DNA from: Candidatus Thorarchaeota archaeon
GTDB lineage: Archaea > Asgardarchaeota > Thorarchaeia > Thorarchaeales > Thorarchaeaceae
Length of the DNA: 64,000 nucleotides
Assembly: GCA_019057475.1 (NCBI GenBank)
Contig: DXJO01000041.1
Coordinates: 71,284 to 135,283 of the forward strand
Direction: 5' to 3'
Shown: positions 1-64,000 of the stretch, piece after piece
How the letters are laid out: each line of letters starts with the position of its first letter
How positions within the stretch are numbered: the stretch's first letter is position 1
Made by a program: the position numbers and the translations under genes
The notes under the pieces: model-generated
Seen by the model: the letters and a program-made list of their open reading frames with translations, nothing else
The model's database searches: none
Told to the model about the DNA's origin: nothing

Positions 1-61
1 GAGGCCACTTGCCCCTATGACTGCGGGAATCGAAGTCATAACAGGGTTGATCTACCGGCCC
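1..61 (-). other. tRNA 5'-end-like fragment
   Basis: Read on the minus strand from base 61, GGGCCGG then TAGATC resembles the acceptor and D-stem start of an archaeal tRNA. About 20 nt later a T-loop-like TTCGATT followed by CCCGC appears, with no normal anticodon arm between and no matching 3' acceptor before the window edge. It may be a rearranged tRNA remnant, a tRNA interrupted beyond the edge, or chance. Confidence 0.2.
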
Positions 62-187
62 ATGTTGTTGGTTCGCAATTCTTGATGGAACGGCTAAAAG
101 AATTGTGAAGTGAAGCGAGGACCTTGGTCATCGAAACTTAAGGAATCTATCTTTGATGGTTTTAGCTGCTCAATTATGCCTTGGCTT

Positions 188-1616
188 CTAGTTGATTTGC
201 TTCTCAATGTGATTTAGGAATTTAATCAGATTGTTGAGATTCTTTCTGATGTCTAGCAATGAATCCCTATCTGTGAAACTTCCCAAGTGATGAACATCAA
301 CGTTGAAATCATTCTTCAGTTTCTCCAAATCAGCCTTTAGCTTGTCTGTTTTCTTTCTATTTGTAGTGGGAGAAAATTTGATAATCTCGTCAGGGAATGC
401 TATCCAGAAATTGGTAAGAAGCTCACTAAAGGACTTCGATCTATATTCACCTCGTCGGTCTTTGTATAGGTAAAGGCCGGAATCGTTCTTCCCGAACTTT
501 CGCTGCAGTATCGATATCACAAGATTCTCTAGAAGTTTCCGTGATAGAAAAGCCGTGCAGACATAGCATCCAGCACTAAAGGCATTGTTAATCTCCTCTA
601 CGAGGTCGTACATCAATCCTCCAAAGTCAAGAGGGTTGATATAGAAGAATGTCTGTTTTCGGGATACTGACTCCTTTTCATAAGTGGATTCTTGCACTAA
701 TGTGTCAACAAACTTAATGTTCCCGAGAAAACGCTGAACCCATTTTGGCATTGGCCTGAAAGATGCATATTTAGCTGATGCCTGTAGCATCACATCGTTA
801 TCGATTGAAAGAAGTTGAAAGTTATCGCAATGAAATAAGGGAGTGATGTCTATCTCCTGAAGCTGGTTATGATTCAGTTTCAATTCTCTCATGAGTTTGC
901 AATTCGCTAAAGGCGACAGGTCTATCTTCCGAAGTCGATTGGATGAGAAATCTAGCTTCTCGAGTGAGTGTAATCCTGAAAGCGGTTCGAGTTCAATCGA
1001 TTCCAACTTATTTGCTGAACATGATAACGTTCTCAATGTTTTGATATGCCTTAATGGAACAAGGTCAATTATCTTAAGGGAATTGCGTCCAATATTTAGA
1101 TTCATCAATCTCCTAAGCTTCGAGAGAGGCTCTAAGTTGACTGTTTCTAATTGATTATTATAGAAATAAAGTGATTCTAGATGAGGTATGTTTCCAAGTG
1201 AGTTGAAATCTAAATCAGTCAGCATATTCTGAATCATATTTATGGTTTTCAGATTAGGATGACCTGCAAGTCCGGATAGATCAATTGCAGTGAGCTTATT
1301 CTCAGTGAGATCAAGCGATTCAAGCCGATCACATCCATTCAATGAATCCAACTTTGCATCCTTGATTCGATTAAATGAGATATTGAGATGTTCTAACCGT
1401 TTGCATTGTTCTATGCCGTGAAGATAGAGATATTCTAAATAATTGCCACCGAGGTCTATGCTTTTTTAAAAAGCGGAAATTCGAGAAATGATTAAATTCG
1501 ATTGCTGTGATTTTCATCCCCCTTAGAGATATGTATTCCGCACTCTCATCAAACTCTTTAGATTCCTGTTCACCTGAGCTTGTCCGGAAATATACTTTCC
1601 ACCTAATTACGATCAC
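188..1616 (-). CDS. Leucine-rich-repeat protein with helical C-terminal domain, frameshifted
   Basis: The N-terminal part contains about ten LRR units with a period near 23 residues and the recurring pattern LxxLxLxxNxLxxIDLxPL. The C-terminal 180 residues are helical and charged and faintly resemble DUF4145/HEPN-type domains (an RxLLE helix and a late VHH), which is not secure. The frame is broken at a run of six A on the coding strand (plus-strand bases 1462-1467). With five A the N-terminal 50 residues (GTG start at 1616) read straight into more LRR units. The downstream part alone is 188-1353. It starts 61 bases after the stop of the STAND gene on the same strand, so the two may be co-transcribed. 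A ligand-sensing or effector role is inference. Confidence 0.7.
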
Positions 1617-1677
1617 TCCCTATGTTCCCGTAGAATACACTCTATCAACCCTAGTTGTAACTCAGAGGTCATTTTTA

Positions 1678-4515
1678 TCATTTCAATTCCTTAAGAATCA
1701 AGTTGTCTATTCGTTTCTTGGATTCCAACTCAGAGAGCCCCCAGCATTCAATGTAAGTCAAATTCAAGAACTGGAGCGCTTTCATGACATCCCTACGGTG
1801 ATGTTCAGAAATCTTGGTCGCAGCTTCATGGAACATTTTGATGGCTTTAACGAAGTTTGCTTCCGCTTCTTTGCATTTGCTCAACCCATGATAGGTTTTT
1901 CCAAAATTTGCATATATCATGGCCATTTCAACAAGATGGGTTTCTCTTGAGTTTTCAAGTAGCTTCTTCCTAATCTCCATTGATTCAAGTAGGTATTTTC
2001 CTGCCGTCCCCCATCTCTCCAAACAGTGCAGTGCAATGGCGATATTATTCAAGTTCGCTGCAATTGCAGCTCCATAGGCATTTCCTTCCTCAGGAAGTGA
2101 TCGCCAAATATCTAGTGCTTCCAAGTGAAGCTCCAATGATTCTGAGCATTTTCCGATATCAGTGTAGAGAAACCCAAGAGCATTAAGTGCATTCGCAAGA
2201 TTCATTTCAAAGAAACTGGATACTTCTGCATCTAGTTCTCTATAGATGGCTATGCTCTCTCTCAAGCGTTCTTCGCTTTCGTGTAGAAGTTTTGGATTTC
2301 CTGAACTGATTCCTAATCTATGACAAGCGATTCCAAGTGCATTCAGAGTGTCAGCAACCGATGAGATATGAATATGAAACGGAAGCATTTCGTCAAGAGT
2401 TTTACGTATATCAAGAGTCTCTGTAAGCATGGAAATACTTGAATTGAGATTGCCAGAATCCTTTAGAAGTAGTCCAAGGTTGTGGAGAATCGTCCCTCTC
2501 AAAGAGAGATAGATTTCAGGGTACTTGTCTAGTTGCTGCTGAACAACATCTAAAGCTCTCCTAAAATGTAACTCTCCTTGTTTGTAGTTGCGTAGTCCAT
2601 AATAGGATAAACCTAGACTGTTATGGACTCCAACCAAATTATAGAAGAACTCTTCTTCTTTTCTGGCTGAAAGGTTTTCAAAAAGATTCAATGATTCATT
2701 CAAGGATTTCAGAGACTCGGAGAATCGACCTAGTCGACGATAGAGATTTCCTAGATTGTTCAGGTTTCCAGCTTTACCTTCCTGAGAAATGTCGGGATGT
2801 GAGTCAATGAATTGGTTGTTGATTGCCAATGCATCTTTCAAGTATGTTTCTGCATCTGTAAGTTGCCCTTTACTTCGGCATAACAATGCGTAATTGTTCA
2901 GCACGCCTGCCACATGCAACAATCTTTCATCTTTTGGTTCAATTGGTTCAGTTTTATATCTGCTAATAGCTTCCACAAATTGCACACTGGCGTCACCCAG
3001 AACACCAATGTCCAAATAGGATTGACCTAGCATTCCCTTCTGAATTGATTTGAACCAATCTGATCGAAATTCAACAGATTCGAGCAGTTCAGATATTTCT
3101 TCATACTTGTGCCGCATTCGAAAACTTCGCAGGATTGGTCGAAGCTCTTGCATCGCATGGTTTTCCGAGTATAATGCTGCAGAAGAAACAGCTAGTGACA
3201 GAAAAGATAGGTTTCCACTCTCTTTGTAGTGTTTCATAAGAATTGAACTTGCTTCTAGGATGATTTCAGGCGTGTCTTCATTGACCATCCTGATGGCAAG
3301 CTCGCGTGCAATCTCATGCATTCTGAAGTATGGCTCTTCAAAAGTAATGACACTCAATCTAATGAAATCCCTCCAAATCTGCGGGTCTAGAGATGGGCAA
3401 ATTAGCCGAGCTATATTTCTGTCAAAATGCGGAATTAGGGCTAATCTACTAGCGATTGGAGATAAATGTCGAAGTCCGTCAAAGAGAAGCTTCCATGATC
3501 TCTCATATACTTCTGATATGGTATGTTGTTCAAAATCGGTCAACTCTGAAATGACTAAAGCATCTCTCTCAAAGGCATCACAGAAAGCATGAATTACAAA
3601 CGGTGACTCGTGACTTGATAGTATGATGATATTTCGTATCTCTTTAGGTATTCCTCTTTTTTCAAGAATTTTGTTGCAGCTTTTGCGATCAAGTTGTTGT
3701 ATTTCTTTGTCCTGCCTTGATACCCCCAGCACTTGAGGTGGAAGGGGTAGCGTTCTTGCTGCAAGTACTCCTAGACTTCCCTTTACCTTGGTCAGAAATA
3801 AATGCCACAGTTCACCTTCACTTAAACTGACCACTTCATTTCCAACTTTAGAAGGAAAACGCATGAAATCATCCAAATGATCAATGGAGTCCAACATGAT
3901 TAGGAATGGTAGGTCCTTCTCCGTTACGGCATTATTCAAATCTTGGGCTAAACCATCAAGAAAAAGTTGAATAGCGAACCCTGGGTTTACTCTAAGAAGC
4001 TCTAGGAATCGTCGACCATAATCCTTGCCAAGTTGTTCCTTCAACCAAACGCCCACTTCTCCAAAATGCATGTCTACAAGTTTATGCAGTTTCTTTCCGG
4101 TAGTAGACATGGCTACTGCGATTTTGGCAATCTGGCTTAAAGGGGGAATCCAATCCACTAAGTCTTTGATCCATCGCTTGCTTTCAGGCCTATGAGGTTC
4201 AATTCCCTTGACTAATCGAGTTCTAAGATCCAGCAGTCGATTGGATATGCTTGTCTTAATCCCCTTAGCATTGATTTCTCTGACTAGTGCCCTGTATCTT
4301 GAGTAGAAATCTCCATGGTCTCTGAAATTAACTAGAAATGAGTATTCATGCCTATGTACCAATGCCTTGAGAATGGCACTCTTTCCAATTCCTCCAATTC
4401 CGAAGATACCAACCATCGCGGTTTCTCCATCCTTGCAGGCATTCATAGTATCCAATATCCATTCAATCGTGTCCGTTCTACCCACAAAGAAAGTATCCTT
4501 TTCTAGTTGGGACAT
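1678..4515 (-). CDS. STAND-type NTPase with C-terminal TPR repeats
   Basis: A 945-residue protein with a P-loop GIGGIGKSA (residues 40-48) just after a short VGR motif, as in STAND/NB-ARC-like ATPases. A Walker B-like stretch ending LIMLDSIDHLDD lies near residue 210, followed by a helical winged-helix-like region. The last 450 residues are tandem tetratricopeptide repeats with recurring NNLG, LGLSY and ALNALG signatures, like kinesin-light-chain TPRs. No membrane segment or signal peptide is visible, so it should be cytosolic. In this family NTP binding drives oligomerisation after the repeat domain recognises a ligand. Relatives act in signalling, transcription control or antiviral defence, and which applies here is unknown. 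The LRR gene follows on the same strand. Confidence 0.85.
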   Translation of the reverse strand: MSQLEKDTFFVGRTDTIEWILDTMNACKDGETAMVGIFGIGGIGKSAILKALVHRHEYSFLVNFRDHGDFYSRYRALVREINAKGIKTSISNRLLDLRTRLVKGIEPHRPESKRWIKDLVDWIPPLSQIAKIAVAMSTTGKKLHKLVDMHFGEVGVWLKEQLGKDYGRRFLELLRVNPGFAIQLFLDGLAQDLNNAVTEKDLPFLIMLDSIDHLDDFMRFPSKVGNEVVSLSEGELWHLFLTKVKGSLGVLAARTLPLPPQVLGVSRQDKEIQQLDRKSCNKILEKRGIPKEIRNIIILSSHESPFVIHAFCDAFERDALVISELTDFEQHTISEVYERSWKLLFDGLRHLSPIASRLALIPHFDRNIARLICPSLDPQIWRDFIRLSVITFEEPYFRMHEIARELAIRMVNEDTPEIILEASSILMKHYKESGNLSFLSLAVSSAALYSENHAMQELRPILRSFRMRHKYEEISELLESVEFRSDWFKSIQKGMLGQSYLDIGVLGDASVQFVEAISRYKTEPIEPKDERLLHVAGVLNNYALLCRSKGQLTDAETYLKDALAINNQFIDSHPDISQEGKAGNLNNLGNLYRRLGRFSESLKSLNESLNLFENLSARKEEEFFYNLVGVHNSLGLSYYGLRNYKQGELHFRRALDVVQQQLDKYPEIYLSLRGTILHNLGLLLKDSGNLNSSISMLTETLDIRKTLDEMLPFHIHISSVADTLNALGIACHRLGISSGNPKLLHESEERLRESIAIYRELDAEVSSFFEMNLANALNALGFLYTDIGKCSESLELHLEALDIWRSLPEEGNAYGAAIAANLNNIAIALHCLERWGTAGKYLLESMEIRKKLLENSRETHLVEMAMIYANFGKTYHGLSKCKEAEANFVKAIKMFHEAATKISEHHRRDVMKALQFLNLTYIECWGLSELESKKRIDNLILKELK

Positions 4516-4685
4516 CTTCGGTCACCAGGTGAAGAAACGCTTATCTTTGAGGACGAGTATCAAAATGCATTTCTCTGCAAAACAAGAGAGATGGCAATGC
4601 TTGCGAGTCCTCAAGACAGTTGCTAATACCGAAAGCATTTCATTCTTCCTGATTTCGGTCTTCTAGTTCCTTGATTATTGGTTCT

Positions 4686-5630
4686 ATGCACATCCATGAA
4701 TCTTTATGTCAATCCACTGAAGCAACAAACGAGGGTTATGAATTGCTAACTGACAACCGACAGACGATGTTGGACAGAAATGTGGATTATTGCAGACAAG
4801 TAGTGGTTGTTGTAATAGCTGCAGTTGGAGCATACTGGTCCACAACTCTGGCATCGGAGGTTTTGCTACCATGGACTCTGTTCCTGTTTGGAGGCGCCAT
4901 TATTTACACTCTCGTTCTGCCATACAAAAGAGCATCATTGATAGAGGGCCGTTGGGGTCTTCCAGCCAGAGTCAAGGCACTTACTGTTGTCTTGATGGGA
5001 TCCCCCTTCTACCTGTTTCCCTCAATTGCAGTACTCTTGGACACTTCTTTGGCGGAATCCCTGCCCATGTTTCACTACCAAATCGCAACATTCCAGTTTG
5101 AAACGGCATTCAGCTCCTTCATACCACTAGTAATGAGTTTCCTATACGGAGGCTTATTCGCGTCAATACTCACTGCGCGTGTTGGTATTCGGTTCATTCT
5201 CAGGAAATTTCGCTATGGAGAGGCAGAAATAAATGAAACGCTTAGGTATGCAACAGACAGAACTGGTCGCATAGAACTTGGCTTTTCTCTTGCGATTGTC
5301 TTCGCTGCTCTTTATGTGATAGCAGGATGGTATCGCCTTGACGTTTCAAGCACGTCACAGTATTACTTCTTTGGTGCTTTTCTTCTAGTGATGATGTTAG
5401 TCTTCTATGGGTACTTCTTTGTAACCTATACACCATCTGTATGTCCCAAGTGGACTCGAAGACTCCTAGAGGCGATTCTTCTTCTCTCAATCTTTGCAAC
5501 AATTATCGGCTACCTATTGGGGATACTCTTCGCATTAGCGGCAATCACTCTTCTCCATTTCCTTTCCAACAAAGGCCGCCGCAAGCTTGAGCTTAGAGCG
5601 TTTGTTGAGGAGAAACAAGAGGAGAATTAG
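4686..5630 (+). CDS. Multi-pass membrane protein (N-terminal part of a probable split gene)
   Basis: About eight hydrophobic segments after a short cytosolic N-terminus (for example QVVVVVIAAVGAYW and FFGAFLLVMMLVFYGYFFV), ending in a charged EEKQEEN tail. No family is recognised. I use the ATG at 4686; an in-frame TTG lies at 4671 and no clear Shine-Dalgarno site is present. The charged tail continues naturally in another frame straight after the stop (LDEKKKRERDKLDQD), so this and the next entry may be one gene broken by a missing base near 5620. Confidence 0.65.
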   Translation: MHIHESLCQSTEATNEGYELLTDNRQTMLDRNVDYCRQVVVVVIAAVGAYWSTTLASEVLLPWTLFLFGGAIIYTLVLPYKRASLIEGRWGLPARVKALTVVLMGSPFYLFPSIAVLLDTSLAESLPMFHYQIATFQFETAFSSFIPLVMSFLYGGLFASILTARVGIRFILRKFRYGEAEINETLRYATDRTGRIELGFSLAIVFAALYVIAGWYRLDVSSTSQYYFFGAFLLVMMLVFYGYFFVTYTPSVCPKWTRRLLEAILLLSIFATIIGYLLGILFALAAITLLHFLSNKGRRKLELRAFVEEKQEEN

Positions 5631-5947
5631 ATGAGAAAAAGAAAAGGGAAAGAGACAAGCTTGATCAGGACCGGTGGACGTATTACTTCTACAAACTGTA
5701 TCCAAGCTTAGAATATGGCATATACGGTGCGGTGACTTTGGGGATTCTTGGCTTCTCAGTTCTTTCACTTGTTGGATACCAAATTGGATTTGTTGAGTTG
5801 CTTCTTTTCTTGCTTCTGATTAGTGGTATCTATTTCGGACTTCCTAGGGCGTACTTCTTACTGAAAGTTCATCGCGGAGAGTTTGATGATATCGTAAGAA
5901 GGCTCGAATCCAAGCGGGTTGAAGGAGCCTTTGACCTGCTCAGTTAG
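5609..5947 (+). CDS. Membrane protein fragment, probable C-terminus of the preceding gene
   Basis: Open from 5609 to the stop at 5947 with no in-frame ATG. The only internal start is a GTG at 5732, which would give 71 residues. It reads as a charged coiled stretch (DEKKKRERDKLDQDRW), two hydrophobic segments and a basic cytosolic tail. The charged start matches the end of the upstream frame, which suggests a one-base deletion rather than an independent gene. The first tRNA 3'-end fragment begins 14 bases after its stop. Confidence 0.4.
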   Translation, partial: GETRGELDEKKKRERDKLDQDRWTYYFYKLYPSLEYGIYGAVTLGILGFSVLSLVGYQIGFVELLLFLLLISGIYFGLPRAYFLLKVHRGEFDDIVRRLESKRVEGAFDLLS

Positions 5948-5960
5948 TCATTGTCCTTGG

Positions 5961-6001
5961 CATGGAAGAGGTCCCGAGTTCGAATCTCGCTCGGTCCACC
6001 A
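5961..6001 (+). repeat. tRNA 3'-end fragment, copy 1 of 7
   Basis: Contains a T-arm (CGAG TTCGAAT CTCG), an acceptor half CTCGGTCC and ACCA, but no matching 5' half upstream. The preceding CTTGGCATGGAAGAGG resembles an anticodon-loop and variable-region remnant; CTTGGCA would carry a Pro-type TGG. Copy 2 shares the ATGGAAGAGGT. The following roughly 50 bases are repeated after copy 3. Confidence 0.6.
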
Positions 6002-6055
6002 ATCATCTTCATAGTTGTTTCGGGTTTCATCCACGATTCCTAACATGAAGCCGGG
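6002..6055 (+). repeat. Conserved tail after tRNA fragment copy 1
   Basis: The sequence ATCATCTTCATAGTTGTT, then TTTCATCCACGATTCC and CATGAAGCCG, aligns with 7688-7748 behind copy 3, apart from a short indel. The duplicated unit therefore extended past the tRNA end. Confidence 0.55.
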
Positions 6056-6082
6056 CTATTGCTAGCACTCTTTTATAGTACA

Positions 6083-6973
6083 ATGGGATCAATAGATTGT
6101 GAATCAAATCATATCCAGACAATAAGGGGGCGGCTTCTAATAACGAGTCAACGCGAAAATGATTGGGGAAAAATCGTTGCTAATAAACAGGTCCAGACGT
6201 GGTTGAAGAATGATGAGGAGCATGTACTTCCAATCATGATTAAGGATTTCAGGGGCCTTTCACTTGGACCGGCCAAACTTATTCCTACCTATGACACCAA
6301 AGAGATCCCTAAAGCGCTCAAATCAATAGATGTAGAATTACTACGCAACCAAAAGGGTGGCTGCTTGTTAATCAAGAGGAAAGCTGTTGGCTCGCAGACA
6401 TTGTTTCCAAAGCTTCCCACTCCCACGAAATCACATTCCGGACTCCCCTTCCAGTCAATCCCTGAATTATCTGTACTGAGAAAACCAAAATCCCGACTTG
6501 TAAATGAAGAAACAGGAATACACTTAGCTTGGACCATGGGCATCCTTCAATCTTTTTTCATGGAGGTTTTCTCTCCGTACGAGCAATTTGCAGTTGGGGG
6601 AAGATTGAAGACGCGTGTTAAGGGGAAGTTCATGATATTGGGTCAAGATTATCCCGTTGACGCTCTTGTCGAAGCTGATGGATACTTTGAATCTCGGGAT
6701 AGAATAATCGTATTGGAGGCAAAACAATCAGACAACAATCAATTTTGTGCAGACTTTAGCATCCATCAACTCCTACTACCTCTCATGTTGGTAAGAGGAA
6801 TCACTAAGAAGATGAGTAGTGGGATGTTCTTAGACTATTCAATTAGCAGAAGTGATGGACGAGCAACAGTAAACTACAGGATTTACCACTATGATATCCC
6901 TGGAAGCGATTCATCGATTGATCCGTTTAGTTACAGAGCAGGCTCGTCAAAGGAATATTTGATAACCATTTAG
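6083..6973 (+). CDS. Putative PD-(D/E)XK restriction-like endonuclease
   Basis: Roughly 296 residues. In the C-terminal half, VDALVEADGYF followed after seven residues by IIVLEAKQ has the layout of a PD-(D/E)XK nuclease core (acidic residue, then E-A-K on the next strand), and a QLLLPLML helix follows. The N-terminal half is unassigned and could recognise DNA. It resembles solitary type II-like enzymes, yet no DNA methyltransferase of matching type is adjacent. An in-frame TTG lies at 6059; I prefer the ATG at 6083, just after the TATA-like CTTTTATAG. It occupies the interval between fragment copies 1 and 2. The nuclease role rests on one motif. Confidence 0.5.
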   Translation: MGSIDCESNHIQTIRGRLLITSQRENDWGKIVANKQVQTWLKNDEEHVLPIMIKDFRGLSLGPAKLIPTYDTKEIPKALKSIDVELLRNQKGGCLLIKRKAVGSQTLFPKLPTPTKSHSGLPFQSIPELSVLRKPKSRLVNEETGIHLAWTMGILQSFFMEVFSPYEQFAVGGRLKTRVKGKFMILGQDYPVDALVEADGYFESRDRIIVLEAKQSDNNQFCADFSIHQLLLPLMLVRGITKKMSSGMFLDYSISRSDGRATVNYRIYHYDIPGSDSSIDPFSYRAGSSKEYLITI

Positions 6974-7020
6974 CCTCTTTGGATAACTTAGCACTTGTGA
7001 CGCACTCTGCGTGCATCCAA

Positions 7021-7061
7021 AATGGAAGAGGTTGCGAGCTCGAATCTCGGGTGGTCCACCA
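7021..7061 (+). repeat. tRNA 3'-end fragment, copy 2 of 7
   Basis: ATGGAAGAGGTTGCGAG, then CTCGAAT in place of the T-loop, CTCG, and GTGGTCC ACCA. It shares ATGGAAGAGGT with copy 1 and lies 47 bases after the stop of the nuclease-like gene. No tRNA 5' half is found upstream. Confidence 0.6.
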
Positions 7062-7157
7062 CCTTCTTCTATTTCTAAAGGAAACTGGACGGTTCAAGTT
7101 TCCAAGCACCTCGTCATTCTTATGGGAACTAATCCATACATGTAGTGGTACTGAATC

Positions 7158-7640
7158 ATGCTCTTCGTCACAGTTGCAGGTCTACTCTCATGGTTTATTC
7201 CAAGAAGAAGAGTGCAGTGGAAATGGTCTCTTGTAGCCTTTCTCCTAGTGACTTTGACAGTTTCATTATGGGTCATAGATGATGTCCGAGCAGCCGGTGT
7301 GGTACGTGATGTCACTCGTTCAGAAGGAGACCTTGTCTACTCCATTGTATATCTCAACAGCACTGCATTGTTCCCGTTTGTACTGCAGAAGCATCACAAT
7401 TGGACCGCAAGGTCATTCGTATACTATATTCGGTTCTTGAACCATGATGGTAGCCTAGTTTCTCAGACAAGGCCAGGCCCCGATCAGAGTGAGTTTATGC
7501 ATATGGCTTTGTTTGCAATATCGATTTCCCTCTGCTTTCAAGGATTCATAATAGCTCTGCTTGCAATTCTAGGGGCGGAATTCATCACATGGTGGCGAAA
7601 ACCGAACAGAATGGATATTCTGCGTAGTATTACAGAGTAA
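7158..7640 (+). CDS. Small membrane protein
   Basis: A 160-residue protein with N-terminal hydrophobic segments (LFVTVAGLLSWFI and SLVAFLLVTLTVSLWVI), an exposed central loop and a C-terminal membrane segment (FAISISLCFQGFIIALLAIL) before a basic tail. This gives an integral membrane protein of three passes with an extracytoplasmic loop. No family recognised. It lies between fragment copies 2 and 3, whose sequence starts within about ten bases of its stop. Confidence 0.55.
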   Translation: MLFVTVAGLLSWFIPRRRVQWKWSLVAFLLVTLTVSLWVIDDVRAAGVVRDVTRSEGDLVYSIVYLNSTALFPFVLQKHHNWTARSFVYYIRFLNHDGSLVSQTRPGPDQSEFMHMALFAISISLCFQGFIIALLAILGAEFITWWRKPNRMDILRSITE

Positions 7641-7647
7641 CTCTCTT

Positions 7648-7687
7648 ATCTTCCAGTTGGCGAGTTCGAATCTCGCCCGGCCCACCA
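7648..7687 (+). repeat. tRNA 3'-end fragment, copy 3 of 7
   Basis: The best-preserved copy: a full T-arm GCGAG TTCGAAT CTCGC, acceptor half CCGGCCC, discriminator A and CCA. A complete tRNA would start GGGCCGG, but none is present upstream. It begins about 8 bases after the stop at 7640. Confidence 0.65.
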
Positions 7688-7748
7688 ATCGTTTTCGTAG
7701 TCGTTCCTTTCAACGAATTTCATCCACGACTCCGCTCATGAAGTCGAG
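7688..7748 (+). repeat. Conserved tail after tRNA fragment copy 3
   Basis: Aligns with the tail after copy 1 (ATCGTTTTCGTAGTCGTT, TTTCATCCACGACTCC, CATGAAGTCG) with a 7-9 base indel. It overlaps the 3' end of the minus-strand gene that ends at 7720. Confidence 0.55.
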
Positions 7749-8184
7749 TTCGAATTCTGTCAAGCAACAGGCGTATGTCTATTCGGTAGGGCGAGAAGAG
7801 ATAAAGCAGTCCTAGAGCAACCCAGACAATCCAGATTCCACAATGTATGAACATTATGTAGAATACCTGGTCAATAAGATATCCATGTGAAAGCGCCTGA
7901 TACCCCCCGGACGGAGCTGGAATGGGAAGGAATCTCCCGGGAGGGAGGCTTGACCACATCAACCCCTCTTCGAGGCTCCACCACCAACCACCAATAAACC
8001 AAGCGGATATCAAAATCCAAATGTAGTAGACCAAAATGAGAGCAACCATGACGCGGCGTATCCGGGCAGCCCTGTCCACATGACGCCTCACTAGCAGGTT
8101 TTGATTCCGGAACTCCACATTCAGAGTATTCGATTCACTCATCGATATCTCACAATTCCAGAGCAATGATACTCTACGAGTCAA
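7720..8184 (-). CDS. Small membrane protein
   Basis: A 154-residue protein: hydrophilic N-terminus, a basic stretch, a membrane segment (VMVALILVYYIWILISAWFI), a Pro/Gly-rich loop and a second membrane segment (FIMFIHCGIWIVWVALGLLYLF), then a basic Arg-rich tail. Two-pass topology with both ends inside is likely. No family recognised. It is the only minus-strand gene in the cassette region, and its last codons use the duplicated tail of fragment copy 3, so its C-terminus may have been acquired there. Confidence 0.5.
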   Translation of the reverse strand: MTRRVSLLWNCEISMSESNTLNVEFRNQNLLVRRHVDRAARIRRVMVALILVYYIWILISAWFIGGWWWSLEEGLMWSSLPPGRFLPIPAPSGGYQALSHGYLIDQVFYIMFIHCGIWIVWVALGLLYLFSPYRIDIRLLLDRIRTRLHERSRG

Positions 8185-8235
8185 TTGCCCAGCTTTGGCA
8201 ATAATCTTCCTATTTCAGTAATTGATTCCAGTAGA

Positions 8236-8269
8236 CGACTGTATGCACCGAATCTCGGCGGGTCCATCA
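8236..8269 (+). repeat. tRNA 3'-end fragment, copy 4 of 7 (degenerate)
   Basis: CACCGAATCTCGGCGGGTCCATCA keeps the T-loop end, the 3' T-strand and the acceptor half, with ATCA in place of ACCA. It is the most decayed copy and is recognised mainly by context. Confidence 0.45.
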
Positions 8270-8309
8270 CACTTTTCAAATCTTGGACATCTGCATGTCT
8301 TGAAAAGCC

Positions 8310-8912
8310 ATGAAACACAAACTGCTTCTCGAATTGCCAGAAATCCTAGAAACAGATGCACTGGTCATTAGGAAATACAGGAGAGAAGATGGAAAGCAAT
8401 ACAATGATCTGTTTGAGAGGAATAACAATCGAGATTTGTTGAAAGAACACGTTGATGAGGCTACAGAAATCACTACAACGGAGAAAGCTGAGATCAGGAT
8501 AAGAGAACATGCTGCAGAATGGGAAGCACGAACAAGGTTTGTGATGGGCGTATGGTTGAAGAAAGAAGAACTGTATATTGGCCAGATTTGGATTGAGCCC
8601 AAGAATTGGGAAGTACCGTCATTCGAACTCGGCTATTTCTTGGATGACGGATATCAGGGACATGGCATTGCATTTGTAGCAGCTAAACGTTCTCTAAGGT
8701 TCCTCTTCGATGAACTTCACGCTCACAAAGTGATGATTCTGACACGTGACACAAACGAAAAGAGCTGGAAACTAGCTGAACGACTTGGTTTTGTGAGGGA
8801 AGGTCATCTAAGGGAATGCGGCGTTGGGAGTGGCAAACGTTGGGGTCAGTATCATTATGGAATGCTTGTAGGAGAGTACAGGACAAAGCAAAAGGGTACT
8901 TCACAGGGATAG
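8310..8912 (+). CDS. GNAT N-acetyltransferase, RimJ/RimL-like
   Basis: A 200-residue protein with the RimJ-type layout: an N-terminal strand (ETDALVIRKYRREDG), a central IGQIWIEPKNWEVPSFELGYFL, then DDGYQGHGIAFVA for the acetyl-CoA pyrophosphate-binding loop. The late HKVMILTRDTNEKSWKLAERLGF is the classic N-x-x-S-x-x-x-x-E-x-x-G-F motif. Such enzymes acetylate protein N-termini, antibiotics or small amines; the substrate cannot be read here. It lies between fragment copies 4 and 5 and starts at an ATG. Confidence 0.85.
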   Translation: MKHKLLLELPEILETDALVIRKYRREDGKQYNDLFERNNNRDLLKEHVDEATEITTTEKAEIRIREHAAEWEARTRFVMGVWLKKEELYIGQIWIEPKNWEVPSFELGYFLDDGYQGHGIAFVAAKRSLRFLFDELHAHKVMILTRDTNEKSWKLAERLGFVREGHLRECGVGSGKRWGQYHYGMLVGEYRTKQKGTSQG

Positions 8913-9059
8913 CATGATTCAATCTCAAAGGAATCTGATGCTGGCCATCTTATCGCTGATTCCAATCATGTATTCATTCTAAGGGTCGCTAAATTGAAAT
9001 CGCAAAGTTGTGAAAAACACTATAAGTTTTCATGAGCATTAAGAGATTGAGGAGTTTCT

Positions 9060-9377
9060 TTGCAGCTTGAGATTGTCCCTGAAACCGTTCTCATAAGCGT
9101 CTTTGTGGGGACATGCCTTCTCTTCACACTATACCTGATATTGAAGACATGTTCTGAAAGAAATTTGGTAAGACCTGAACGAAGGGGAGGAACACCGAGG
9201 GTTGACGACTTGACCGCAACACAGAGTGCATATGGGCATGAGGTTTCGTATTCCTCTAGCATCCGTGGGTGTGGATCTTCAGCAGGTCCTTTTCCAATTG
9301 GTGGAAGAACAGAAAGACTTCCCACAAGGTCGTTTGGAAGCTACACTAAACCGAGAAGGAAATCAAAGAAAAGCTGA
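9060..9377 (+). CDS. Small single-pass membrane protein
   Basis: A 105-residue frame with TTG start: one N-terminal membrane segment (ETVLISVFVGTCLLFTLYLIL), then a polar Ser/Arg/Gly-rich tail ending in basic residues. A TATA-like CACTATAAG lies about 45 bases upstream. No family recognised. Fragment copy 5 begins about ten bases after its stop. Confidence 0.35.
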   Translation: MQLEIVPETVLISVFVGTCLLFTLYLILKTCSERNLVRPERRGGTPRVDDLTATQSAYGHEVSYSSSIRGCGSSAGPFPIGGRTERLPTRSFGSYTKPRRKSKKS

Positions 9378-9386
9378 CTTGTGACT

Positions 9387-9428
9387 TGAGGAAATCCTGG
9401 TGCGAATCGAATCTCGCCCGGTCCAGCA
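9387..9428 (+). repeat. tRNA 3'-end fragment, copy 5 of 7
   Basis: GGTGCGAATCGAATCTCGCCCGGTCCAGCA: T-loop region ATCGAAT, 3' T-strand CTCGC, acceptor half CCGGTCC and AGCA in place of ACCA. It lies 10 bases after the stop at 9377. Confidence 0.55.
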
Positions 9429-9455
9429 CTCACTCCTAGGAATTATTGATTTTTC

Positions 9456-9596
9456 TCACGGTTTCTTTACATAAATGGTTGCTATAATGAGAACAACCGC
9501 GACACCAGCTCCAACAACTAGAAACATTGTTTGCGAAGGGGGGATTGTGGAGGTTATGGGGGTTGTGGTTTCTGTTGTACTAGTTGTGTATGGCCA
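9456..9596 (-). pseudogene. Remnant of a surface protein: Thr-rich stalk plus C-terminal membrane anchor
   Basis: The minus strand reads WPYTTSTTETTTPITST, then a hydrophobic span FLVVGAGVAVVLIIATIYV, then KKP and a stop. This is the usual end of an archaeal exported protein, with a Thr/Ser linker, one anchor helix and a basic tip. A stop codon directly upstream (9597-9599) removes the rest, and no matching ectodomain is visible upstream. It is probably the 3' end of a lost gene. Confidence 0.45.
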
Positions 9597-9779
9597 TTAT
9601 GCATATCTAGTTCTTGCCGCATTCATGACAATATTCCACATCTGATGATGACACTAGTAGTATCCTCGGTTCTAACTTTGGGAGTAATCGGAATAGTATT
9701 ACTAGGAAGATGGTTTCAGAGGGATGGGGCGACTTCTTGATGGATTATGATAAATAGAAGCAACGCCGAAAGGAATTCT

Positions 9780-10553
9780 ATGAACGAGACTTTGAAGACA
9801 ATTGATGATCGGAAATCGTTGAGAGGATATGATTCAAGAGAGATTTCTTCAGAACACAAGAAGTGGATTCTCCACAGTGCTTTTCGAGCTCCTACCGCGG
9901 GGAATATGATGCTTTATTCCATCATTGAAGTAGCAGATCAAAAGATGAAGGATAAACTAGTCAAGACATGTGACAACCAACCCTTCATAGCCAAAGCCCC
10001 CCTTGTGTTATTGTTCCTTTCAGACATGCAGAGATGGTACGACCTCTTCGAATATTCCAGTGTACCAGACCTATGCAAGGAGCGAAGCATCGAATATGTC
10101 ACCCCAAAAGAATCAGACTTGCTGCTCGCTTCCTGTGATGCACTGATAGCGGCACAAAATGCTGTGATTGCTGCTGAGTCTTTGGGCATAGGTTCGTGCT
10201 ACATTGGCGACATAATGGAGAACATAGAGATTCACAGAGAGATGTTTAATCTACCTAAGTGGGTCTTTCCAATAGCGCTTCTATGCTTCGGCTATCCCCG
10301 ACGGGATGACCGGGATGACCGTGAGAAGACACCCCGATTCCCTGAACACTTGGTGTATTTCAAGAACAAATACATCCGAACAGATGGTAAAGAATTCGAG
10401 TCAACACTCATGGCTCAAACCAGGGATAAGGAAGCCATCTTCAAAAAGGCCAAGAACATTGGGCAGTTCATCTATTTACGGAAGACCGGTGCAGACTTTA
10501 CTACCGAGATGCGTCGTTCAGTCAAGGTCGCAATTACCGACTGGATTGAATGA
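9780..10553 (+). CDS. Nitroreductase-family flavoprotein
   Basis: The start of the frame gives RKSLRGYDSREISSEHKKWIL, then AFRAPTAGNMMLYSII, the FMN-binding N-terminal signature of the nitroreductase fold. ALIAAQNAVIAAESLGIGSCYIG in the middle and PIALLCFGYP near residue 180 are further family landmarks. The family uses FMN and NAD(P)H to reduce nitro compounds, quinones or enones. The last 70 residues beyond the GYP motif are a less typical extension. I prefer the ATG at 9780, preceded by GAAAGG; an ATG at 9747 is in frame. Confidence 0.85.
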   Translation: MNETLKTIDDRKSLRGYDSREISSEHKKWILHSAFRAPTAGNMMLYSIIEVADQKMKDKLVKTCDNQPFIAKAPLVLLFLSDMQRWYDLFEYSSVPDLCKERSIEYVTPKESDLLLASCDALIAAQNAVIAAESLGIGSCYIGDIMENIEIHREMFNLPKWVFPIALLCFGYPRRDDRDDREKTPRFPEHLVYFKNKYIRTDGKEFESTLMAQTRDKEAIFKKAKNIGQFIYLRKTGADFTTEMRRSVKVAITDWIE

Positions 10554-10610
10554 ATCAAGAATCGGTGCTAGACTGCGGATTACCAAATCGATGTGAAGAG
10601 GTCGCCAGTT

Positions 10611-11441
10611 ATGAATTCAGTTGCTCTGGTGAAGTGCAAAAGCAGCGTCGGCAAAGCCCTACAAGAGGGCCTTGAGCATATTGGTGGTTTCGGGGTTCTA
10701 GATTCTCCAGTTCTCATCAAACCAAATATCTGCACAATATCAGACGATACAGGATACTCTGTTACTCAGGTAGAGGTTGTCAAAGCTTTAGTCGAGCTGT
10801 TATTGCAAACTGATGAGGACCTATCCATCAAGATTGTTGAGTCTGACAGCCAGAGTAAGTTTGCAGAAGAAGCCTTTGAGAAGTTCGGATACAAACGACT
10901 CTGTGATGATATGAAGGACTCAGGATTCGATGTAAGGACTGTTGACCTCAGTAAGGACCCCTTGATGGAGCTCCAGTTCGTTGGGGATTACTTCGAGAAT
11001 CCTGAACTGCCAGAAACAGTCCTCAATGCAGGATATTTCATCTCAGTTGCAGTCCCTAAGACACACTATCTTTCCTTTATCACGGGGGCTTTGAAGAATC
11101 TCTTTGGAATCCTTCCAAGAAAAGACCAAGCGTACTATCATTCAAAGATAGATGAAGTGATTGTGGATTTAGCTAGAATCATCAGACCGAACCTATGCAT
11201 TATTGACGCAAGAATAGGCGTTGAGGGATGGAATGGTCCTAAAACAAGAAGGCTTGATGCATACATCGTGGGACACGGAGCAGTATCAGTAGATGCAACA
11301 ATGGCACGAATCATGGGTTTCGAGCCTGAACAGATTCGTCACATCATGGATTCGCATGATTATGATCTGGGTACGATTGATCCCACTGTTCTTGGTGAAT
11401 CTATCGAGTCGATCGCAGTCAATTTCAAACCTCCGAGATAG
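10611..11441 (+). CDS. DUF362 family protein
   Basis: Starts SVALVKC, then SPVLIKPNICTI, TQVEVVKALVELLL, and later FISVAVPKTHYLSFITGALKNLFGILP and IIDARIGVEGWNGP. This series of motifs is typical of DUF362 proteins, which are often found near iron-sulfur proteins and sometimes carry a C-terminal ferredoxin domain. None is visible here and the cysteines are scattered, so this is the short form. The ATG at 10611 has AGAGG at a good distance; an in-frame ATG at 10593 is possible. The function of the family is not settled. Confidence 0.75.
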   Translation: MNSVALVKCKSSVGKALQEGLEHIGGFGVLDSPVLIKPNICTISDDTGYSVTQVEVVKALVELLLQTDEDLSIKIVESDSQSKFAEEAFEKFGYKRLCDDMKDSGFDVRTVDLSKDPLMELQFVGDYFENPELPETVLNAGYFISVAVPKTHYLSFITGALKNLFGILPRKDQAYYHSKIDEVIVDLARIIRPNLCIIDARIGVEGWNGPKTRRLDAYIVGHGAVSVDATMARIMGFEPEQIRHIMDSHDYDLGTIDPTVLGESIESIAVNFKPPR

Positions 11442-11475
11442 AGAGAAATTATGTTTCTGATGCATATCCACATAA

Positions 11476-11509
11476 TTATGGTCGAGGCCAAATCTCACTC
11501 GGTCCACCA
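11476..11509 (+). repeat. tRNA 3'-end fragment, copy 6 of 7
   Basis: GTCGAGGCCAAATCTCACTCGGTCCACCA: an altered T-loop (GCCAAAT) between GAG and CTC, an acceptor half CTCGGTCC like copy 1, and ACCA. It lies 35 bases after the DUF362 stop. Confidence 0.5.
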
Positions 11510-11665
11510 GTTTCATTATGAAGCATTCAGAGAGAGATTGAACGGAACAATGGGATTAAGGGAAATTGGTCAAGACTCCCATTCTTCGAATGTGTGAGAA
11601 GATTCTTATCAAAGCTCGGCAAATCCTAACAGTCTGTGAATAATCGCAGACGGAGTTAGGAAAAG

Positions 11666-11917
11666 ATGAAATTCCTCATAGAATGGCATACTAAGCCAAA
11701 ACATAGAGAGAAGTTGAATAATCTAATCGAAAAGTGGAAGCCTCCAGACGAATTTAAATTCTTGATTCCGCCTTATCACGTGGTGGGTGGTCATCGAGGC
11801 ATGGCTGTAATTGAAGTCGATGATGTGGAAATCCTCCAGAAGGGTCTAGGATTCTTCATGGATTTCGCGGATTTCGTGGTCACACCGATCCGTCCTTTGC
11901 TTCCTGTTCCTAAGTAG
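11666..11917 (+). CDS. DUF3303-like small alpha/beta protein
   Basis: An 83-residue protein starting MKFLIEWHTKPKHREK and ending in DFADFVVTPIRPLLP, with a central GGHRGMAVIEVDD strand. The size and pattern fit a dimeric ferredoxin-like ABM/DUF3303 fold with a conserved WHxKP-type start. The ATG is preceded by AGGAAAAG. The function is unknown. It is the sole gene between fragment copies 6 and 7. Confidence 0.6.
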   Translation: MKFLIEWHTKPKHREKLNNLIEKWKPPDEFKFLIPPYHVVGGHRGMAVIEVDDVEILQKGLGFFMDFADFVVTPIRPLLPVPK

Positions 11918-11988
11918 TCCAGTTATCTATCAACTTGTGCATTGGAACTCTTTCAGTGAGTACGATACCCCATTCAATAAGAGAAAGA

Positions 11989-12024
11989 AAGAGCCTATCG
12001 ATTCGAATCTCACCCGGGCCACCA
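11989..12024 (+). repeat. tRNA 3'-end fragment, copy 7 of 7
   Basis: ATCGATTCGAATCTCACCCGGGCCACCA: T-loop TTCGAAT, 3' T-strand CTCAC, acceptor half CCGGGCC-like, ACCA. No complementary tRNA 5' half lies upstream. It is the last recognisable copy; none follows the next genes. Confidence 0.6.
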
Positions 12025-12099
12025 CTCTCTTCTCATCATCCCTATCCCATCCAAATGAATCAAATACGTCAATAGAGATGCTCTCATTGGAGAAGTAAC

Positions 12100-12669
12100 T
12101 TGCAGAATACCTCAACCTTTGAAGCCCCGATGCAGAGGATTCGGCTAGACCGACTGCCTCAGGGAGAGCCCATTCTGGATGTAGGAGCCGGGGGAGAGGG
12201 ATTGGTGTCAAGAATCGAAGGCGCAAGAGTATGCGCTATTGACATCCGGATGGATGAGATAAGGGAAGCGCGCATTCATGACCCACCTTCCAATTGGTTT
12301 GTTGGTGATGGTAGGGCTCTTTGTTTTCGCGACTCCAGCTTTCAGGTAGCCACACTCTGGTTCTCGCTTGGATACATGAGAGATTGGGAAACCAAGCACC
12401 AAGTCATGAAAGAGGTGCAGAGAGTCCTGAAGCCGGATGGGGTTGTATCAATCATGGCCAGCAAGATAGTATGCAAGGAGGACAGATTCTTATTCAGAGT
12501 AGTGTATACTCTCCCTGATGGGACCATTTCCCAAACAGGCTACGGAGTCAGAGGGAAACAGGATCAGACGCTTGAGAGTGCTAGTCGATTGCTGGAGGAT
12601 ATGGGCTTCAGACTAGAGCGTACTCAGGAGCATGAACACTGGTTCGAGATTCTAGCCGTAAAGCAATAG
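12100..12669 (+). CDS. Class I SAM-dependent methyltransferase
   Basis: A 189-residue protein with the SAM-binding glycine motif ILDVGAGGEGLV, an acidic ARVCAIDIR end of strand 2, FVGDGRALCFRDSSF as motif III and MKEVQRVLKPDGVVSIMAS as the post-motif region. The substrate is unknown. The TTG start at 12100 has GGAG about eight bases upstream; an ATG at 12130 is possible. Confidence 0.85.
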   Translation: MQNTSTFEAPMQRIRLDRLPQGEPILDVGAGGEGLVSRIEGARVCAIDIRMDEIREARIHDPPSNWFVGDGRALCFRDSSFQVATLWFSLGYMRDWETKHQVMKEVQRVLKPDGVVSIMASKIVCKEDRFLFRVVYTLPDGTISQTGYGVRGKQDQTLESASRLLEDMGFRLERTQEHEHWFEILAVKQ

Positions 12670-12739
12670 TGCATGCTTCGCATCTCCAAAACCTTAAAGT
12701 GGACACCTTATGCTGACCGAGCCAACCCGCAGTAGGTGA

Positions 12740-13264
12740 TTGAGATTGAGTCTAGCAGTATGGTGGAAACGTGGCAGCAAACCTGGACTCATCATGATAT
12801 TCTTGGGTATAGCGGGGCTGGTTCAGATTCCAGTTATGTGGCACGCTCAAGTCTACGTTCAGGTGTTGAGTGCTGAGCTGCAATTGATTGTGAGTTTGGG
12901 TGCCATGGTAGTGCTCACAGGTGCTTACGTTGTGATGGCAGAAACAATGTATCGCTGGGCGCACATTGTATCCAAAAGGAAAGTACGCAGACGACAGAGA
13001 GCGAAATCGAACTGGATAACCAAGCTCTCAGCTTTCGCTAGATCTTGGCAGGACCTGCCAGCGTTTGTTGGTGTTGCACTCATCACATGCATCTTCTTCA
13101 TGCTATACTTCGTGCCATTTGGAGTGTCGGACATGACCAATCTCCCCTCCTGGTTAGCCGCACTAGCATTCCTTGATCCTCTCTTTGTGTATCCTCTAGG
13201 TGTCAACATCGCTGCTGTCATTTGCGCAGTCATTGCTAGCTACATGAACCACAAGGTACGGTAG
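12740..13264 (+). CDS. Four-pass membrane protein
   Basis: A 174-residue protein with two N-terminal hydrophobic segments (IMIFLGIAGLVQIPVMW and LIVSLGAMVVLTGAYVVMA), a basic loop (SKRKVRRRQRAK), then two more (FVGVALITCIFFMLYFVPF and VNIAAVICAVIASYM). TTG start with AGGTGA directly upstream; a second in-frame TTG at 12746 has better spacing. No family recognised. Confidence 0.6.
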   Translation: MRLSLAVWWKRGSKPGLIMIFLGIAGLVQIPVMWHAQVYVQVLSAELQLIVSLGAMVVLTGAYVVMAETMYRWAHIVSKRKVRRRQRAKSNWITKLSAFARSWQDLPAFVGVALITCIFFMLYFVPFGVSDMTNLPSWLAALAFLDPLFVYPLGVNIAAVICAVIASYMNHKVR

Positions 13265-13373
13265 GACACAGCAGTCAAAGGACTTGTTGTGGTTGCTGCA
13301 GTCAGTATTTGCTTGGTACCATAACTGAGGCCTTAATTACCCGCCGGGCTGTTAACGTTGACGAAGTGATTCT

Positions 13374-13850
13374 ATGACAGGTGGACTCAAAGCAGGTGAC
13401 AAAGGACCAGACTTCACTTTGTGGGAAGCGCCAGGCAAGAGCGTGACGCTCAGTGAGGAACTCGAGAAAGGACCAGTCGTGTTAGCATTCTACCCAGCTG
13501 ACTTCACGTCGGTCTGCCAGAAGGAACTCTGTACATTCAGGGATGCACTAGCGGCCTATAATAAGCTGGGAGCGAATGTCCTTGGAATATCGGTAGACAG
13601 CATCTTCAGCCACGCGGCCTTCAAGGAGGCGAACCAGATTCAATTTCCACTCCTATCGGACTGGGAGAAGACGGCTATCAGGGATTACGATATTGTGCAT
13701 CCAGACCTTGCAGGAATGAAGAACGTTGCTAGGAGGGCAGTTTTTGTGATAGGCATGGATGGTAAGATTGCATACTCGTGGGTCGGCGATAGCCCTGGGG
13801 ACCTACCACCATTCGATGATGTGCAAAAAGCAGTTGAGAGCCTAAGCTAA
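13374..13850 (+). CDS. Peroxiredoxin, AhpC/TSA (BCP-like)
   Basis: A 158-residue thioredoxin-fold peroxidase. AFYPADFTSVCQKELCTFRD carries the peroxidatic cysteine in the variant P-x-x-F-T-x-x-C motif, with a second cysteine five residues later typical of the atypical two-cysteine BCP group. NVLGISVDS and RRAVFVIGMDGKI match the family core. It reduces hydrogen peroxide and organic peroxides in the cytosol using a thioredoxin-type donor. Full length, ATG start. Confidence 0.92.
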   Translation: MTGGLKAGDKGPDFTLWEAPGKSVTLSEELEKGPVVLAFYPADFTSVCQKELCTFRDALAAYNKLGANVLGISVDSIFSHAAFKEANQIQFPLLSDWEKTAIRDYDIVHPDLAGMKNVARRAVFVIGMDGKIAYSWVGDSPGDLPPFDDVQKAVESLS

Positions 13851-13870
13851 CTTCGACTGGTGACGCTAGC

Positions 13871-13880
13871 TTTATATTTC
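13871..13880 (+). promoter_or_regulatory. TATA box for tRNA-Phe
   Basis: TTTATATTTC, centred about 28 bases before the tRNA 5' end, is the expected place for an archaeal TATA element. Confidence 0.6.
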
Positions 13881-13903
13881 CACAGCAAGGGTCAAGCCAC
13901 TGA

Positions 13904-14007
13904 GCCGCGGTAGATCAGCCAGGGAGATCGCACGGCTGAAGACCGTGTTGTCGCCGGTTCAAATCTAGTTGTGATTACCACAACTGGTGAATGTCCGGCC
14001 CGCGGCA
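13904..14007 (+). tRNA. tRNA-Phe (GAA) with an insertion in the T-loop
   Basis: Acceptor GCCGCGG pairs with CCGCGGC at 14000-14006, and the anticodon arm CACGG CTGAAGA CCGTG gives GAA. The T-arm GCCGG TTCAAAT is separated from its partner CCGGC by 30 bases (13965-13994). Removing them restores a perfect T-arm. The insert has a hairpin, AGTTGTG ATTAC CACAACT, extended by flanking pairs, so it is most likely an intron cut by the tRNA-splicing endonuclease. CCA is encoded at 14008-14010. Confidence 0.85.
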
Positions 14008-14083
14008 CCACTTATTCTATCCAAGCATTTCCTCTCCTGAGTGTAAGAAGATTCAATACAAAGCTGGCGACCAATGTGAATCA

Positions 14084-14341
14084 ATGTGTGTAGGGAGATT
14101 ATTGGATTTGAAGCAATCAGGAAAATGTCCGAAGTGTAATAGTTCGAACATTTGGAATAATTCTCATCTTCAAGTAAATCGAAGTGTTACTGCAAGAAGA
14201 TGGATTTTGGTCCATATCACAGGCATGTTTGGTTTGACTCGTAAATATGCATTCAAAGACGAGTATGTCTGTGTTGATTGTGGATATTCTGAAACGTTTA
14301 TTGATGAGGTGGGTCTAGAAACCATCAGAGAATATGGATGA
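14084..14341 (+). CDS. Zinc-ribbon protein
   Basis: An 85-residue protein with CPKC at residue 14 onward and CVDC near residue 63, two CxxC knuckles that would bind one zinc. The longer open frame reaches back into the tRNA-Phe gene, so I use the ATG at 14084. The segment is clearly richer in A and T than its neighbours. Its stop overlaps the start of the next gene (ATGA), which implies translational coupling. The function is unknown. Confidence 0.55.
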   Translation: MCVGRLLDLKQSGKCPKCNSSNIWNNSHLQVNRSVTARRWILVHITGMFGLTRKYAFKDEYVCVDCGYSETFIDEVGLETIREYG

Positions 14342-15021
14342 GGCGATTAGTAATGAATTTGAAAGATTATTTGAATTCAACAAAATTCTGTGATTGCGAC
14401 AATCAAGAAATAATTGCTAAGGCGAAGGAACTTACACAGAATGATAAAACATCAAGAGAGATGGCGTTGAGCATCTTTCATTTTGTAAGAGATCAGATAA
14501 AATTCATGATGAGCGATTTTGTCAAAGCGTCTGAAACTCTAAAGAATGGAATTGGTGATTGCGGCAATAAAACGAATCTTCAAGTTGCATTATTGCGCTC
14601 AGTCAATATTCCAGCTAGATATCATATTGCTTCTCTACGTAAAGAGAGCATCAAAGGCATAGTTTCTGAAATGCTATATCAAGGAGCGCCAGATGAAATA
14701 CCATTTCATCCTTGGTGTGAGTGTTATATTTCCGAAAAATGGATTTCTTGCGACACACTATTGGATAAAGCATTGACTGATACTATTTACAAAAAGGGCA
14801 TTTTCACTAAAGAAGAAATTCCAACAATCAATTGGGATGGTGAAAGTAATCTGAATACCATGACCAACTGGATGATAGAGGATAAGGGAACTTTTCCTTC
14901 TCTTGATGAATTATTCCTAGAGGTGCAAAAGCAGTCTGAAGAGAGTCCAATCGATAAGGACCTAATAGAAATGGTGGTTAAGCAATCAAATGAGTATACG
15001 GATAGCCTACGAGAACAATGA
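14338..15021 (+). CDS. Transglutaminase-like protease-fold protein
   Basis: A 227-residue protein with the catalytic triad of the transglutaminase-like superfamily: Cys in GIGDCGNKTNLQVALLRSVNIPAR, His in PFHPWCECYI, and Asp in WISCDTLLD. FHFVRDQIKF upstream also fits the fold. Members are often cysteine peptidases or peptide amidases. The coding sequence is AT-rich, like the zinc-ribbon gene it overlaps by four bases, and both sit directly after tRNA-Phe, so joint acquisition is plausible. Confidence 0.8.
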   Translation: MRRLVMNLKDYLNSTKFCDCDNQEIIAKAKELTQNDKTSREMALSIFHFVRDQIKFMMSDFVKASETLKNGIGDCGNKTNLQVALLRSVNIPARYHIASLRKESIKGIVSEMLYQGAPDEIPFHPWCECYISEKWISCDTLLDKALTDTIYKKGIFTKEEIPTINWDGESNLNTMTNWMIEDKGTFPSLDELFLEVQKQSEESPIDKDLIEMVVKQSNEYTDSLREQ

Positions 15022-15164
15022 TTGTAGATAGCCCCACTTGACCACTGACCTATATTTCAATAACAGGTTCTTTTCAGTGATTGAAATGACCTACTTCAGA
15101 ATCATATCAAGTTCCTGGCATTGGTGTGAGTCCGAGTAAGGTTTCTTGTTTTAGTACTAGTTGA

Positions 15165-15235
15165 GGGCCAGTGGTCTAGCGTATGACATCTCTCTGATAT
15201 AGAGAAGATCGAAGGTTTCAGTCCTTCCTGGCCGA
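15165..15235 (+). tRNA. tRNA-Ile (GAT)-like gene with degenerate core
   Basis: The anticodon arm TCTCT CTGATAT AGAGA gives GAT. The acceptor GGGCCAG pairs with CTGGCCG except for a G-G first pair. The D-loop (TAGCGTAT) lacks the GG, and the T-loop reads TTTCAGT instead of TTCRANT, so both halves of the usual elbow contact are altered. The T-stem GAAGG/CCTTC is intact and CCA is encoded. It aligns throughout with the next tRNA and may be a decaying duplicate or a structurally reduced tRNA. Confidence 0.6.
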
Positions 15236-15240
15236 CCAAT

Positions 15241-15316
15241 GGGATGTTGGTCTAGCTCGGTGAATGACATTGCTCTTATATGGCGAAGATTGGCGGTTCG
15301 ATTCCGCCACATCCCA
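15241..15316 (+). tRNA. tRNA-Ile (TAT)
   Basis: A complete cloverleaf: acceptor GGGATGT/ACATCCC, D-arm GTC...GAC with GG in the loop, anticodon arm TTGCT CTTATAT GGCGA giving TAT, T-arm GGCGG TTCGATT CCGCC, discriminator A and encoded CCA. A UAU anticodon is unusual because most archaea read AUA with an agmatidine-modified CAU tRNA. Confidence 0.8.
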
Positions 15317-15322
15317 CCATTT

Positions 15323-15529
15323 CTACTTCTGTCGGGTTCTCTTTGTGACTGTGATTTTGAGAACGACACCGGATGAAGTCGGATTCGGACAGCGAACAAA
15401 CTCAGTTGTCACTCCGTCCTTGTTGATTATTTTCTCGTAAGGAGTTCCTTTGTATGACCAGCCAAGTCGTCCATCATGCTGCAGCACTCGAATCATGTGA
15501 CTTGCACTATCAATCAGCCAGTTGCACAT
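15323..15529 (-). CDS. Small hypothetical protein
   Basis: A 68-residue frame starting ATG (MCNWLIDSASHMIRVL) with a central LGWSYKGTPYEKII and a basic C-terminus (VLKITVTKRTRQK). The composition looks protein-like, but no family is recognised. It ends only a few bases from the convergent tRNA-Ile gene. It could be a fragment of a longer gene. Confidence 0.35.
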   Translation of the reverse strand: MCNWLIDSASHMIRVLQHDGRLGWSYKGTPYEKIINKDGVTTEFVRCPNPTSSGVVLKITVTKRTRQK

Positions 15530-15711
15530 CTTACCGGTACCAAAGGGATACTTGAATTTCTAACCTACCTTATGTTTTCGACAACCACTCTCGAATATCT
15601 CTAGTTCAATGTTTCTCATAGAATACAAACCCGCGTTTTACTATTCAGACTATACAATAGGAGTCTCTATCTGCGCAGGGATTCTTCATAGAATCATGGA
15701 ATTGTTGTGAT

Positions 15712-16334
15712 TCACTTCTTAGGGGGTTTCAACATGTCCCAGTGTGGGATGTCAGCAGTTGGAACATAGCCCTTGGCTAGAACTTCAAACCCGTAATGTT
15801 CGTAAATTGACACATTAGACTCACATTGTGCCTTAAGATAACAGGGCAATTCCAGCCTGTCAAGTCGTTCAAGCATTGGACGGATGAGTTTGCTTGAATA
15901 ACCCTGACCTTGTAGCTCAGGATTAACAGCAACTGGACCAAGATGCATGTAGGGAGTAACCGCGTACTTCGCTCTTCGTTGATTTGTGAATTGATCCATT
16001 TTCATCATCCGATTGACTGGATTTCTGCCCATCGCCCTAAGAAGCCCAAACCACCTGCTCGAAGATGTTTCCAGAGAGTACTATCTACTGTGTTCGAGTG
16101 TTGCCATATTGCCACTCCCTCTAATCTTGATGAGGTGGCATATACCTCTCCGTATTGGAGAGGCTGTTTCAACCTGAACTTGAAGAAGACTGGCAATAGC
16201 TTCTTTCTCTCCTCTTTATTGGGAAAGAAGTGAACACATAGAGGATCATCCCAAAATGCGCGTGTCAACAAATCTACAGCCAGCCCGATATCGGACTTGG
16301 AGAGCTCAATCAATCCATCAAGAGCAGAAGCCAT
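15712..16334 (-). pseudogene. GNAT acetyltransferase split by a one-base frameshift
   Basis: The N-terminal half (16334 to about 16030) reads SDIGLAVDLLTRAFWDDPL, typical of GNAT proteins. The C-terminal half (about 16030 to 15712) has LGPVAVNPELQGQGYSSKLI, the acetyl-CoA loop Q-x-x-G-x-x, and YEHYGFEVLAKG. The halves meet at GGLGFL/AMGRNPVNRM, where adding one base joins the frames cleanly. Together they give a normal-length enzyme of about 207 residues. Either a recent pseudogene or a sequencing error; the substrate is unknown. Confidence 0.75.
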
Positions 16335-16437
16335 CCATATTCTTCAACTCGCTGGAGATAATGAATCAGATGTACATTGAGTACAGTATCAAGAACCGTC
16401 ACCTATTTCTTGTCGCATCAAGTACAGTTTGTTGACG

Positions 16438-16881
16438 ATGAGAAACGACAAGGTCGAAATTCGGGTGAAACGACTCAATCCGGATGCAAGAATACCAGAA
16501 ACCGCCAAGCCGGGAGATGTTGCGTTCGACCTGTTTTCTGTGGTTGACTACGACTTAGAACCTGGCAACCGCTTCCCAGTTCCTACAGGATTGGCGATGG
16601 AGATACCTACTGGCTATGAAGGACAAGTAAGACCAAGAAGTGGTCTTGCGTTCCGCAAGGGAATAACGACTCTGAACACCCCCGGTACAATCGACAGCGG
16701 GTATCGAGGGGAAGTCAAAGTCATTCTGATTAACCATGGGCATGAAACTTTTCATATAGAGAAAGGTATGCGGATTGCTCAGCTCGCAATCCGGTCCGTA
16801 CCAGAAGCTAGGTTTGCTGAGGTAGATGCGCTCGCAGACTCAGAGCGTGGCACTGACGGTTTCGGCAGCACTGGATTTTGA
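16438..16881 (+). CDS. dut: dUTP diphosphatase
   Basis: A trimeric dUTPase of about 147 residues with all five motifs visible: DVAFDLFS (1), RPRSGLA (2), PGTIDSGYRGEV (3, with the catalytic Asp and the uracil-selective Tyr), GMRIAQLAI (4) and RGTDGFGSTG (5, the P-loop-like tail). It hydrolyses dUTP to dUMP and diphosphate, keeping uracil out of DNA. The ATG at 16438 is preferred over an upstream TTG at 16429. Confidence 0.95.
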   Translation: MRNDKVEIRVKRLNPDARIPETAKPGDVAFDLFSVVDYDLEPGNRFPVPTGLAMEIPTGYEGQVRPRSGLAFRKGITTLNTPGTIDSGYRGEVKVILINHGHETFHIEKGMRIAQLAIRSVPEARFAEVDALADSERGTDGFGSTGF

Positions 16882-16948
16882 ATGGTAATCTACTAATACC
16901 GCACAGCAGTCTAGCACGCATTCCGGTTCATCTACCGAGGAGAGAATA

Positions 16949-18160
16949 ATGCCAGACTATGATGTCATCATCGTGGGCGGTGGCCCCGCAGGTTCTACGG
17001 CTGCCAGGCGAATCGCTCAGAGAAACCTGAATGTGCTCCTTCTGGACAAGGCAACATTTCCAAGAGTCAAGCCTTGTGCGGGAGCAATGACAGACCGTGT
17101 GAGGAACGTCCTTGATTTTAGTATTGACGAAGTTGTTCAAAGACGATCATTTGGGCAACGATTCATTTCCCCGTCTGGCACCATTGTGGATTGTACGAGA
17201 CCTGTTACGACCGGAGACTTGCTGATGCGTGACGAATTTGACACGCTGCTCCTGCGAAAGGCCGAGGAGGCGGGTGCCAAAGTCAGAGAAGGAGTCAAGG
17301 TGGTCAGCGCTGAACAAGACGCAGACAAGATTACAGTGACGACGAGCGAGGGGGAGCGGATAGATGCTAAGTATCTCGTCGGAGCAGATGGCATCAATAG
17401 TGTAGTAGCAAAGAGTCTAGGTTTCTACAAACGCTGGTCTGCAAGTGACGCAGCTATCTGCATTGAGATAGAGGCAGAAGTTGGCGAAGAAGCGGTGGAG
17501 AGAATCTGTGGTGTGCCCTATGAAGAGAAGGGGGTTGCCATTCACATCTATTTCGGTCCTGTCCCGTTTGGCTACATCTGGTGTTTTCCCAAGAAATCCA
17601 TATTGAGCTTGGGTGCAGGTTGCATGCAAGCCAAAGCAAAGAACATCAGAGGGCTCTTCAACAAATGGTTCGAGGACTTCAAAGAGAAACATGACATTGA
17701 TCCCAAAATCATTTCCGACACAGCGGCTCGTATGCCTTACTCAGGTGCGGCAAAGAAGACCGTGATTGGCAGGACAATTCTCATTGGAGATGCTGCAGGC
17801 TTTGTGCCTCCGTTCTCAGGAGAGGGAATACTGCTGGCAGTTCAGTCTGCTATTATTGCAGCTCCTGTCTTGGAGAGGGCTGTGGCGAACTCCAATCCAC
17901 GCGTCTTGATTGAGTTTGAGAAGAGTTGGAAGCAGGCATTTGGAAGCGACCTGAAGGTAGCAAAGAGCATCGCAGACCTGATGTTCAAGAGCGAGAAGAA
18001 CATGAATACCATTCTTCGCTTGGCTCATGAGGATCAGGTTATCAACGACGTTATGTACAAGATGATTGCTGGCCTAGACTCCTACAAGAACCTCAAAAGA
18101 CAACTGGTGAAACGGATACTGACAAAGCACCCACGGGCTGGATTGTCACTCTATACATGA
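16949..18160 (+). CDS. Geranylgeranyl reductase family FAD enzyme
   Basis: A 403-residue protein with the dinucleotide-binding motif VIIVGGGPAGSTAARRIA, then DKATFPRVKPCAGAM, which holds the conserved K-x-C-x-G of archaeal GGR. VGADGINSVVAKSLG and ILIGDAAGFVPPFSGEGI follow, the second FAD-binding motif. These enzymes saturate the isoprenoid chains of archaeal membrane lipids. It has an ATG start and stands alone between dut and tRNA-Val. Paralogues with other substrates exist, so the exact substrate is inference. Confidence 0.9.
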   Translation: MPDYDVIIVGGGPAGSTAARRIAQRNLNVLLLDKATFPRVKPCAGAMTDRVRNVLDFSIDEVVQRRSFGQRFISPSGTIVDCTRPVTTGDLLMRDEFDTLLLRKAEEAGAKVREGVKVVSAEQDADKITVTTSEGERIDAKYLVGADGINSVVAKSLGFYKRWSASDAAICIEIEAEVGEEAVERICGVPYEEKGVAIHIYFGPVPFGYIWCFPKKSILSLGAGCMQAKAKNIRGLFNKWFEDFKEKHDIDPKIISDTAARMPYSGAAKKTVIGRTILIGDAAGFVPPFSGEGILLAVQSAIIAAPVLERAVANSNPRVLIEFEKSWKQAFGSDLKVAKSIADLMFKSEKNMNTILRLAHEDQVINDVMYKMIAGLDSYKNLKRQLVKRILTKHPRAGLSLYT

Positions 18161-18176
18161 TAAGCCCGTCGTAACG

Positions 18177-18186
18177 TTTTTAATTC
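18177..18186 (+). promoter_or_regulatory. TATA box for tRNA-Val
   Basis: TTTTTAATTC centred about 30 bases upstream of the tRNA 5' end. Confidence 0.5.
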
Positions 18187-18210
18187 GCACCCATCGTGAT
18201 TCGTGAGAAT

Positions 18211-18315
18211 GGGTCGGTAGTCTAGTTGGCTATGATTCCGCATTGACATAGAATTCTGATTCTTCAGGGTTTTTCAAACGTGCGGCGGTCGGGAGTTCGA
18301 GTCTCCCCCGACCCA
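18211..18315 (+). tRNA. tRNA-Val (GAC) with anticodon-loop intron
   Basis: Acceptor GGGTCGG/CCGACCC, anticodon stem CCGCA/TGCGG, loop TTGACA with anticodon GAC, interrupted after position 37 by about 31 bases (18249-18279), the canonical archaeal intron site. T-arm GGGAG TTCGAGT CTCCC. CCA is encoded at 18316-18318. Confidence 0.9.
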
Positions 18316-18324
18316 CCACTATTC

Positions 18325-18711
18325 TTACACAATGCCTTTGTTAGACAAGAGTTGCAAGAAGCCTCGAAAGAGAGACCGGTCTCTGCTTCTTCGAAACTCA
18401 TCTAGTGCGTCAGAATACGTTTCAAGAAACAAATCAGCGATTTCGTGCAGCTTCGACTTATTCTCCGTAGCATTATCATCGGCTGCGGCAACTGCGAATA
18501 TCAAGTCCCCCTTAGCAACAACTAGAAAGTACAGACTGCCAAGACTGATTTCGCTCACCTCTTCACCGGAGATGGTGGCCCCAAAGCTTCGCAGAGCAAC
18601 TATGAATCCACTAACAACCGCGGGGTCATCTGCAAGCGCTTGAAACCCCCCGACACTGGTTTCGAACAGCGTATTGCCTCCACTGTCGAGGATTACGATA
18701 TTTCCAATCAT
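18325..18711 (-). CDS. Longin-like / small-subunit adaptor-like protein
   Basis: A 128-residue protein starting IGNIVILDSGGNTLFE, with central ISLGSLYFLVVAKGDLIFAV and the helix KLHEIADLFLETYSDAL. The order of strands and the final amphipathic helix resemble longin domains (AP-complex small subunits, TRAPP, SNARE N-termini), known as eukaryotic-signature folds in Asgard archaea. The fold is inferred from the pattern only; a Roadblock fold is the main alternative. It ends seven bases from tRNA-Val on the opposite strand and heads a minus-strand group of four or five small genes. Confidence 0.55.
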   Translation of the reverse strand: MIGNIVILDSGGNTLFETSVGGFQALADDPAVVSGFIVALRSFGATISGEEVSEISLGSLYFLVVAKGDLIFAVAAADDNATENKSKLHEIADLFLETYSDALDEFRRSRDRSLFRGFLQLLSNKGIV

Positions 18712-18765
18712 CTTGGAATGAAGAAAAGACTGAGAGTGGAGATTAAGGTTTCTAGGAGGAGCCTG

Positions 18766-19287
18766 TTAGAAGTACATTCCAGCCCGCATGGGATAGCGCT
18801 CTCTGAAGGTCTTCTCAGCCTCTTTGTCCAGCATGCTCGTCAACTTGGACATCTCAGGGCTGAGAGAGGCAAGGTCAGGCCGTGCAAGGATCGGGCCGGT
18901 CAGCAGATGGCTGCTCTTGATACGATCCAGATCAAGTGGCGATACTGGGGCCCTTCGTATGATGGACTCTAAATTTGGTCGAGCGATACTAGGCTGAGTC
19001 AGTGACTTGATTATTCGCTCAAAGTCACGATTACTCAGGGGTCTCAGACCAAACTCTGGGGAAGACTTTACAGAGTCCAATGCAGCCTGAGGACTAGGAA
19101 GCTCTATTCCTGCACCAGTGAACTCCCATGGATTAAGGGGAATCATCTTCAGCTGAAAAGCAGAATCGGGTCCAAGGACTAGCATGTCTCCACGAGGCGT
19201 GCTCATGACCCTCCAGCCTCGCGGCTTCTCTGCATACCTGTCCTGAATTCGAGAGAGTATCTCCTCTACTGGCTCTGTTTTTATCAC
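18766..19287 (-). CDS. Hypothetical protein
   Basis: A 173-residue soluble protein. The N-terminal part looks like a small alpha/beta domain (EEILSRIQDRYAEKP, GWRVMSTPRGDMLVLGP). The rest is Pro/Ser-rich with repeated short motifs such as SIARPNLESII and ILARPDLASL, then a charged helix. No family recognised. It lies 54 bases upstream of the longin-like gene on the same strand. Confidence 0.6.
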   Translation of the reverse strand: MIKTEPVEEILSRIQDRYAEKPRGWRVMSTPRGDMLVLGPDSAFQLKMIPLNPWEFTGAGIELPSPQAALDSVKSSPEFGLRPLSNRDFERIIKSLTQPSIARPNLESIIRRAPVSPLDLDRIKSSHLLTGPILARPDLASLSPEMSKLTSMLDKEAEKTFRERYPMRAGMYF

Positions 19288-19410
19288 GTTTCCTCATTAC
19301 TAATCTTGCGCCTGAATTCATATCATTATTGGTATCTATGAAAAAGACCGTATTGAAGTAGACAGAGTGTATAATCCCATAGAGATCGGAACGCTGCAGT
19401 TGGACCTGTT

Positions 19411-19800
19411 TCACGATCGCATTGCCAGTGCTTCACCTAGTGAGGTTTCAGACTCGATCTTTCCGCGGATGAGTTCAACTTCTTGGCCGAGGCTTGCTAC
19501 AATCCCGGTGATCAACTTGTCAATCTCGTCTACCTGCTCATTCCATGATTTGTCTTTATCTTGAAGACTATCAAGGTCAATCGCATACTTGAATGTCAAT
19601 GGTACACCCTTGACTCTAACTCCGATAGCGTATAGAGTCACTCGCCGCAACCTCTTCCGATCGTCAAGGAATGGACTAACGAAATAATCGGGATCGTAAG
19701 TCACCAGAGCAGCGCTTCTAGCATACTCCTTGAAATCCTCATAACGTTCAAGCACAACAGGGGGAATGAATACAGGCCGGGCTTCGCTCATTTTCACCAT
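19411..19800 (-). CDS. Hypothetical protein
   Basis: About 129 residues. A central strand pair (RVTLYAIGVRVKGVPLTFKYAIDL) is followed by a predicted helix-rich acidic tail (DEIDKLITGIVASLGQEVELIRGKIESE). No family recognised. Start candidates are ATG at 19800 or 19791 and GTG at 19818; none has a strong Shine-Dalgarno site. The upstream 19890-19960 is very AT-rich and probably holds the promoter of this minus-strand group. Confidence 0.55.
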   Translation of the reverse strand: MVKMSEARPVFIPPVVLERYEDFKEYARSAALVTYDPDYFVSPFLDDRKRLRRVTLYAIGVRVKGVPLTFKYAIDLDSLQDKDKSWNEQVDEIDKLITGIVASLGQEVELIRGKIESETSLGEALAMRS

Positions 19801-19889
19801 CTCGACATCTAGACCCACTTACCCCATTACTTCCTGTGGAACCAATGGAGGGCAGTGCATCATGAGAATCTTCTGACTCTGTCTAGTAC

Positions 19890-19945
19890 GTAATTAGTAT
19901 AATTCTATATAAATATTTCTATATTTTTATTTTATTCATTTTTCG
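19890..19945 (-). promoter_or_regulatory. AT-rich promoter region of the minus-strand gene group
   Basis: A run of A/T including CTATATAAATATTTCTATA, far richer in A and T than its surroundings, lying 70-145 bases upstream of the minus-strand gene starting near 19800. Archaeal TATA-type elements are likely; the exact one cannot be picked. Confidence 0.4.
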
Positions 19946-20019
19946 TTTAGTAATAATGCGTTGGAACACGTGTTCTAAGAACGGGAATAGAATATGCGAG
20001 GAATTTGCACTGCAGCAAT

Positions 20020-20511
20020 CTATTCGTAGCGCCGCTCTGCATCCCCAAAGGACTCGCAGACACGGCGGAGCCTCTCAATATGGCCGCCCTTCAGATATGC
20101 AATATACTCAAACAGCCGACTCACGACCTTTGATTTAGCGCGAGTTGCAATTGAGATGTAAAAATGATAAGCCTTGATATCGCGTTCCAATGCCCCGTTG
20201 CAGAGACTCCAACGTTCAAACTGTAGGCCTGGTGAAGAGGCAGAACCGAAATTGAAGGGTTTCTCATTTGGAGGAATCATCGAATCTCGAAGTTTGAGGA
20301 CCTCTTCCATGGCGGTTGTAACTCCGCCTATCATCATACCTTCAATGGCAGCAATCAAGGTTTCTTCTGATTCGGCAAGCACCTTGAGCAAGGCTTTTAC
20401 CTCAGGTGCCGTCCTGGCGGCCGCCTCATCCAGATAGAACTGAAGGTCGTTGAGGGCAGTGGCGAGAGCCAGGTTCAACATGTACTTTACTGAATCTTGG
20501 GCGTTAATCAT
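20020..20511 (-). CDS. Ferritin-like four-helix protein, ligands degenerate
   Basis: A 163-residue helical protein. The last third (LERDIKAYHFYISIATRAKSK, then LFEYIAYLKGGHIERLRRV) matches the second half of rubrerythrin-type proteins, where E-x-x-x-x-x-Y and E-x-x-H bind iron. Here one E of the ExxH is replaced (GGH). The first half keeps the helix pattern (ALNDLQFYLDEAA and ESEETLIAAIEGM) but few metal ligands. It is probably a non-catalytic or altered member. Confidence 0.5.
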   Translation of the reverse strand: MINAQDSVKYMLNLALATALNDLQFYLDEAAARTAPEVKALLKVLAESEETLIAAIEGMMIGGVTTAMEEVLKLRDSMIPPNEKPFNFGSASSPGLQFERWSLCNGALERDIKAYHFYISIATRAKSKVVSRLFEYIAYLKGGHIERLRRVCESFGDAERRYE

Positions 20512-20565
20512 TAGAGTAAGGATATGCGGGGTTCATCTCAAGAAAGAGGTTTCGGTAGTCAAAGG

Positions 20566-21285
20566 TCAGGGACGATTCTGGTAGTTACTGGGATCGGCTA
20601 GATATCCCGAAACTAGTTTGTACTCACTTTTGGACATGAGGGGCTTTATGAATGCCAAACCCTCATCTACAAGTCGAATCAGGGAGTGGAGCCTTAGACC
20701 CACTTCTGAAGCCCGTTCCATTGCGCCTTGTTGCCGATCAATGATAACTGCCACATCATTACAGCTCACGTCACTGAGTTCTCGTTTGCTGGCCTCAGCA
20801 AGAACTTGGGAGCGGGCAATCATCTTGCTCTCCATCCCAGTTACGAGGTCATCTACCAAACAGAGTGAGTCTCCATCTTTCAGAACACCCTCCAATATCG
20901 AGTGCTGACCATAATCAGCCAACGCTCTTTGAAGATCCGCCTCAGTCTTCACACCCAGCATCTTTCGGGTATGGCATGCTGGAAGACCCGATTCAATGGA
21001 TACTGCAGTAGCTATTGGTATGCCTGAGAACGCAATCCCAACAAGCTTGTCAACGGCGGGGGCAGCCTCCTTAATCATAATCGTCATGGCCTTCCCTACT
21101 TTTCGCATTGTTTCAGGGAAGGAGCTGAGGTTGCGGAGCTGAATGTAAAATGGACTCCATAATCCGGATACCAATCTCCAACCCTCAGGCTGGTCGCGCT
21201 CTGATGTAAGGAGCATTCTGTTCTTGTATATGTTGACCATAATCTCCTTCTTCAGACTCTCTAGTCGAGTGCTGTCCTTCACCAT
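20566..21285 (-). CDS. Orotate phosphoribosyltransferase-like protein
   Basis: A 239-residue type I phosphoribosyltransferase. LCLVDDLVTGMESK is the PRPP-binding motif, LVGIAFSGIPIATAV the core strand-loop, and WSPFYIQLRNL near residue 45 matches the S-P-x-Y-x-x-L-R start of OPRT domains. OPRT makes orotidine monophosphate from orotate and PRPP in UMP synthesis. The C-terminal extension is longer than in minimal archaeal PyrE, and the PRPP motif lacks the usual T-T-G, so this may be a paralogue with another role. Confidence 0.75.
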   Translation of the reverse strand: MVKDSTRLESLKKEIMVNIYKNRMLLTSERDQPEGWRLVSGLWSPFYIQLRNLSSFPETMRKVGKAMTIMIKEAAPAVDKLVGIAFSGIPIATAVSIESGLPACHTRKMLGVKTEADLQRALADYGQHSILEGVLKDGDSLCLVDDLVTGMESKMIARSQVLAEASKRELSDVSCNDVAVIIDRQQGAMERASEVGLRLHSLIRLVDEGLAFIKPLMSKSEYKLVSGYLADPSNYQNRP

Positions 21286-21386
21286 CGGAGCCTCCCACCA
21301 ACTTCAGCTATTTGCTGTTCTTAAGACTGTCCCCCACGATAGCTGGAGTGAAAATTCATAAACGTGATGAGGTACTCTGGTCGGGC

Positions 21387-22454
21387 ATGGACTCATACGA
21401 GCTCACTGAGTGGCTTCTGAATAACGGAGGCCCCGTAATTCGATTCAGAACAATGGTGGAGATTCAGGAAGAGCAGGACATCGGGAAAATAAGTGGAGCT
21501 CTCGACAAGCTCATGGACAGCTCCATTATCCAGAAGTGGCTGTCTAGATTGGTTCCGGGAACTGGATTCAATCAGATACATTCAAGCAAGCCAGAGGCCT
21601 TCGAGAATGCGATGGGCAAGCTGACTCAGCTCGGACTTCATGCAGGTCTGCAACCATTCGACAGTCTGACTCTGCCCTTCAGAGTGTGGCTCTCAGAGAG
21701 CATCGGTGAGAAGAATGATCGGCCGTTCAGTGTCTTTGCTCAAACTCTTGTTGCCGCCTTCCTGGCTCTAGCCAGATATGATGATTTGAATTTCGTCGAT
21801 GCAGTCCTGAAACAAAGGTTGAAGACAATCTATAGCTTTGCAGAAGACCCTGATTTCTCAGAGATCTATGATAATAGGGGAGAGTTCGGAACAGTACCAA
21901 AGGGACTGGCTCATCATAGGCTGGTGAAACCAAACGTCTTCCACGAGCAGCAATTCATGCTGCCATGGATACACGATGTTATGGGGTTCGCAAACTCGAG
22001 AAACATCATGGAAGACATCGTACTCAGGGACATGGCTGAACGCGTGGTAGGCATGACTCTGTTTCAGGAATACCAAGAGATGCCATCGGACTACGGAGTG
22101 ATGAGGCATGGCACAAGGTGCTACGTGATAGGATGGGGAATTGATCTTCCTGGCTACAATGGAGTTGTAGATAATTCGAACTTTGCAAAGCTGTTGTTTA
22201 GACTAGAGATGATGGCCCCATTTCGAGTCGCTCGCAATAGTGATTGGTTCGAGCGGTCAATGGCATTCCTAGAAACCCACCGCATAGAAAAGGGGATTTA
22301 TCGGTTTCCAAGAGTCGCAATGCATGAGAAACGTAGCGGGTATTGGGTCAATGGGGCTTACATGGCTATGGAAGAAGAGCGCAAGAGTCAGCTTGCTATT
22401 GATATTGAATCAACTTTCATGATGACCAGAATAAAACGACTGGCTCGGTACTAG
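21387..22454 (+). CDS. Hypothetical protein, possible alpha/alpha-toroid fold
   Basis: About 355 residues, cytosolic. Alternating helices with aromatic and small-residue patterns (ELTEWLLNNGGPVIRFRTMVEI, LVAAFLALARYDDLNFV, RFPRVAMHEKRSGYWVNGAYM) suggest an alpha/alpha toroid like those of terpene cyclases or glycoside hydrolases. This is inference and no catalytic motif is evident. ATG at 21387 is preferred over a TTG-started extension from 21312. Divergent from the OPRT-like gene, with about 100 bases of shared upstream region. Confidence 0.55.
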   Translation: MDSYELTEWLLNNGGPVIRFRTMVEIQEEQDIGKISGALDKLMDSSIIQKWLSRLVPGTGFNQIHSSKPEAFENAMGKLTQLGLHAGLQPFDSLTLPFRVWLSESIGEKNDRPFSVFAQTLVAAFLALARYDDLNFVDAVLKQRLKTIYSFAEDPDFSEIYDNRGEFGTVPKGLAHHRLVKPNVFHEQQFMLPWIHDVMGFANSRNIMEDIVLRDMAERVVGMTLFQEYQEMPSDYGVMRHGTRCYVIGWGIDLPGYNGVVDNSNFAKLLFRLEMMAPFRVARNSDWFERSMAFLETHRIEKGIYRFPRVAMHEKRSGYWVNGAYMAMEEERKSQLAIDIESTFMMTRIKRLARY

Positions 22455-22490
22455 CGAAGTGGTTCTTGTAAACCCTCCCGTTTGGCAATC

Positions 22491-22500
22491 TTTTTAACGC
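22491..22500 (+). promoter_or_regulatory. TATA box for tRNA-Gly
   Basis: TTTTTAACGC centred about 30 bases upstream of the tRNA 5' end, as for the Phe and Val genes. Confidence 0.5.
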
Positions 22501-22524
22501 CCTCCAACGCGGTCAGCTCCGATT

Positions 22525-22657
22525 GCGCTCGTTGTCTAGGGGCTATGATGGATCCCTGCCAATGTGCGGGGGTTAATCCCTCGGCGCCGTAGAACGGACC
22601 GAGACGTATAACTGCTCGGGTTTAAATCCGGCCCGGGTTCGAATCCCGGCGAGCGCA
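22525..22657 (+). tRNA. tRNA-Gly (GCC), interrupted by about 60 extra bases
   Basis: Acceptor GCGCTCG/CGAGCGC, a D-arm nearly identical to the tRNA-Gly(TCC) elsewhere in the window, and 5' anticodon stem GATCC with loop CTGCCA giving GCC. The T-arm CCGGG TTCGAAT CCCGG is intact and CCA is encoded. Between the anticodon loop and the T-arm lie about 60 extra bases with strong secondary structure. GGGTT occurs twice (22570 and 22618) as a possible 3' anticodon strand, but neither leaves a normal variable loop, so the intron boundaries, or the presence of two introns, are unresolved. Confidence 0.75.
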
Positions 22658-22712
22658 CCATCCCCTATTCTTCTTCAGCAAGACGCCAAGCTTGTTCATG
22701 TCTTGTTCCTAC

Positions 22713-23369
22713 TCATTCACCGTTTTTTTGTCCAACATATTGAATGATACCTCTAAGCTGTGAGCGGGATTTCGATCGATAGAAGGTTAATCCTTCAGTA
22801 TAGTAACGGAGCTTCAGTTCCGGAAAGAGTCCAAGTATCTCATTTCTTGAGAAGAAGTGAAAGTGGTGATTGTACTTAGTAAGGTAGTACGTGTTTTCCT
22901 CAACCTTCTCAATTTCACCCCAGCTTTCGACGTTTTGAAGATCTTCTACAGAGAACGTGAAGATGTAGATGATACCTTTTGGTTTCAAACCAGCCTGCAA
23001 CCGCTCTGCAATTATTTCAATGTCTGATTTTCGAAAAAGGTGCATAATTCTCGCAACTATAATCAATGCATACCTTCTTGGCGGAATTCGGAACTCTCGT
23101 ATGTCCATCCTGTGATATGTAAAATCGAGACCCTCAGCTTCGACCACTTTAGAGAATCCTTTTGCCAGCTTCGAGGTATCAACGCCTTCCACCTTACGAC
23201 CTAGTTTGGCAAAAAAGAGAGCATGCCGACCCTTACCCATTCCAAGGTCTAGGACTGGACCTCTAGGGATGCGGCTCAGATATTCTATCAGTTTGAAGTC
23301 CGGACCTTGCTTCCTATTCTCCTTAACTTCCCTATAGGCTTGTACCCAGAAGGTTTTCTTCTTACTCAT
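22713..23369 (-). CDS. Class I SAM-dependent methyltransferase
   Basis: A 218-residue protein with PVLDLGMGKGRHALFFAKLG (SAM-binding motif I), KVEGVDTS (end of strand 2), FTYHRMDIREF (motif II) and YALIIVARIMHLF. It is closest in pattern to the TehB/UbiE-like group. A short basic N-terminus (SKKKTFWVQAYREVKENRKQ) precedes the fold. The substrate is unknown. ATG start, monocistronic. Confidence 0.85.
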   Translation of the reverse strand: MSKKKTFWVQAYREVKENRKQGPDFKLIEYLSRIPRGPVLDLGMGKGRHALFFAKLGRKVEGVDTSKLAKGFSKVVEAEGLDFTYHRMDIREFRIPPRRYALIIVARIMHLFRKSDIEIIAERLQAGLKPKGIIYIFTFSVEDLQNVESWGEIEKVEENTYYLTKYNHHFHFFSRNEILGLFPELKLRYYTEGLTFYRSKSRSQLRGIIQYVGQKNGE

Positions 23370-23656
23370 GAAATGCCCCTCGATACTTTGTAATCAGAAA
23401 GCGTTTGCTCGTCAAAGATTTTGTCATTAGAGCATAAGACAATCAGGGTCAAGAAGCTCAGGAAAGAAGAGCTGGTAGAGTTAGGCTAATTAATTTCTTG
23501 TTTTCTTGCGTTTTTCATTTTCTGCAGTATCCTTGAAACTTCACATTGATGTTGGCAAGAAGCCTGGCAGTTCACGCGGATACTGCGGAATTTCTATGAA
23601 CACATCTCGTTTTCTAGGTTGCCGCAGAGAGTACTAGAGGAATCTGCAATTCTTGC

Positions 23657-24652
23657 CTACAAAATCTCTTCTTGATTCTCGCCAGAAGATATTCTCCTCT
23701 TTAGCGATTCTTCACGAATGTATCTCATTTTCCGAATTGGATAAACTAAAACTGTACTCACAATGATAATGGATGGGATTGCAAGCAGGATTTCCGATAT
23801 TACCTCGACTTCTCTTGTGTGATTAACAAGAAAATTACACCAGAGTGTGTTTTCTCTCACAGAATGAAATCCTCTCCAATACCGGAGAGGAAATTTCGAT
23901 TTAACGGCTGATTGTATTTCATCCATTGAGATACGCTTGGGGTCCCAGTTAAGTCGGAACGCTATTGAAATAACATCTGCAGCATCCAGATTTACATGAA
24001 TTGTGAATTCAATTGCCTGACCGTCAATCATTTCATCTATACACTTTCGAACTGTACGCGATGTCATTCCAAGCATCTTAGTAAGATTCGTAATCGGTTC
24101 ACGTGGATTTGATAGAAGGCATCTCAAGATGCGTTTGTGGTTCTTTCGTAGTTCGATACTACCACCACGACTTGCAGGTAGTGCATGAATCTCCACCCGA
24201 TCCACAGAATCGATACTCCGAACGTATTGATTAAGCTCATCAATCATTGTCGCATCTGTGCATTCAGCATGGACAATACAAGAACCATAGGAGTCGAAAT
24301 AGATTCTAGAAACGCGAGGAAACTCAAATATGCTATCTATAAAATCATTCTTTGAAACACCCTCAGTAGGGTATATCAGAATAAAGACCAGTTCGGATCC
24401 AATCATTGCTCTACTTGGTCTAATGTAATACCTCTCAATGACTCCTTTATCCTCCAAATGTTTTATCCGTTTCCGGATGGCGGAATCAGAAATTCCAAAC
24501 TTGCGTGCCAATTCCTTTCGTGAAGCACGACAATTCTCACCTAATTTATGAAGAATGCCCAAATCAATATCATCCAAAGGAATCACCACATACGGGTCAT
24601 GATAGACATGAAATCGAACTAATTGGTTCTTTTTTCTGTTTTGTTCTGCCAT
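23657..24652 (-). CDS. Lrp/AsnC-type regulator with two HTH domains
   Basis: About 331 residues. The first winged helix is canonical Lrp (DLGILHKLGENCRASRKELA, then FGISDSAIRKRIKHLEDKGVI), followed by an RAM-like ligand-binding domain. A second HTH follows (HKRILRCLLSNPREPITNLTK, LGMTSRTVRKCIDEM) and another alpha/beta domain, so the layout is HTH-RAM-HTH-RAM. I use the ATG at 24652; a TATA-like stretch lies about 40 bases further upstream. It is divergent from a membrane protein and a serine hydrolase gene, which may be its targets. Confidence 0.8.
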   Translation of the reverse strand: MAEQNRKKNQLVRFHVYHDPYVVIPLDDIDLGILHKLGENCRASRKELARKFGISDSAIRKRIKHLEDKGVIERYYIRPSRAMIGSELVFILIYPTEGVSKNDFIDSIFEFPRVSRIYFDSYGSCIVHAECTDATMIDELNQYVRSIDSVDRVEIHALPASRGGSIELRKNHKRILRCLLSNPREPITNLTKMLGMTSRTVRKCIDEMIDGQAIEFTIHVNLDAADVISIAFRLNWDPKRISMDEIQSAVKSKFPLRYWRGFHSVRENTLWCNFLVNHTREVEVISEILLAIPSIIIVSTVLVYPIRKMRYIREESLKRRISSGENQEEIL

Positions 24653-24746
24653 TATTAGCAAGAAAGCGGATTGCGTGGAAAGAACGTGCTTATTATTCAA
24701 ATATCAAATCCGACTGTACATGAAAGAGTATTAAGAGCTGAAAGTA

Positions 24747-25661
24747 ATGATTCTGATTCCTCCAATACTGGCATTTGTTTTCGCTTTCCTTATTCCGATA
24801 TTCATTTGCATTATTACTGGGTTGGCGATAAGATCTAAGAAACGCGGTTTCAATGATTGCTTTGGTACAATCGCCAGGATATTATACATACCAGAAGCAA
24901 AGGATATGGCTAGAGATGAGGGGACACATGAATCCAGCGGAATCAGTACATCGCTTCTCTTGATGTTTGTGGGAATCGTGATTTTCACCATCGCTAATCT
25001 TCTTGCTACATTCTATTTGAGCTTGATTGATGTTATGCATGTAATAAGCGTGGATAATGCCGGAGTGGTTAGCAATGTTTCATTCATATCAATTGAAGAC
25101 CCTTTTCATGGAGGATGGTGGGGATACTTACCCTGGTATGGTGGATATCCTATGCCACTTCTCGGACAAGATGCACATCATGAAACATGGGAGTGGATTC
25201 TATTCACAGGTATTGCATGGAACAATGATGTCTTCCTGCAATGGAGAATCATTGACATAAATCTGGGGCTTATAATTGCAAGTCTTTTCTTCCTCACTCC
25301 CCTTCTATTCAAAGCAGTTCGTGAAGCTGCAATACCATCGATTCTTCTCTTTCTATCAGGAACTCTGACAGCTATCAGAGGCTTCATCGGTATGCTTGGT
25401 AAAACAGTATCAATCCTTTATTTTGGTGGAACTCTGGATATGGGATATGTCAGCTATGACCTAGCAGAAATTGGAACAGCAGGCTTCGTGCAAATAGTGA
25501 TGATATCCTTACCTGTTATTCTAATTGGATTGGCAGTGTTTTCAATACTGGGATATTTCTATTGGAAATCACAACTTAAAGAAAGGGGAATCTCTGCCAA
25601 GTGGTTTATTCTCTTTGTTATGGCAACTTACCTTGTACCATTATTCCTTTCCGTGTGGTGA
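24747..25661 (+). CDS. Multi-pass membrane protein
   Basis: A 304-residue protein with about six hydrophobic segments, starting at once with one (PPILAFVFAFLIPIFICIITGL). A large Trp/His-rich extracytoplasmic loop (PFHGGWWGYLPWYGGYP, QDAHHETWEW) lies in the middle. No family recognised. The serine hydrolase gene starts five bases after its stop, so the two form an operon. Confidence 0.65.
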   Translation: MILIPPILAFVFAFLIPIFICIITGLAIRSKKRGFNDCFGTIARILYIPEAKDMARDEGTHESSGISTSLLLMFVGIVIFTIANLLATFYLSLIDVMHVISVDNAGVVSNVSFISIEDPFHGGWWGYLPWYGGYPMPLLGQDAHHETWEWILFTGIAWNNDVFLQWRIIDINLGLIIASLFFLTPLLFKAVREAAIPSILLFLSGTLTAIRGFIGMLGKTVSILYFGGTLDMGYVSYDLAEIGTAGFVQIVMISLPVILIGLAVFSILGYFYWKSQLKERGISAKWFILFVMATYLVPLFLSVW

Positions 25662-25665
25662 TAGA

Positions 25666-26922
25666 ATGACACGAAAATTACAAGTCATATCAGTCTTGGT
25701 TTGCTGTTGTATAATCACACTCTCACTACCTCAGAATTCAGTGGAGTACAATTCAAGGGAATTACATAGCGAGTTCACAGTAAGTGACAGAAACTATTGG
25801 CCTACAGAAGGTTGGAGGAATTCAACTCCTGAAGAACAGGGGATGAGCTCTGAAGATATCAATAGAATGATGAACTTCATTGAGGCGGAAGATATCAATA
25901 TCGATTCTGTGTTAATCACAAGACACGGGTATATTGTGCATGAAGAGTATCCCAGTTCGTGGTATGATGAGGATAGAAAGCACGAGTTGCATTCAGCAAC
26001 TAAGAGTTTCACATCAGCATTGGTAGGAATCGCAATAGACAATGGGTATATTGACAATGTTTCTCAACCCATGTTGCCGTTCTTTTCAGATTACAATATA
26101 ACCAATATCGATGAACGAAGAGAAAGAATTTCAATTGAAGATCTGCTAACGATGCGAGCGGGTATGTTCTGGGATGAAATAAGTGCACCCTATCTTTCAC
26201 CTGAGAATGATGTATATTACATTCTAACAGGTGATGGAGTAGACCATTGTCTCAATCTTGATATGGTGGCAGAACCTGGGGAATTATGGCACTACAGCGG
26301 TGGAGCCTCACACCTACTTGCAGCAATTGTACAAGTTGCAACTGGAACGGATTTTCTTGAATTTGCGACAGAGCACCTCTTTGATCCCTTAGGAATTGAC
26401 GATTATTATTGGACATACGATGGGAGTCATAACTGGTATACCGGAGCGTGGGGATTGAAGTTGAATTCTCGCAGTCTTGCAAAGTTCGGATATCTATTCT
26501 TGAACAATGGAACTTGGGATGGGCAACAGATAATCTCTGAAGAATGGGTAAATGTATCAACATCTAGCTATACTTTGTTTGAAGGTCATACGGGCTATGG
26601 ATATCAATGGTGGACACTTCCAAACTTTGGTGTATATTATGCAGCGGGAAGAAATGGTCAATTCATCCTCGTTGTTCCAGACCTAGATATTGTGGTTGTC
26701 TTCACATCAAGTATCTATACTGAAAGCCATAATATACCAATCAGTCTACTCACGGACTTCATCTTAAATAATGATAATGTGCCTATTCCGGATTCAATCC
26801 GAAGCATTGTCATCAATATCATCATAGTTGCATTACTAGCGGTCCCAGTTGTGATTATGGGATATCAACGGATGAATGCTCGGAAACCCAACCTCAATCA
26901 CAATTCCACTTCTAGCATTTAG
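25666..26922 (+). CDS. Exported serine hydrolase, beta-lactamase/class C fold
   Basis: A 418-residue protein starting with a signal or anchor helix (VISVLVCCCIITLSL). LHSATKSFTSALVGIAID carries the catalytic S-x-x-K, and LWHYSGGASHLLAAIV the Y-S-G/N motif. WGLKLNSRSLAKFGYLFLNNG is typical of the beta-lactamase-related family, and a late YYAAGRNGQ stands for the K/H-x-G position. A C-terminal membrane helix (IVINIIIVALLAVPVVIM) and basic tail anchor it facing outward. Family members hydrolyse esters, peptides or amides. Confidence 0.88.
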   Translation: MTRKLQVISVLVCCCIITLSLPQNSVEYNSRELHSEFTVSDRNYWPTEGWRNSTPEEQGMSSEDINRMMNFIEAEDINIDSVLITRHGYIVHEEYPSSWYDEDRKHELHSATKSFTSALVGIAIDNGYIDNVSQPMLPFFSDYNITNIDERRERISIEDLLTMRAGMFWDEISAPYLSPENDVYYILTGDGVDHCLNLDMVAEPGELWHYSGGASHLLAAIVQVATGTDFLEFATEHLFDPLGIDDYYWTYDGSHNWYTGAWGLKLNSRSLAKFGYLFLNNGTWDGQQIISEEWVNVSTSSYTLFEGHTGYGYQWWTLPNFGVYYAAGRNGQFILVVPDLDIVVVFTSSIYTESHNIPISLLTDFILNNDNVPIPDSIRSIVINIIIVALLAVPVVIMGYQRMNARKPNLNHNSTSSI

Positions 26923-27140
26923 GACAATCTGGAACTCTCCCTTAGGTGGGAACCGAAGCCTTTAGAGTAGAAACAAAAAAACGGCAGAATCTACTCAGAG
27001 TTGCGCTTGAACGAATGGAGATGGGCTGAATCAAGAAATAGCTGCAGTTTCACATCCTGAAGTTTCCTTAAAACTTTGCTTCGACATCGGCAATATCTTA
27101 TTACAAGTGAAAACACTCTGACAACGCTGGCTGAAGAACC

Positions 27141-27551
27141 ATGAAGAGAGTGCTTTTCCTATGTACAGGAAACTCAGCAAGGAGTCAGATGGCTGAGGCA
27201 CTCCTGAGGTCGCTTGCGGGCGACAGTTACGAGGCGTATAGTGCCGGTACTGACATCGCTCCCGTTGTGAATCCATTCGCACTAGAGGTACTTGGGGAGG
27301 TAGGTGCAGATACAGAGGGGCTGCATTCGAAAAGCCTTGACATCTTCATGGACCAGTCCTTTGATTTGGTCATCACTGTCTGCGACAATGCTAGACAAAC
27401 TTGTCCGTTCTTTCCGGGAGCCAAATCAATGGACCACTGGTCCTTGGAAGACCCTGCTGCATTCCAAGGTACTCGCGAAGAAATTCTCTTTAAGTTCAGG
27501 GAATCTAGGAACGAGATTGAGAGGAGAATCAGGACTGCCTTTCTGATTTAG
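27141..27551 (+). CDS. arsC: Arsenate reductase, low-molecular-weight phosphatase type
   Basis: A 136-residue protein with the P-loop LCTGNSARSQMAEALLR (C-x5-R), a second conserved cysteine in VITVCDNARQTCPFFPG (two redox cysteines, as in thioredoxin-coupled ArsC) and the general acid in WSLEDPAAFQG. It reduces arsenate to arsenite for export. No arsenite pump or ArsR is adjacent. Start ATG at 27141. Confidence 0.9.
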   Translation: MKRVLFLCTGNSARSQMAEALLRSLAGDSYEAYSAGTDIAPVVNPFALEVLGEVGADTEGLHSKSLDIFMDQSFDLVITVCDNARQTCPFFPGAKSMDHWSLEDPAAFQGTREEILFKFRESRNEIERRIRTAFLI

Positions 27552-27574
27552 TAATAACGAGGCTTCCATGGGAC

Positions 27575-29581
27575 TCATCGCTCAACCCATGTGAACTTCC
27601 TCTGTAGTGTCGTGGGATACACCTTACGCCAGTCATATTCCACCCTCTGACACCACTTGTACACAGTCCTAGGATGAATATAAGATTTCAAGGAGGTTCC
27701 CAAGTTCCACGTGCGACAATTCCCAGCCAGAGCATAATCGACTTGAATCTTCTTTTTGGCAAGCTCCGCCTTCTTGACGCGATCTCTTGCCCCCTGCACT
27801 ATTCGCTCTACTCGTGCAACACGCTCAATTGACTTCTCGCGGAACGTCGCGAGGATATTTTGCTTCCTCTCAAGGTTAGCTTTGCTCTTTCGATAACGTT
27901 CTCTTGCGTTGGCCAGCCCGGTTTCAGCTTTCTCTAGTCGGTTTCGAGCCCTCTCTATACTAGCTTGGGCACCTTCAAGGCGTTCTTTCTTGGTTGTCAT
28001 GCCCTTGCGCTTGCTTCCCCTTGTGCGACGTTTGCGATCTCTGGCATTATCCCATGTGATTTTCGCTTTATCCCGCTTCTCTCGCCAAATCGCAACAGTG
28101 GCTTTGTTCTTTTCCACAATCTGCTTCTGTCTAGTGACCAAGTCTTGCTTCTTCGTTCGCAATGTCTTCTCTTTTCTGGATACTGCCCTCAGGCGCTTTC
28201 TCTTGACAGCAAGTTGCGCTTTCGCTTTCTCAATGCGGACATCTGCTTTCTTCAGTCGCTCAAGATACCGTTCTGCAGTGCGATTCCAACCTTTGGGTGC
28301 TTGCTTGGTATGATTCATCACTCGCGCAACTTCTAGGTTGGCACGCTTGAAAGCCGCTTTCTTGATGAAATTAGGGTCAGTTCGCTTTGTACGGCTGCGC
28401 GTCAATTCCTCTTGCATCAACTTTGTGGCATGGTGTGTCCTGAACATTTTGGCTGTGAGGTCTGGATCCACTTCACTCAGGAATTTGTTGACGTGTGTGC
28501 TGCGAATGCTGGGGAATATCTGGGCTAGTTTCCTCGGGTCGGCGCTGGTTCTTCTGCCCGCTCGGGAAGAGAATGATTCTACTCGTTCTACGGCCCCTTC
28601 GTATATTTCTCTAAATACTTCAAAGACTTCAGAAGGCACTTCCAGCTCCTTATGCCAAGAAACGCTATCCTTGCCCAAGAAGTCAAACACAATGGAGTTT
28701 CTCTTGAATGTCAGATGCTCAGCTCTGAGTGTCGTTGCACCAACAGTGTCTGCCTCGTCGGGGTCCTTTTCATCACCCACACGTAGACTGAGGTACTCGA
28801 TCAGATAGCATGCAGCGGCAACCATTCTTCGCTTTGGTTTATCAGAATGCAGCCCCTCCATTATGTGGTCACGAATCACTTCTGTTAATCGTCCCATTCG
28901 AAGTGCTTTGTCGAACTTCGCAGCCTCGCGCTCCTGTTTGATGGGAGTGCTATCATGCAGCCAGATGTATTTCACCTTGCCCGTGAGCTCATCCATCCAC
29001 TTGGCAATCCACATGGAATCGTGGGACCACTCAAGTGCCCTCCAGTGACCTTCTGGTATCGGCGCATCGGGGCTAAGATTCAGCGTGATGTCTTTGTGTG
29101 TGACCCCTCGTTTCCATCTTCCTCTGAAAGGATGTTTGCCCCGACCCATGAAAATGCCTGAGGGTTCCGTTTGGTAGTTTCCAAGCTCCATTCGCTCCCC
29201 GTCAACAAGAGCGTAGCCAAAGACCTCTTTCAAACGCTCGCGCTCAGCTTTCCTTGATTCCCGCGCGGCCTTCTTCTCCTCCTTGGTCATTGCCGCTTTG
29301 GCTGCACGTTCTCTCTCAACCACATCAACTGCTTCGCTGAAGTCTACCTCTTCGACTCTGAGGTTTGGCTCGATCTGGAGTGCATCGCTGAAATCGTTCA
29401 TGAAGTTGCTTGCAAACACAGGGTCCTCAACATACGGCGTACCGAGCTTCTTCACCCAGGCAATTGCCATTGCTTCCTGCAACTGGTCAAGGGTGATGCT
29501 TTCACCTCTCGCTATTATGGCAAGGCCAAGGGGTTCTGGCTGCTCGATGACTATTATGCCGTTGTGCTGTAGTGACTCCAT
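27575..29581 (-). CDS. DNA topoisomerase IB, eukaryotic type
   Basis: A 668-residue protein. The core holds SLRVGDEKDPDEADTVGATT with the first catalytic Arg, KMFRTHHATKLMQ with the second, and MNHTKQAPKGW with the catalytic His. A long charged coiled-coil linker follows (roughly residues 440-600). The C-terminal LGTSLKSYIHPR carries the active-site Tyr (about residue 634), matching human TOP1 TSKLNYLDPR. It relaxes supercoils through a 3'-phosphotyrosine intermediate. The N-terminal 90 residues are lineage-specific. It converges with arsC. Confidence 0.93.
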   Translation of the reverse strand: MESLQHNGIIVIEQPEPLGLAIIARGESITLDQLQEAMAIAWVKKLGTPYVEDPVFASNFMNDFSDALQIEPNLRVEEVDFSEAVDVVERERAAKAAMTKEEKKAARESRKAERERLKEVFGYALVDGERMELGNYQTEPSGIFMGRGKHPFRGRWKRGVTHKDITLNLSPDAPIPEGHWRALEWSHDSMWIAKWMDELTGKVKYIWLHDSTPIKQEREAAKFDKALRMGRLTEVIRDHIMEGLHSDKPKRRMVAAACYLIEYLSLRVGDEKDPDEADTVGATTLRAEHLTFKRNSIVFDFLGKDSVSWHKELEVPSEVFEVFREIYEGAVERVESFSSRAGRRTSADPRKLAQIFPSIRSTHVNKFLSEVDPDLTAKMFRTHHATKLMQEELTRSRTKRTDPNFIKKAAFKRANLEVARVMNHTKQAPKGWNRTAERYLERLKKADVRIEKAKAQLAVKRKRLRAVSRKEKTLRTKKQDLVTRQKQIVEKNKATVAIWREKRDKAKITWDNARDRKRRTRGSKRKGMTTKKERLEGAQASIERARNRLEKAETGLANARERYRKSKANLERKQNILATFREKSIERVARVERIVQGARDRVKKAELAKKKIQVDYALAGNCRTWNLGTSLKSYIHPRTVYKWCQRVEYDWRKVYPTTLQRKFTWVER

Positions 29582-30168
29582 CAGGATGCCTCTTCCATTG
29601 CTAAGGTGGGATGTAAAGACAGATATCTATCAGGCGGCTCGCGGACTCCGCTTAGAGTCGTGGTCAACAGGGAGTGAACAAAAGCATTGTGCTAACGGTG
29701 GCCCACTAGGTGGTCACCATACGATGATTCGCTGACCCCTGGAGCTGGAGGAAAGGGGAGGTTCACGATTATCTCATCAAGCTACACCTGGAGAGGTGAA
29801 TCGAATGGAATCGGTCTGACTTGATGCTGCTTGTACAATTTTGACTTATTCGACATTGGGATGGTTGATTCAAACTATATCGTCGTTGAATCGGGAGTCC
29901 TTGCGGCTTCAGCCAGGTAGATCCTCAAAGTCTGCAACAGACCACGAAAATCTGATGGTGTCATGCTCCAGAGCGTGTCCATTCCACTCACAAACCATAG
30001 TCGGATTACTCATGACTGCGTTCCAGAGTAAGCTGATTAATAAGGTCATTTTCTCATTTTGAATAATGATTCATATGTTTCTTCTGTCGGCGAATGCAGG
30101 CATGCCGGCTAAGCTTCTTGATAACCCAGCATGGGTACAATGCTCAAGACGTTTTGACTGGAATTAAA
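29582..30168 (+). other. Intergenic stretch without a recognisable gene
   Basis: About 590 bases between divergent topoisomerase IB and mvhD. Small open frames lack protein-like composition. It must contain both promoters. GGTGG CCCACTAGGT GGTCACC-type local symmetry near 29697-29718 is the only structure noted. Confidence 0.4.
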
Positions 30169-30671
30169 ATGAGAACGAAGGGAAAAAAGGGAGGCAGACG
30201 AAAACGGAGAAAGCAAAAAACGGAGGAGTTACGACACCTTATGAAGAAGCTTTCAAACCAAGAATTATCGCATTCCTTTGCAATTGGTGTAGTTATGCAG
30301 GAGCGGATTTAGCAGGTACAAGCCGTGTTCAGTATTCCCCCAATGTATACCCGGTCAGGGTCAACTGCTCGAGTCGGGTGGATCCTACTATCGTGATTAA
30401 AGCCATTTTGATGGGAGCAGATGGTGTACTCATAGCAGGCTGTCATCCAGGTGATTGCCACTACAAATCTGGTAACCTCTATACAAGAAGGAGGGTCATG
30501 ATGCTAAAGACACTTCTTGAAACAATAGGGATAGCACCTGATAGATTGCGATTGGAGTGGATATCTGCATCGGAGGGCAATAAGTTTGGCAAAGTGGTTG
30601 ACCAATTTGTGGAAGAGATCAAAGAACTTGGTCCATATCCCATGGGGGGCTTATTGAATGATCGAGTATGA
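30169..30671 (+). CDS. mvhD: MvhD-type iron-sulfur electron carrier, frameshifted near the start
   Basis: From about 30222 the frame reads FKPRIIAFLCNWCSYAGADLAG, then VRVNCSSRVDPTIVIKAILMGADGVLIAGCHPGDCHY, the cysteine motifs of the methyl-viologen hydrogenase delta subunit. This carries electrons between heterodisulfide reductase and a hydrogenase or formate dehydrogenase. No start codon exists in this frame. The ATG at 30169 joins it if the A6 run at 30183-30188 is read as A7, giving a short Lys-rich N-terminus. The 3' end overlaps fdhA by 14 bases. The only in-frame start is a GTG at 30378, which would remove the first cysteines. Confidence 0.8.
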
Positions 30672-32685
30672 GTCAACCATTTGTCCATACTGCAGCTGCG
30701 GCTGCGGAATTTACTTAGTAATAAAGGATGGAAAGATCATCGGTCAGGAGCCGCAGCATGAACACCCTATAAATGAAGGGGGGAACTGTCCCAAGGGAAG
30801 GAATGCCTACCAATTTCTATATGCTGATGATAGACTGAAAACACCCTTGATAAAAAAAGATGGTAGGTTGGAAGAAAGCACATGGGATGAAGCGCTTGAC
30901 CTCATTGCCGCCAAACTGAAGAAAGCAGACCCAGATGATTTCGGTCTGCTAGCATCGGGGAAGAATACAAATGAAGAGGCCTATGTACTGCAGAAGTTTG
31001 CACGTGTGATTATGGGTACCAACAATGTAGAGTACTGTGGTCGTCTGTGTCATTCACCTACTGCGGCTGGACTCGGTCCTACAGTTGGGTCCGGCGTCAT
31101 GCCAATTTCTCAGCTTGATATTCAGAAAGCAGATTGCATCTTTCTAGTCGGAATCAATCCAAAAGAAACATTCCCTATGATGGCAAAGAGGATACTAAGG
31201 GCTAAGGAGAAAGGCGCAAAGGTAATCGTATTGGACCCAAGGAAAACAGTCACTGCAAGAGATATTGGAAACATCCACCTCCAGTTGGAGCCGGGAACAG
31301 ACATAGCTGTACTCAATTCTATGATGAAAGTCATTCTTGATGAGGGACTAGAAAGTAAAGAGTTTATAGAGTCCCGAACAGAAGGGATCGAAAGACTGCG
31401 CGATCATCTTGCTTCTCTAGACCTGAAGGAGATGGAAAAAATTTCTGGGGTTCCCCTGAAAGAACTAAAAAAGGCAGCTCGATGGCTTGCTAAGGCGGAA
31501 ATTGGTTGTGTGTTATATAACCAAGGGCTCAATCAACATTCTAAAGGAGCAGATAATGTCAAGGCTCTCGCTACACTGGCGTTGGTGACTGGTCAATACG
31601 GAAGACCGGGTACAGGTATCAGCCCAACTCGTGGTCAGATCAACGGTGAAGGTACGGGAGATATGGGTTGCCTTAATGTGTTTTACCCTGGATTCCAGAG
31701 AGTTGGTACAGGTGCATCTGAAAAGTTTGAGAAGCTCTGGGGTGTAGATAACCTTCCTTCTAAACCTGGATATCCGTATACCAAAATGCTCCAAGAAACT
31801 AAGTATCTGTGGGTGGTAGGAACAAATCCTATGATGGCGGCCCCAGATGTTGATAGTGTGCGAGAGGCGCTTGAGCGAAAAGAGCTGTTGATAGTCCAAG
31901 ACATCTTTCCCACAGAAACAGCCCAGTTGGCTGATGTCGTGCTCCCTGTGGCTACGTGGGTAGAAAGAGAAGGCATCCATGCTTATGTAGATCGGAGAGT
32001 ACAGAAGATAAATAGAATAATAGACCCACCAGCTGAAGCTAAACCAGATTGGTGGATTGTGTGTCAGTTGGCGGAAAGAATGGGATACAAGAGCAAATTC
32101 GACTTCTCATCTCCTGGTGAGATATTCGAAGAGATAAGAAGATGTGTTCCACCATATAAGGGAATAACCTATGAAAGACTCGAAAAGACTGTAGGAGGTA
32201 TCCAATGGCCATGCCCTACGGAGGATCATCCAGGCACCACTACTTTCTTCACAAAAAAGTTCAACACGCCTGATGGACTAGGCCATCTTCAAGTAGTAGA
32301 CTACAGACCTCAAGCTGAACAGCCTGATGAAGATTATCCCTATGTTCTCACAACTGGAAGAAGTATATTCCATTATCACACTGGCTCGATGACCCGTAGG
32401 ACGCCAAAGCTGAATGATGAAACCCCAAAAGGTTTCTGCCAGATTAACCCTACTGATGCTGTTGCAGAGAAAATTAGAAACGGAGACAAAGTCATTCTGA
32501 AAACTAGACGTGGCAGTATCGAAGCAGAAGCTCACGTAACCGATGAGGTTCCGAAGGGGCTTGTGTTTCTTCCTTTCCACTTCGGCGAGTCATGCGCCAA
32601 CAAGCTCACTAATCCCGTATTGGACCCTGCTTGCGGGATGCCGGAGTATAAAGCATGTGCAGTCAAGATAGAGGTGAAAACATGA
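30658..32685 (+). CDS. fdhA: Formate dehydrogenase alpha subunit (molybdopterin)
   Basis: A 675-residue protein. The [4Fe-4S] motif CPYCSCGCGIYL...GGNCPKG is at the N-terminus, and NVEYCGRLCHSPTAAGL carries the Cys that ligands Mo or W where other enzymes use selenocysteine. Molybdopterin-guanine-dinucleotide stretches (FLVGINPKETFPMMAKRI, LWVVGTNPMMAAPD) and the C-terminal domain VLTTGRSIFHYHTGSMTRR follow. It oxidises formate to CO2. The ATG overlaps mvhD, and the stop overlaps fdhB as ATGA, so the three genes are one operon. Confidence 0.93.
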   Translation: MIEYESTICPYCSCGCGIYLVIKDGKIIGQEPQHEHPINEGGNCPKGRNAYQFLYADDRLKTPLIKKDGRLEESTWDEALDLIAAKLKKADPDDFGLLASGKNTNEEAYVLQKFARVIMGTNNVEYCGRLCHSPTAAGLGPTVGSGVMPISQLDIQKADCIFLVGINPKETFPMMAKRILRAKEKGAKVIVLDPRKTVTARDIGNIHLQLEPGTDIAVLNSMMKVILDEGLESKEFIESRTEGIERLRDHLASLDLKEMEKISGVPLKELKKAARWLAKAEIGCVLYNQGLNQHSKGADNVKALATLALVTGQYGRPGTGISPTRGQINGEGTGDMGCLNVFYPGFQRVGTGASEKFEKLWGVDNLPSKPGYPYTKMLQETKYLWVVGTNPMMAAPDVDSVREALERKELLIVQDIFPTETAQLADVVLPVATWVEREGIHAYVDRRVQKINRIIDPPAEAKPDWWIVCQLAERMGYKSKFDFSSPGEIFEEIRRCVPPYKGITYERLEKTVGGIQWPCPTEDHPGTTTFFTKKFNTPDGLGHLQVVDYRPQAEQPDEDYPYVLTTGRSIFHYHTGSMTRRTPKLNDETPKGFCQINPTDAVAEKIRNGDKVILKTRRGSIEAEAHVTDEVPKGLVFLPFHFGESCANKLTNPVLDPACGMPEYKACAVKIEVKT

Positions 32686-33950
32686 GTGGAAATATGCATA
32701 TTGCCCGTTCCTCAGACAAGAGCATACTAGAGAAGGCAGAATGTGGTGGAGCTGTTACTTCTATTCTCAAATTCGCTCTAGAAACAGGGAAGGTTGATGG
32801 TGTAGTCACGATAAGAGCAAAGAACGGCAATAGGTATGCAGGTGTACCTGTTTTGATTACAGAGCCAGAGGAATTGTCTGAAACTTCTGGTTCGCTCCAT
32901 TGCTCTACTCCGAATATTCCTCGGTTTGTGAAGGAATATCTTGATGGCGCTTCTACTATGAAATTGGCTGTCGTAGGCAAACCGTGTGACATTAGAGCAA
33001 TTATAGAACTCCAGAAGAGGAAACAGATAGACAATGACAACTTGATTCTCATAGGCCTAAACTGTACTGGTACTCTCTCACCTACCACCGCCAAAGAGAT
33101 GTTTATCGAGGAATTCGAGGTTGAACCAACTGAAGTCATGAGAGAAGACATCGATGAGGGGAAGCTCGTCATTATTCTAGAAGATGGGACTAGCAAATCC
33201 AAGGATCTTATAGAATTGGAGGAAAAGGGCGTCGGGCGTCGGGATAATTGTAGAAGATGTGAAATAAACATACCAATCTTCGCAGATCTGGCGTGTGGTA
33301 AATGGGGAGCTGAAACTGAGGAAAAAAAGAGCACGTTTATAGAAGTATGCTCAAACAAAGGCAAGGCGCTGATAGACGAAGCGATAGAAGAAGGATTCAT
33401 CGAGGTTGAAGAACCCGACAAGAGAAGTATCCAACTGCGAGAGGAAAAAGATAAGGCAGAAAAAGAACGTGCAAAGGAATGGAAAGGTCGTGATTTTGAG
33501 CCTCTATTGGAGCTTGCCCCATCAGAGAGATTGGATTATTGGATAAGGGAATTCAACAAGTGCATAAAGTGTTACGGATGCAGGGATGCGTGTCCGATAT
33601 GTTATTGCGACCATTGTCTTTTAGAGGCAAATAGAGGGTTCGTGGAGGGTGGCAAAATACCTCCAGATGCGGTGTTTCCTCTTACAAGACTTGCACACGT
33701 TGCTGATTCTTGTATCAATTGCGGACAGTGTCAAGATGCATGTCCAATGGAACTCCCATTATCTAAACTATTCAATCTTCTGAATACCAAACTCAGCGAG
33801 GTATTCGACTACACTCCTGGAGTCGATGTTGAGCAAGGTCCTCCACTGAGCGCAGTAATGATGGAGGAACTTCAGATAGAAGATACGTTCTTAGATATGT
33901 CATCAATTAATACTAGATTGCGCGGAAGTGAGTCTTCGAACAGCAGTTAA
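32682..33950 (+). CDS. fdhB: Formate dehydrogenase beta subunit, F420-reducing hydrogenase FrhB family
   Basis: About 422 residues. The FrhB N-terminal and C-terminal domains give AVVGKPCDIRAIIELQKR and GRRDNCRRCEINIPIFADLACGKWG, typical of coenzyme F420 and flavin binding. Late in the protein two ferredoxin clusters occur, CIKCYGCRDACPICYC and CINCGQCQDACPMELP. The family passes electrons from formate to F420 or on to MvhD. The first ATG at 32682 overlaps the fdhA stop. A short tail with no motif follows the second cluster. Confidence 0.9.
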   Translation: MSGNMHIARSSDKSILEKAECGGAVTSILKFALETGKVDGVVTIRAKNGNRYAGVPVLITEPEELSETSGSLHCSTPNIPRFVKEYLDGASTMKLAVVGKPCDIRAIIELQKRKQIDNDNLILIGLNCTGTLSPTTAKEMFIEEFEVEPTEVMREDIDEGKLVIILEDGTSKSKDLIELEEKGVGRRDNCRRCEINIPIFADLACGKWGAETEEKKSTFIEVCSNKGKALIDEAIEEGFIEVEEPDKRSIQLREEKDKAEKERAKEWKGRDFEPLLELAPSERLDYWIREFNKCIKCYGCRDACPICYCDHCLLEANRGFVEGGKIPPDAVFPLTRLAHVADSCINCGQCQDACPMELPLSKLFNLLNTKLSEVFDYTPGVDVEQGPPLSAVMMEELQIEDTFLDMSSINTRLRGSESSNSS

Positions 33951-34091
33951 ATGAAGACCTAAGACTGCCAGACCTATTAATGAAGACCTAGTCAATGGGA
34001 GCGTATCCCGATGATGGTGCGACCGCGGGAAATCGGCTTGGCAGCATCCACAGACTCCACCCAGCAAGAATATGGTTCGTCAAGCTTCATG

Positions 34092-34499
34092 TCAATCCAA
34101 CTGTTGAGGATCCTGCAATGACTTCCTTGGCCGCGTGACTCTCAATCGTCCGCTGTGACATTCGTCACGGGCCCAGGTTCCCAGATTATTGAGTTTCGTA
34201 ATGAGGACTAAGCCAACATCGGACAGTGAGTATTCCACGCGAGGTGGGACTTCATCAAAGCTCTTACGAGACAGGATGCCAAGCTTGGTCAATTCGGATA
34301 GCTTCTTCGATAATGTTGAGTCGCTAATCTCTCTCTTGCTAAGGCTCACCAGCTGCTCTCGTATCTCAGAGTATCTCATATCGGACCCAAACTCACTCAG
34401 GACAAGCATCAATGGGATGGTCCAGCGACGCCCAAGCAATTGGACAACGCTCAAGAGTGGTGCAAGACAGGAACCCGAGGAAGTTGTAATATCACGCAT
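34092..34499 (-). CDS. HxlR-family winged-helix regulator
   Basis: A 135-residue protein with SVVQLLGRRWTIPLMLVLSEFGSDMRYSEIREQL and ISDSTLSKKLSELTKLGIL...RVEYSLSDVGLVL, the typical HxlR helix-turn-helix with recognition helix and wing. One Cys near the start (SGSCLAPLL) matches redox-sensing members. It is divergent from a very short Cys-rich gene starting 87 bases away. Confidence 0.85.
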   Translation of the reverse strand: MRDITTSSGSCLAPLLSVVQLLGRRWTIPLMLVLSEFGSDMRYSEIREQLVSLSKREISDSTLSKKLSELTKLGILSRKSFDEVPPRVEYSLSDVGLVLITKLNNLGTWARDECHSGRLRVTRPRKSLQDPQQLD

Positions 34500-34585
34500 T
34501 CTTCACACATCCGAAGCAACTTGCCTAAGGCGTAGCGAGAAGTTAAATCCAATGTTTATTCTCAGCAAGTGAAGGAGTCCTACGA

Positions 34586-34729
34586 TTGAACAAGTGCAAA
34601 TGTGAGAAAGGCGACCACCACAAGACCATGACCAAAACGGAGAGAATCAAGCATCTGGAAGATTGCATGGCGAGTATCATCCACAAGCTCGACTGCGTGA
34701 AGCAGGAATTAGGGGAACTAAATGGATAG
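34586..34729 (+). CDS. Very small Cys/His-rich protein
   Basis: A 47-residue protein starting with TTG: a CKCEKGDHH cluster that may bind metal, then a charged amphipathic helix TERIKHLEDCMASIIHKLDCV with two more cysteines. GGAG lies about seven bases upstream of the start. Similar short 'KCKC...HK' plus helix proteins occur across archaea, to my knowledge without assigned function. It is divergent from the HxlR regulator, which may control it. Confidence 0.6.
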   Translation: MNKCKCEKGDHHKTMTKTERIKHLEDCMASIIHKLDCVKQELGELNG

Positions 34730-34937
34730 GCAGGAGTTCCCGATTTCGGCACCATGACGTGGTCCAATGACATAAGAGATAGTTACGGTCATCATGTCTA
34801 ACAAAGAAACATGGTGACCTAGCTGCGGAGAATGGCGTTTCTTTCACATGAAGCTGGGCAGAGTAAGGGCGGAACACAGAAGTCTGCAGATAGAGCTCAC
34901 TCAACATGTAACAGAACGGGTCTAGGGAAAGAAATGG

Positions 34938-35009
34938 TGCGCCTGCCGGGAATCGAACCCGGGTTTCGAGCTTGGAAGGCTCGGGTCATAACCCCTAGAC
35001 AACAGGCGC
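34938..35009 (-). tRNA. tRNA-Gly (TCC)
   Basis: On the minus strand: acceptor GCGCCTG/CAGGCGC, D-arm GTCTAGGGGTTATGAC, anticodon arm CGAGC CTTCCAA GCTCG giving TCC, T-arm CCGGG TTCGATT CCCGG, discriminator A. CCA is encoded at 34935-34937. No intron. Confidence 0.95.
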
Positions 35010-35061
35010 AAGTGTTCACACGCGGGCAGTCATGGCTCACCATTGCATCGCGATTTAAGGA

Positions 35062-35160
35062 TGTTGTTGCAGTGGGTCTATCAGGATGGTCAGTGGAAGG
35101 GTGCGTCATAGTGTGCAAAGCGCATGGTAACGGATTACCAATGGAAGGCTGAAACTCTTG
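35062..35160 (+). repeat. Dispersed repeat, block A
   Basis: Bases 35062-35103 match 37974-38015 at 39 of 42 positions. It contains a core of the form GGAYGGTCAGTGGAAGGSTG at 35084 and a degenerate second core 48 bases later at 35132, with GGCAAAGCGC-like sequence between. It starts 52 bases beyond the 5' end of tRNA-Gly. Confidence 0.7.
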
Positions 35161-35263
35161 AGGGTGCTCTAGCAAGCACGCCCTCTTCGAGGGTCTTGTG
35201 GATTCCTGCCTAACCCAGTAAAAGACATCCTTAAGTCGATCCACATCGCTAGAAGTTGCGGGG

Positions 35264-35716
35264 GTGCGACCTGAAGTGACTGCTCGGGAAGACACAACAA
35301 GACCGTTCGGGATTCTTGTCCTTTGGATACTGAGTGTTATCCGCATTGCTTGCCTGTTTGCCTTTATGAACGCAACCCACCTTGAGTACTTGGAATGTAT
35401 CAAAGGTCCCGGTCTCCCGCCTTTCCATCCGCCGTCCTGTCCCCACTATGAACCCTACCTTGCAGCACTTGGTTTCTTCGACATTGCAGTCCTCGCCTTG
35501 CTGCGAAAACCGGGTCACTACAGGTTACTACTTGCGTCAGCCTTTGACGTGTTTCTGTATGCTGTTGGAACATTGACTGTAGTGACAGGCCTATGGCGCT
35601 TCTCATCTCTACAGTTCTACGCCATTGCTATATGGTTGCTATCCATAGGCCATGCCGCGATATTCCTTGTTCCAGTGGTACGAGAGTACTACAGAAAGCG
35701 GACTAATCAGAAATAG
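35264..35716 (+). CDS. Small membrane protein
   Basis: A 150-residue protein with GTG start: about four hydrophobic segments (GILVLWILSVIRIACLFAF, ALGFFDIAVLALL, LLLASAFDVFLYAVGTLTVVTG, FYAIAIWLLSIGHAAIFLV) and a Cys/Pro-rich loop. No family recognised. It lies between repeat blocks A and C. Confidence 0.5.
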   Translation: MRPEVTAREDTTRPFGILVLWILSVIRIACLFAFMNATHLEYLECIKGPGLPPFHPPSCPHYEPYLAALGFFDIAVLALLRKPGHYRLLLASAFDVFLYAVGTLTVVTGLWRFSSLQFYAIAIWLLSIGHAAIFLVPVVREYYRKRTNQK

Positions 35717-35750
35717 GGAATTTTAGGCCATCTTAGGACCTTGTGGCAAA

Positions 35751-35790
35751 AATGCGCAGTCACGGATGGTCAAATGGCTGCGTGTTAACG
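35751..35790 (+). repeat. Dispersed repeat, block C (single degenerate core)
   Basis: TGCGCAGTCACGGATGGTCA followed by GCTGCGTGTTAACGGATGA aligns with GCGCAGTCAAGGACGGTCAG and GCGTGTTG at 37947-37978. Only one core is recognisable. Confidence 0.5.
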
Positions 35791-35809
35791 GATGATTCAC
35801 CGCTTCGAT

Positions 35810-36922
35810 TCAAATATACCGTTGCAGTGATAGGCCAGAGATGACGCATAATGTACTGGTATGGTGGCATTGTTTGTCGGCTTTGAGAGACTGAAGCCAA
35901 GCTGCCAAAACAGTGGTGGCATTGGATTCGTCCAGAAGAAGAGGATAATGGTCTACACTCCCAGCTGATCCTGGGACTAGGTAGACTCCGCTGCCATCAT
36001 AGTCGCACCAGTAGTTGCCCTGATTCACTCCGTTATCCCATTTGTTGTCTAGTCCATCATCTATGGCATTACTCATTTCATTCCAACCAAGGCGATTGTA
36101 AACCAATGAGATGTTTCCCGTCTGTTCACCAAGCCTAATGCCTACGCCCGTATTGTTCAACACTGTGTTGTATCGGATAGACCAGTTTGTGCAAAGGATT
36201 TGCACGTCAACTCCTTCCTGATTCTCTGAGATGGTGTTGTTCCACAGCTTGCAGGAGTCAGAGAACTGTGCTAGCACACCCCATTCGTTGTGACAAACTC
36301 TGTTGTGGGAGAGATCAACACCCACGCTGCCAATGATAATAGCACCATAGGTACAGTTACGTATCTCGCTGTTCTCAAATCGGAGGTCGTGAGATTCCGT
36401 GGCGTTTACGCCTGCGCACGATGCTTCGATCGTGCAGTTATGGACAGTACAATCACGGGAGAGGAAAAACTGCATACCATCATCATTAGAGTGTACAACA
36501 CATGATTCCAGATACGCATTCGAAGAATTGTATATCGAAATAGCTGCACAGTCTGCACTCAACTCAGGTGTGGAACTCAAGAAGCAGTTCCGTACGACGA
36601 AGTGGACTGTGATATCTGAGATGTCTACGCATTCTGCATCGCTTCTAATCCAGAGATTCTCAATCAGATACGGGCTGCTTGATGTGCCATTACCTTTCCA
36701 GCCTTCTTCAGCGGCCTGATTCGCAAATTCAGTGTTGCTCCTGAGAGTGATAGGAGGATGCTGCGTATATGTGCCCCCCTCAATCGTCGTTATGTCACCC
36801 CCGGGCGGCGTTTCGTCAAGGACTATCATCAGGAAGCCGACAGATGCGATTGCCATGACCACGACTACTACGACGAATATCTTTGCTGTCTGATGCGATG
36901 ACACCTTCACCACGTCCCTCAT
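35810..36922 (-). CDS. Exported right-handed beta-helix (NosD-like) protein
   Basis: A 370-residue protein with an N-terminal membrane anchor or signal (IFVVVVVVMAIASVGFLMIVL), then FANQAAEEGWKGNGTSSSPYLIENL, the usual opening of archaeal NosD/PbH1 proteins. Repeats such as SDDGMQFFLSRDCTVHNCTI, RFENSEIRNCTYGAIII and WNNTISENQEGVDV follow, with period near 23. The ending LDNKWDNGVNQGNYWCDYDG is typical of this family. It should be an extracellular surface protein that binds or cleaves polysaccharide, or has an adhesive role. The last 45 residues lack repeats. Confidence 0.85.
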   Translation of the reverse strand: MRDVVKVSSHQTAKIFVVVVVVMAIASVGFLMIVLDETPPGGDITTIEGGTYTQHPPITLRSNTEFANQAAEEGWKGNGTSSSPYLIENLWIRSDAECVDISDITVHFVVRNCFLSSTPELSADCAAISIYNSSNAYLESCVVHSNDDGMQFFLSRDCTVHNCTIEASCAGVNATESHDLRFENSEIRNCTYGAIIIGSVGVDLSHNRVCHNEWGVLAQFSDSCKLWNNTISENQEGVDVQILCTNWSIRYNTVLNNTGVGIRLGEQTGNISLVYNRLGWNEMSNAIDDGLDNKWDNGVNQGNYWCDYDGSGVYLVPGSAGSVDHYPLLLDESNATTVLAAWLQSLKADKQCHHTSTLCVISGLSLQRYI

Positions 36923-37074
36923 AGATACTCATTGTGAGCATATTAGGTTTGACAAGATTCGATGTCACAAGCGAGTGGAGATTGTCTAAATGTGGCATCA
37001 ATAAACAATTGAAAAAAGGTTTGCAGCAATTAATTATGATAGAAGATATGTAATGCCCGAACAGGTAATGAACC

Positions 37075-37815
37075 ATGACTGAAAGCAAACTGGGTTTTGA
37101 TACTCACAGAAGCTCCCTGGCTATTCATTACTTCGCATTCACATTGGCGTATTGTGCGAGTATTGTCTTCGCAGTCATACTGGGAGCCACTTTTGGCCTA
37201 GTCCCGCCTATCGACTTCTGGTTACGAATTGCAGGGCCTTTTTTCATTCATGTTTCGATTATAGGACTGTGGCTCTTCATCGTATGTCTGCCGATCTTAT
37301 TCGTGACTAACCTGAACGTTATCTGGTTCGGACGGGTTCTCAAGCAGAGATTCGTTTCTACTTCCGATGCCATCAGGACTGTACTCGGGGTGATTGTTGC
37401 GGCTCCTTTGCTCATTATCGCGGTGTGTATCTACATTCTTATGGGCCACATATTCATCTGGCCGGGCGTATTACTTGTCTTAGGCCCGATCCTGTCTGGG
37501 TTCCCTCTCGTCTATGTACTCGTCATCATTGGGATTATGACCAAAAACACAAAACAACTCATCCTAGACTGTGTAAAGGACCCTCGTTTTTGGTTTGTGT
37601 CCCTCTTGTTGATTGTCATTCTTCTCGTCCCCCTGGCCGCCCTAGGTCTCCCATTACAAAAGGGCTATTTCCAGTACTTCCAGTCAGAAGAGCTCTTCCT
37701 AATGAACATCCCTGGCCTCGTTGTCAGGGCACTGATGATAGCATCTGTCTTACCCGCCATACCACTTGCATTCCTTCGGCTCAGAGATGAAATTCTCTTT
37801 GACCCACCAGATTAG
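37075..37815 (+). CDS. Multi-pass membrane protein
   Basis: A 246-residue protein with about six hydrophobic segments (IHYFAFTLAYCASIVFAVILGATFGL, GPFFIHVSIIGLWLFIVCLPILF, APLLIIAVCIYILMG, LLLIVILLVPLAAL). ATG start. No known family; the pattern fits a generic integral membrane protein. It is divergent from the beta-helix gene. Confidence 0.6.
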   Translation: MTESKLGFDTHRSSLAIHYFAFTLAYCASIVFAVILGATFGLVPPIDFWLRIAGPFFIHVSIIGLWLFIVCLPILFVTNLNVIWFGRVLKQRFVSTSDAIRTVLGVIVAAPLLIIAVCIYILMGHIFIWPGVLLVLGPILSGFPLVYVLVIIGIMTKNTKQLILDCVKDPRFWFVSLLLIVILLVPLAALGLPLQKGYFQYFQSEELFLMNIPGLVVRALMIASVLPAIPLAFLRLRDEILFDPPD

Positions 37816-37859
37816 ATAAAGCGACCATTTAGTGGATACAGGCGCGATTGCCCATACGC

Positions 37860-38020
37860 GGGCGATCAGTGGAAGAGTCGAATCAGGTTGGATTGGAACG
37901 CGCTATCATGGATGGTCAGTGGAAGGGTGAATCTTGGCGGGCAAAGCGCGCAGTCAAGGACGGTCAGTAAGCGTGTTGTTGCAGTGAGTCTATCAGGACG
38001 GTCAGTGGAAGGCTGAGATC
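37860..38020 (+). repeat. Dispersed repeat, block B (four cores)
   Basis: Cores at 37860 (GGGCGATCAGTGGAAG), 37910 (GGATGGTCAGTGGAAGG), 37958 (GGACGGTCAGTAAGCG) and 37996 (GGACGGTCAGTGGAAGG). Spacings are 50, 48 and 38 bases, and the last core shares a 42-base match with block A. The block fills the space between two membrane-protein genes. Confidence 0.7.
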
Positions 38021-38094
38021 CATGAGGGCTCCAACAGACACGCTCGGTTCATTTTCGCTTTGTTTTATTAAGCAGTGTTTCCAAAGACACAAAC

Positions 38095-39492
38095 ATGGTG
38101 GAGGTTTCTTTGCATCAACTCATTGCTCGATTCAGGGAGAACCTGTCGATCTTTTCCGCTTCAGCACTCAAGAGATGGTTCGCGATAGTGTTTGCCTCGT
38201 GTGCATTCTTCGTGCTTTGGATTAGTGGCAGCAGACCCGCGCTGGAAACCATCTATCGAATTGCAAACTATATCGGCTGGCTGCTTTTCACCGGGATTCC
38301 CTTTGTAGTTGGAGCCTCTCTTCTGTTTGGCTCACAAGAGTCGCACCGCAGCATTGCTGATTCCGCACAAAAGGGCAGCAAGGTGAATTTTGCTTCTCTT
38401 TTCATCACATATGTTGTACTGACTCTGCTAGTGATGGCAGTTGCGGTTGTTATCGGTTTCGTGTTTGCCTTTGTGTTCTCAGATCCACTCTGGATTCTTG
38501 GTGCCCTCCCATATATGCTCGTTCTGACACTCGCCATTTCCCTACTACTTTGTCCTATTGCTGCGTTCTTAGCTCTGGCAATTGATCAATGGAAGACCAG
38601 TACAGTCCTAGGAATATCGATATTCCTTGCTGTTGGGCTCGCCACAGGTCAGCCGGGATTCCCCGTGAATTACCCGGAGATTGCTTTGCTCGGACCTGTT
38701 CACCTTCTCACTGCTCTCTTGTTCATATTGGTTGCTGGTTCTGAATATCAAGGGGCTATCGATTATTATGTAGGCGTCAGCTTTGTACCAGGTCAACTCA
38801 TACTACCAATCCTTCTACTTATCTTTGCTTCAGCAATCTCCTATGTCTTTTCCAAGCGGATGTTCGAATCCAATCTACATCGCTGGACAATCGAGAGAAA
38901 ACAATGGTTGTCAACTGAAGAGGGCATGCAGGACAAGCCTGAAGCTCAATCGAATGTCAATCTGCCAACTCTCTATGAAGAGCTGAAACTGAGAAGAAGG
39001 ATAATAGCCGCTCTTGCAGTTGCAGCCATTCTTCTGATTCCACTTGCTGGAATGGGCTACGTGTCAGTAAGACAGGAGGAGTGGACCCAAGTTGTATACG
39101 AGAGTCCAGCGGGAGGCGAAATGGTCGAGGTAGGGCAGCAGTGGTTATACGGTGAATTCTTCGGAGTAAACCCTCCTGATAATGTGCACCTTGCAGTGGG
39201 CTGCCTGGGTGAGATACTTAGCGGAGGTGGCGACTCCGACGTTGTGCGCATGAACTTTGAACACAGACAGATGTCACTGGATGAATTCCTACATCTAAAC
39301 GATACAGAGATTGAAGATATGTTTGGGCGTAGTGAATCTGGAAATTACGGCACTAGCGGGTCCTTCAGCACTGGCTGGGGCGGGCCCATTCACGCGGTAC
39401 AGTATATCTGGGTTCTCAGATTCCTCGACGCGCTTGGGCAAACTGAGGGCAGCATCAGTATTTCGTTTCGCGTCATAATGAGAGCCACGTAG
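38095..39492 (+). CDS. Large membrane protein with extracytoplasmic C-terminal domain
   Basis: A 465-residue protein. Segments such as WFAIVFASCAFFVLWISG, IGWLLFTGIPFVVGASLLF, LFITYVVLTLLVMAVAVVIGFVFAFVF and MLVLTLAISLLLCPIAAFLAL give about seven passes. After a cytosolic charged stretch, a last segment (IIAALAVAAILLIPLAGMGYV) precedes about 130 outward residues. The layout resembles ABC-2 permease-like proteins, but no partner ATPase is nearby. No family assigned. Confidence 0.6.
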   Translation: MVEVSLHQLIARFRENLSIFSASALKRWFAIVFASCAFFVLWISGSRPALETIYRIANYIGWLLFTGIPFVVGASLLFGSQESHRSIADSAQKGSKVNFASLFITYVVLTLLVMAVAVVIGFVFAFVFSDPLWILGALPYMLVLTLAISLLLCPIAAFLALAIDQWKTSTVLGISIFLAVGLATGQPGFPVNYPEIALLGPVHLLTALLFILVAGSEYQGAIDYYVGVSFVPGQLILPILLLIFASAISYVFSKRMFESNLHRWTIERKQWLSTEEGMQDKPEAQSNVNLPTLYEELKLRRRIIAALAVAAILLIPLAGMGYVSVRQEEWTQVVYESPAGGEMVEVGQQWLYGEFFGVNPPDNVHLAVGCLGEILSGGGDSDVVRMNFEHRQMSLDEFLHLNDTEIEDMFGRSESGNYGTSGSFSTGWGGPIHAVQYIWVLRFLDALGQTEGSISISFRVIMRAT

Positions 39493-39607
39493 TTTCCCAG
39501 TTTGGTGTATGGAGGAAGTCCCTAACTGCGCAAGGATTTTGCTGTATGAATTGGCAAGGAAAAGGGAAATGAGCTGGCAGCATGTTCACTGCCAGACTCT
39601 GCGCGAA

Positions 39608-39817
39608 TTACAGTTCAAATTCGTGATACTCGTAGTGTGTGAGCGGGAGTGCTTCACAGTCTGTAGTGTCTGCAATGTCATAACCCATTTCTTGCATCTC
39701 ATGTGAGTGACACTCAACTACAAGAAACTCCTGTGTTCCACCCTTCCCCTGCCAGATGTCGCCATCCTCCACTCTCCATCGGAGTCTGGAGTCAGCAGGG
39801 GCTTTGTCTGTCATCAT
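39608..39817 (-). CDS. Small hypothetical protein
   Basis: A 69-residue frame from ATG at 39817, acidic and His-rich (RLRWRVEDGDIWQGK, CHSHEMQEMGYDI, THYEYHEFEL). The composition is protein-like, but there is no recognised family. It may be a remnant, since the surrounding 39.5-40.8 kb holds no intact gene. Confidence 0.3.
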   Translation of the reverse strand: MMTDKAPADSRLRWRVEDGDIWQGKGGTQEFLVVECHSHEMQEMGYDIADTTDCEALPLTHYEYHEFEL

Positions 39818-40454
39818 CGAGATGGAATCCCTCCCACAGACCTGGCTTCCTTCTCCTGTCTTGATGCTGGCATATCACTCCCAGCGACAGAGAGGGTCTT
39901 CACAGTTCTTGCCACGGCGAGGTCATTATCACCCATCCCAGATTCATCACTGAAACTGGGAAGACTCGTCTGAGCATGGTGAACAGCCGCGGACTCCCCT
40001 GAGTGGGATACACCACTCCTCATGGAGAGTAAGGACCTCCCTTGAGAAGAGACCTTCCCTCGGGCTTTCGGGAGCGAGTGTGTGCTGCGCGAAACAGCAT
40101 TAGCCCACTTGCCTAGTCCTCTCATATAGTGAAGTACGCTTGTGAGAATAAAAGCTCGTACAGAATCTTGCTTTTTCAGCCCTGTATAGTTTGGGATCAC
40201 ACAGGATTCCACTTCCTCTAGATTCAGAGATGGTGAGGAGTGACCTTGACGAACTGAGGCTTGATGAGTCGATGCTGAAGGACATAATCAGGAGCTGTGT
40301 CCAAGCGCCGCAGGACCGGAGTATCAGGGTTTCCTGAGGAGGATATCAGGAATGAGATGGATTGACAGGGGTTCTGGCGATACAAGCACGTGTGGATGAC
40401 TCCTACGTAATGTGATAATATTGCATATTTCTTACATTTCTGTGTTCCAGATTA
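39818..40454 (+). other. Stretch with no supportable gene
   Basis: Open frames here (for example 39814-40212 minus) lack domain-like patterning. A plus frame at 40231-40341 (MVRSDLDELRLDESML) could be a scrap of a helical protein. The stretch looks like decayed sequence. Confidence 0.35.
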
Positions 40455-40634
40455 CTAGAGATGTGTAAGAATTCCATCGCTCATGATTCCTGCATTAGAA
40501 AGCAGAGCGATTCTGATCGTGTCATTTTCCGCATTGGTTGGCACAAGGGATGCTGCAAATAGCCCCACCCCAATTACTCCTATCACTAGAACAACAACTA
40601 CAGCAATAACTAGGGGTTTGTTCGTGGGTGCCAT
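40455..40634 (-). pseudogene. Truncated exported protein: signal/anchor plus start of a binding domain
   Basis: A 59-residue frame from ATG at 40634: APTNKPLVIAVVVVLVIGVIGVGLFAASLV, a signal or anchor helix, then NDTIRIALLSNAGIMSDG and an early stop. The junction of helix, short linker and 'IRIALLS' resembles the N-terminus of solute-binding (BMP-like) proteins. The rest of the domain is missing downstream, so this is probably a broken gene. Confidence 0.45.
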
Positions 40635-40869
40635 ATTTCCGAATTACCTAGGTAAACCAGTATTAAAGCACAGGTTTGACGCATGAGATGTTTGAACGCG
40701 GGTATTCTCTCAGATGTGTCTGTGAATGAATACAACGTCAGTCGCTCAAAGATTTGGAGTAGATTCCCATCATCACTTTCTCTCACATCGATGCTGTATT
40801 CATCTAGGAAGATCAAGATTACAATTGCGCTAATCCTAGAATAGATATCAAGCGAGGCGCGATTTTCTC

Positions 40870-41694
40870 ATGGAGTCGGCAATTATGGAGGACTCAACTT
40901 CAACTAGTAGTCTGAAACCCAAGACGTGGGGTGGATTCTGGGATATTTTTGGGGATATGCTTGTAGACTTGCTGGATATCAAAGAAGGAGCAAATGTTCT
41001 TGATATCGGGACTGGTGGCGGTGCCATACTCTACCCTGCAGCGAAGAGAGCTGGAAACTCAGGTCTTGTAACGGGAGTGGAGCTCTGTGATCATTGCGTC
41101 AAGGCCACAACCGATCAGATTGAGAGATGCGATATTAAAAATGTCAAGGTACTGCTCATGGATGCTAGCAATACAGGGTTCGATTATCACTCCTTCGATT
41201 ATGTTACTGCAGGGTTCATAGGATGGGATGACTACTTCGACTTTCAAGCCCACAAGTACACGAAGGAAGACCTGCTGATGGCTGAAATTGGCAGAGTCCT
41301 AAAGCCTGGAGGGTTGATTGGCATCACTACGTGGCTTCTTCAGGAAGATTTGGACTGGATGTATCAGTTCCTAGAACGGCACTCTATCTTGTGCAAAAGG
41401 AATTATTCCATCGAGAATGAAAAGGACTGGAGAGAGATTATGTCTGCTTCCGGATTCAAGGATGTCCAAGTCGCATCTGAATCTGCAACCTATACTTACG
41501 AATCCATTGAGGCATGGTGGAAAGAAATGAGGGACTATGATTGGGTTCTAGAGGGGAAGGACGATGATGTGATAACTGATTCCCTGAAGGATGATGCATT
41601 CTCATCCATTCACGCACATGTTACTGATGAGGGGGGAGTTCAGTTCAAGCGAGACGCCCTATTTGTAATCGGCAGGCAACCCATACCAAAATGA
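40870..41694 (+). CDS. Class I SAM-dependent methyltransferase, UbiE-like
   Basis: A 274-residue protein with NVLDIGTGGGAILYPAAKRAG (SAM-binding), LVTGVELCDHCVKATTDQI and KVLLMDASNTGFDYHSFDYVTAGFIGW, then EIGRVLKPGGLIGITTW. The C-terminal region (YESIEAWWKEMRDYDW, then a final FKRDALFVIGRQ strand) matches UbiE/arsenite-methyltransferase-like small-molecule enzymes. The substrate is unknown. ATG at 40870, with a second at 40885. Confidence 0.85.
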   Translation: MESAIMEDSTSTSSLKPKTWGGFWDIFGDMLVDLLDIKEGANVLDIGTGGGAILYPAAKRAGNSGLVTGVELCDHCVKATTDQIERCDIKNVKVLLMDASNTGFDYHSFDYVTAGFIGWDDYFDFQAHKYTKEDLLMAEIGRVLKPGGLIGITTWLLQEDLDWMYQFLERHSILCKRNYSIENEKDWREIMSASGFKDVQVASESATYTYESIEAWWKEMRDYDWVLEGKDDDVITDSLKDDAFSSIHAHVTDEGGVQFKRDALFVIGRQPIPK

Positions 41695-41899
41695 CTTAGA
41701 TTGTATTTGACTGAGATCTCAATTCAACATGCAACCTAAGATGCTCTCCACATCTTCATAGATGTGCCAGTGCCTGAAGTCAATCTATGCGGGTCCATCC
41801 AGAGCTATTTCGACAAGAAATTGCCTGGTGCAGTTATGTTTGATATATGTCCCAGCAAAAGATGCTAGAACCAAAGAATGCTGGCTAATGAGATTCGGA

Positions 41900-42604
41900 C
41901 TACAATCTGCCGGTGACGCCTACTTTCGAAGAGTACGTCCATAGGACTTCGGCACAGACATGCCAAGCCATCATTACTTCCTTGTCGAGTTCTAGGTGGG
42001 TGCTAAACAGCTCCTTTACAGAGTTGGACATATCGCCGTGCGGAAAAGCCCCCACACCCAGGATAACAGGTATCGTGGAATCCTGTGGCAGTATGTTTCT
42101 CAACGATTCAGCTGAGGTCTTTGTGCCATCCTCTATTGCCAAGAGAACCAATGACTCACCAGAGCCAGCAGCGAAGTTGCTGACTAAATCGGGAAGGCTA
42201 GTATCAATCACTCTCGCCAATGGCTCACCCTCTGGAGGAATCCTGCCATTCATTAAGAGCTGCTCGAACAATCCAACGAACCGGTCATAGTTTCTAGGAA
42301 GCCGAACATCAGGGCTAATCTCTATTACTCGACCATCTACGAGATGAAGATGAACAGTGAGTAACCCCGCTTTGCATAGGGGCGTTTCAAGTACTGACAG
42401 AAGACTGAGAAAGGTGATGTCTGGACGGCCGCGCTTTTCCATGCTATCAAGGCGTGTCATTGCTCGCCCGTGAAGCGTCTGATCTAGCATCAACTGACCG
42501 GGTTTCTTACGTCTACGTCTAGCATGCGCCTGTATCTCTTTCAAACTAGTGAGTTCCCTAGGAACCAACTCGATTGCGCACTCGAGAAGAATCACGTGGA
42601 GCAT
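41900..42604 (-). CDS. nep1: rRNA pseudouridine-N1 methyltransferase Nep1
   Basis: A 234-residue SPOUT enzyme. MLHVILLECAIELVP, LMLDQTLHGRAM, KRGRPDITFLSLLSVLETPLCKAGLL and RLPRNYDRFVGLFEQLLMNG match the Nep1/EMG1 signatures that bind small-subunit rRNA, and VILGVGAFPHGDMSNSV is the SAM-binding knot. It methylates N1 of a pseudouridine in helix 35 of 16S rRNA. It is divergent from rpp21, with a 20-base gap between starts. Confidence 0.92.
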   Translation of the reverse strand: MLHVILLECAIELVPRELTSLKEIQAHARRRRKKPGQLMLDQTLHGRAMTRLDSMEKRGRPDITFLSLLSVLETPLCKAGLLTVHLHLVDGRVIEISPDVRLPRNYDRFVGLFEQLLMNGRIPPEGEPLARVIDTSLPDLVSNFAAGSGESLVLLAIEDGTKTSAESLRNILPQDSTIPVILGVGAFPHGDMSNSVKELFSTHLELDKEVMMAWHVCAEVLWTYSSKVGVTGRL

Positions 42605-42624
42605 AATCAGACCTCTATCAACGG

Positions 42625-43005
42625 ATGGTTGCGAACGATTTAAGCGATGTGACTATCACTCGAAACAAGAGTTGTCCGTCCGTGAGGAGAAGAAGAGCAC
42701 CAAGGGCTGAAACAAGAAGACTAGCTCGAGAAAGGATCGATATCCTGTGGGAACAGGCGAGCGATGTTGCCTCACAGAAACCACATCTTGCCCGGCAGAG
42801 AATGGCTAGCGCCAGGAAGATTGCACAGAAGGCGAGAATCAAGATACCACGCCATATAGGAAGACAGCTCTGTAGGAAATGCGGGACTGTGCTTGTGCTT
42901 GGTCAGAACTGCAGAGTAAGGCTGCGAAACAATAGATCAAGACATCTCACCGTTACCTGTTTGAACTGCGGTGCAATAAGACGGTTCTATAACAAGAAAC
43001 AATGA
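42625..43005 (+). CDS. rnp4: RNase P protein component 4 (Rpp21)
   Basis: A 126-residue basic protein. ARERIDILWEQASDVA and ARQRMASARKIAQKARIKIP form the helical half, and CRKCGTVLVLGQNCRVRLRNN...CLNCGAIRR is the zinc ribbon of Rpp21. It works with Rpp29 on the RNase P RNA to mature tRNA 5' ends. It heads a plus-strand operon of RNA-binding and ribosomal proteins, as in many archaea. Confidence 0.92.
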   Translation: MVANDLSDVTITRNKSCPSVRRRRAPRAETRRLARERIDILWEQASDVASQKPHLARQRMASARKIAQKARIKIPRHIGRQLCRKCGTVLVLGQNCRVRLRNNRSRHLTVTCLNCGAIRRFYNKKQ

Positions 43006-43057
43006 TGCCACGTCAGAACCTTAAAGAAGAGAACGACTGACGCTTCAATGAATCAAT

Positions 43058-43330
43058 ATGCCTAGCAAGCCCCATCTCGATTCCACAAGGATCAGTATCG
43101 CCTGGCAAGACCCAGTCATGCTTCAGATAGGAAAGGCCGGTATCACGGATAACACCATATCAGAGGCAAGGCGACTTCTCAAGAAACACAAATGTTTCAA
43201 GGTTCGAGTGTTGCGCAGTGCCCTCGACGGAGAACTGACAAAACAGATGTTATTCGAAACTCTGTGTGAACGTTCTGGCGCAGAGCTGGCGGGTTTGCGC
43301 GGCAACACAGCTGTGGTCTACAAGAAATAA
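43058..43330 (+). CDS. CRM/YhbY RNA-binding protein
   Basis: A 90-residue protein. MLQIGKAGITDNTISEARRLLKKHKCFKVRVL, then LFETLCERSGAELAGLRGNTAVVYKK, is the complete CRM fold with its IGKxGIT loop and C-terminal GNTxVVYK strand. Archaeal members associate with pre-ribosomes. Expected neighbours are Rpp21 upstream and S19e downstream. Confidence 0.92.
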   Translation: MPSKPHLDSTRISIAWQDPVMLQIGKAGITDNTISEARRLLKKHKCFKVRVLRSALDGELTKQMLFETLCERSGAELAGLRGNTAVVYKK

Positions 43331-43356
43331 TAAGTCGTCATGGTATAATCGGGTCC

Positions 43357-43370
43357 AAGCCGAGTTCTGT
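43357..43370 (-). ncRNA. RNase P RNA CR-V-like motif (unproven)
   Basis: The minus strand reads ACAGAACTCGGCTT, which fits the universal 3' P4 strand of RNase P RNA (ACAGAAYYCGGCUU). Structured sequence lies 5' of it (AGCC/GGCT hairpin at 43432-43450). However, the companion 5' motif GAGGAAAGUCC is not seen, and only about 150 non-coding bases are available before the S19e start. It may be a truncated gene, part of a gene overlapping S19e, or chance. Confidence 0.2.
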
Positions 43371-43398
43371 GGCTCTAATTGAAGCCGAATGCAACGAC

Positions 43399-43410
43399 AA
43401 CCTTTTATGC
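43399..43410 (+). promoter_or_regulatory. TATA-like element and structured leader before S19e
   Basis: ACCTTTTATGC about 95 bases before the S19e ATG. It is followed by the hairpin GGCC AGCCT TCTGGGGT AGGCT ACC GGCC (43427-43455) flanked by two GACTCTAG copies, which could be leader structure. Confidence 0.35.
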
Positions 43411-43502
43411 GGACTCTAGATTGCGGGGCCAGCCTTCTGGGGTAGGCTACCGGCCGACTCTAGGTAGGGTGAACGCACTTCAATGTGTACGGTGACAAAC
43501 AT

Positions 43503-43955
43503 ATGCCCACGGTCTATGATATTCCCGCCAACATCCTGATACGGCGTCTTGCACTTGACATAAAAGCTCGGAAAGAGATTACACCTCCGGAATGGGCTTC
43601 TTACGTCAAGACAGGCGCTCACAAGGAGAGAGCACCAGATCAAGAGGACTGGTGGTATACGCGGTGCGCGAGTATCATGAGGAAGATATACTTGCGAGGA
43701 CCAGTCGGGATTGAGCGATTGAGAGTCGAGTATGGTGGGAGAAAGAGGAGAGGCACAAAGCCTAACAAATTCCAACGAGGCAGTGGCGCGGTCATAAGGA
43801 CTGCTTTACAGCAGCTGGAGAAGGTGGGCTTTGTCAAGAAACGTGGGAATAAGGGTCGAGAAATGACCAATGAGGGCAAGTCCTACATGGACAAGCTATC
43901 GGCCACATTGAAGACAGAACTCTCGAAGGCTATACCGGAACTGGAGAACTACTGA
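43503..43955 (+). CDS. rps19e: Ribosomal protein S19e
   Basis: A 150-residue protein. TVYDIPANILIRRLA, then WWYTRCASIMRKIYLRGPVGIERLRVEYGGRKRRG, are S19e signatures. It binds the small-subunit head and is needed for 30S maturation. The ATG at 43503 is chosen over an upstream GTG frame (43485). A C-terminal helix AIPELENY ends the protein. Confidence 0.95.
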   Translation: MPTVYDIPANILIRRLALDIKARKEITPPEWASYVKTGAHKERAPDQEDWWYTRCASIMRKIYLRGPVGIERLRVEYGGRKRRGTKPNKFQRGSGAVIRTALQQLEKVGFVKKRGNKGREMTNEGKSYMDKLSATLKTELSKAIPELENY

Positions 43956-43983
43956 AGGAAGCCCCGGGCTAGGGGTGAGATGA

Positions 43984-44313
43984 TTGAGTGATGAAGAGCT
44001 TGAAGCAATTCGGCAGAGGAAGCTAGCGGCCCTCCAAGATCGGGCGATCCAAGAGCAGAGACATGAGCAACAGCTGTCCGAAGCGCAAACAAAGAAAGAG
44101 GCTCTTCTTCGTCAGATACTCACTCCAGAAGCACGACAACGGTTGACCAACGTAAAGATGGTGAAGCCACAGTTTGCTGAACAGATAGAGGCGCAGTTGA
44201 TTCAGCTCGCCGCATCAGGCAGACTCAAGGGACGAGTGGATGACAATCAACTCAAGACACTCCTGCAACAGATCCAGGGAAGGGAGAGAGAACGAAAAGT
44301 CACGTTCAGATAG
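43984..44313 (+). CDS. PDCD5/TFAR19-like DNA-binding protein
   Basis: A 109-residue highly charged protein with TTG start. LEAIRQRKLAALQDRA, ILTPEARQRLTNVKMVKPQFAEQIEAQLIQLA and DNQLKTLLQQI are characteristic of the triple-helix-bundle PDCD5 family, here with its flexible N-terminal helix. Usually encoded between S19e and L39e in archaea, as here. Confidence 0.92.
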   Translation: MSDEELEAIRQRKLAALQDRAIQEQRHEQQLSEAQTKKEALLRQILTPEARQRLTNVKMVKPQFAEQIEAQLIQLAASGRLKGRVDDNQLKTLLQQIQGRERERKVTFR

Positions 44314-44335
44314 AAAAACGCTATAGGTGATGCAA

Positions 44336-44491
44336 ATGGCAAGAAACAAGCCACTCGCGAAGAAACTGAGGATGGCAAGAGCTCTGAAATCGAATTCCTC
44401 GGTGCCTACATGGGCCGTTGTTAGGACAGGTGGAAAGGTACGAAGAACACCGACGCAACGGAACTGGCGTCAGACAAAACTAAAGCCATAA
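44336..44491 (+). CDS. rpl39e: Ribosomal protein L39e
   Basis: A 51-residue protein ([18 protein letters not shown], then [11 protein letters not shown] and [10 protein letters not shown]) with the L39e pattern: a basic helix, one Trp in the middle and a final NWRxxxLK. It lines the peptide exit tunnel. The short length hides it in routine gene finding. It lies between the PDCD5 and L31e genes. Confidence 0.95.
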
Positions 44492-44505
44492 ACAGGTGAG
44501 AATAG

Positions 44506-44928
44506 ATGCCTCCAAAAAAGAAGAAAGTGGTCAAAGAGACCAAGGATCTGCCTGAAGTAGAGGAAATAGAAGAGGTAAAAGAGGCAGAGGAGATGGATGA
44601 AGTCGAGGACGCCGAGGAAACGGTTGCTGAGGAGGCGGAAACTCCAGTAGAGGAAGTCCCAGAGGAAGAAATCATCGATGAACGAATTTACACAGTGCCA
44701 CTCCGCAGAGCGTACTGGACTGGTAGCAGACTCCGCAGATCCAACAGAGCAGTAAGAATTCTCAGAAAGTTCGTAGAGAGGCACATGAAGCCGGAAGAGA
44801 TTGTGATTCAGGCTGAAGTCAACGAGAAAATTTGGTCCCGTGGAATTCAGAAACCGCCCAGAAGAGTTAGGATTAGAGCCACTAAGAACTCAGATAATTT
44901 GGTCCGAGTTTACCTTGCGGAGGGATAG
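44506..44928 (+). CDS. rpl31e: Ribosomal protein L31e with acidic N-terminal extension
   Basis: Residues 58-140 are L31e (ERIYTVPLRRAYWTGSRLRRSNRAV, RILRKFVERHMKPEEI, WSRGIQKPPRRVRIRATK). The first 57 residues are extra: a Lys tract MPPKKKKVVK followed by a Glu/Asp-rich low-complexity stretch of about 45 residues. Ordinary archaeal L31e is about 85-95 residues. L31e sits at the tunnel exit, where such a tail could contact factors binding the nascent chain; that is inference. Confidence 0.93.
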   Translation: MPPKKKKVVKETKDLPEVEEIEEVKEAEEMDEVEDAEETVAEEAETPVEEVPEEEIIDERIYTVPLRRAYWTGSRLRRSNRAVRILRKFVERHMKPEEIVIQAEVNEKIWSRGIQKPPRRVRIRATKNSDNLVRVYLAEG

Positions 44929-44934
44929 CACGGT

Positions 44935-45600
44935 TTGATCGCCCGGACGGATTTCGAGGGCGATCCGAATGTCGGAGCCTTTGCTGTCATAACCAATGAG
45001 ATTGCGTTCACATCTCCACATATGAGCAAGAAGTCCATCGACACCCTCGGACGCGCCTTCAATACACAGTTAGTTCAGTCAACAGTAGCAACCCTGGACG
45101 TCGTAGGACTAATGTCCGTTGCGAACCGCAACGGGCTACTTCTGCCTTACACAACAAGGGATGAAGAGCTGGACATAATCAAGCGGAGCGTTGACATAAC
45201 GGTAGACTGGCTGGACAATAAGATGACTGCCCTAGGCAACATCATTCTGGCCAATGATAACGGCGCCATATGCCATCCGGATTTCGATTCAAAGGCAATA
45301 AAGAAAATCTCTGATGTCCTGGATGTCGAGGTGGTCCCCGGCACCGTGGCCAAGCTCCCTATCGTGGGTGTGAGCTCCGTAGTGACAAGTCAGGGGGCGG
45401 TCGTGCACCCCATGGCGACCAGTGAGGAGATTGAACGCATATCAGAGATGTTAAGAGTGCATGTTGAAGTCGGTACAGTGAACAGAGGCAGCCCGTATGC
45501 CCGTCTCGGCGTGTTAGCCAATACCGACGGAATGATTGCCGGATCTGACACCACAGGTGTCGAACTCGCGCATATTTCACAGGTGTTGGGATATGTGTAA
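44935..45600 (+). CDS. eif6: Translation initiation factor eIF6
   Basis: A 221-residue protein with TTG start and the five-fold quasi-symmetric repeat of eIF6 (NVGAFAVITNEIAF, LDVVGLMSVANRNGLLLP, NIILANDNGAICHPDF, KLPIVGVSSVVTSQGAVVHP, RLGVLANTDGMIAGS). It binds the large subunit and prevents premature joining. Encoded next to L31e and L18a as usual in archaea. Confidence 0.95.
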   Translation: MIARTDFEGDPNVGAFAVITNEIAFTSPHMSKKSIDTLGRAFNTQLVQSTVATLDVVGLMSVANRNGLLLPYTTRDEELDIIKRSVDITVDWLDNKMTALGNIILANDNGAICHPDFDSKAIKKISDVLDVEVVPGTVAKLPIVGVSSVVTSQGAVVHPMATSEEIERISEMLRVHVEVGTVNRGSPYARLGVLANTDGMIAGSDTTGVELAHISQVLGYV

Positions 45601-45615
45601 TAGAGGTGCTTAGTT

Positions 45616-45861
45616 ATGGATACGAAAGTATGGCGAGCAATCGGAAAGTACAGGAAGAACAAGAGAACATTCACATTCACAAAGGAACTGATAGCTCTGA
45701 AGGAGTCGCATGTGAGAGAACGCATACTCTCTGATCTAGGCAGCCGCCACAGAGTTAAGAGAAGGGACATCGAGATTTCCGAGGTCATAGAGATAAAGCC
45801 TGAGGAAGTAGTTAGTCTCGAGTTGCGAACAATCCTAGGTGTGGAGAGCAAGATTGGATGA
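45616..45861 (+). CDS. rpl18a: Ribosomal protein L18a (LX)
   Basis: An 81-residue protein starting MDTKVWRAIGKYRKNKR, then LIALKESHVRERILSDLGSRHRVKRRDI and ISEVIEIKPEEV, the short single-domain LX form found in archaea. Its stop overlaps the prefoldin start by four bases (45858-45861). Confidence 0.95.
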   Translation: MDTKVWRAIGKYRKNKRTFTFTKELIALKESHVRERILSDLGSRHRVKRRDIEISEVIEIKPEEVVSLELRTILGVESKIG

Positions 45862-46292
45862 GTGAGGAGCAGGAGAATCTTCTGCGGAGAGTATATGCAG
45901 AACAGCAGATGGCTTCCACCACCATAGAGCGTAAGGGACAGCAAATGATTCGTGTGCAGTCATACTTGGACAACTACCAAGTTGGCTTGCTGGTTCTGGA
46001 AGAGTTGCTGGGGAAGAAGACGGGAGAAGAGATACTCATGAATGTTGGTGGTGAAATCTATGTCCACGCCAAGCTCGTTGACTCAAAGAAGGTTACCAGA
46101 CACATCGGAAAAGGCATCAGCATAGAACAGGACATAGCAGATGCCAAGAAGAGTATTGAGGAGATTATTTCGAGCCTAAAAAAGCAGTATGACTCCCTTG
46201 CTCAGGAGTATCAGCAGCTGCTTGGTTGGTCGTCAAAGTTGGGCACACAGTTCCAGCAATTAGCCGCGGAGATGCAGAAAAAGGAGGAGTAG
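45858..46292 (+). CDS. pfdA: Prefoldin alpha subunit
   Basis: A 144-residue protein with two coiled-coil helices around a central beta hairpin (LLVLEELLGKKTGEEILMNVGGEIYVHAKLVDSKKVTRHIGKGISIEQD). With beta subunits it forms a hexamer that hands unfolded chains to the thermosome. Ends four bases before ftsY. Confidence 0.92.
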   Translation: MSEEQENLLRRVYAEQQMASTTIERKGQQMIRVQSYLDNYQVGLLVLEELLGKKTGEEILMNVGGEIYVHAKLVDSKKVTRHIGKGISIEQDIADAKKSIEEIISSLKKQYDSLAQEYQQLLGWSSKLGTQFQQLAAEMQKKEE

Positions 46293-46296
46293 CAGA

Positions 46297-47208
46297 GTGT
46301 TTGACAAGCTCCGTGGCGCCATTAGCAATGCTGTGACCAAGGCGACCACAAAAGAGCTTACAGACAAGAATCTCTCCGATGCAGTATGGGAACTACAGCT
46401 AGTCCTCATACAGAATGATGTAGCAGTGGAAGTGGCAGAACACATTTGTGAACTCACAAAGGAAAAAATGCTCGGTTCTAGAACTGGGCGCTTGGAAAAC
46501 CTTACGAAGCTCTTCCATTCAGCATTGCACGATTCAATAATCGAAGTTCTTACTCCTGAATACCCCCTAGACCTTCTAGAATTCGCCAAGAAAAGAAGAG
46601 ATGAAGGTGACCCGACAACAATTCTCTTCGTAGGTGTCAACGGAACGGGGAAGACAACAACACTAGCGAAACTGGCACACCTCTACAAGAAGAACGGGTT
46701 CTCGGTAGTCATTGCCGCTGGAGATACATTCCGGGCTGGAAGCATTGAGCAGCTTGAGAAGCATGCTGAGAAACTGGAGATTAGGGTCATCAAGCAGGGC
46801 TATGGTTCAGATGCTGCGGCAGTCGCATATGATGCAGTTGCTCACGCAAAGGCCAGACACATTGATGTTGTGCTCATTGACTCCGCGGGAAGGATGCAGA
46901 GCAACAAGAATCTCCTAGCAGAGATGAAGAAGATGGCCCGCGTTGCAGAGCCAGATCTTAAAATCTTCGTGGGAGATGCTTTAGCAGGGAACGATGCATT
47001 GTCTCAAGCGAAGGAGTTCAATGATGCAATTGGTATCGACGGGGCAATTCTCACCAAGATTGATGCGGATCCATCAGGAGGCGCTGCCCTATCAGTGACA
47101 TTCATCACTGGGCGGCCCGTTGTCTACGTGGGTATAGGCCAAGGCTACGAGGACTTGCATCGATTCGATCCCGAGTGGCTTGCACAAAGGCTCATGTCAG
47201 AGAAGTGA
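46297..47208 (+). CDS. ftsY: Signal recognition particle receptor FtsY
   Basis: A 303-residue protein with GTG start and the SRP-GTPase NG domain: GVNGTGKTTTLAKLA (G1), AAGDTFRAGSIEQL (insertion box), IDSAGRMQSNKNL (G3), ILTKIDADPSGGAALSV (G4) and GIGQGYEDLHRFD (G5). No acidic A domain precedes the N domain. It docks SRP-ribosome complexes at the membrane. Confidence 0.95.
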   Translation: MFDKLRGAISNAVTKATTKELTDKNLSDAVWELQLVLIQNDVAVEVAEHICELTKEKMLGSRTGRLENLTKLFHSALHDSIIEVLTPEYPLDLLEFAKKRRDEGDPTTILFVGVNGTGKTTTLAKLAHLYKKNGFSVVIAAGDTFRAGSIEQLEKHAEKLEIRVIKQGYGSDAAAVAYDAVAHAKARHIDVVLIDSAGRMQSNKNLLAEMKKMARVAEPDLKIFVGDALAGNDALSQAKEFNDAIGIDGAILTKIDADPSGGAALSVTFITGRPVVYVGIGQGYEDLHRFDPEWLAQRLMSEK

Positions 47209-47273
47209 CTGAGTGGACAGTTTTATTACTGAGGGCTTCTGATGTCGCTCGCGTTTGCATATAGCAACCAGAG

Positions 47274-48206
47274 GTGGTCAGGTTGAGCCTAAAGGGCAGA
47301 CATCTGGTAGACTTGTCAGACTTTGAAACACAAGAACTCCGTAAAATACTGGATACTGCTCATGATCTCAAGCAGAAACAGAAGAAAGGAAAGCCACATG
47401 AGATCCTTAAGGGCAAGTCCCTTGCAATGATATTCATGAAGTCCTCAACAAGGACTCGAGTTTCTTTTGAGGTAGGAATGACTCAACTGGGTGGACATGC
47501 ACTCTATCTTCAACCCAGTGGAACACAGCTCGGGCGGGGTGAAACAATAGGTGACACAGCCCAGGTTCTCAGCAGATACTGTGATGTTATTATGGCGAGG
47601 GTGTATGCCCATAGCGAGGTTGCTGGTCTAGCCAAGTATGCTACTGTACCTGTGATAAATGGGCTTTCAGACTTTCTGCATCCCTGCCAAATTATGGCAG
47701 ACATGCTGACTATAGAGGAACACAAGGGAGGCCTTGAAGGTCTCAAAATCACCTACGTCGGGGACTCGAACAATGTTAGTAACTCGATTATGCAGGGCTG
47801 CACGATGATGGGCATGGATGTTACAATTGGGTCGCCCAAGGGTTATACACCGATTGAGGAAATAATGACGAGAGCGGATAGACTCAGCAAGAAGCACGGC
47901 ACGACACTCGAGGTTGTGAATACTCCCGCCGAGGCCGTAAAAAACGCGGATGTCATCTACACAGACACGTTCTTCTCGATGGGCCAAGAGAAGTCAAAGG
48001 AGAAGGAGAGTGCACTGATGCAATTCCAAGTGAACAAGGGACTGGTTGGAAAGGCGAAATCCGATGTCATTGTAATGCATTGCTTGCCTGCGCATCGAGA
48101 TGAGGAACTTACTTCAGAAGTCATGGATGGCCCCCATTCAGTTGTCTTCGATCAAGCAGAGAACCGCTTGCATGCGCAAAAGGCGATACTTGCACTCATC
48201 GTATAA
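47274..48206 (+). CDS. argF: Ornithine carbamoyltransferase
   Basis: About 310 residues. SSTRTRVSFEVGMTQLGGH is the carbamoyl-phosphate site, FLHPCQIMADMLT the second, and MHCLPAHRDEELTSEV the C-terminal ornithine/CP motif that separates OTC from aspartate transcarbamoylase. It forms citrulline in arginine synthesis. A GTG at 47274 starts the frame, but a TTG at 47283 has GAGGTGG directly upstream and is more likely. No other arg gene is near. Confidence 0.93.
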   Translation: MVRLSLKGRHLVDLSDFETQELRKILDTAHDLKQKQKKGKPHEILKGKSLAMIFMKSSTRTRVSFEVGMTQLGGHALYLQPSGTQLGRGETIGDTAQVLSRYCDVIMARVYAHSEVAGLAKYATVPVINGLSDFLHPCQIMADMLTIEEHKGGLEGLKITYVGDSNNVSNSIMQGCTMMGMDVTIGSPKGYTPIEEIMTRADRLSKKHGTTLEVVNTPAEAVKNADVIYTDTFFSMGQEKSKEKESALMQFQVNKGLVGKAKSDVIVMHCLPAHRDEELTSEVMDGPHSVVFDQAENRLHAQKAILALIV

Positions 48207-48218
48207 GAGGCGGAGCAG

Positions 48219-49187
48219 TTGGTCAACGAAATCATTGCCATCGGCAGAATAAACATTGACATGGTCATGTATGTTGACACGCTTCCGGGTCGCATTCAGC
48301 ATGTTGTATCAGACAAGGGACATATCTCATTTGGTGGCTCTGCTGCAAACTTCGCAGTGGAAGCAACGCTACTGGGTGTGAAGACGGGGCTAGTGAGCTG
48401 TGTTGGTGATGATATCTACGGCAAGATGGTTCTGAAACAGCTGTCAAAGTTTGGTGTAGATACGAGTAATGTACTGGTGCTGGGCAAGCAGGCGACAGGG
48501 CTCTTCTTCATGGCGCGCCATCCAACGGATGGAAACATAGTGGTGGCCAACCCGGGGGCAAACCGCTTCCTTGAGAAACATGTGCTTGATGAGGAATACG
48601 TTGCACGTGCAAGTAGCATTCATGTGGCTGGCGGCTTCCCAATGATGACTAGCAGGGCGTTAGAGATCGCCTCAACCAATGGGATGATTTTTTCGTTTGA
48701 TCCGGGTCATGCTGCAGATACAGTGGACTTCTCGAAGATACTACCTGGGACTGACCTGCTTTTCGTGAACCAGTACGAACTGAAGAAGTACTTCAAGATT
48801 AGTCTGTCAGAGAAGGCGCTCAAGACCTTTGCAAAGGGATTTCCGGGCATGGTCATAGTGAAGACCGGGAGTAAGGGTGCAATAGCGACTGACGGGTTTG
48901 AGTATCACACATCGGACATATTCGAGGTGCCAGTAGTAGACACCGTTGGCGCGGGTGATGCTTTTGCTGCAGGATTCCTAACGGCATGGACTCGATCAGA
49001 GAAAATAGCGCAGGCACTTCATTTCGCTAATGCGGTGGCCGCACTTGCAATAACGAAAAGCGGAGCTCAGACTGGACCCACATTGGATGAAACTGCGAGT
49101 CTTCTGGCTAAGCATGGGGTTTCCATTGAGCCTATTCTTCGTTCTTTTCGGAAAGGCATGAAGAAGAAACGGTACCGACATAACTGA
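48219..49187 (+). CDS. PfkB-family carbohydrate/nucleoside kinase
   Basis: A 322-residue protein with FGGSAANFAVEATLLG (PfkB signature 1) and VDTVGAGDAFAAGFLTA (signature 2, with the catalytic Asp). GINID-like substrate contacts near the start are replaced by GRINIDMVMYVDTLP. The substrate could be ribose, adenosine or a sugar phosphate. The last 15 residues are unusually basic (RSFRKGMKKKRYRHN). It follows argF by 12 bases. Confidence 0.9.
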   Translation: MVNEIIAIGRINIDMVMYVDTLPGRIQHVVSDKGHISFGGSAANFAVEATLLGVKTGLVSCVGDDIYGKMVLKQLSKFGVDTSNVLVLGKQATGLFFMARHPTDGNIVVANPGANRFLEKHVLDEEYVARASSIHVAGGFPMMTSRALEIASTNGMIFSFDPGHAADTVDFSKILPGTDLLFVNQYELKKYFKISLSEKALKTFAKGFPGMVIVKTGSKGAIATDGFEYHTSDIFEVPVVDTVGAGDAFAAGFLTAWTRSEKIAQALHFANAVAALAITKSGAQTGPTLDETASLLAKHGVSIEPILRSFRKGMKKKRYRHN

Positions 49188-49265
49188 GTATTACCGGTGT
49201 AGTATTCTCCTTTTTGTGCACATAATACGCCCGTAATAACAGCGAACTGCAGGTGTGAGTGAATT

Positions 49266-50399
49266 ATGCATCCCATCTTAGAAGAGGTCCTGAAGTCATC
49301 AAACGCAGGACGAAAGGCGCAAGTTAGTAGGGCGGCGAAACGAACCATCAAGAATACTACATCAGATGAAGAGATAGCAGCCATTCTTGAGGAAGTTAGT
49401 GCCAGAATCTTGGTTGTGGGCGTAGGTGGAGCCGGTAATAATGCCGTGACCCGCTTGATGGATGTTGGAGTAGAGGGGGCTGAAACTCTTGCGGCAAACA
49501 CGGATGCGCAAGACCTCTATTTCTGTAACTCGCATCATAAGCTGCTCCTTGGTAGGGACACCTGTGGAGGTTTGGGAGCAGGTAATGATCCTGATGTAGG
49601 AGAAGCTGCTGCAGTTGAATCGTACGAAACAGTCAAGGATGTCGTAAGAGGGGACCTTGTCTTCATTACCGCGGGGATGGGTGGAGGTACAGGTACCGGT
49701 GCGGCACCAATCATAGCAAAGGCTGCAAGAGAGAACGGCGCATTGACTGTGGCCATAGTATGCCTTCCTTTTGAGGTGGAAGGCAAAACAAGGAAGAAGA
49801 ACGCTACCAGAGGGCTCAACGCACTGATGGAGCACGTGGATACGCTGATAGCGATTCCCAATGAGAAGCTCTTAGAGATTGCTCCTGACCTCTCGATGCC
49901 AGAAGCCTTCATGGTTGCAGACGAAGTTCTGGTCCGAGCAGTCAAAGGAATTGCAGAGTTGATTTCGAAGCCGGGGCTGGTGAATCTTGATTTCGCAGAT
50001 GTCCGGACGACGATGAAGAACGGTGGGGTTTCACTAATTGCGCTCGGTGAGGGTCAAGGAGAGGAACGGGCCGATGAAGCAGTATATAATGCTCTGAGGA
50101 ACCCACTGATTGATGTGTCAATAGACAATGCAAGGAACATCCTAGTCAATGTGAGTGGGAGCATGGACATGCAGCTTATCGAAGCCAAGAGGGTAGTAGA
50201 GCTCGTTACAGAACAGGTCAATCCGGGTGCAGAGGTAATATGGGGAGCACTCATTGTACCAGAGCTGGAAGACAGAATCAGAGTAACGATTATTGCCTCA
50301 GGCGTGAGTTCCCCCTATGTGTTTGACTCTGAAACAACACCGGTCACACCTCTTGCAGATGATCTCAAGACGGACCTCGGAATACCTCGCTTGAGCTAG
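49266..50399 (+). CDS. ftsZ: Cell-division GTPase FtsZ
   Basis: A 377-residue protein. VGVGGAGNNAV, TAGMGGGTGTGAAPII (the tubulin signature), AANTDAQDL and LDFADVRTTMKNGGVS (T7 region) are intact, so it should polymerise. The N-terminal 40 residues form a charged extension. The C-terminus is short, ending LKTDLGIPRLS, similar to FtsZ1 tails. It precedes secE and the translation operon, as in many archaea. Confidence 0.95.
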   Translation: MHPILEEVLKSSNAGRKAQVSRAAKRTIKNTTSDEEIAAILEEVSARILVVGVGGAGNNAVTRLMDVGVEGAETLAANTDAQDLYFCNSHHKLLLGRDTCGGLGAGNDPDVGEAAAVESYETVKDVVRGDLVFITAGMGGGTGTGAAPIIAKAARENGALTVAIVCLPFEVEGKTRKKNATRGLNALMEHVDTLIAIPNEKLLEIAPDLSMPEAFMVADEVLVRAVKGIAELISKPGLVNLDFADVRTTMKNGGVSLIALGEGQGEERADEAVYNALRNPLIDVSIDNARNILVNVSGSMDMQLIEAKRVVELVTEQVNPGAEVIWGALIVPELEDRIRVTIIASGVSSPYVFDSETTPVTPLADDLKTDLGIPRLS

Positions 50400-50452
50400 T
50401 CCGATAGCCGACACTCAGCAAGGGTTAAAAGCGCACTAGACTGCTTGCAGTC

Positions 50453-50478
50453 GATTTAAGAAACTGCTAAGGCAGTTT
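50453..50478 (+). promoter_or_regulatory. Promoter-region hairpin upstream of secE
   Basis: A perfect 7-base inverted repeat AAACTGC TAAG GCAGTTT lies 23 bases before the secE ATG, with GATTTAAG just upstream as a TATA candidate. It overlaps the expected transcription start and could be an operator or leader hairpin. A terminator role for ftsZ is also possible because T-rich sequence follows. Confidence 0.4.
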
Positions 50479-50500
50479 TATTCAGGGAAGTGAAACCACT

Positions 50501-50677
50501 ATGGGCATTGGCAGCTTCATCAGGGATGGCAGACGAATATTGAAATTGGCCACGAAACCATCCAGAAAGGAGTTATGGATGAGTGCGAAGATTAGTCTGC
50601 TTGCAATGTTCCTCGTAGGATTGCTTAGCTTTGGCATACAATACCTGATGACAGTACTCACTTACACCTGGCAATAG
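50501..50677 (+). CDS. secE: Protein translocase subunit SecE/Sec61-gamma
   Basis: A 58-residue protein: an amphipathic helix (IRDGRRILKLATKPSRKELW) then one membrane helix (ISLLAMFLVGLLSFGIQYLMTVL), the archaeal Sec61-gamma layout. It clamps SecY in the translocon. Short enough to be missed by gene finders. It lies between ftsZ and spt5, as expected. Confidence 0.93.
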   Translation: MGIGSFIRDGRRILKLATKPSRKELWMSAKISLLAMFLVGLLSFGIQYLMTVLTYTWQ

Positions 50678-50732
50678 TAGTTTCAGCCAGACTACTAGAC
50701 ACAAGCGTTTCGTGCTTAACGGAGGCATTTAG

Positions 50733-51422
50733 TTGCAATCAAGAACCAGCGTATATGCAGTGCGTACAACGATTTCACAGGAGAGATCTGTAGCTGATCT
50801 CATCACTACAGCAGTGGTTGGTGAAACTGACATATGGGAATGCCCATTCTGCTCGGAGCAGTTTGCGTCAGACAAAAGCACTAAGAAGCATATGAAGAAG
50901 AGCTGCAAGAAAGCGAAAAAGAAGAAAGGAGAACCAAAACTAATCTCCCGGAATCAGTTGCTTGGTCGTGTCAAGGCGATACTGGTTCCCGAAACTCTCC
51001 GAGGTTATGTTTTTCTGGAAACGCTAGAGTTCAGGGACGTTGAGTTAGCCATCTCCGGAGTGCCGCACGTGCGCGGTAGAGTCAGCGGAAAGGTGAGCTT
51101 TGAGGAAATCGACAAGTGGTTGAAGCCAAAGCCCGCTGCTGAAGGTATCATGATAGGCGATGTGGTCGAGATTATCTCAGGGCCATTCAAGGGAGAAAGA
51201 GCACGGGTTGCGCGAGTAGACGCAGCCAAGGAAGAGCTCATACTGGAGTTGCTGGACAGTCCACACACCATTCCCATTCGTGTGCATGCTGACTTCGCGA
51301 AGATCGTCGAGAAAGCACACAGAGAGGAACCGAAAGAAGGTGACGAGACTGATGAATCCGGGGAGAAGAAAGATGAGCTCGATGATGATTCTTTCTGGGC
51401 GCATCAACCAGACTTAGCCTGA
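50733..51422 (+). CDS. spt5: Transcription elongation factor Spt5/NusG with inserted zinc finger
   Basis: The NGN domain starts SVYAVRTTISQERSVADLI. It is then interrupted by about 45 residues holding CPFCSEQFASDKSTKKHMKKSC (C-x2-C-x12-H-x4-C, a C2HC finger) and a Lys-rich tract, and resumes VKAILVPETLRGYVFLETLE. The KOW domain is intact (GIMIGDVVEIISGPFKGERARVARVD). An acidic tail follows. The usual archaeal protein is about 150 residues; this is 229. It acts on RNA polymerase as a processivity factor. TTG start. Confidence 0.93.
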   Translation: MQSRTSVYAVRTTISQERSVADLITTAVVGETDIWECPFCSEQFASDKSTKKHMKKSCKKAKKKKGEPKLISRNQLLGRVKAILVPETLRGYVFLETLEFRDVELAISGVPHVRGRVSGKVSFEEIDKWLKPKPAAEGIMIGDVVEIISGPFKGERARVARVDAAKEELILELLDSPHTIPIRVHADFAKIVEKAHREEPKEGDETDESGEKKDELDDDSFWAHQPDLA

Positions 51423-51668
51423 AAGCACAAGTCAACAACCTGACTGGTCAAACGCACGGGCGACCCAACGCAATGCTTAAAACCAGTTCTCCATGGGGGA
51501 GGTCTGCTCCTTAATCTGACATGAGCGCATAGACGCCGTGTCCGGGGTGAAAACAGTTGAAATTGAATGCAGTAGATCTTGTGGGATGTAAAGCTGATTT
51601 TGTCCTGCAGGTCGACCCAAACGGTACAGCGATGTGCCAATTGCACTGCATCAGGAGAAGTGACAAAT
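51423..51668 (+). promoter_or_regulatory. Long leader/promoter region before the L11 operon
   Basis: A gap of about 245 bases with the TATA-like TGCTTAAAACC at 51474-51484 and Shine-Dalgarno AGGAG at 51653-51657. Transcription starting about 25 bases after the TATA element would leave a leader of about 160 bases. In archaea L1 can repress its operon through such a leader; no specific L1 site was identified by eye. Confidence 0.35.
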
Positions 51669-52172
51669 TTGAGTAGTCAGAAAATAACTGTTGAGGCCAT
51701 GGTAGAGGGTGGTAAAGCTTCAGGTGGGCCTCCAATTGGTCCCGCGCTGGGGCCGACCGGAGTGAACATCTTCCAAGTGGTCACCAAGATCAATGAGGTG
51801 ACTGCACCTTTTGCAGGACTCAAGGTACCCGTGAAAATAATCGTTGACCAAGACACGAAGCAGTTCGAGGTTGAGGTTGGCACTCCACCTACCAGTGCCC
51901 TAATTCTAAAGGAAATCGGAGCAGAGAAGGGCTCAGGTGAGCCAAATACAAACATAGTTGGTAATCTTACGATTGACCAGATTAAGACCATTGCCAAGGG
52001 AAAAGCAGACCACCTGTCGGCGTTGACAGTGAAGAATGCAGTCATGATTGTTTCAGGCACCTGTGTTTCAATGGGCGTGACAGTTGAAGGCAAGGCACCC
52101 AAGGAGTTCCAGCAGGAAGTCCGAGAGGGTCTTTGGGATAGCCAGCTTGAAGGCGTGCTGAAGGAGGAATAG
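51669..52172 (+). CDS. rpl11: Ribosomal protein L11
   Basis: About 167 residues. VEGGKASGGPPIGPALGPTGVNIFQVVTKINE is the L11 N-terminal signature, VPVKIIVDQDTKQFEVEVGTPPTSALILKE the middle, and a helical C-terminal rRNA-binding domain. It forms the GTPase-associated centre base. The TTG at 51669 has AGGAG at good spacing. Confidence 0.95.
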   Translation: MSSQKITVEAMVEGGKASGGPPIGPALGPTGVNIFQVVTKINEVTAPFAGLKVPVKIIVDQDTKQFEVEVGTPPTSALILKEIGAEKGSGEPNTNIVGNLTIDQIKTIAKGKADHLSALTVKNAVMIVSGTCVSMGVTVEGKAPKEFQQEVREGLWDSQLEGVLKEE

Positions 52173-52175
52173 ACA

Positions 52176-52832
52176 ATGTCATTAAACATCGAGTCTATCG
52201 AGGCTTCAGTTGCCAGGGCAAGGTCAGAGGGAAAGAAGAGAAAGATCAAATTCAAGCAGAGCTTTGATATTGCAGTCAGCTTCAGGAAGAAGGAGCTGGA
52301 CGTAACAAAACCTGAGAATAGAATCAACCAGGAACTCGTCCTACCCAATGCTCTCTTTCCTCCAGCCAAGGTATGTGCCTTTGGCGATGGTGATTTCGCA
52401 GAGAATGCCAAAGCAGCCGGAGTAGAACATATAGTATCCAAGGATGATATTCCCAAGATTGGGGAGGAGAAGAAAGAGAGGAAATCACTCGCCAAGACTT
52501 ATGATTTCTTCATTGCTTCCGTTGATACCATGCCGCTTGTTGGTCGATACTTAGGGCAGGCGCTCGGTCCTAGAGGGAAGATGCCTAGACCATTCCCGCC
52601 ACAGGCTGACCTTGCTCCCGTCGTAAGTCAATACCAGCGGACGGTCCGGTTGAAGATGAAAAACACACCGACAATCCATGTCAAAGTAGGTCATGAAACG
52701 ATGAGCGATAGAGAAGTGGCAGACAATATTATTGCGGTCCTCAACTTCGTTGAAAGCAAGGAATTGCTTGGGAAGTTAAGCTCTATTGTGGTGAAGCTTA
52801 CTATGGGACCACCAGTGCCTGTATCCATCTAG
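52176..52832 (+). CDS. rpl1: Ribosomal protein L1
   Basis: A 218-residue protein. LPNALFPPAKVCAFGDGDF, FIASVDTMPLVGRYLGQALGPRGKMPRPF and IHVKVGHETMSDREVADNI are L1 core motifs. It forms the mobile stalk at the E site and often autoregulates its own operon. Starts four bases after L11. Confidence 0.95.
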   Translation: MSLNIESIEASVARARSEGKKRKIKFKQSFDIAVSFRKKELDVTKPENRINQELVLPNALFPPAKVCAFGDGDFAENAKAAGVEHIVSKDDIPKIGEEKKERKSLAKTYDFFIASVDTMPLVGRYLGQALGPRGKMPRPFPPQADLAPVVSQYQRTVRLKMKNTPTIHVKVGHETMSDREVADNIIAVLNFVESKELLGKLSSIVVKLTMGPPVPVSI

Positions 52833-52844
52833 AGGTGAAAAGAA

Positions 52845-53867
52845 GTGTCAGTATACAAAAGCGAGTGCCCCCAATGGAAACTGGATGCAGTGGAAAAGAT
52901 AGTGTCGTCAATCGATGGCAGCTTGATGGTTGGACTCGTCAATATAGAGGGTGTAGGTGCCAGACAGCTCCAAGGTATCAGGGATAGCCTAAGAGGATCT
53001 GCTGTCATACACATGGCACGGAACACCCTGATGATTCGAGCATTAGAGAAATCTGACAAAAAGGGCGTAAAGAAATTGGTCGAGTATGTCACCGGCCCGA
53101 TTGTGTTCATATTCAGCAATGAGGACCCGTTTGCTCTGAGCAAGTTCCTCAGTGATAACAAGGCAGCAGCTCCAGCGAAGGGAGGTCAAATTGCTCCCAA
53201 GGACATAGTCATTCCTGCAATGAATACCGGCGTGGCACCCGGGCCGTTCATTAGTGAGCTTGCAGCTCTCAAAATTCCATCCCGAGTGAAGACTGGTGTT
53301 ATCCACATCACTGACGACTCTGTGGCTGTGAAAGCCGGAGATGTTGTATCCAACGCCATGGCACAGATGCTGAACAGACTTGGTATTGAACCAATGGAGC
53401 TTCAGCTCAAGCTAATCGCTGCCTATACGGACGGGAAAGTGCTTACAGCAGAGATTCTCGACATTGACATTGAATCCTTGTTCAATGAGGTCATTCTGGG
53501 TCATCAGTACGCAGTCAACCTCTCCGTCAATGCCGGTATTCCAACGGCAGACACAATTCCGTTGATCATAGTCAAGGCGAACATGGAGGCAAAGAGCTTG
53601 GTTATGGAGATTGGTTTCTTCACACCAGACATGCTCGATGTCTACCTGGCCAAGGCCAACTCGCAGGCGCTTGCACTTGCTGCAGCGCTCTCCGAGAGAG
53701 ATCCAGAAGCAATACCTTCGGAAATGCTTAATCAGGTCCAAGCCGCTGCTGCATCGTCAGCAGCAGCTGCACCGGCCTCAGATGAGGCGGAGCAGAAAGA
53801 AAAACCAGAGGAAGAACCCGAAGAGGAAGAAGAAGCAGTAGCAGGTCTAGGAGGCCTGTTCGGATAA
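52845..53867 (+). CDS. rpl10: Ribosomal protein L10/P0
   Basis: A 340-residue protein with GTG start. The N-terminal RNA-binding domain has GLVNIEGVGARQLQGIRDSLRG and HMARNTLMIRALE. The insertion domain and stalk helices that bind L12 dimers follow, then an Ala/Glu-rich hinge ending GLGGLFG, the archaeal/eukaryotic P0 tail that recruits translation GTPases. Confidence 0.95.
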   Translation: MSVYKSECPQWKLDAVEKIVSSIDGSLMVGLVNIEGVGARQLQGIRDSLRGSAVIHMARNTLMIRALEKSDKKGVKKLVEYVTGPIVFIFSNEDPFALSKFLSDNKAAAPAKGGQIAPKDIVIPAMNTGVAPGPFISELAALKIPSRVKTGVIHITDDSVAVKAGDVVSNAMAQMLNRLGIEPMELQLKLIAAYTDGKVLTAEILDIDIESLFNEVILGHQYAVNLSVNAGIPTADTIPLIIVKANMEAKSLVMEIGFFTPDMLDVYLAKANSQALALAAALSERDPEAIPSEMLNQVQAAAASSAAAAPASDEAEQKEKPEEEPEEEEEAVAGLGGLFG

Positions 53868-53888
53868 AATAGCAACGAGGTAAGAATT

Positions 53889-54215
53889 ATGGAATACGTA
53901 TACTCAGCACTTCTGCTCCACAAAGCGGGCAAGAAAATGACTGCCAAGGCAATGGATGGCATTCTCACTGCTGCAGGTGTTGACCCTGACAAGAACAGGA
54001 TCAAGGCCTTGCTGGCGGCTCTGAAGGATGTCGATATCGATGAGGCACTGAAAGGTGCCGCAATGCCGATGGCAGTTGCAGCTCCTGCGGGCGTAACCGC
54101 GGCTGCTGCAGAACCTGCTGCAAAGGGGAAGAAGAAGGGGAAGAAGAAGGGGAAGAAGGAAGAGGAAGAGAAGGAAGAAGAGTTCACTGCTGGACTTGGC
54201 AGTCTCTTTGGCTAA
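53889..54215 (+). CDS. rpl12: Ribosomal protein L12/P1
   Basis: A 108-residue protein: MEYVYSALLLHKAGKKMTAKAMDGILTAAGVDPD is the dimerisation domain of archaeal P1. The hinge is unusually Lys-rich (KGKKKGKKKGKKEEEEKEEE) before GLGSLFG. The Lys-tract codons are a near-perfect tandem of AAGAAGAAGGGG. The final GLGSLFG binds elongation factors. Confidence 0.93.
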   Translation: MEYVYSALLLHKAGKKMTAKAMDGILTAAGVDPDKNRIKALLAALKDVDIDEALKGAAMPMAVAAPAGVTAAAAEPAAKGKKKGKKKGKKEEEEKEEEFTAGLGSLFG

Positions 54216-54391
54216 GGTGGGTATTTCGCCCCCCTCTTAATCTTAAAACAGAGGGCAATAGGCCATGCGCCTGCTGCCCACTGCAACTTCTTTTTTCATT
54301 TTTATCAGGCTGATATAGCTGAAAAGCTATAACACGCTCTGAGTACATTCATAGACAGGAAGAATCTGATGACCTTCTATCCGGGAAAGGA

Positions 54392-54712
54392 ATGACCAAG
54401 ATGAAGATAGTGTATCATCCTCTGATGAGAGAAAGCTATGACCGTACACCCGCAGGAGCCCCTGGGAGATTGGAGACCTCTGTGAAAATCCTGAGCAAAC
54501 ACCCAGACTACGAGTTTGTAAAGGCAAGGTCTGCGACCGAAGAAGAGATCAATCGAGCTCATGCTCCGGGTCACATCGAGAGGGTGAGGCGGGACTATGA
54601 CTCAACAAGGGAGGACCTACTGTATCAGGTAGCGACCTTGGCGGCAACACTATCGGTTATTATCGATCATGCTGATGAGCTTAATTCAGAAATATCGAAG
54701 TTCATCGGTTAA
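54392..54712 (+). pseudogene. Truncated histone-deacetylase-family protein (N-terminal third)
   Basis: 106 residues. KIVYHPLMRESYDRTPAGAPGRLETSVKIL, then ATEEEINRAHAPGHIERVRRDYDSTREDLLYQVATLAATL, is the N-terminus of the HDAC/acetoin-utilisation fold. That family is about 340 residues; the catalytic H-H-x-x and metal-binding D/H are absent. The stop is followed only ten bases later by a convergent gene, so the rest was lost. ATG at 54392. Confidence 0.7.
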
Positions 54713-54721
54713 AATACAGAT

Positions 54722-55150
54722 CTAGAGTGACATAATCTTGATGAGGGCTTCACCTTCAATGACAACTTCTTGGTTCTGATTTGTACATAAGGTCTTCAAA
54801 GTGACTCGTTGCTTCTCATCGTTAAGAGAAGCTACCTCGACCCTAGCAGTTATTGTGTCACCAATTCTGACTGGCCCCATGAAATTCATACTCTGTCCTA
54901 AATATATCGTCCCGGGACCGGGTAATTTCATGCCGATGGCAGCACTGATGAACGAAGCAGTGAGCAGTCCATGAGCAATTCGTCCATTAAACATCGTAGT
55001 CTTAGCCCATTCTTCATCGAAGTGCAATGGATTGTAATCTCCACTAAGGTCTCCGAATGTCTGAATATCCTCCTCTGTGATAGTATGTGTTACCTCTGCA
55101 AATTGTCCAATGTGAAGATCAGAATATTTTGTCGCTTTTATTTCATTCAC
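54722..55150 (-). CDS. MaoC-like (R)-specific enoyl-CoA hydratase
   Basis: About 142 residues from the GTG at 55150. ITEEDIQTFGDLSGDYNPLHFDEEWAKTTMFNGRIAHGLLTASFISAAIG is the hot-dog-fold hydratase with the Asp/His catalytic pair in DYNPLH. The rest (GTIYLGQSMNFMGPVRIGDTITARVEV) completes the fold. It overlaps the preceding gene's stop by eight bases, so the three minus-strand genes form an operon. It hydrates enoyl-CoA. Confidence 0.88.
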   Translation of the reverse strand: MNEIKATKYSDLHIGQFAEVTHTITEEDIQTFGDLSGDYNPLHFDEEWAKTTMFNGRIAHGLLTASFISAAIGMKLPGPGTIYLGQSMNFMGPVRIGDTITARVEVASLNDEKQRVTLKTLCTNQNQEVVIEGEALIKIMSL

Positions 55151-56168
55151 CTTTCCACATTCCCCATTTGATTGTAATCGCATTCCATGACCAGCCAATC
55201 CCAGCAGCGGTCAAAACAACAATGTTCCCATCCTTTATCTTTCCATCCTTTAGACCTTCTTCAACTGACACAATCGAATCGTTTTGACCCATATGTCCCC
55301 ATTCATCGAAATATGTTGCTTGATTATATGGATGAACACCTAGTTCATTTGCTACGAACTCAAAGGCACTTCTCTTCATTCTGATGAGCCCAAGATAGTC
55401 AATATTCTTTCGAGTATATCCACTCTTCTCTAATGATTCATCTACGACTTTCAAGAAATTGGTCATTGATAGTCTATCAAGACGGTCTTTCAACCCTGGA
55501 GGATCAGTGACATCCAAGTACTGCATGCGTTTCTCAATCGCCTCACATGTGATAGGAATGACAGTGCCACCTGCAGGTACATAGACATCTTCTGAAAATT
55601 GGCCATCTGTGATGACGCTTCCCTCTAGGATGACATTTTGTGGATAATCATTACGAAGAATCATGGCGACTCCACTGGCAGCTAAATCATGCATGAATCG
55701 TGTCCGGATATTCGAGTAGTCTATGAGATCACAGTTCCTGTATCCACTGCCAATTAGAACCCGTTTGTATCCTTGGGTTTCCATTAAAGACTTGGCAATG
55801 ATCATGGCAACAACAATTGTGCCGCATCTCTGGTTGACATCAAACGCCCAAGCTTTTGTTGCACCCACCTCGTTTTGGAACTTGATGGCATAGGTTTGCA
55901 TAGGATGCTCTGCGTAAACCTCGCCAGCCCAAATCACTAAGTCAATATCCTTTGCAGGATCTAGCCCCGCTCGTTCTATAGCAATCTTTGCAGCCTTCAC
56001 GCCCATTGCCACAGTGTGATCATCTGGACCAGGCACAGCCTTACTCTTCATACCCATCTTCGTTTCAATTATCTCTGCTGGAGTTCCAGATTGTTCAGAT
56101 ATGTATTGAGCAGTATGCCTCTCAGGAGGTATATAGGTGCCAATCGCTTCAATTCCAATCTTTCTCAT
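55143..56168 (-). CDS. KAS III / HMG-CoA synthase-like enzyme
   Basis: A 341-residue thiolase-fold protein. FDVNQRCGTIVVAMIIAKSLM carries the active-site Cys, YFDEWGHMGQNDSIVSVEEG the catalytic His and Asn-equivalent region, and IVVLTAAGIGWSWNAITIKW the C-terminal signature. It should condense acyl-CoA with a second acyl unit. Starts in the ATGA overlap with the acyl-CoA synthetase gene. Confidence 0.88.
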   Translation of the reverse strand: MRKIGIEAIGTYIPPERHTAQYISEQSGTPAEIIETKMGMKSKAVPGPDDHTVAMGVKAAKIAIERAGLDPAKDIDLVIWAGEVYAEHPMQTYAIKFQNEVGATKAWAFDVNQRCGTIVVAMIIAKSLMETQGYKRVLIGSGYRNCDLIDYSNIRTRFMHDLAASGVAMILRNDYPQNVILEGSVITDGQFSEDVYVPAGGTVIPITCEAIEKRMQYLDVTDPPGLKDRLDRLSMTNFLKVVDESLEKSGYTRKNIDYLGLIRMKRSAFEFVANELGVHPYNQATYFDEWGHMGQNDSIVSVEEGLKDGKIKDGNIVVLTAAGIGWSWNAITIKWGMWKGE

Positions 56169-57700
56169 TTCGCATCCTCCAACTCTCTTTTCAGAATTTT
56201 GCCTGTTGCGCTTTTGGGTAGGTTTCCACGAAATTCGTAATGCTTAGGAATCTTATAACTTGCAAGTTTATCATCCATATACTGTCTTATTTCGTCCTCT
56301 GCTAGTGATTCTCCATCCTTCAAGACAATGAACACCTTTCCGACTTCTCCCCACTTTTCATGTGGCACTCCAATTACAGCAGCCTCAAGTATTGCAGGGT
56401 GCTTGTATAGTACATCTTCAATCTCTGAGGGAAATACATTTTCTCCCCCTGAAATGAACATATCTTTCTTGCGACCAACTATATAGTAGAACCCATCACT
56501 ATCACGCATGACGAGGTCTCCTGTATGCACCCATCCATCAGATTCAATGACTTTTGCTGACTCTTCAGGTTCCTCCCAATAACCACTGAATGTATGAGGT
56601 CCTCTCAACATCAACTCACCTACCTCCTCATCTGACAGCGTTACATTGTCATCATCAACTATCTTCATATCACAGTGGAATGCAGGAAAACCAACAGATG
56701 TTGGTCTTTCCTTAACAGCATCATCAGGTAAGTAGAAATTATTAGGTCCTACTTCAGTGAGTCCATACCCCATTTTTAGAATCTTACCTCTCTCCCAGTA
56801 TTTTTCCATTATCGCAACAGGACATGGAGCACCTCCACTGATGAACGATCTAACATGTTCAAAGTTTGTCTTCTTGAAATTCGATGATTGAGATATCATG
56901 TTAAACACGGTAGGGACGCCAATCACGATTGTGCATCTCTCGCTCTCAACTACTCTCAGTGTTTCTTCAGGATCAAAGTCGCCCATGATTATACTTAATG
57001 CTCCAAGATGATAGAATGGTATGAGAAGTACATTGATTCCTCCTGTATGAAAGAGTGGAAAGAGTAGTGGTTGAATATCATCTGGTCTAAGTCCCCATGA
57101 AACAATCGTATTAACTGAGTTCCAGAATACCAATCTGTGTGATAGAACAGCACCTTTGGGTAGGCCTGTAGTTCCGCCTGTGAAGACGATCAAGAAAGGA
57201 TCATCCATTGTGATTGCTGGTCGTTCTACTGCACTGGAGGATTTTCTGGTCATGAGCGAATAAATATCGGGGTCAGTATCAAACATCTTATTTCCCATGA
57301 CGACTACAAGCTGTTTTTCAAGGAGCGGACGGATTTTCCCAAACTGGATTCTCAAATTGGGGTCATAGAATACTATAGAGGGGTTTGTCTTTTTCAAAAG
57401 GTATTCAGTTTCGGGTGTGGTAAGCCGAATGTTAAACGGAGTCAGAATGGCTCCTATCTTTCCACAAGCAAAGAGGATGTCAAGAAATTCGAACCTGTTC
57501 TTAGAGTAGATGCCTACTCGGTTTCCCTTTTGTACTCCTGAATCAAGTAATAATCTTGCTACTTGATTCGCTCGTTTATCCATTTCTTCGAATGTGTATC
57601 TCTTATTCTGGATGTTGTCAACTATTGCTTCCTTTTTTGGAGTCAAGAGCGCTCTTCTTCCAGTCCAATCTCCTATCCAAGACCAATCTTTCAGGTTCAT
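56165..57700 (-). CDS. AMP-forming acyl-CoA synthetase
   Basis: A 511-residue ANL enzyme. IVFTGGTTGLPKGAVLSHR is the ATP-binding P-loop-like A3 motif, MGYGLTEVGP A5, DGWVHTGDLVMRDSDGFYYIVGRKKDMFISGGENVFPSEIE A7-A8, and KSATGKILKREL the C-terminal catalytic Lys. It activates a carboxylic acid to its CoA thioester with ATP; chain length cannot be read from motifs. It heads the minus-strand operon with KAS III and MaoC. Confidence 0.93.
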   Translation of the reverse strand: MNLKDWSWIGDWTGRRALLTPKKEAIVDNIQNKRYTFEEMDKRANQVARLLLDSGVQKGNRVGIYSKNRFEFLDILFACGKIGAILTPFNIRLTTPETEYLLKKTNPSIVFYDPNLRIQFGKIRPLLEKQLVVVMGNKMFDTDPDIYSLMTRKSSSAVERPAITMDDPFLIVFTGGTTGLPKGAVLSHRLVFWNSVNTIVSWGLRPDDIQPLLFPLFHTGGINVLLIPFYHLGALSIIMGDFDPEETLRVVESERCTIVIGVPTVFNMISQSSNFKKTNFEHVRSFISGGAPCPVAIMEKYWERGKILKMGYGLTEVGPNNFYLPDDAVKERPTSVGFPAFHCDMKIVDDDNVTLSDEEVGELMLRGPHTFSGYWEEPEESAKVIESDGWVHTGDLVMRDSDGFYYIVGRKKDMFISGGENVFPSEIEDVLYKHPAILEAAVIGVPHEKWGEVGKVFIVLKDGESLAEDEIRQYMDDKLASYKIPKHYEFRGNLPKSATGKILKRELEDAK

Positions 57701-57784
57701 TGTTCAATCTCTTTTGATTCAGAATGAAAACATTCTCAAGTATTAGTCTTACTGAAGATAGAGTTACTATTAGACACTTATTAC

Positions 57785-57863
57785 TTTGAAAATCTATTAG
57801 AGTCTTGCATAAGAGAACTATCTGATTGACTCTTTGTTCCATATCCTCGAATGCGTATCTTGC
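57785..57863 (-). pseudogene. Remnant duplicate of an acyl-CoA synthetase N-terminus
   Basis: The minus frame reads ARYAFEDMEQRVNQIVLLCKTLIDF, aligning with KRYTFEEMDKRANQVARLLLDSGV in the intact neighbour downstream. No further homology continues. It is a small duplicated scrap, possibly from an unequal exchange within the promoter region. Confidence 0.45.
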
Positions 57864-58062
57864 AAGAATGTCACCTCTCCGCCTATTCCTCTCCTTAGAA
57901 TCAATGGTGTCTTTCATTTCATTCTCCCGAGGTGCTTTACTATTTGTTCCAGATTTGCATTAAGAGGCAAAATCTGTCCAAAAGACATATTATTGGCTGA
58001 AATCAAACTCCTTAAGGATAACCAACCTTTGATGTATCATATCAGTTCAGGAGGAAGTTGAA

Positions 58063-58857
58063 TTGTCCTCAACGAATGAGTTCATCCTTAGCACAAGTGG
58101 GTTAACCAAGAATTTTGATGGTCTAATTGCCGTTGATGATGTAAGTCTAGATGTCGAAAGAGGTTCGATAAAATCAATCATCGGCCCGAATGGTTCAGGC
58201 AAAACTACTTTTTTTAATCTCATTACAGGAGCCCTCCCTCCTTCGTCTGGAAAGATATATTTCGAAGGTCAAGATATAACTCGATTTTCAATGCATCAAC
58301 GTACACGACAAGGTATATCACGATCGTATCAGATCACGAATATTTTCCCATATCAGACAACATTTGAAAATATACGGTTGGCAGCTCAGGGCTGTAGTGG
58401 TGCAAAAGTAAATTTCTTTGGAATGTTAAAGAAAGCAGGCTCATTTAGCGAGTTTCATGAGAAAGTAATTGATATAGCAACACTTGTGGGTCTTAATCCT
58501 GCGAGACTCTATGTCCCAGCCGCTTTGATCCCACATGCCGAACAAAGAAAACTTGAAATCGCGATGGCCCTCGCTACCGAGCCGAAACTCCTCTTACTTG
58601 ACGAACCTGCTGCTGGAATATCAATAGAAGAGATACCAGATGTTATTGATGCTATTTTGCGGGTCAAAGAATCCTATGGGGATCAACTAACGCTATTAGT
58701 AGTTGAACATAAAATGGACATTGTTATGAAACTCAGTGAGGAGATTGTTGTTCTTTCAGAAGGAAAAATGATTGCAAAAGGTTCTCCAAAGGAGATCCAA
58801 GAAAATGAACAAGTATTGACAGCTTATCTCGGTGGTACAGATGAAAAACTTGCTTGA
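58063..58857 (+). CDS. livG: Branched-chain amino acid-type ABC transporter ATPase LivG
   Basis: A 264-residue ATPase with TTG start. GPNGSGKTTFFNLITGALPPSSGKI (Walker A), the long insertion typical of LivG (QTTFENIRLAAQGCSGAKVNFF), PHAEQRKLEIAMALATEPKLLLLDEPAAGIS (signature and Walker B, with PHAEQR in place of the usual LSGGQ) and VVEHKMD (switch His). The next gene overlaps. Confidence 0.92.
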   Translation: MSSTNEFILSTSGLTKNFDGLIAVDDVSLDVERGSIKSIIGPNGSGKTTFFNLITGALPPSSGKIYFEGQDITRFSMHQRTRQGISRSYQITNIFPYQTTFENIRLAAQGCSGAKVNFFGMLKKAGSFSEFHEKVIDIATLVGLNPARLYVPAALIPHAEQRKLEIAMALATEPKLLLLDEPAAGISIEEIPDVIDAILRVKESYGDQLTLLVVEHKMDIVMKLSEEIVVLSEGKMIAKGSPKEIQENEQVLTAYLGGTDEKLA

Positions 58858-59560
58858 AATACAAAATGCTCACGTATACATTGGTTCCTTCTACATTCTG
58901 CAAGGAATCTCACTAGTCGTGCCTAAAGGAGAAGTTACTCTATTACTGGGTAGGAACGGCTCTGGAAAAACTACTACAATGAAATCAATACTCGGTATAT
59001 ATCCACCAAAAGAAGGAAAGATTGTCTTCAAGGGTGAGGAGATATCCAATCTCCCTACCCATAAGATAGTCAACAAAGGCATGGGATATGTCCCTGATAC
59101 AAGAAGGATATTTGGAACACTGACGGTTGAACAGAATCTAGTTGTGTCAATGAGGAAGGGAAGCTCGCGAGAAGACATGCAAAAACGATTGGATCTAATC
59201 TTCGATTTGTTTCCTGACATGAAAGGGTTTCTGAAACAGAGAGCAGGTACTCTATCAGGTGGTCAACAGCAAATGCTAGCTGTTGCCCGTGCATTGATGA
59301 ATGAAAATGATTTGTTGCTCATCGACGAACCTACAGAGGGCTTGAGTCCCCTTTTAGCTAAGAACCTTATCGACTCTCTTGACAGACTAAAGGAATTTGC
59401 TACTATCTTACTGGTTGAACAGAACTTTCGGACAGTGTCTAAGCTGGGTGATAACTACTACATTTTCGATAATGGAAAAATCGTTCATGAGGGCACCAAC
59501 ATGTCTGAGTTAATAGACGACAAGGCACTTGTTGCACAATACTTGGGGGTAAGCATTTAA
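58841..59560 (+). CDS. livF: ABC transporter ATPase LivF
   Basis: A 239-residue ATPase. LLGRNGSGKTTTMKSILGIYPP, GTLSGGQQQMLAVARALMNENDLLLIDEPTEGLSP, LLVEQNFRTVSKLGD. The ATG at 58841 is inside livG and is preferred to a GTG frame start at 58832. It pairs with LivG as the heterodimeric motor. Confidence 0.92.
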   Translation: MKNLLEIQNAHVYIGSFYILQGISLVVPKGEVTLLLGRNGSGKTTTMKSILGIYPPKEGKIVFKGEEISNLPTHKIVNKGMGYVPDTRRIFGTLTVEQNLVVSMRKGSSREDMQKRLDLIFDLFPDMKGFLKQRAGTLSGGQQQMLAVARALMNENDLLLIDEPTEGLSPLLAKNLIDSLDRLKEFATILLVEQNFRTVSKLGDNYYIFDNGKIVHEGTNMSELIDDKALVAQYLGVSI

Positions 59561-60672
59561 TGACTATGCAAACAAAGAGATTCTCTCCTCGGGACTACTT
59601 GGAGGAAAACCCACAGGTTCGCAAATTGTTGAGGATTACAGTGGTGATTGCACTCATAATAATAGGGGGTCTATTGGTTTTAGCTGCGATAGACGTCTAT
59701 ACATGGAACGGATTCGTTGTAAGGGCTAGCAAATCACTAGTTAATGGTCTTGCACTCAGCATGTTGCTCTTCTTGATGGTCTCTGGTTTCTTCTTGATCT
59801 TTGGTCTATGCGACGTAATCAATTTCGCGCACGGCGCGTTCTTTATGTTGGGAGGTTTCATGGGTTTCGTAATCTATCTCGGAACCGAGGCTGTTTTCCT
59901 AGACCCAGCCCTACCGTTCTATCTTATCTTCGGAGCTAATCAATTTGCCTTGTCAGTCACGGCCTTTATTGTAAGTGCCCTTGGAGCCGCAGCAGTTCTG
60001 GCTCTTATTGGTGGAGGAATAGAGTTCTTTACAATTCGGCGGCTTTACGGTAATCCTATCGCTCAGATACTGCTGACAGTTGGTTTTATGTTCGTTATCA
60101 CTCAGATTGTCGAGATTATCTGGGGGCCTTCACAGTTTTCCTATTTCATTATTTCCAATTCGCAAATAACCTACTTCTTCATTAGTGGTTTACTTGATTT
60201 TGGCGGAGGGCTGCAATTTGCTGTTTACCGTATTTTCTTGATTTTTCTAGGGTTAGCAGTTGCTGGATTAATGTTTATAGGGTTCAGAAAGACACGTATC
60301 GGACTCCTGGTACAAGCAGGTATAGAAGATTCAGAGATGGTTGAAGCATTAGGGACTGATATCAGAAAATTGTTTACAATTGTATTTATGTTGGGTGCAG
60401 GTCTTGCGGGACTATCAGGGGCTGTCCTAGTCCCGTGGATTGGAGCAAACTCGGGTCATGGTCTCACATACCTCATATTCGCATTTGTCATAGTTGTCGT
60501 TGGAGGCGCCCATTATGGTCGCCTTGAAGGGACTTTCTTTGGTGCACTTATAGTCGGTCTATCAATTCAATTTACATCATATTTCATTCCATTTCTTGAG
60601 AACATTATTGTATTCATAATTATGGCGATTATTCTGATAGTAAGACCAGGAGGATTAACGGGTCATGAATAA
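59560..60672 (+). CDS. livH: ABC transporter permease LivH
   Basis: A 370-residue permease with about nine segments. FLIFGLCDVINFAHGAFFMLGGFMGF is the LivH landmark, and MLGAGLAGLSGAVLVPWIGANSGHGLTYLIFAFVIVVVGG the cytosolic coupling region. The start overlaps the livF stop by one base and the stop overlaps livM by eight. Confidence 0.92.
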   Translation: MTMQTKRFSPRDYLEENPQVRKLLRITVVIALIIIGGLLVLAAIDVYTWNGFVVRASKSLVNGLALSMLLFLMVSGFFLIFGLCDVINFAHGAFFMLGGFMGFVIYLGTEAVFLDPALPFYLIFGANQFALSVTAFIVSALGAAAVLALIGGGIEFFTIRRLYGNPIAQILLTVGFMFVITQIVEIIWGPSQFSYFIISNSQITYFFISGLLDFGGGLQFAVYRIFLIFLGLAVAGLMFIGFRKTRIGLLVQAGIEDSEMVEALGTDIRKLFTIVFMLGAGLAGLSGAVLVPWIGANSGHGLTYLIFAFVIVVVGGAHYGRLEGTFFGALIVGLSIQFTSYFIPFLENIIVFIIMAIILIVRPGGLTGHE

Positions 60673-62269
60673 TGAAAGAAATATCGTAAGGAGACTGAAA
60701 GTAATTATCCTTAGGATACCCTCCATGCTGTCGAACAATAGAGCAGTAATAGCTGTTCTTGCGTTTTTGTATCTACTCCCATTGGGTACAGCAGCAAGTA
60801 CGTCCCCCGTTCGAGCTTTGCTCTTCCTCATTACTCAGATAATGGTTTTTAGTCTTCTTGCAATGTCTTTTGATCTACAATTAGGACGTGCATCGCTTCT
60901 GAATTTCGGACATGTTGCACTTTTTGGTGTGGGCGCCTATTTCATGGCATTTACTTTGGACGCAGATTTTCTCCCCCCGCCCTTTAATCTCATAGCTGCG
61001 ATTCCATTTCCCCTTACATTAGTTGTGGCAATGATGATTGGCGGTGGTCTCGGGCTCATAATGGGACTGACGACGAGCCGCATGAGAGGCACAGCGTTTG
61101 CATTTATTGGTTTAGCGATAGCGATGTTCATCTATAATTTCTTCGCTGAAAATCCTGGTCTTTCTGGGGGAGAAACAGGACTGAGGGTACCAACTCCTGA
61201 TATCATTAGGACTGCTCCTTTCTATCTGCTCTTTGTCACACTTGCATTTGTATTCCTTGCCGCATTTATTGGAATGGTCGTCCTTTACATAAAGAAGCGG
61301 ACAGAACCTATTGGTCTAATCCTGGTCACTCCAGTTATGGTAGCCTTTACAGGTGTCCTATTGATTTTTGGGACAAATGTCTTTGGACCTGTGTTAGTAT
61401 TCATTGCCTTTCTTGGGATGATTTTCCTCTTCTGGATTGAACGGAGCAAATCCATTAGTGACCCTCTTCAATATTCTGAGAACCGAACATTCACAGGGGA
61501 AGTAAAACCAACTAACAAACTGACTACCTACGTATTACCTTTCATTATCATAATAATCGTCCTAATTGGCGTGGTTGTTAGTTTTGGTTCAAACATTGCT
61601 CAAATGGTAACACTGTGGATTGAAGATAGCTCCACATTTTACTTCACTATTCCAGTGCAATTCTATCTAGTATTGACTTGTCTTGTGATAACCTATGTTT
61701 TCATAAAACGATTAATTGCATCACCATTCGGGAGAATGGTTACTGCGGTCGCTCAAAATGAAGAACGGGCTGAAGCTTTAGGCTACAATAGTTATCGTGC
61801 CAAAATAGTTGTGCTTGTTATAAGTGGGGCAATTGCCGGCCTTGCAGGGGCGTTGTATGCACCATTCATTAGAATTATTGATCCGCATACCACATTAGGA
61901 GTCGAAATAACAATCAATGCAATGTTGTACACCATTATCGGAGGAATTGGTACACTACTGGGTCCAATACTCGGAACAGGAGTAGTGGTGTACTCTGAGC
62001 TAAATCTAGTGGACTTCATAAGGGAGGGGCTAGGCCTACCTGGACAATTATGGTTGGTCGGGCTAGGAGTGATGTACATATTCATTGTCCTATTCATGCC
62101 TCTTGGTATCGTTGGTTCTATTGGACGAAGGGCTGGCTCTATCAAAGATAGATTACGACAATTAAAATTAGGTCAATTTGAGTTTGGAATAAAGGATACC
62201 GATTATTGGGTCTTTGGATTACTGGGTACAATAGGTTTGTTCCTATTGTTGTTGATCGTCAGTCTTTAG
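60665..62269 (+). CDS. livM: ABC transporter permease LivM, enlarged
   Basis: A 534-residue permease; usual LivM proteins are 300-400. LQLGRASLLNFGHVALFGVGAYFMAF and SGAIAGLAGALYAPFIRIIDPHTTLGVEITINAMLYTIIGGIGTLLGPILGTG are the family motifs. The extra length is an insertion of about 150 residues with several more hydrophobic segments (residues 180-320). The last 50 residues end in another helix (YWVFGLLGTIGLFLLLLI). Confidence 0.9.
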   Translation: MNNERNIVRRLKVIILRIPSMLSNNRAVIAVLAFLYLLPLGTAASTSPVRALLFLITQIMVFSLLAMSFDLQLGRASLLNFGHVALFGVGAYFMAFTLDADFLPPPFNLIAAIPFPLTLVVAMMIGGGLGLIMGLTTSRMRGTAFAFIGLAIAMFIYNFFAENPGLSGGETGLRVPTPDIIRTAPFYLLFVTLAFVFLAAFIGMVVLYIKKRTEPIGLILVTPVMVAFTGVLLIFGTNVFGPVLVFIAFLGMIFLFWIERSKSISDPLQYSENRTFTGEVKPTNKLTTYVLPFIIIIIVLIGVVVSFGSNIAQMVTLWIEDSSTFYFTIPVQFYLVLTCLVITYVFIKRLIASPFGRMVTAVAQNEERAEALGYNSYRAKIVVLVISGAIAGLAGALYAPFIRIIDPHTTLGVEITINAMLYTIIGGIGTLLGPILGTGVVVYSELNLVDFIREGLGLPGQLWLVGLGVMYIFIVLFMPLGIVGSIGRRAGSIKDRLRQLKLGQFEFGIKDTDYWVFGLLGTIGLFLLLLIVSL

Positions 62270-62312
62270 GATGGAGTTGATGGTATGATCAAGATTTCAT
62301 CAAGAAAGAAGG

Positions 62313-63155
62313 TTGAACGAAAAGTGGGTGATTGTCTTGCCATATGAAACTATCGGAGACATCGATATCTATTACGAGATTCATGGACCACCTGAGGCTC
62401 CACCACTTGTGTTGATAGGAGGATGGGCTAGTTATCGTTGGATATGGTTTCGACAAATTCCTGCCTTCAAAGAAAGATACAGATGTGTTGTGTTTGATAA
62501 TCGTGGAGCAGGAAGAAGTTCCAAGCCTGACCATCCATATACTATGGAAATGTTCGCTGATGATGTTGTTGGTCTGATAGAAGCATTGGATATCGAAAAC
62601 GCACATATCATAGGGATTTCAATGGGTGGATTCATTGCGCAGCAAATTGCGATTTCCTATCCCGAAAAGGTTCGAAGCTTGATCATTGTTTCTAGCAGCT
62701 TTGGAGGGCCTAATTCTATTCCTATGGATGATAAAACAATGGCCATGTTAATTGCTCTTCCAACTGAAACAATATCAAAAGAGCAAGCGAGGGAGATGCG
62801 CTATAAAGCTACTTTCAGTACACAATTCCTCCAAGAAAACAGGTTAGTGATAGATCAGATAGATGAATGGGCTGAACGGCATCCTACGCCGGTATATGCA
62901 CAAGTGCATCAAAGCTCAGCAGCAAAATCGTTTAATGCTGAATCGGAAGTGAAACAAATATCTACACCGACACTTATCTTACACGGAGATAGTGACCTTT
63001 GTTTTCCACCTAAGAATGCAGAACTGCTAGCTAATAGCATATCCACATCGAAATTGAAAATTATAGAGGGCGCATCACATTTTGTCATCATTGAAAAGTA
63101 TGAAGAGTTCAATAATGAGGTAATGAATTTTATAGACGAAGTGGAAAAAGGATGA
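62313..63155 (+). CDS. Alpha/beta hydrolase
   Basis: A 280-residue protein with TTG start. VFDNRGAGRSSKP (oxyanion region), HIIGISMGGFIAQQIAISYPEKVRSLIIVSSSFGG (nucleophilic Ser in G-x-S-x-G), TLILHGDSDLCFPPKNAELLANSI (Asp) and IIEGASHFVIIEKYEEF (His). Ester, lactone or CoA-thioester hydrolysis is possible. It lies 43 bases after livM. Confidence 0.88.
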   Translation: MNEKWVIVLPYETIGDIDIYYEIHGPPEAPPLVLIGGWASYRWIWFRQIPAFKERYRCVVFDNRGAGRSSKPDHPYTMEMFADDVVGLIEALDIENAHIIGISMGGFIAQQIAISYPEKVRSLIIVSSSFGGPNSIPMDDKTMAMLIALPTETISKEQAREMRYKATFSTQFLQENRLVIDQIDEWAERHPTPVYAQVHQSSAAKSFNAESEVKQISTPTLILHGDSDLCFPPKNAELLANSISTSKLKIIEGASHFVIIEKYEEFNNEVMNFIDEVEKG

Positions 63156-63231
63156 CTTATTCCTGAGCCCAAAAGGAAGGTGATTTGGCAAGGAAAAGAA
63201 TGTTGGGCCCGATAAGCAAACTTAGAGGATG

Positions 63232-64000
63232 ATGTTTATGGTTCGTTCAGCTGTGGTCACAGGTCTGGGAATGTATGTTCCTGAAAAGATGTTGACAAAT
63301 GAAGAAATTGAGCTAGTGCTTGATCGTCCTGGAACAGCAGATTGGTTGGTGGAGAATGTTGGCATCAGACAACGTCACGTCATGGCTGAAGATGAGGTGA
63401 CATCTGATCTTGCTCTTCATGCTGGTCGTGAAGCATTAGAAAATGCAGGATTGGAAGCAGACGATCTCGACCTAATCATTTTGAGTACTGACACACCGGA
63501 CTATCTATCTCCAGCAACATCAGTAGTGGTTCAGCACAAACTCGGTGCGAAGAATGCAGGTACTTTTGACGTCAATTGTGCTTGTGCAGGTCTGGTTACT
63601 TCTTTGGACATAGCCTCCCGCTATATTAGAACAGATTTTGACATCAATTCGGTTTTGGTGATTGGGGCATACGGAATGACCAAATTTGTTGATTGGACAG
63701 ACCATTATACTTGTACTTTGTTTGCGGATGCTGCAGGAGCAATGGTACTGCAGGCCAGTGAGGATAGAGAAGGATTCATTGCCTCTGAATTAATAGCGGA
63801 TGGCTCATTCCATGACCATTTGGGGATATTTGTCGGAGGAACGGCAGAACCCCCAACAGTTGAAGCGATCCAGAATCACAGGCACCATCTAGCTTTTCGC
63901 AAACGCTTTCCGGCCGATACAAACCTTCAACATTGGCCAACTATGACAAGAGATTGTGTATCAAAGGCTAATCTGTCCATCGAGGATATCGACTGGATTT
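63232..64000 (+). CDS. 3-oxoacyl-ACP synthase III-like enzyme, cut by the window edge
   Basis: Open to the end of the window (about 256 residues seen). VVTGLGMYVPEKMLTNEEI, VENVGIRQRHVMAEDE and DVNCACAGLVTSLDIA (active-site Cys) are KAS III features. Three in-frame ATGs lie at 63229, 63232 and 63238 behind AGAGG. Second KAS III-type gene of the cluster; the catalytic His and Asn lie beyond the edge. Confidence 0.85.
   Translation, partial: MFMVRSAVVTGLGMYVPEKMLTNEEIELVLDRPGTADWLVENVGIRQRHVMAEDEVTSDLALHAGREALENAGLEADDLDLIILSTDTPDYLSPATSVVVQHKLGAKNAGTFDVNCACAGLVTSLDIASRYIRTDFDINSVLVIGAYGMTKFVDWTDHYTCTLFADAAGAMVLQASEDREGFIASELIADGSFHDHLGIFVGGTAEPPTVEAIQNHRHHLAFRKRFPADTNLQHWPTMTRDCVSKANLSIEDIDWI

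Follow-up and report, generated by a model that had tools for sequence, protein, structure and literature searches.

The locus described here raises the question of why seven 3' ends of a tRNA gene, all on one strand, alternate with small genes in a Thorarchaeota genome. A first-pass annotation of the sequence had put forward three readings, i.e. an array of gene cassettes assembled on tRNA attachment sites, elements repeatedly inserted and lost, and tRNA-like 3' ends which mark transcripts for RNase Z or protect them. The window, by which we mean the whole stretch of 64,000 nucleotides analysed (G000:C21:71284-135283), comes from a genome of 3.34 Mb in 56 contigs (G000). Its relatives are Candidatus Thorarchaeota MAGs, for example those containing G005:C140 (JAUWOA010000001.1) and G060:C124 (MEHG01000124.1). 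The tRNA fragments and the genes between and beside them are the following.

1678..4515, minus strand: STAND-like/TPR protein, 945 aa (PADLOC TPR model, 6.7e-10; P-loop GIGGIGKS read in the sequence)
5954..6001, plus strand: fragment 1, tRNA-Ala(GGC) 3' half from the anticodon loop (TCCTTGGCA) to CCA, long type
6059..6973, plus strand: cassette 2 gene, 304 aa, DUF6997 (Pfam, 1.1e-8)
6983..7061, plus strand: fragment 2, tRNA-Ala 3' half retaining intron sequence, 85% identical to G000:C9:2681-2760 over 80 nt
7158..7640, plus strand: cassette 3 gene, 160 aa, membrane-like
7660..7687, plus strand: fragment 3, T-arm to CCA
7720..8184, minus strand: cassette 4 gene, 154 aa, membrane-like, antisense
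8246..8269, plus strand: fragment 4, T-loop to TCA
8310..8912, plus strand: GNAT acetyltransferase, 200 aa (Pfam, 2e-19)
9060..9377, plus strand: cassette 5 gene, 105 aa (the homologous unit in G001 and G005 starts near 8978)
9405..9428, plus strand: fragment 5, T-loop to GCA
9747..10553, plus strand: nitroreductase family protein, 268 aa (Pfam, 1e-17)
10593..11441, plus strand: DUF362 protein, 282 aa (Pfam, 2.7e-35)
11482..11509, plus strand: fragment 6
11666..11917, plus strand: cassette 7 gene, 83 aa, DUF3303 (Pfam, 2.3e-11)
12001..12024, plus strand: fragment 7, the last joint, with the conserved flank to its right
12100..12669, plus strand: methyltransferase, 189 aa, conserved right flank, adjoining tRNA-Ala in genomes with an empty site

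A search with a 22-nt core, allowing up to 3 mismatches, gave 7 matches in the window against 0.00 expected from 100 shuffles of the window. Six of these are fragments of the list, and the remaining match, at 18318, is the end of an ordinary tRNA; copy 4 departs from the core at more positions than the pattern tolerates and was recovered by the fragment profile. All seven annotated ends (6001, 7061, 7687, 8269, 9428, 11509 and 12024) were found in the sequence, and the spacing of the genes and the single minus-strand gene ahead of copy 4 had been described correctly. The annotation had credited every copy with a T-arm remnant and an (A)CCA end, which needs amending: copies 1 to 3 have a good T-arm 5' strand and copy 6 a partial one, while copies 4, 5 and 7 start within the T-loop, and the terminal trinucleotide is TCA in copy 4 and GCA in copy 5.

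Comparison with the tRNA genes of the genome identified tRNA-Ala as the parent, the fragments being its 3' ends from the T-loop to CCA. The earlier remark that no intact matching tRNA is seen is true inside the window and fails just outside, where an intact tRNA-Ala(GGC), whose D-loop appears to contain an intron, is found at C21:65074-65181 on the same strand as all seven fragments, 6.1 kb ahead of the window start and 12 kb upstream of fragment 1. The STAND-like/TPR gene lies in the long first segment between this tRNA head and fragment 1. Elsewhere in G000 there are three more tRNA-Ala fragments on contig C9 and one weak fragment on C22. A candidate second fragment at G000:C18:119498 was rejected, as it is by eye an intact Pro-type tRNA with a D-loop intron.

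With a profile built from ten G000 fragments and applied to the MAG contigs of the fetched arrays, we counted 83 fragments in 23 genomes, together with 72 cassettes below 6 kb, totals which are lower bounds since decayed joints are missed (one G005 "cassette" is actually three). The median cassette is 1002 bp, and 52 of the 72 hold a single ORF of at least 70 aa, so that cassettes are short, mostly one-gene units with one site each. Gene orientation is mixed, with 50 array ORFs of at least 100 aa in sense and 36 in antisense to the fragment. Along the array the profile scores fall with distance from the tRNA in G000, not in G005, which gives no clear sign that joints farther from the tRNA are older and more decayed. 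The core consensus of the fragments is TTCGAATCTCGCCCGGTCCACCA. In fragments of the short type tRNA-Ala identity sets in abruptly inside the T-loop, at -22/-21, and extends as far as CCA, and the following positions +1 to +9 are pyrimidine-rich with at most 4% G. Some fragments, a minority to which copies 1 and 2 of the window belong, are longer and start at the anticodon loop, in some cases with intron sequence. The five T-stem pairs are retained in only 21 of the 83 fragments and a tRNA 5' half in none, as had been noted for the window. The unit is usually one gene ending in a tRNA-Ala core of about 22 bp (T-loop to CCA) followed by a pyrimidine tract, and arrays run from the 3' end of an intact tRNA-Ala.

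In the host's family the left flank is conserved (genes of 636, 133, 171, 86 and 122 aa, then tRNA-Ala(GGC)), as is the right flank (methyltransferase, a 174-aa protein and peroxiredoxin), and in relatives the variable array sits between tRNA-Ala(GGC) and the right flank. Clean empty sites are present in G018, G020 and B65_G9, in which the left core genes, tRNA-Ala and the methyltransferase follow each other with about 100-150 bp from tRNA to methyltransferase. At the other extreme G005 carries 13 fragments across 34 kb behind its tRNA, and in G060, G059, G001, G063, G066 and others the tRNA is likewise followed by cassettes. The first segments are of 10-12 kb in G000 and G005. The TGC and CGC tRNA-Ala genes also have arrays behind them, which are shorter; at the CGC gene a cassette is inserted in G065 and none in G000. 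In one clade the tRNA and the array have the opposite orientation with respect to the flanks, yet the cassettes are still 3' of the tRNA, hence the array follows the tRNA and not the flanks. Unusual layouts include fragments behind a re-inverted tRNA in G010, G034 and G068 and a headless array in the single-contig G027. In a sample of 158 Asgard genomes multiple core copies are almost confined to the host's family, a distribution in which arrays on other tRNAs would be missed because the pattern is specific to this tRNA-Ala sequence. As nearly all genomes are MAGs, absences are weak throughout.

Individual cassettes can be followed between genomes. Cassette 3 is 89% identical over 624 of 629 nt between G000 and G001, and in G001 it sits directly behind the tRNA head. 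The left neighbour of cassette 4 is cassette 3 in G000 and G001:C235, cassette 7 in G005 and another unit in G001:C219; the neighbours of cassette 5 also differ among G000, G001 and G005. For both cassettes the switch of neighbour among these three genomes falls inside the core, the sequence up to the T-loop going with the left cassette and that from about CGGYCCACCA with the right one. A further cassette matches end to end between G060:C182 and G066:C201 (85% over 763 of 764 nt), and a cassette of 543-565 nt encoding a membrane protein of about 150 aa recurs in seven genomes with differing neighbours; the G027 array encodes a protein similar to it. Part of the joint agrees with the tRNA allele found locally (for instance CACGC or CCCAC, in G066 and G063) and the sequence to its left with the cassette, and in G066 the T-stem strand of the joint matches tRNA alleles of its lineage. 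A G005 fragment and the 112 nt that follow it share 93% identity with the end of the present G000 tRNA and the sequence downstream of it, which is what one would expect of fragments that were once tRNA ends and have since been displaced. The occurrence of whole cassettes in varied neighbourhoods with the switch within a core of about 22 bp is, as far as alignments can tell, precise cassette exchange and not decay of larger elements.

The gain, loss and reordering of cassettes with breakpoints inside the fragments, together with the empty sites, support the first of the three readings, and we consider it very probable that the region is a gene-cassette array on tRNA-Ala whose cassettes are exchanged site-specifically at the T-loop core. 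A free, probably circular, cassette would recombine at the T-loop of the tRNA-Ala gene, the tRNA would be made whole again by the 3' end and terminator tract which the incoming cassette brings with it, and the old 3' end would be pushed downstream, thereafter serving as the joint that closes the new cassette. The same core would be used for excision and exchange.

The enzyme was sought in the 47 genomes of the family. No recombinase is linked to the array at any array. Tyrosine recombinases (PF00589) were detected in 18 of the 47 genomes and not in the other 29, among them the array-bearing G001, G059, G060 and G025, and no PF00589 match, and no IntI, lies on an array contig. PF00239 was detected in 14 of the 47 and PF16795 in none. 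None of the 32 integrase neighbourhoods scanned has a tRNA-Ala fragment, comparison of these neighbourhoods with 13 parsed G000 tRNA ends gave no convincing match, and no integrase or integrase remnant is found among the array proteins tested with Pfam. The sole resolvase on an array contig (G035:C161) looks IS607-like and is upstream of the tRNA. Among viral contigs there is no match to an exact 23-mer of the core, and seven which match a degenerate core pattern proved on reading to contain unrelated phage tRNA genes or tRNA-like stretches. The plasmid search returned scattered bacterial replicons and one Pyrococcus integrase. The activity may come from a trans-acting integrase of passing elements, an unrecognised type of recombinase, or plain recombination between repeats. 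The likeliest enzyme, to which we give an even chance, would be a tyrosine recombinase specific for the tRNA-Ala T-loop end and supplied in trans by transient mobile elements.

The cargo of the window includes, by Pfam, DUF6997, GNAT, nitroreductase, DUF362 and DUF3303 proteins. That of G005 includes a HEPN AbiV protein, two Schlafen AlbA_2 proteins, an HNH protein, a cytidine deaminase, a beta-lactamase fold, a HerA-like ATPase, a NucS-like/PD-(D/E)XK nuclease matching a PADLOC candidate family, a PLD/Nudix protein (DrmC-like) and a UvrD helicase (GajB-like). These homology hints suggest that the cargo is rich in defence-like genes, and the array would accordingly be described as a putative store of exchangeable accessory genes, many of them defence-like. 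It is possible, and we put it forward tentatively, that this is a dedicated gene-capture system of Thorarchaeota, integron-like and evolved independently of integrons, in which essential tRNA-Ala genes are the points of entry and an as yet unrecognised kind of recombinase, specific for the T-loop, mobilises single genes as cassettes, chiefly those for defence.

Homologous recombination between the short tRNA repeats, shuffling and deleting segments captured by occasional integrations with no dedicated site-specific enzyme, would agree with the lack of a linked recombinase and of any detected one in several array-bearing genomes, and a junction anywhere in the shared core would look equally precise. 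We nevertheless regard it as improbable, given that the core is short (22-28 bp) and imperfect, that cassettes with the same size and ends recur across genera, and that new single-gene units behind the tRNA with a sharp start of identity in the T-loop are the product of tRNA-targeting integrases. Far less credit goes to the idea that ordinary plasmids or viruses integrated one after another at tRNA-Ala and that each then lost nearly everything but one gene. Fragments of just this sort, from the tRNA 3' end, are what such integration leaves, tandem integration is known for archaeal elements (PMC8371274), and the long first segments of G000 and G005 would fit; however, decay should leave genome-specific remnants, and what is found are whole cassettes conserved end to end and reordered, mostly with one ORF and with no integrase remnant among the proteins tested. 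The annotation's second reading, repeated insertion and loss, fails to account for single-gene cassettes with conserved ends in new neighbourhoods.

Least probable of all, to the point of being nearly dismissed, is a role of the tRNA-like 3' ends in RNA, whether they signal processing or protection where transcripts end or arise from tRNA-primed reverse transcription. Several fragments do lie shortly past stop codons, with a T-rich tract behind them, but 36 of the 86 ORFs of at least 100 aa are antisense to the fragment and most fragments are without the partner strands of the tRNA fold, which disfavours the RNase Z reading, and the DNA breakpoints coincide with the fragments.

Among archaea, the Asgard group is the closest known to eukaryotes, and it is said to have acquired many foreign genes by routes that are poorly known. 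The locus offers a concrete and readable route for such uptake, with a fixed docking site, single genes added or swapped and recognisable joints, and the mobile genes of Thorarchaeota, candidate defence systems among them, could be inventoried from it. Searching the open-licence literature revealed no account of arrays like these in archaea, so an earlier description elsewhere is possible.

Integron attC sites have GTTRRRY/RYYYAAC boxes and form a single-strand hairpin. Like integrons and CALINs, the array has short, mostly one-gene cassettes with a terminal recombination site, a single entry site, an order which differs between genomes and an integrase which may be absent from the array. Its joint is instead the tRNA-Ala 3' end, with no GTTRRRY box in TTCGAATCTCGCCCGGTCCACCA and an incomplete T-stem in most fragments; the tRNA gene at which cassettes enter is functional, no IntI is on the array contigs, and genes run in both directions. 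With neither attC nor a linked integrase it is not an integron, though it works like one, and it suggests that ordinary tRNA integration can give rise to a cassette store of the integron type with no need of attC sites. Archaeal integrons with attC do exist in Asgard MAGs (PMC9668308).

Archaeal plasmids and viruses integrating into tRNA genes (SSV, pNOB8 and pT26-2 types) likewise target the 3' part of the gene, restore the tRNA and leave a fragment at the far end, and a 7-bp tRNA loop flanked by stems resembles the core of a tyrosine recombinase (PMC8371274); these elements carry their own integrase and many genes, whereas the array units carry neither. Tycheposons, as described in PMC10872708, span 4-200 kb and were identified there by a XerD-type tyrosine recombinase; they share the position of the cargo beside a tRNA gene with our units, which are of about 1 kb and without such a recombinase.

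The closest described kind is the additive flexible genomic island of bacteria, known at tRNA genes of 'Ca. Methylopumilus' (tRNA-Lys, 20-bp repeats; PMC10872708), 'Ca. Actinomarinales' (PMC7771536) and Alteromonas (fGI1; PMC4119200). The Methylopumilus islands range from 330 bp to 42 kb with 1-63 genes (PMC10872708), and no recombinase is reported for them or for those of Actinomarinales (PMC7771536) in the accessible text of both papers. As in these islands, so far as that text describes them, a tRNA gene is the target, repeats of its 3' end stand between and behind the cassettes, the chromosomal position is fixed, with some empty sites, content varies between strains, and the variation is by addition and loss of cassettes, here seen as whole-cassette matches in different neighbourhoods. 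Unlike the bacterial islands, on the same reports, the array has an Asgard host, mostly single-gene units of about 1 kb, up to 13 joints and whole cassettes demonstrably reordered between genomes. The Thorarchaeota array is, as far as the open-licence literature shows, a new archaeal, single-gene variant of this kind of island.

The first segment of the array, between the intact tRNA-Ala gene (the head) and the first tRNA-Ala 3'-end fragment, carries directly 3' of the head the genes for a 902 amino acid protein and an 852 amino acid HerA/VirB4-like ATPase (G000:C21:65188-70455; genome:contig:positions, G000 being the source genome). The same pair lies directly 3' of the head in the relative G005 (contig C140). 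The 902 amino acid protein has no Pfam match, and the two genes possibly constitute a two-gene defence system. The part of this segment inside the window contains the following:

188-4515, minus strand, leucine-rich-repeat-like protein and STAND-like TPR protein, first segment of the array.

Across the arrays, the most widely distributed cassette gene encodes a membrane protein of about 150 amino acids without a Pfam match, present in G001, G005, G029, G059, G060, G062, G066 and G027. In the single-contig genome G027 (CP070658.1), five fragments and their single-gene cassettes form a headless array (C1:1758159-1762218), with no tRNA 5' half upstream; translation genes adjoin it. The source genome has another small array, consisting of three fragments, close to a contig end (C9:1790-2760). 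This array is oriented opposite to the tRNA-Ala(CGC) on the same contig, and its head is missing from the assembly. In G035, a serine resolvase and an adjoining ORF of about 300 amino acids lie just upstream of a tRNA-Ala (C161:1061-2632), and look like an IS607-type element.

The tRNA-Ala heads of G000, G001, G030 and G060 have apparent introns in the D-loop. The heads of G010 (C86:7923-8060), G034 (C38:13663-13800), G068 (C206) and G061 (C38) apparently carry anticodon-loop introns and an additional T-arm intron, the latter located exactly at the proposed integration point. Introns could shield the tRNA from integration, as proposed by Randau and Soll (cited in PMC3293823).
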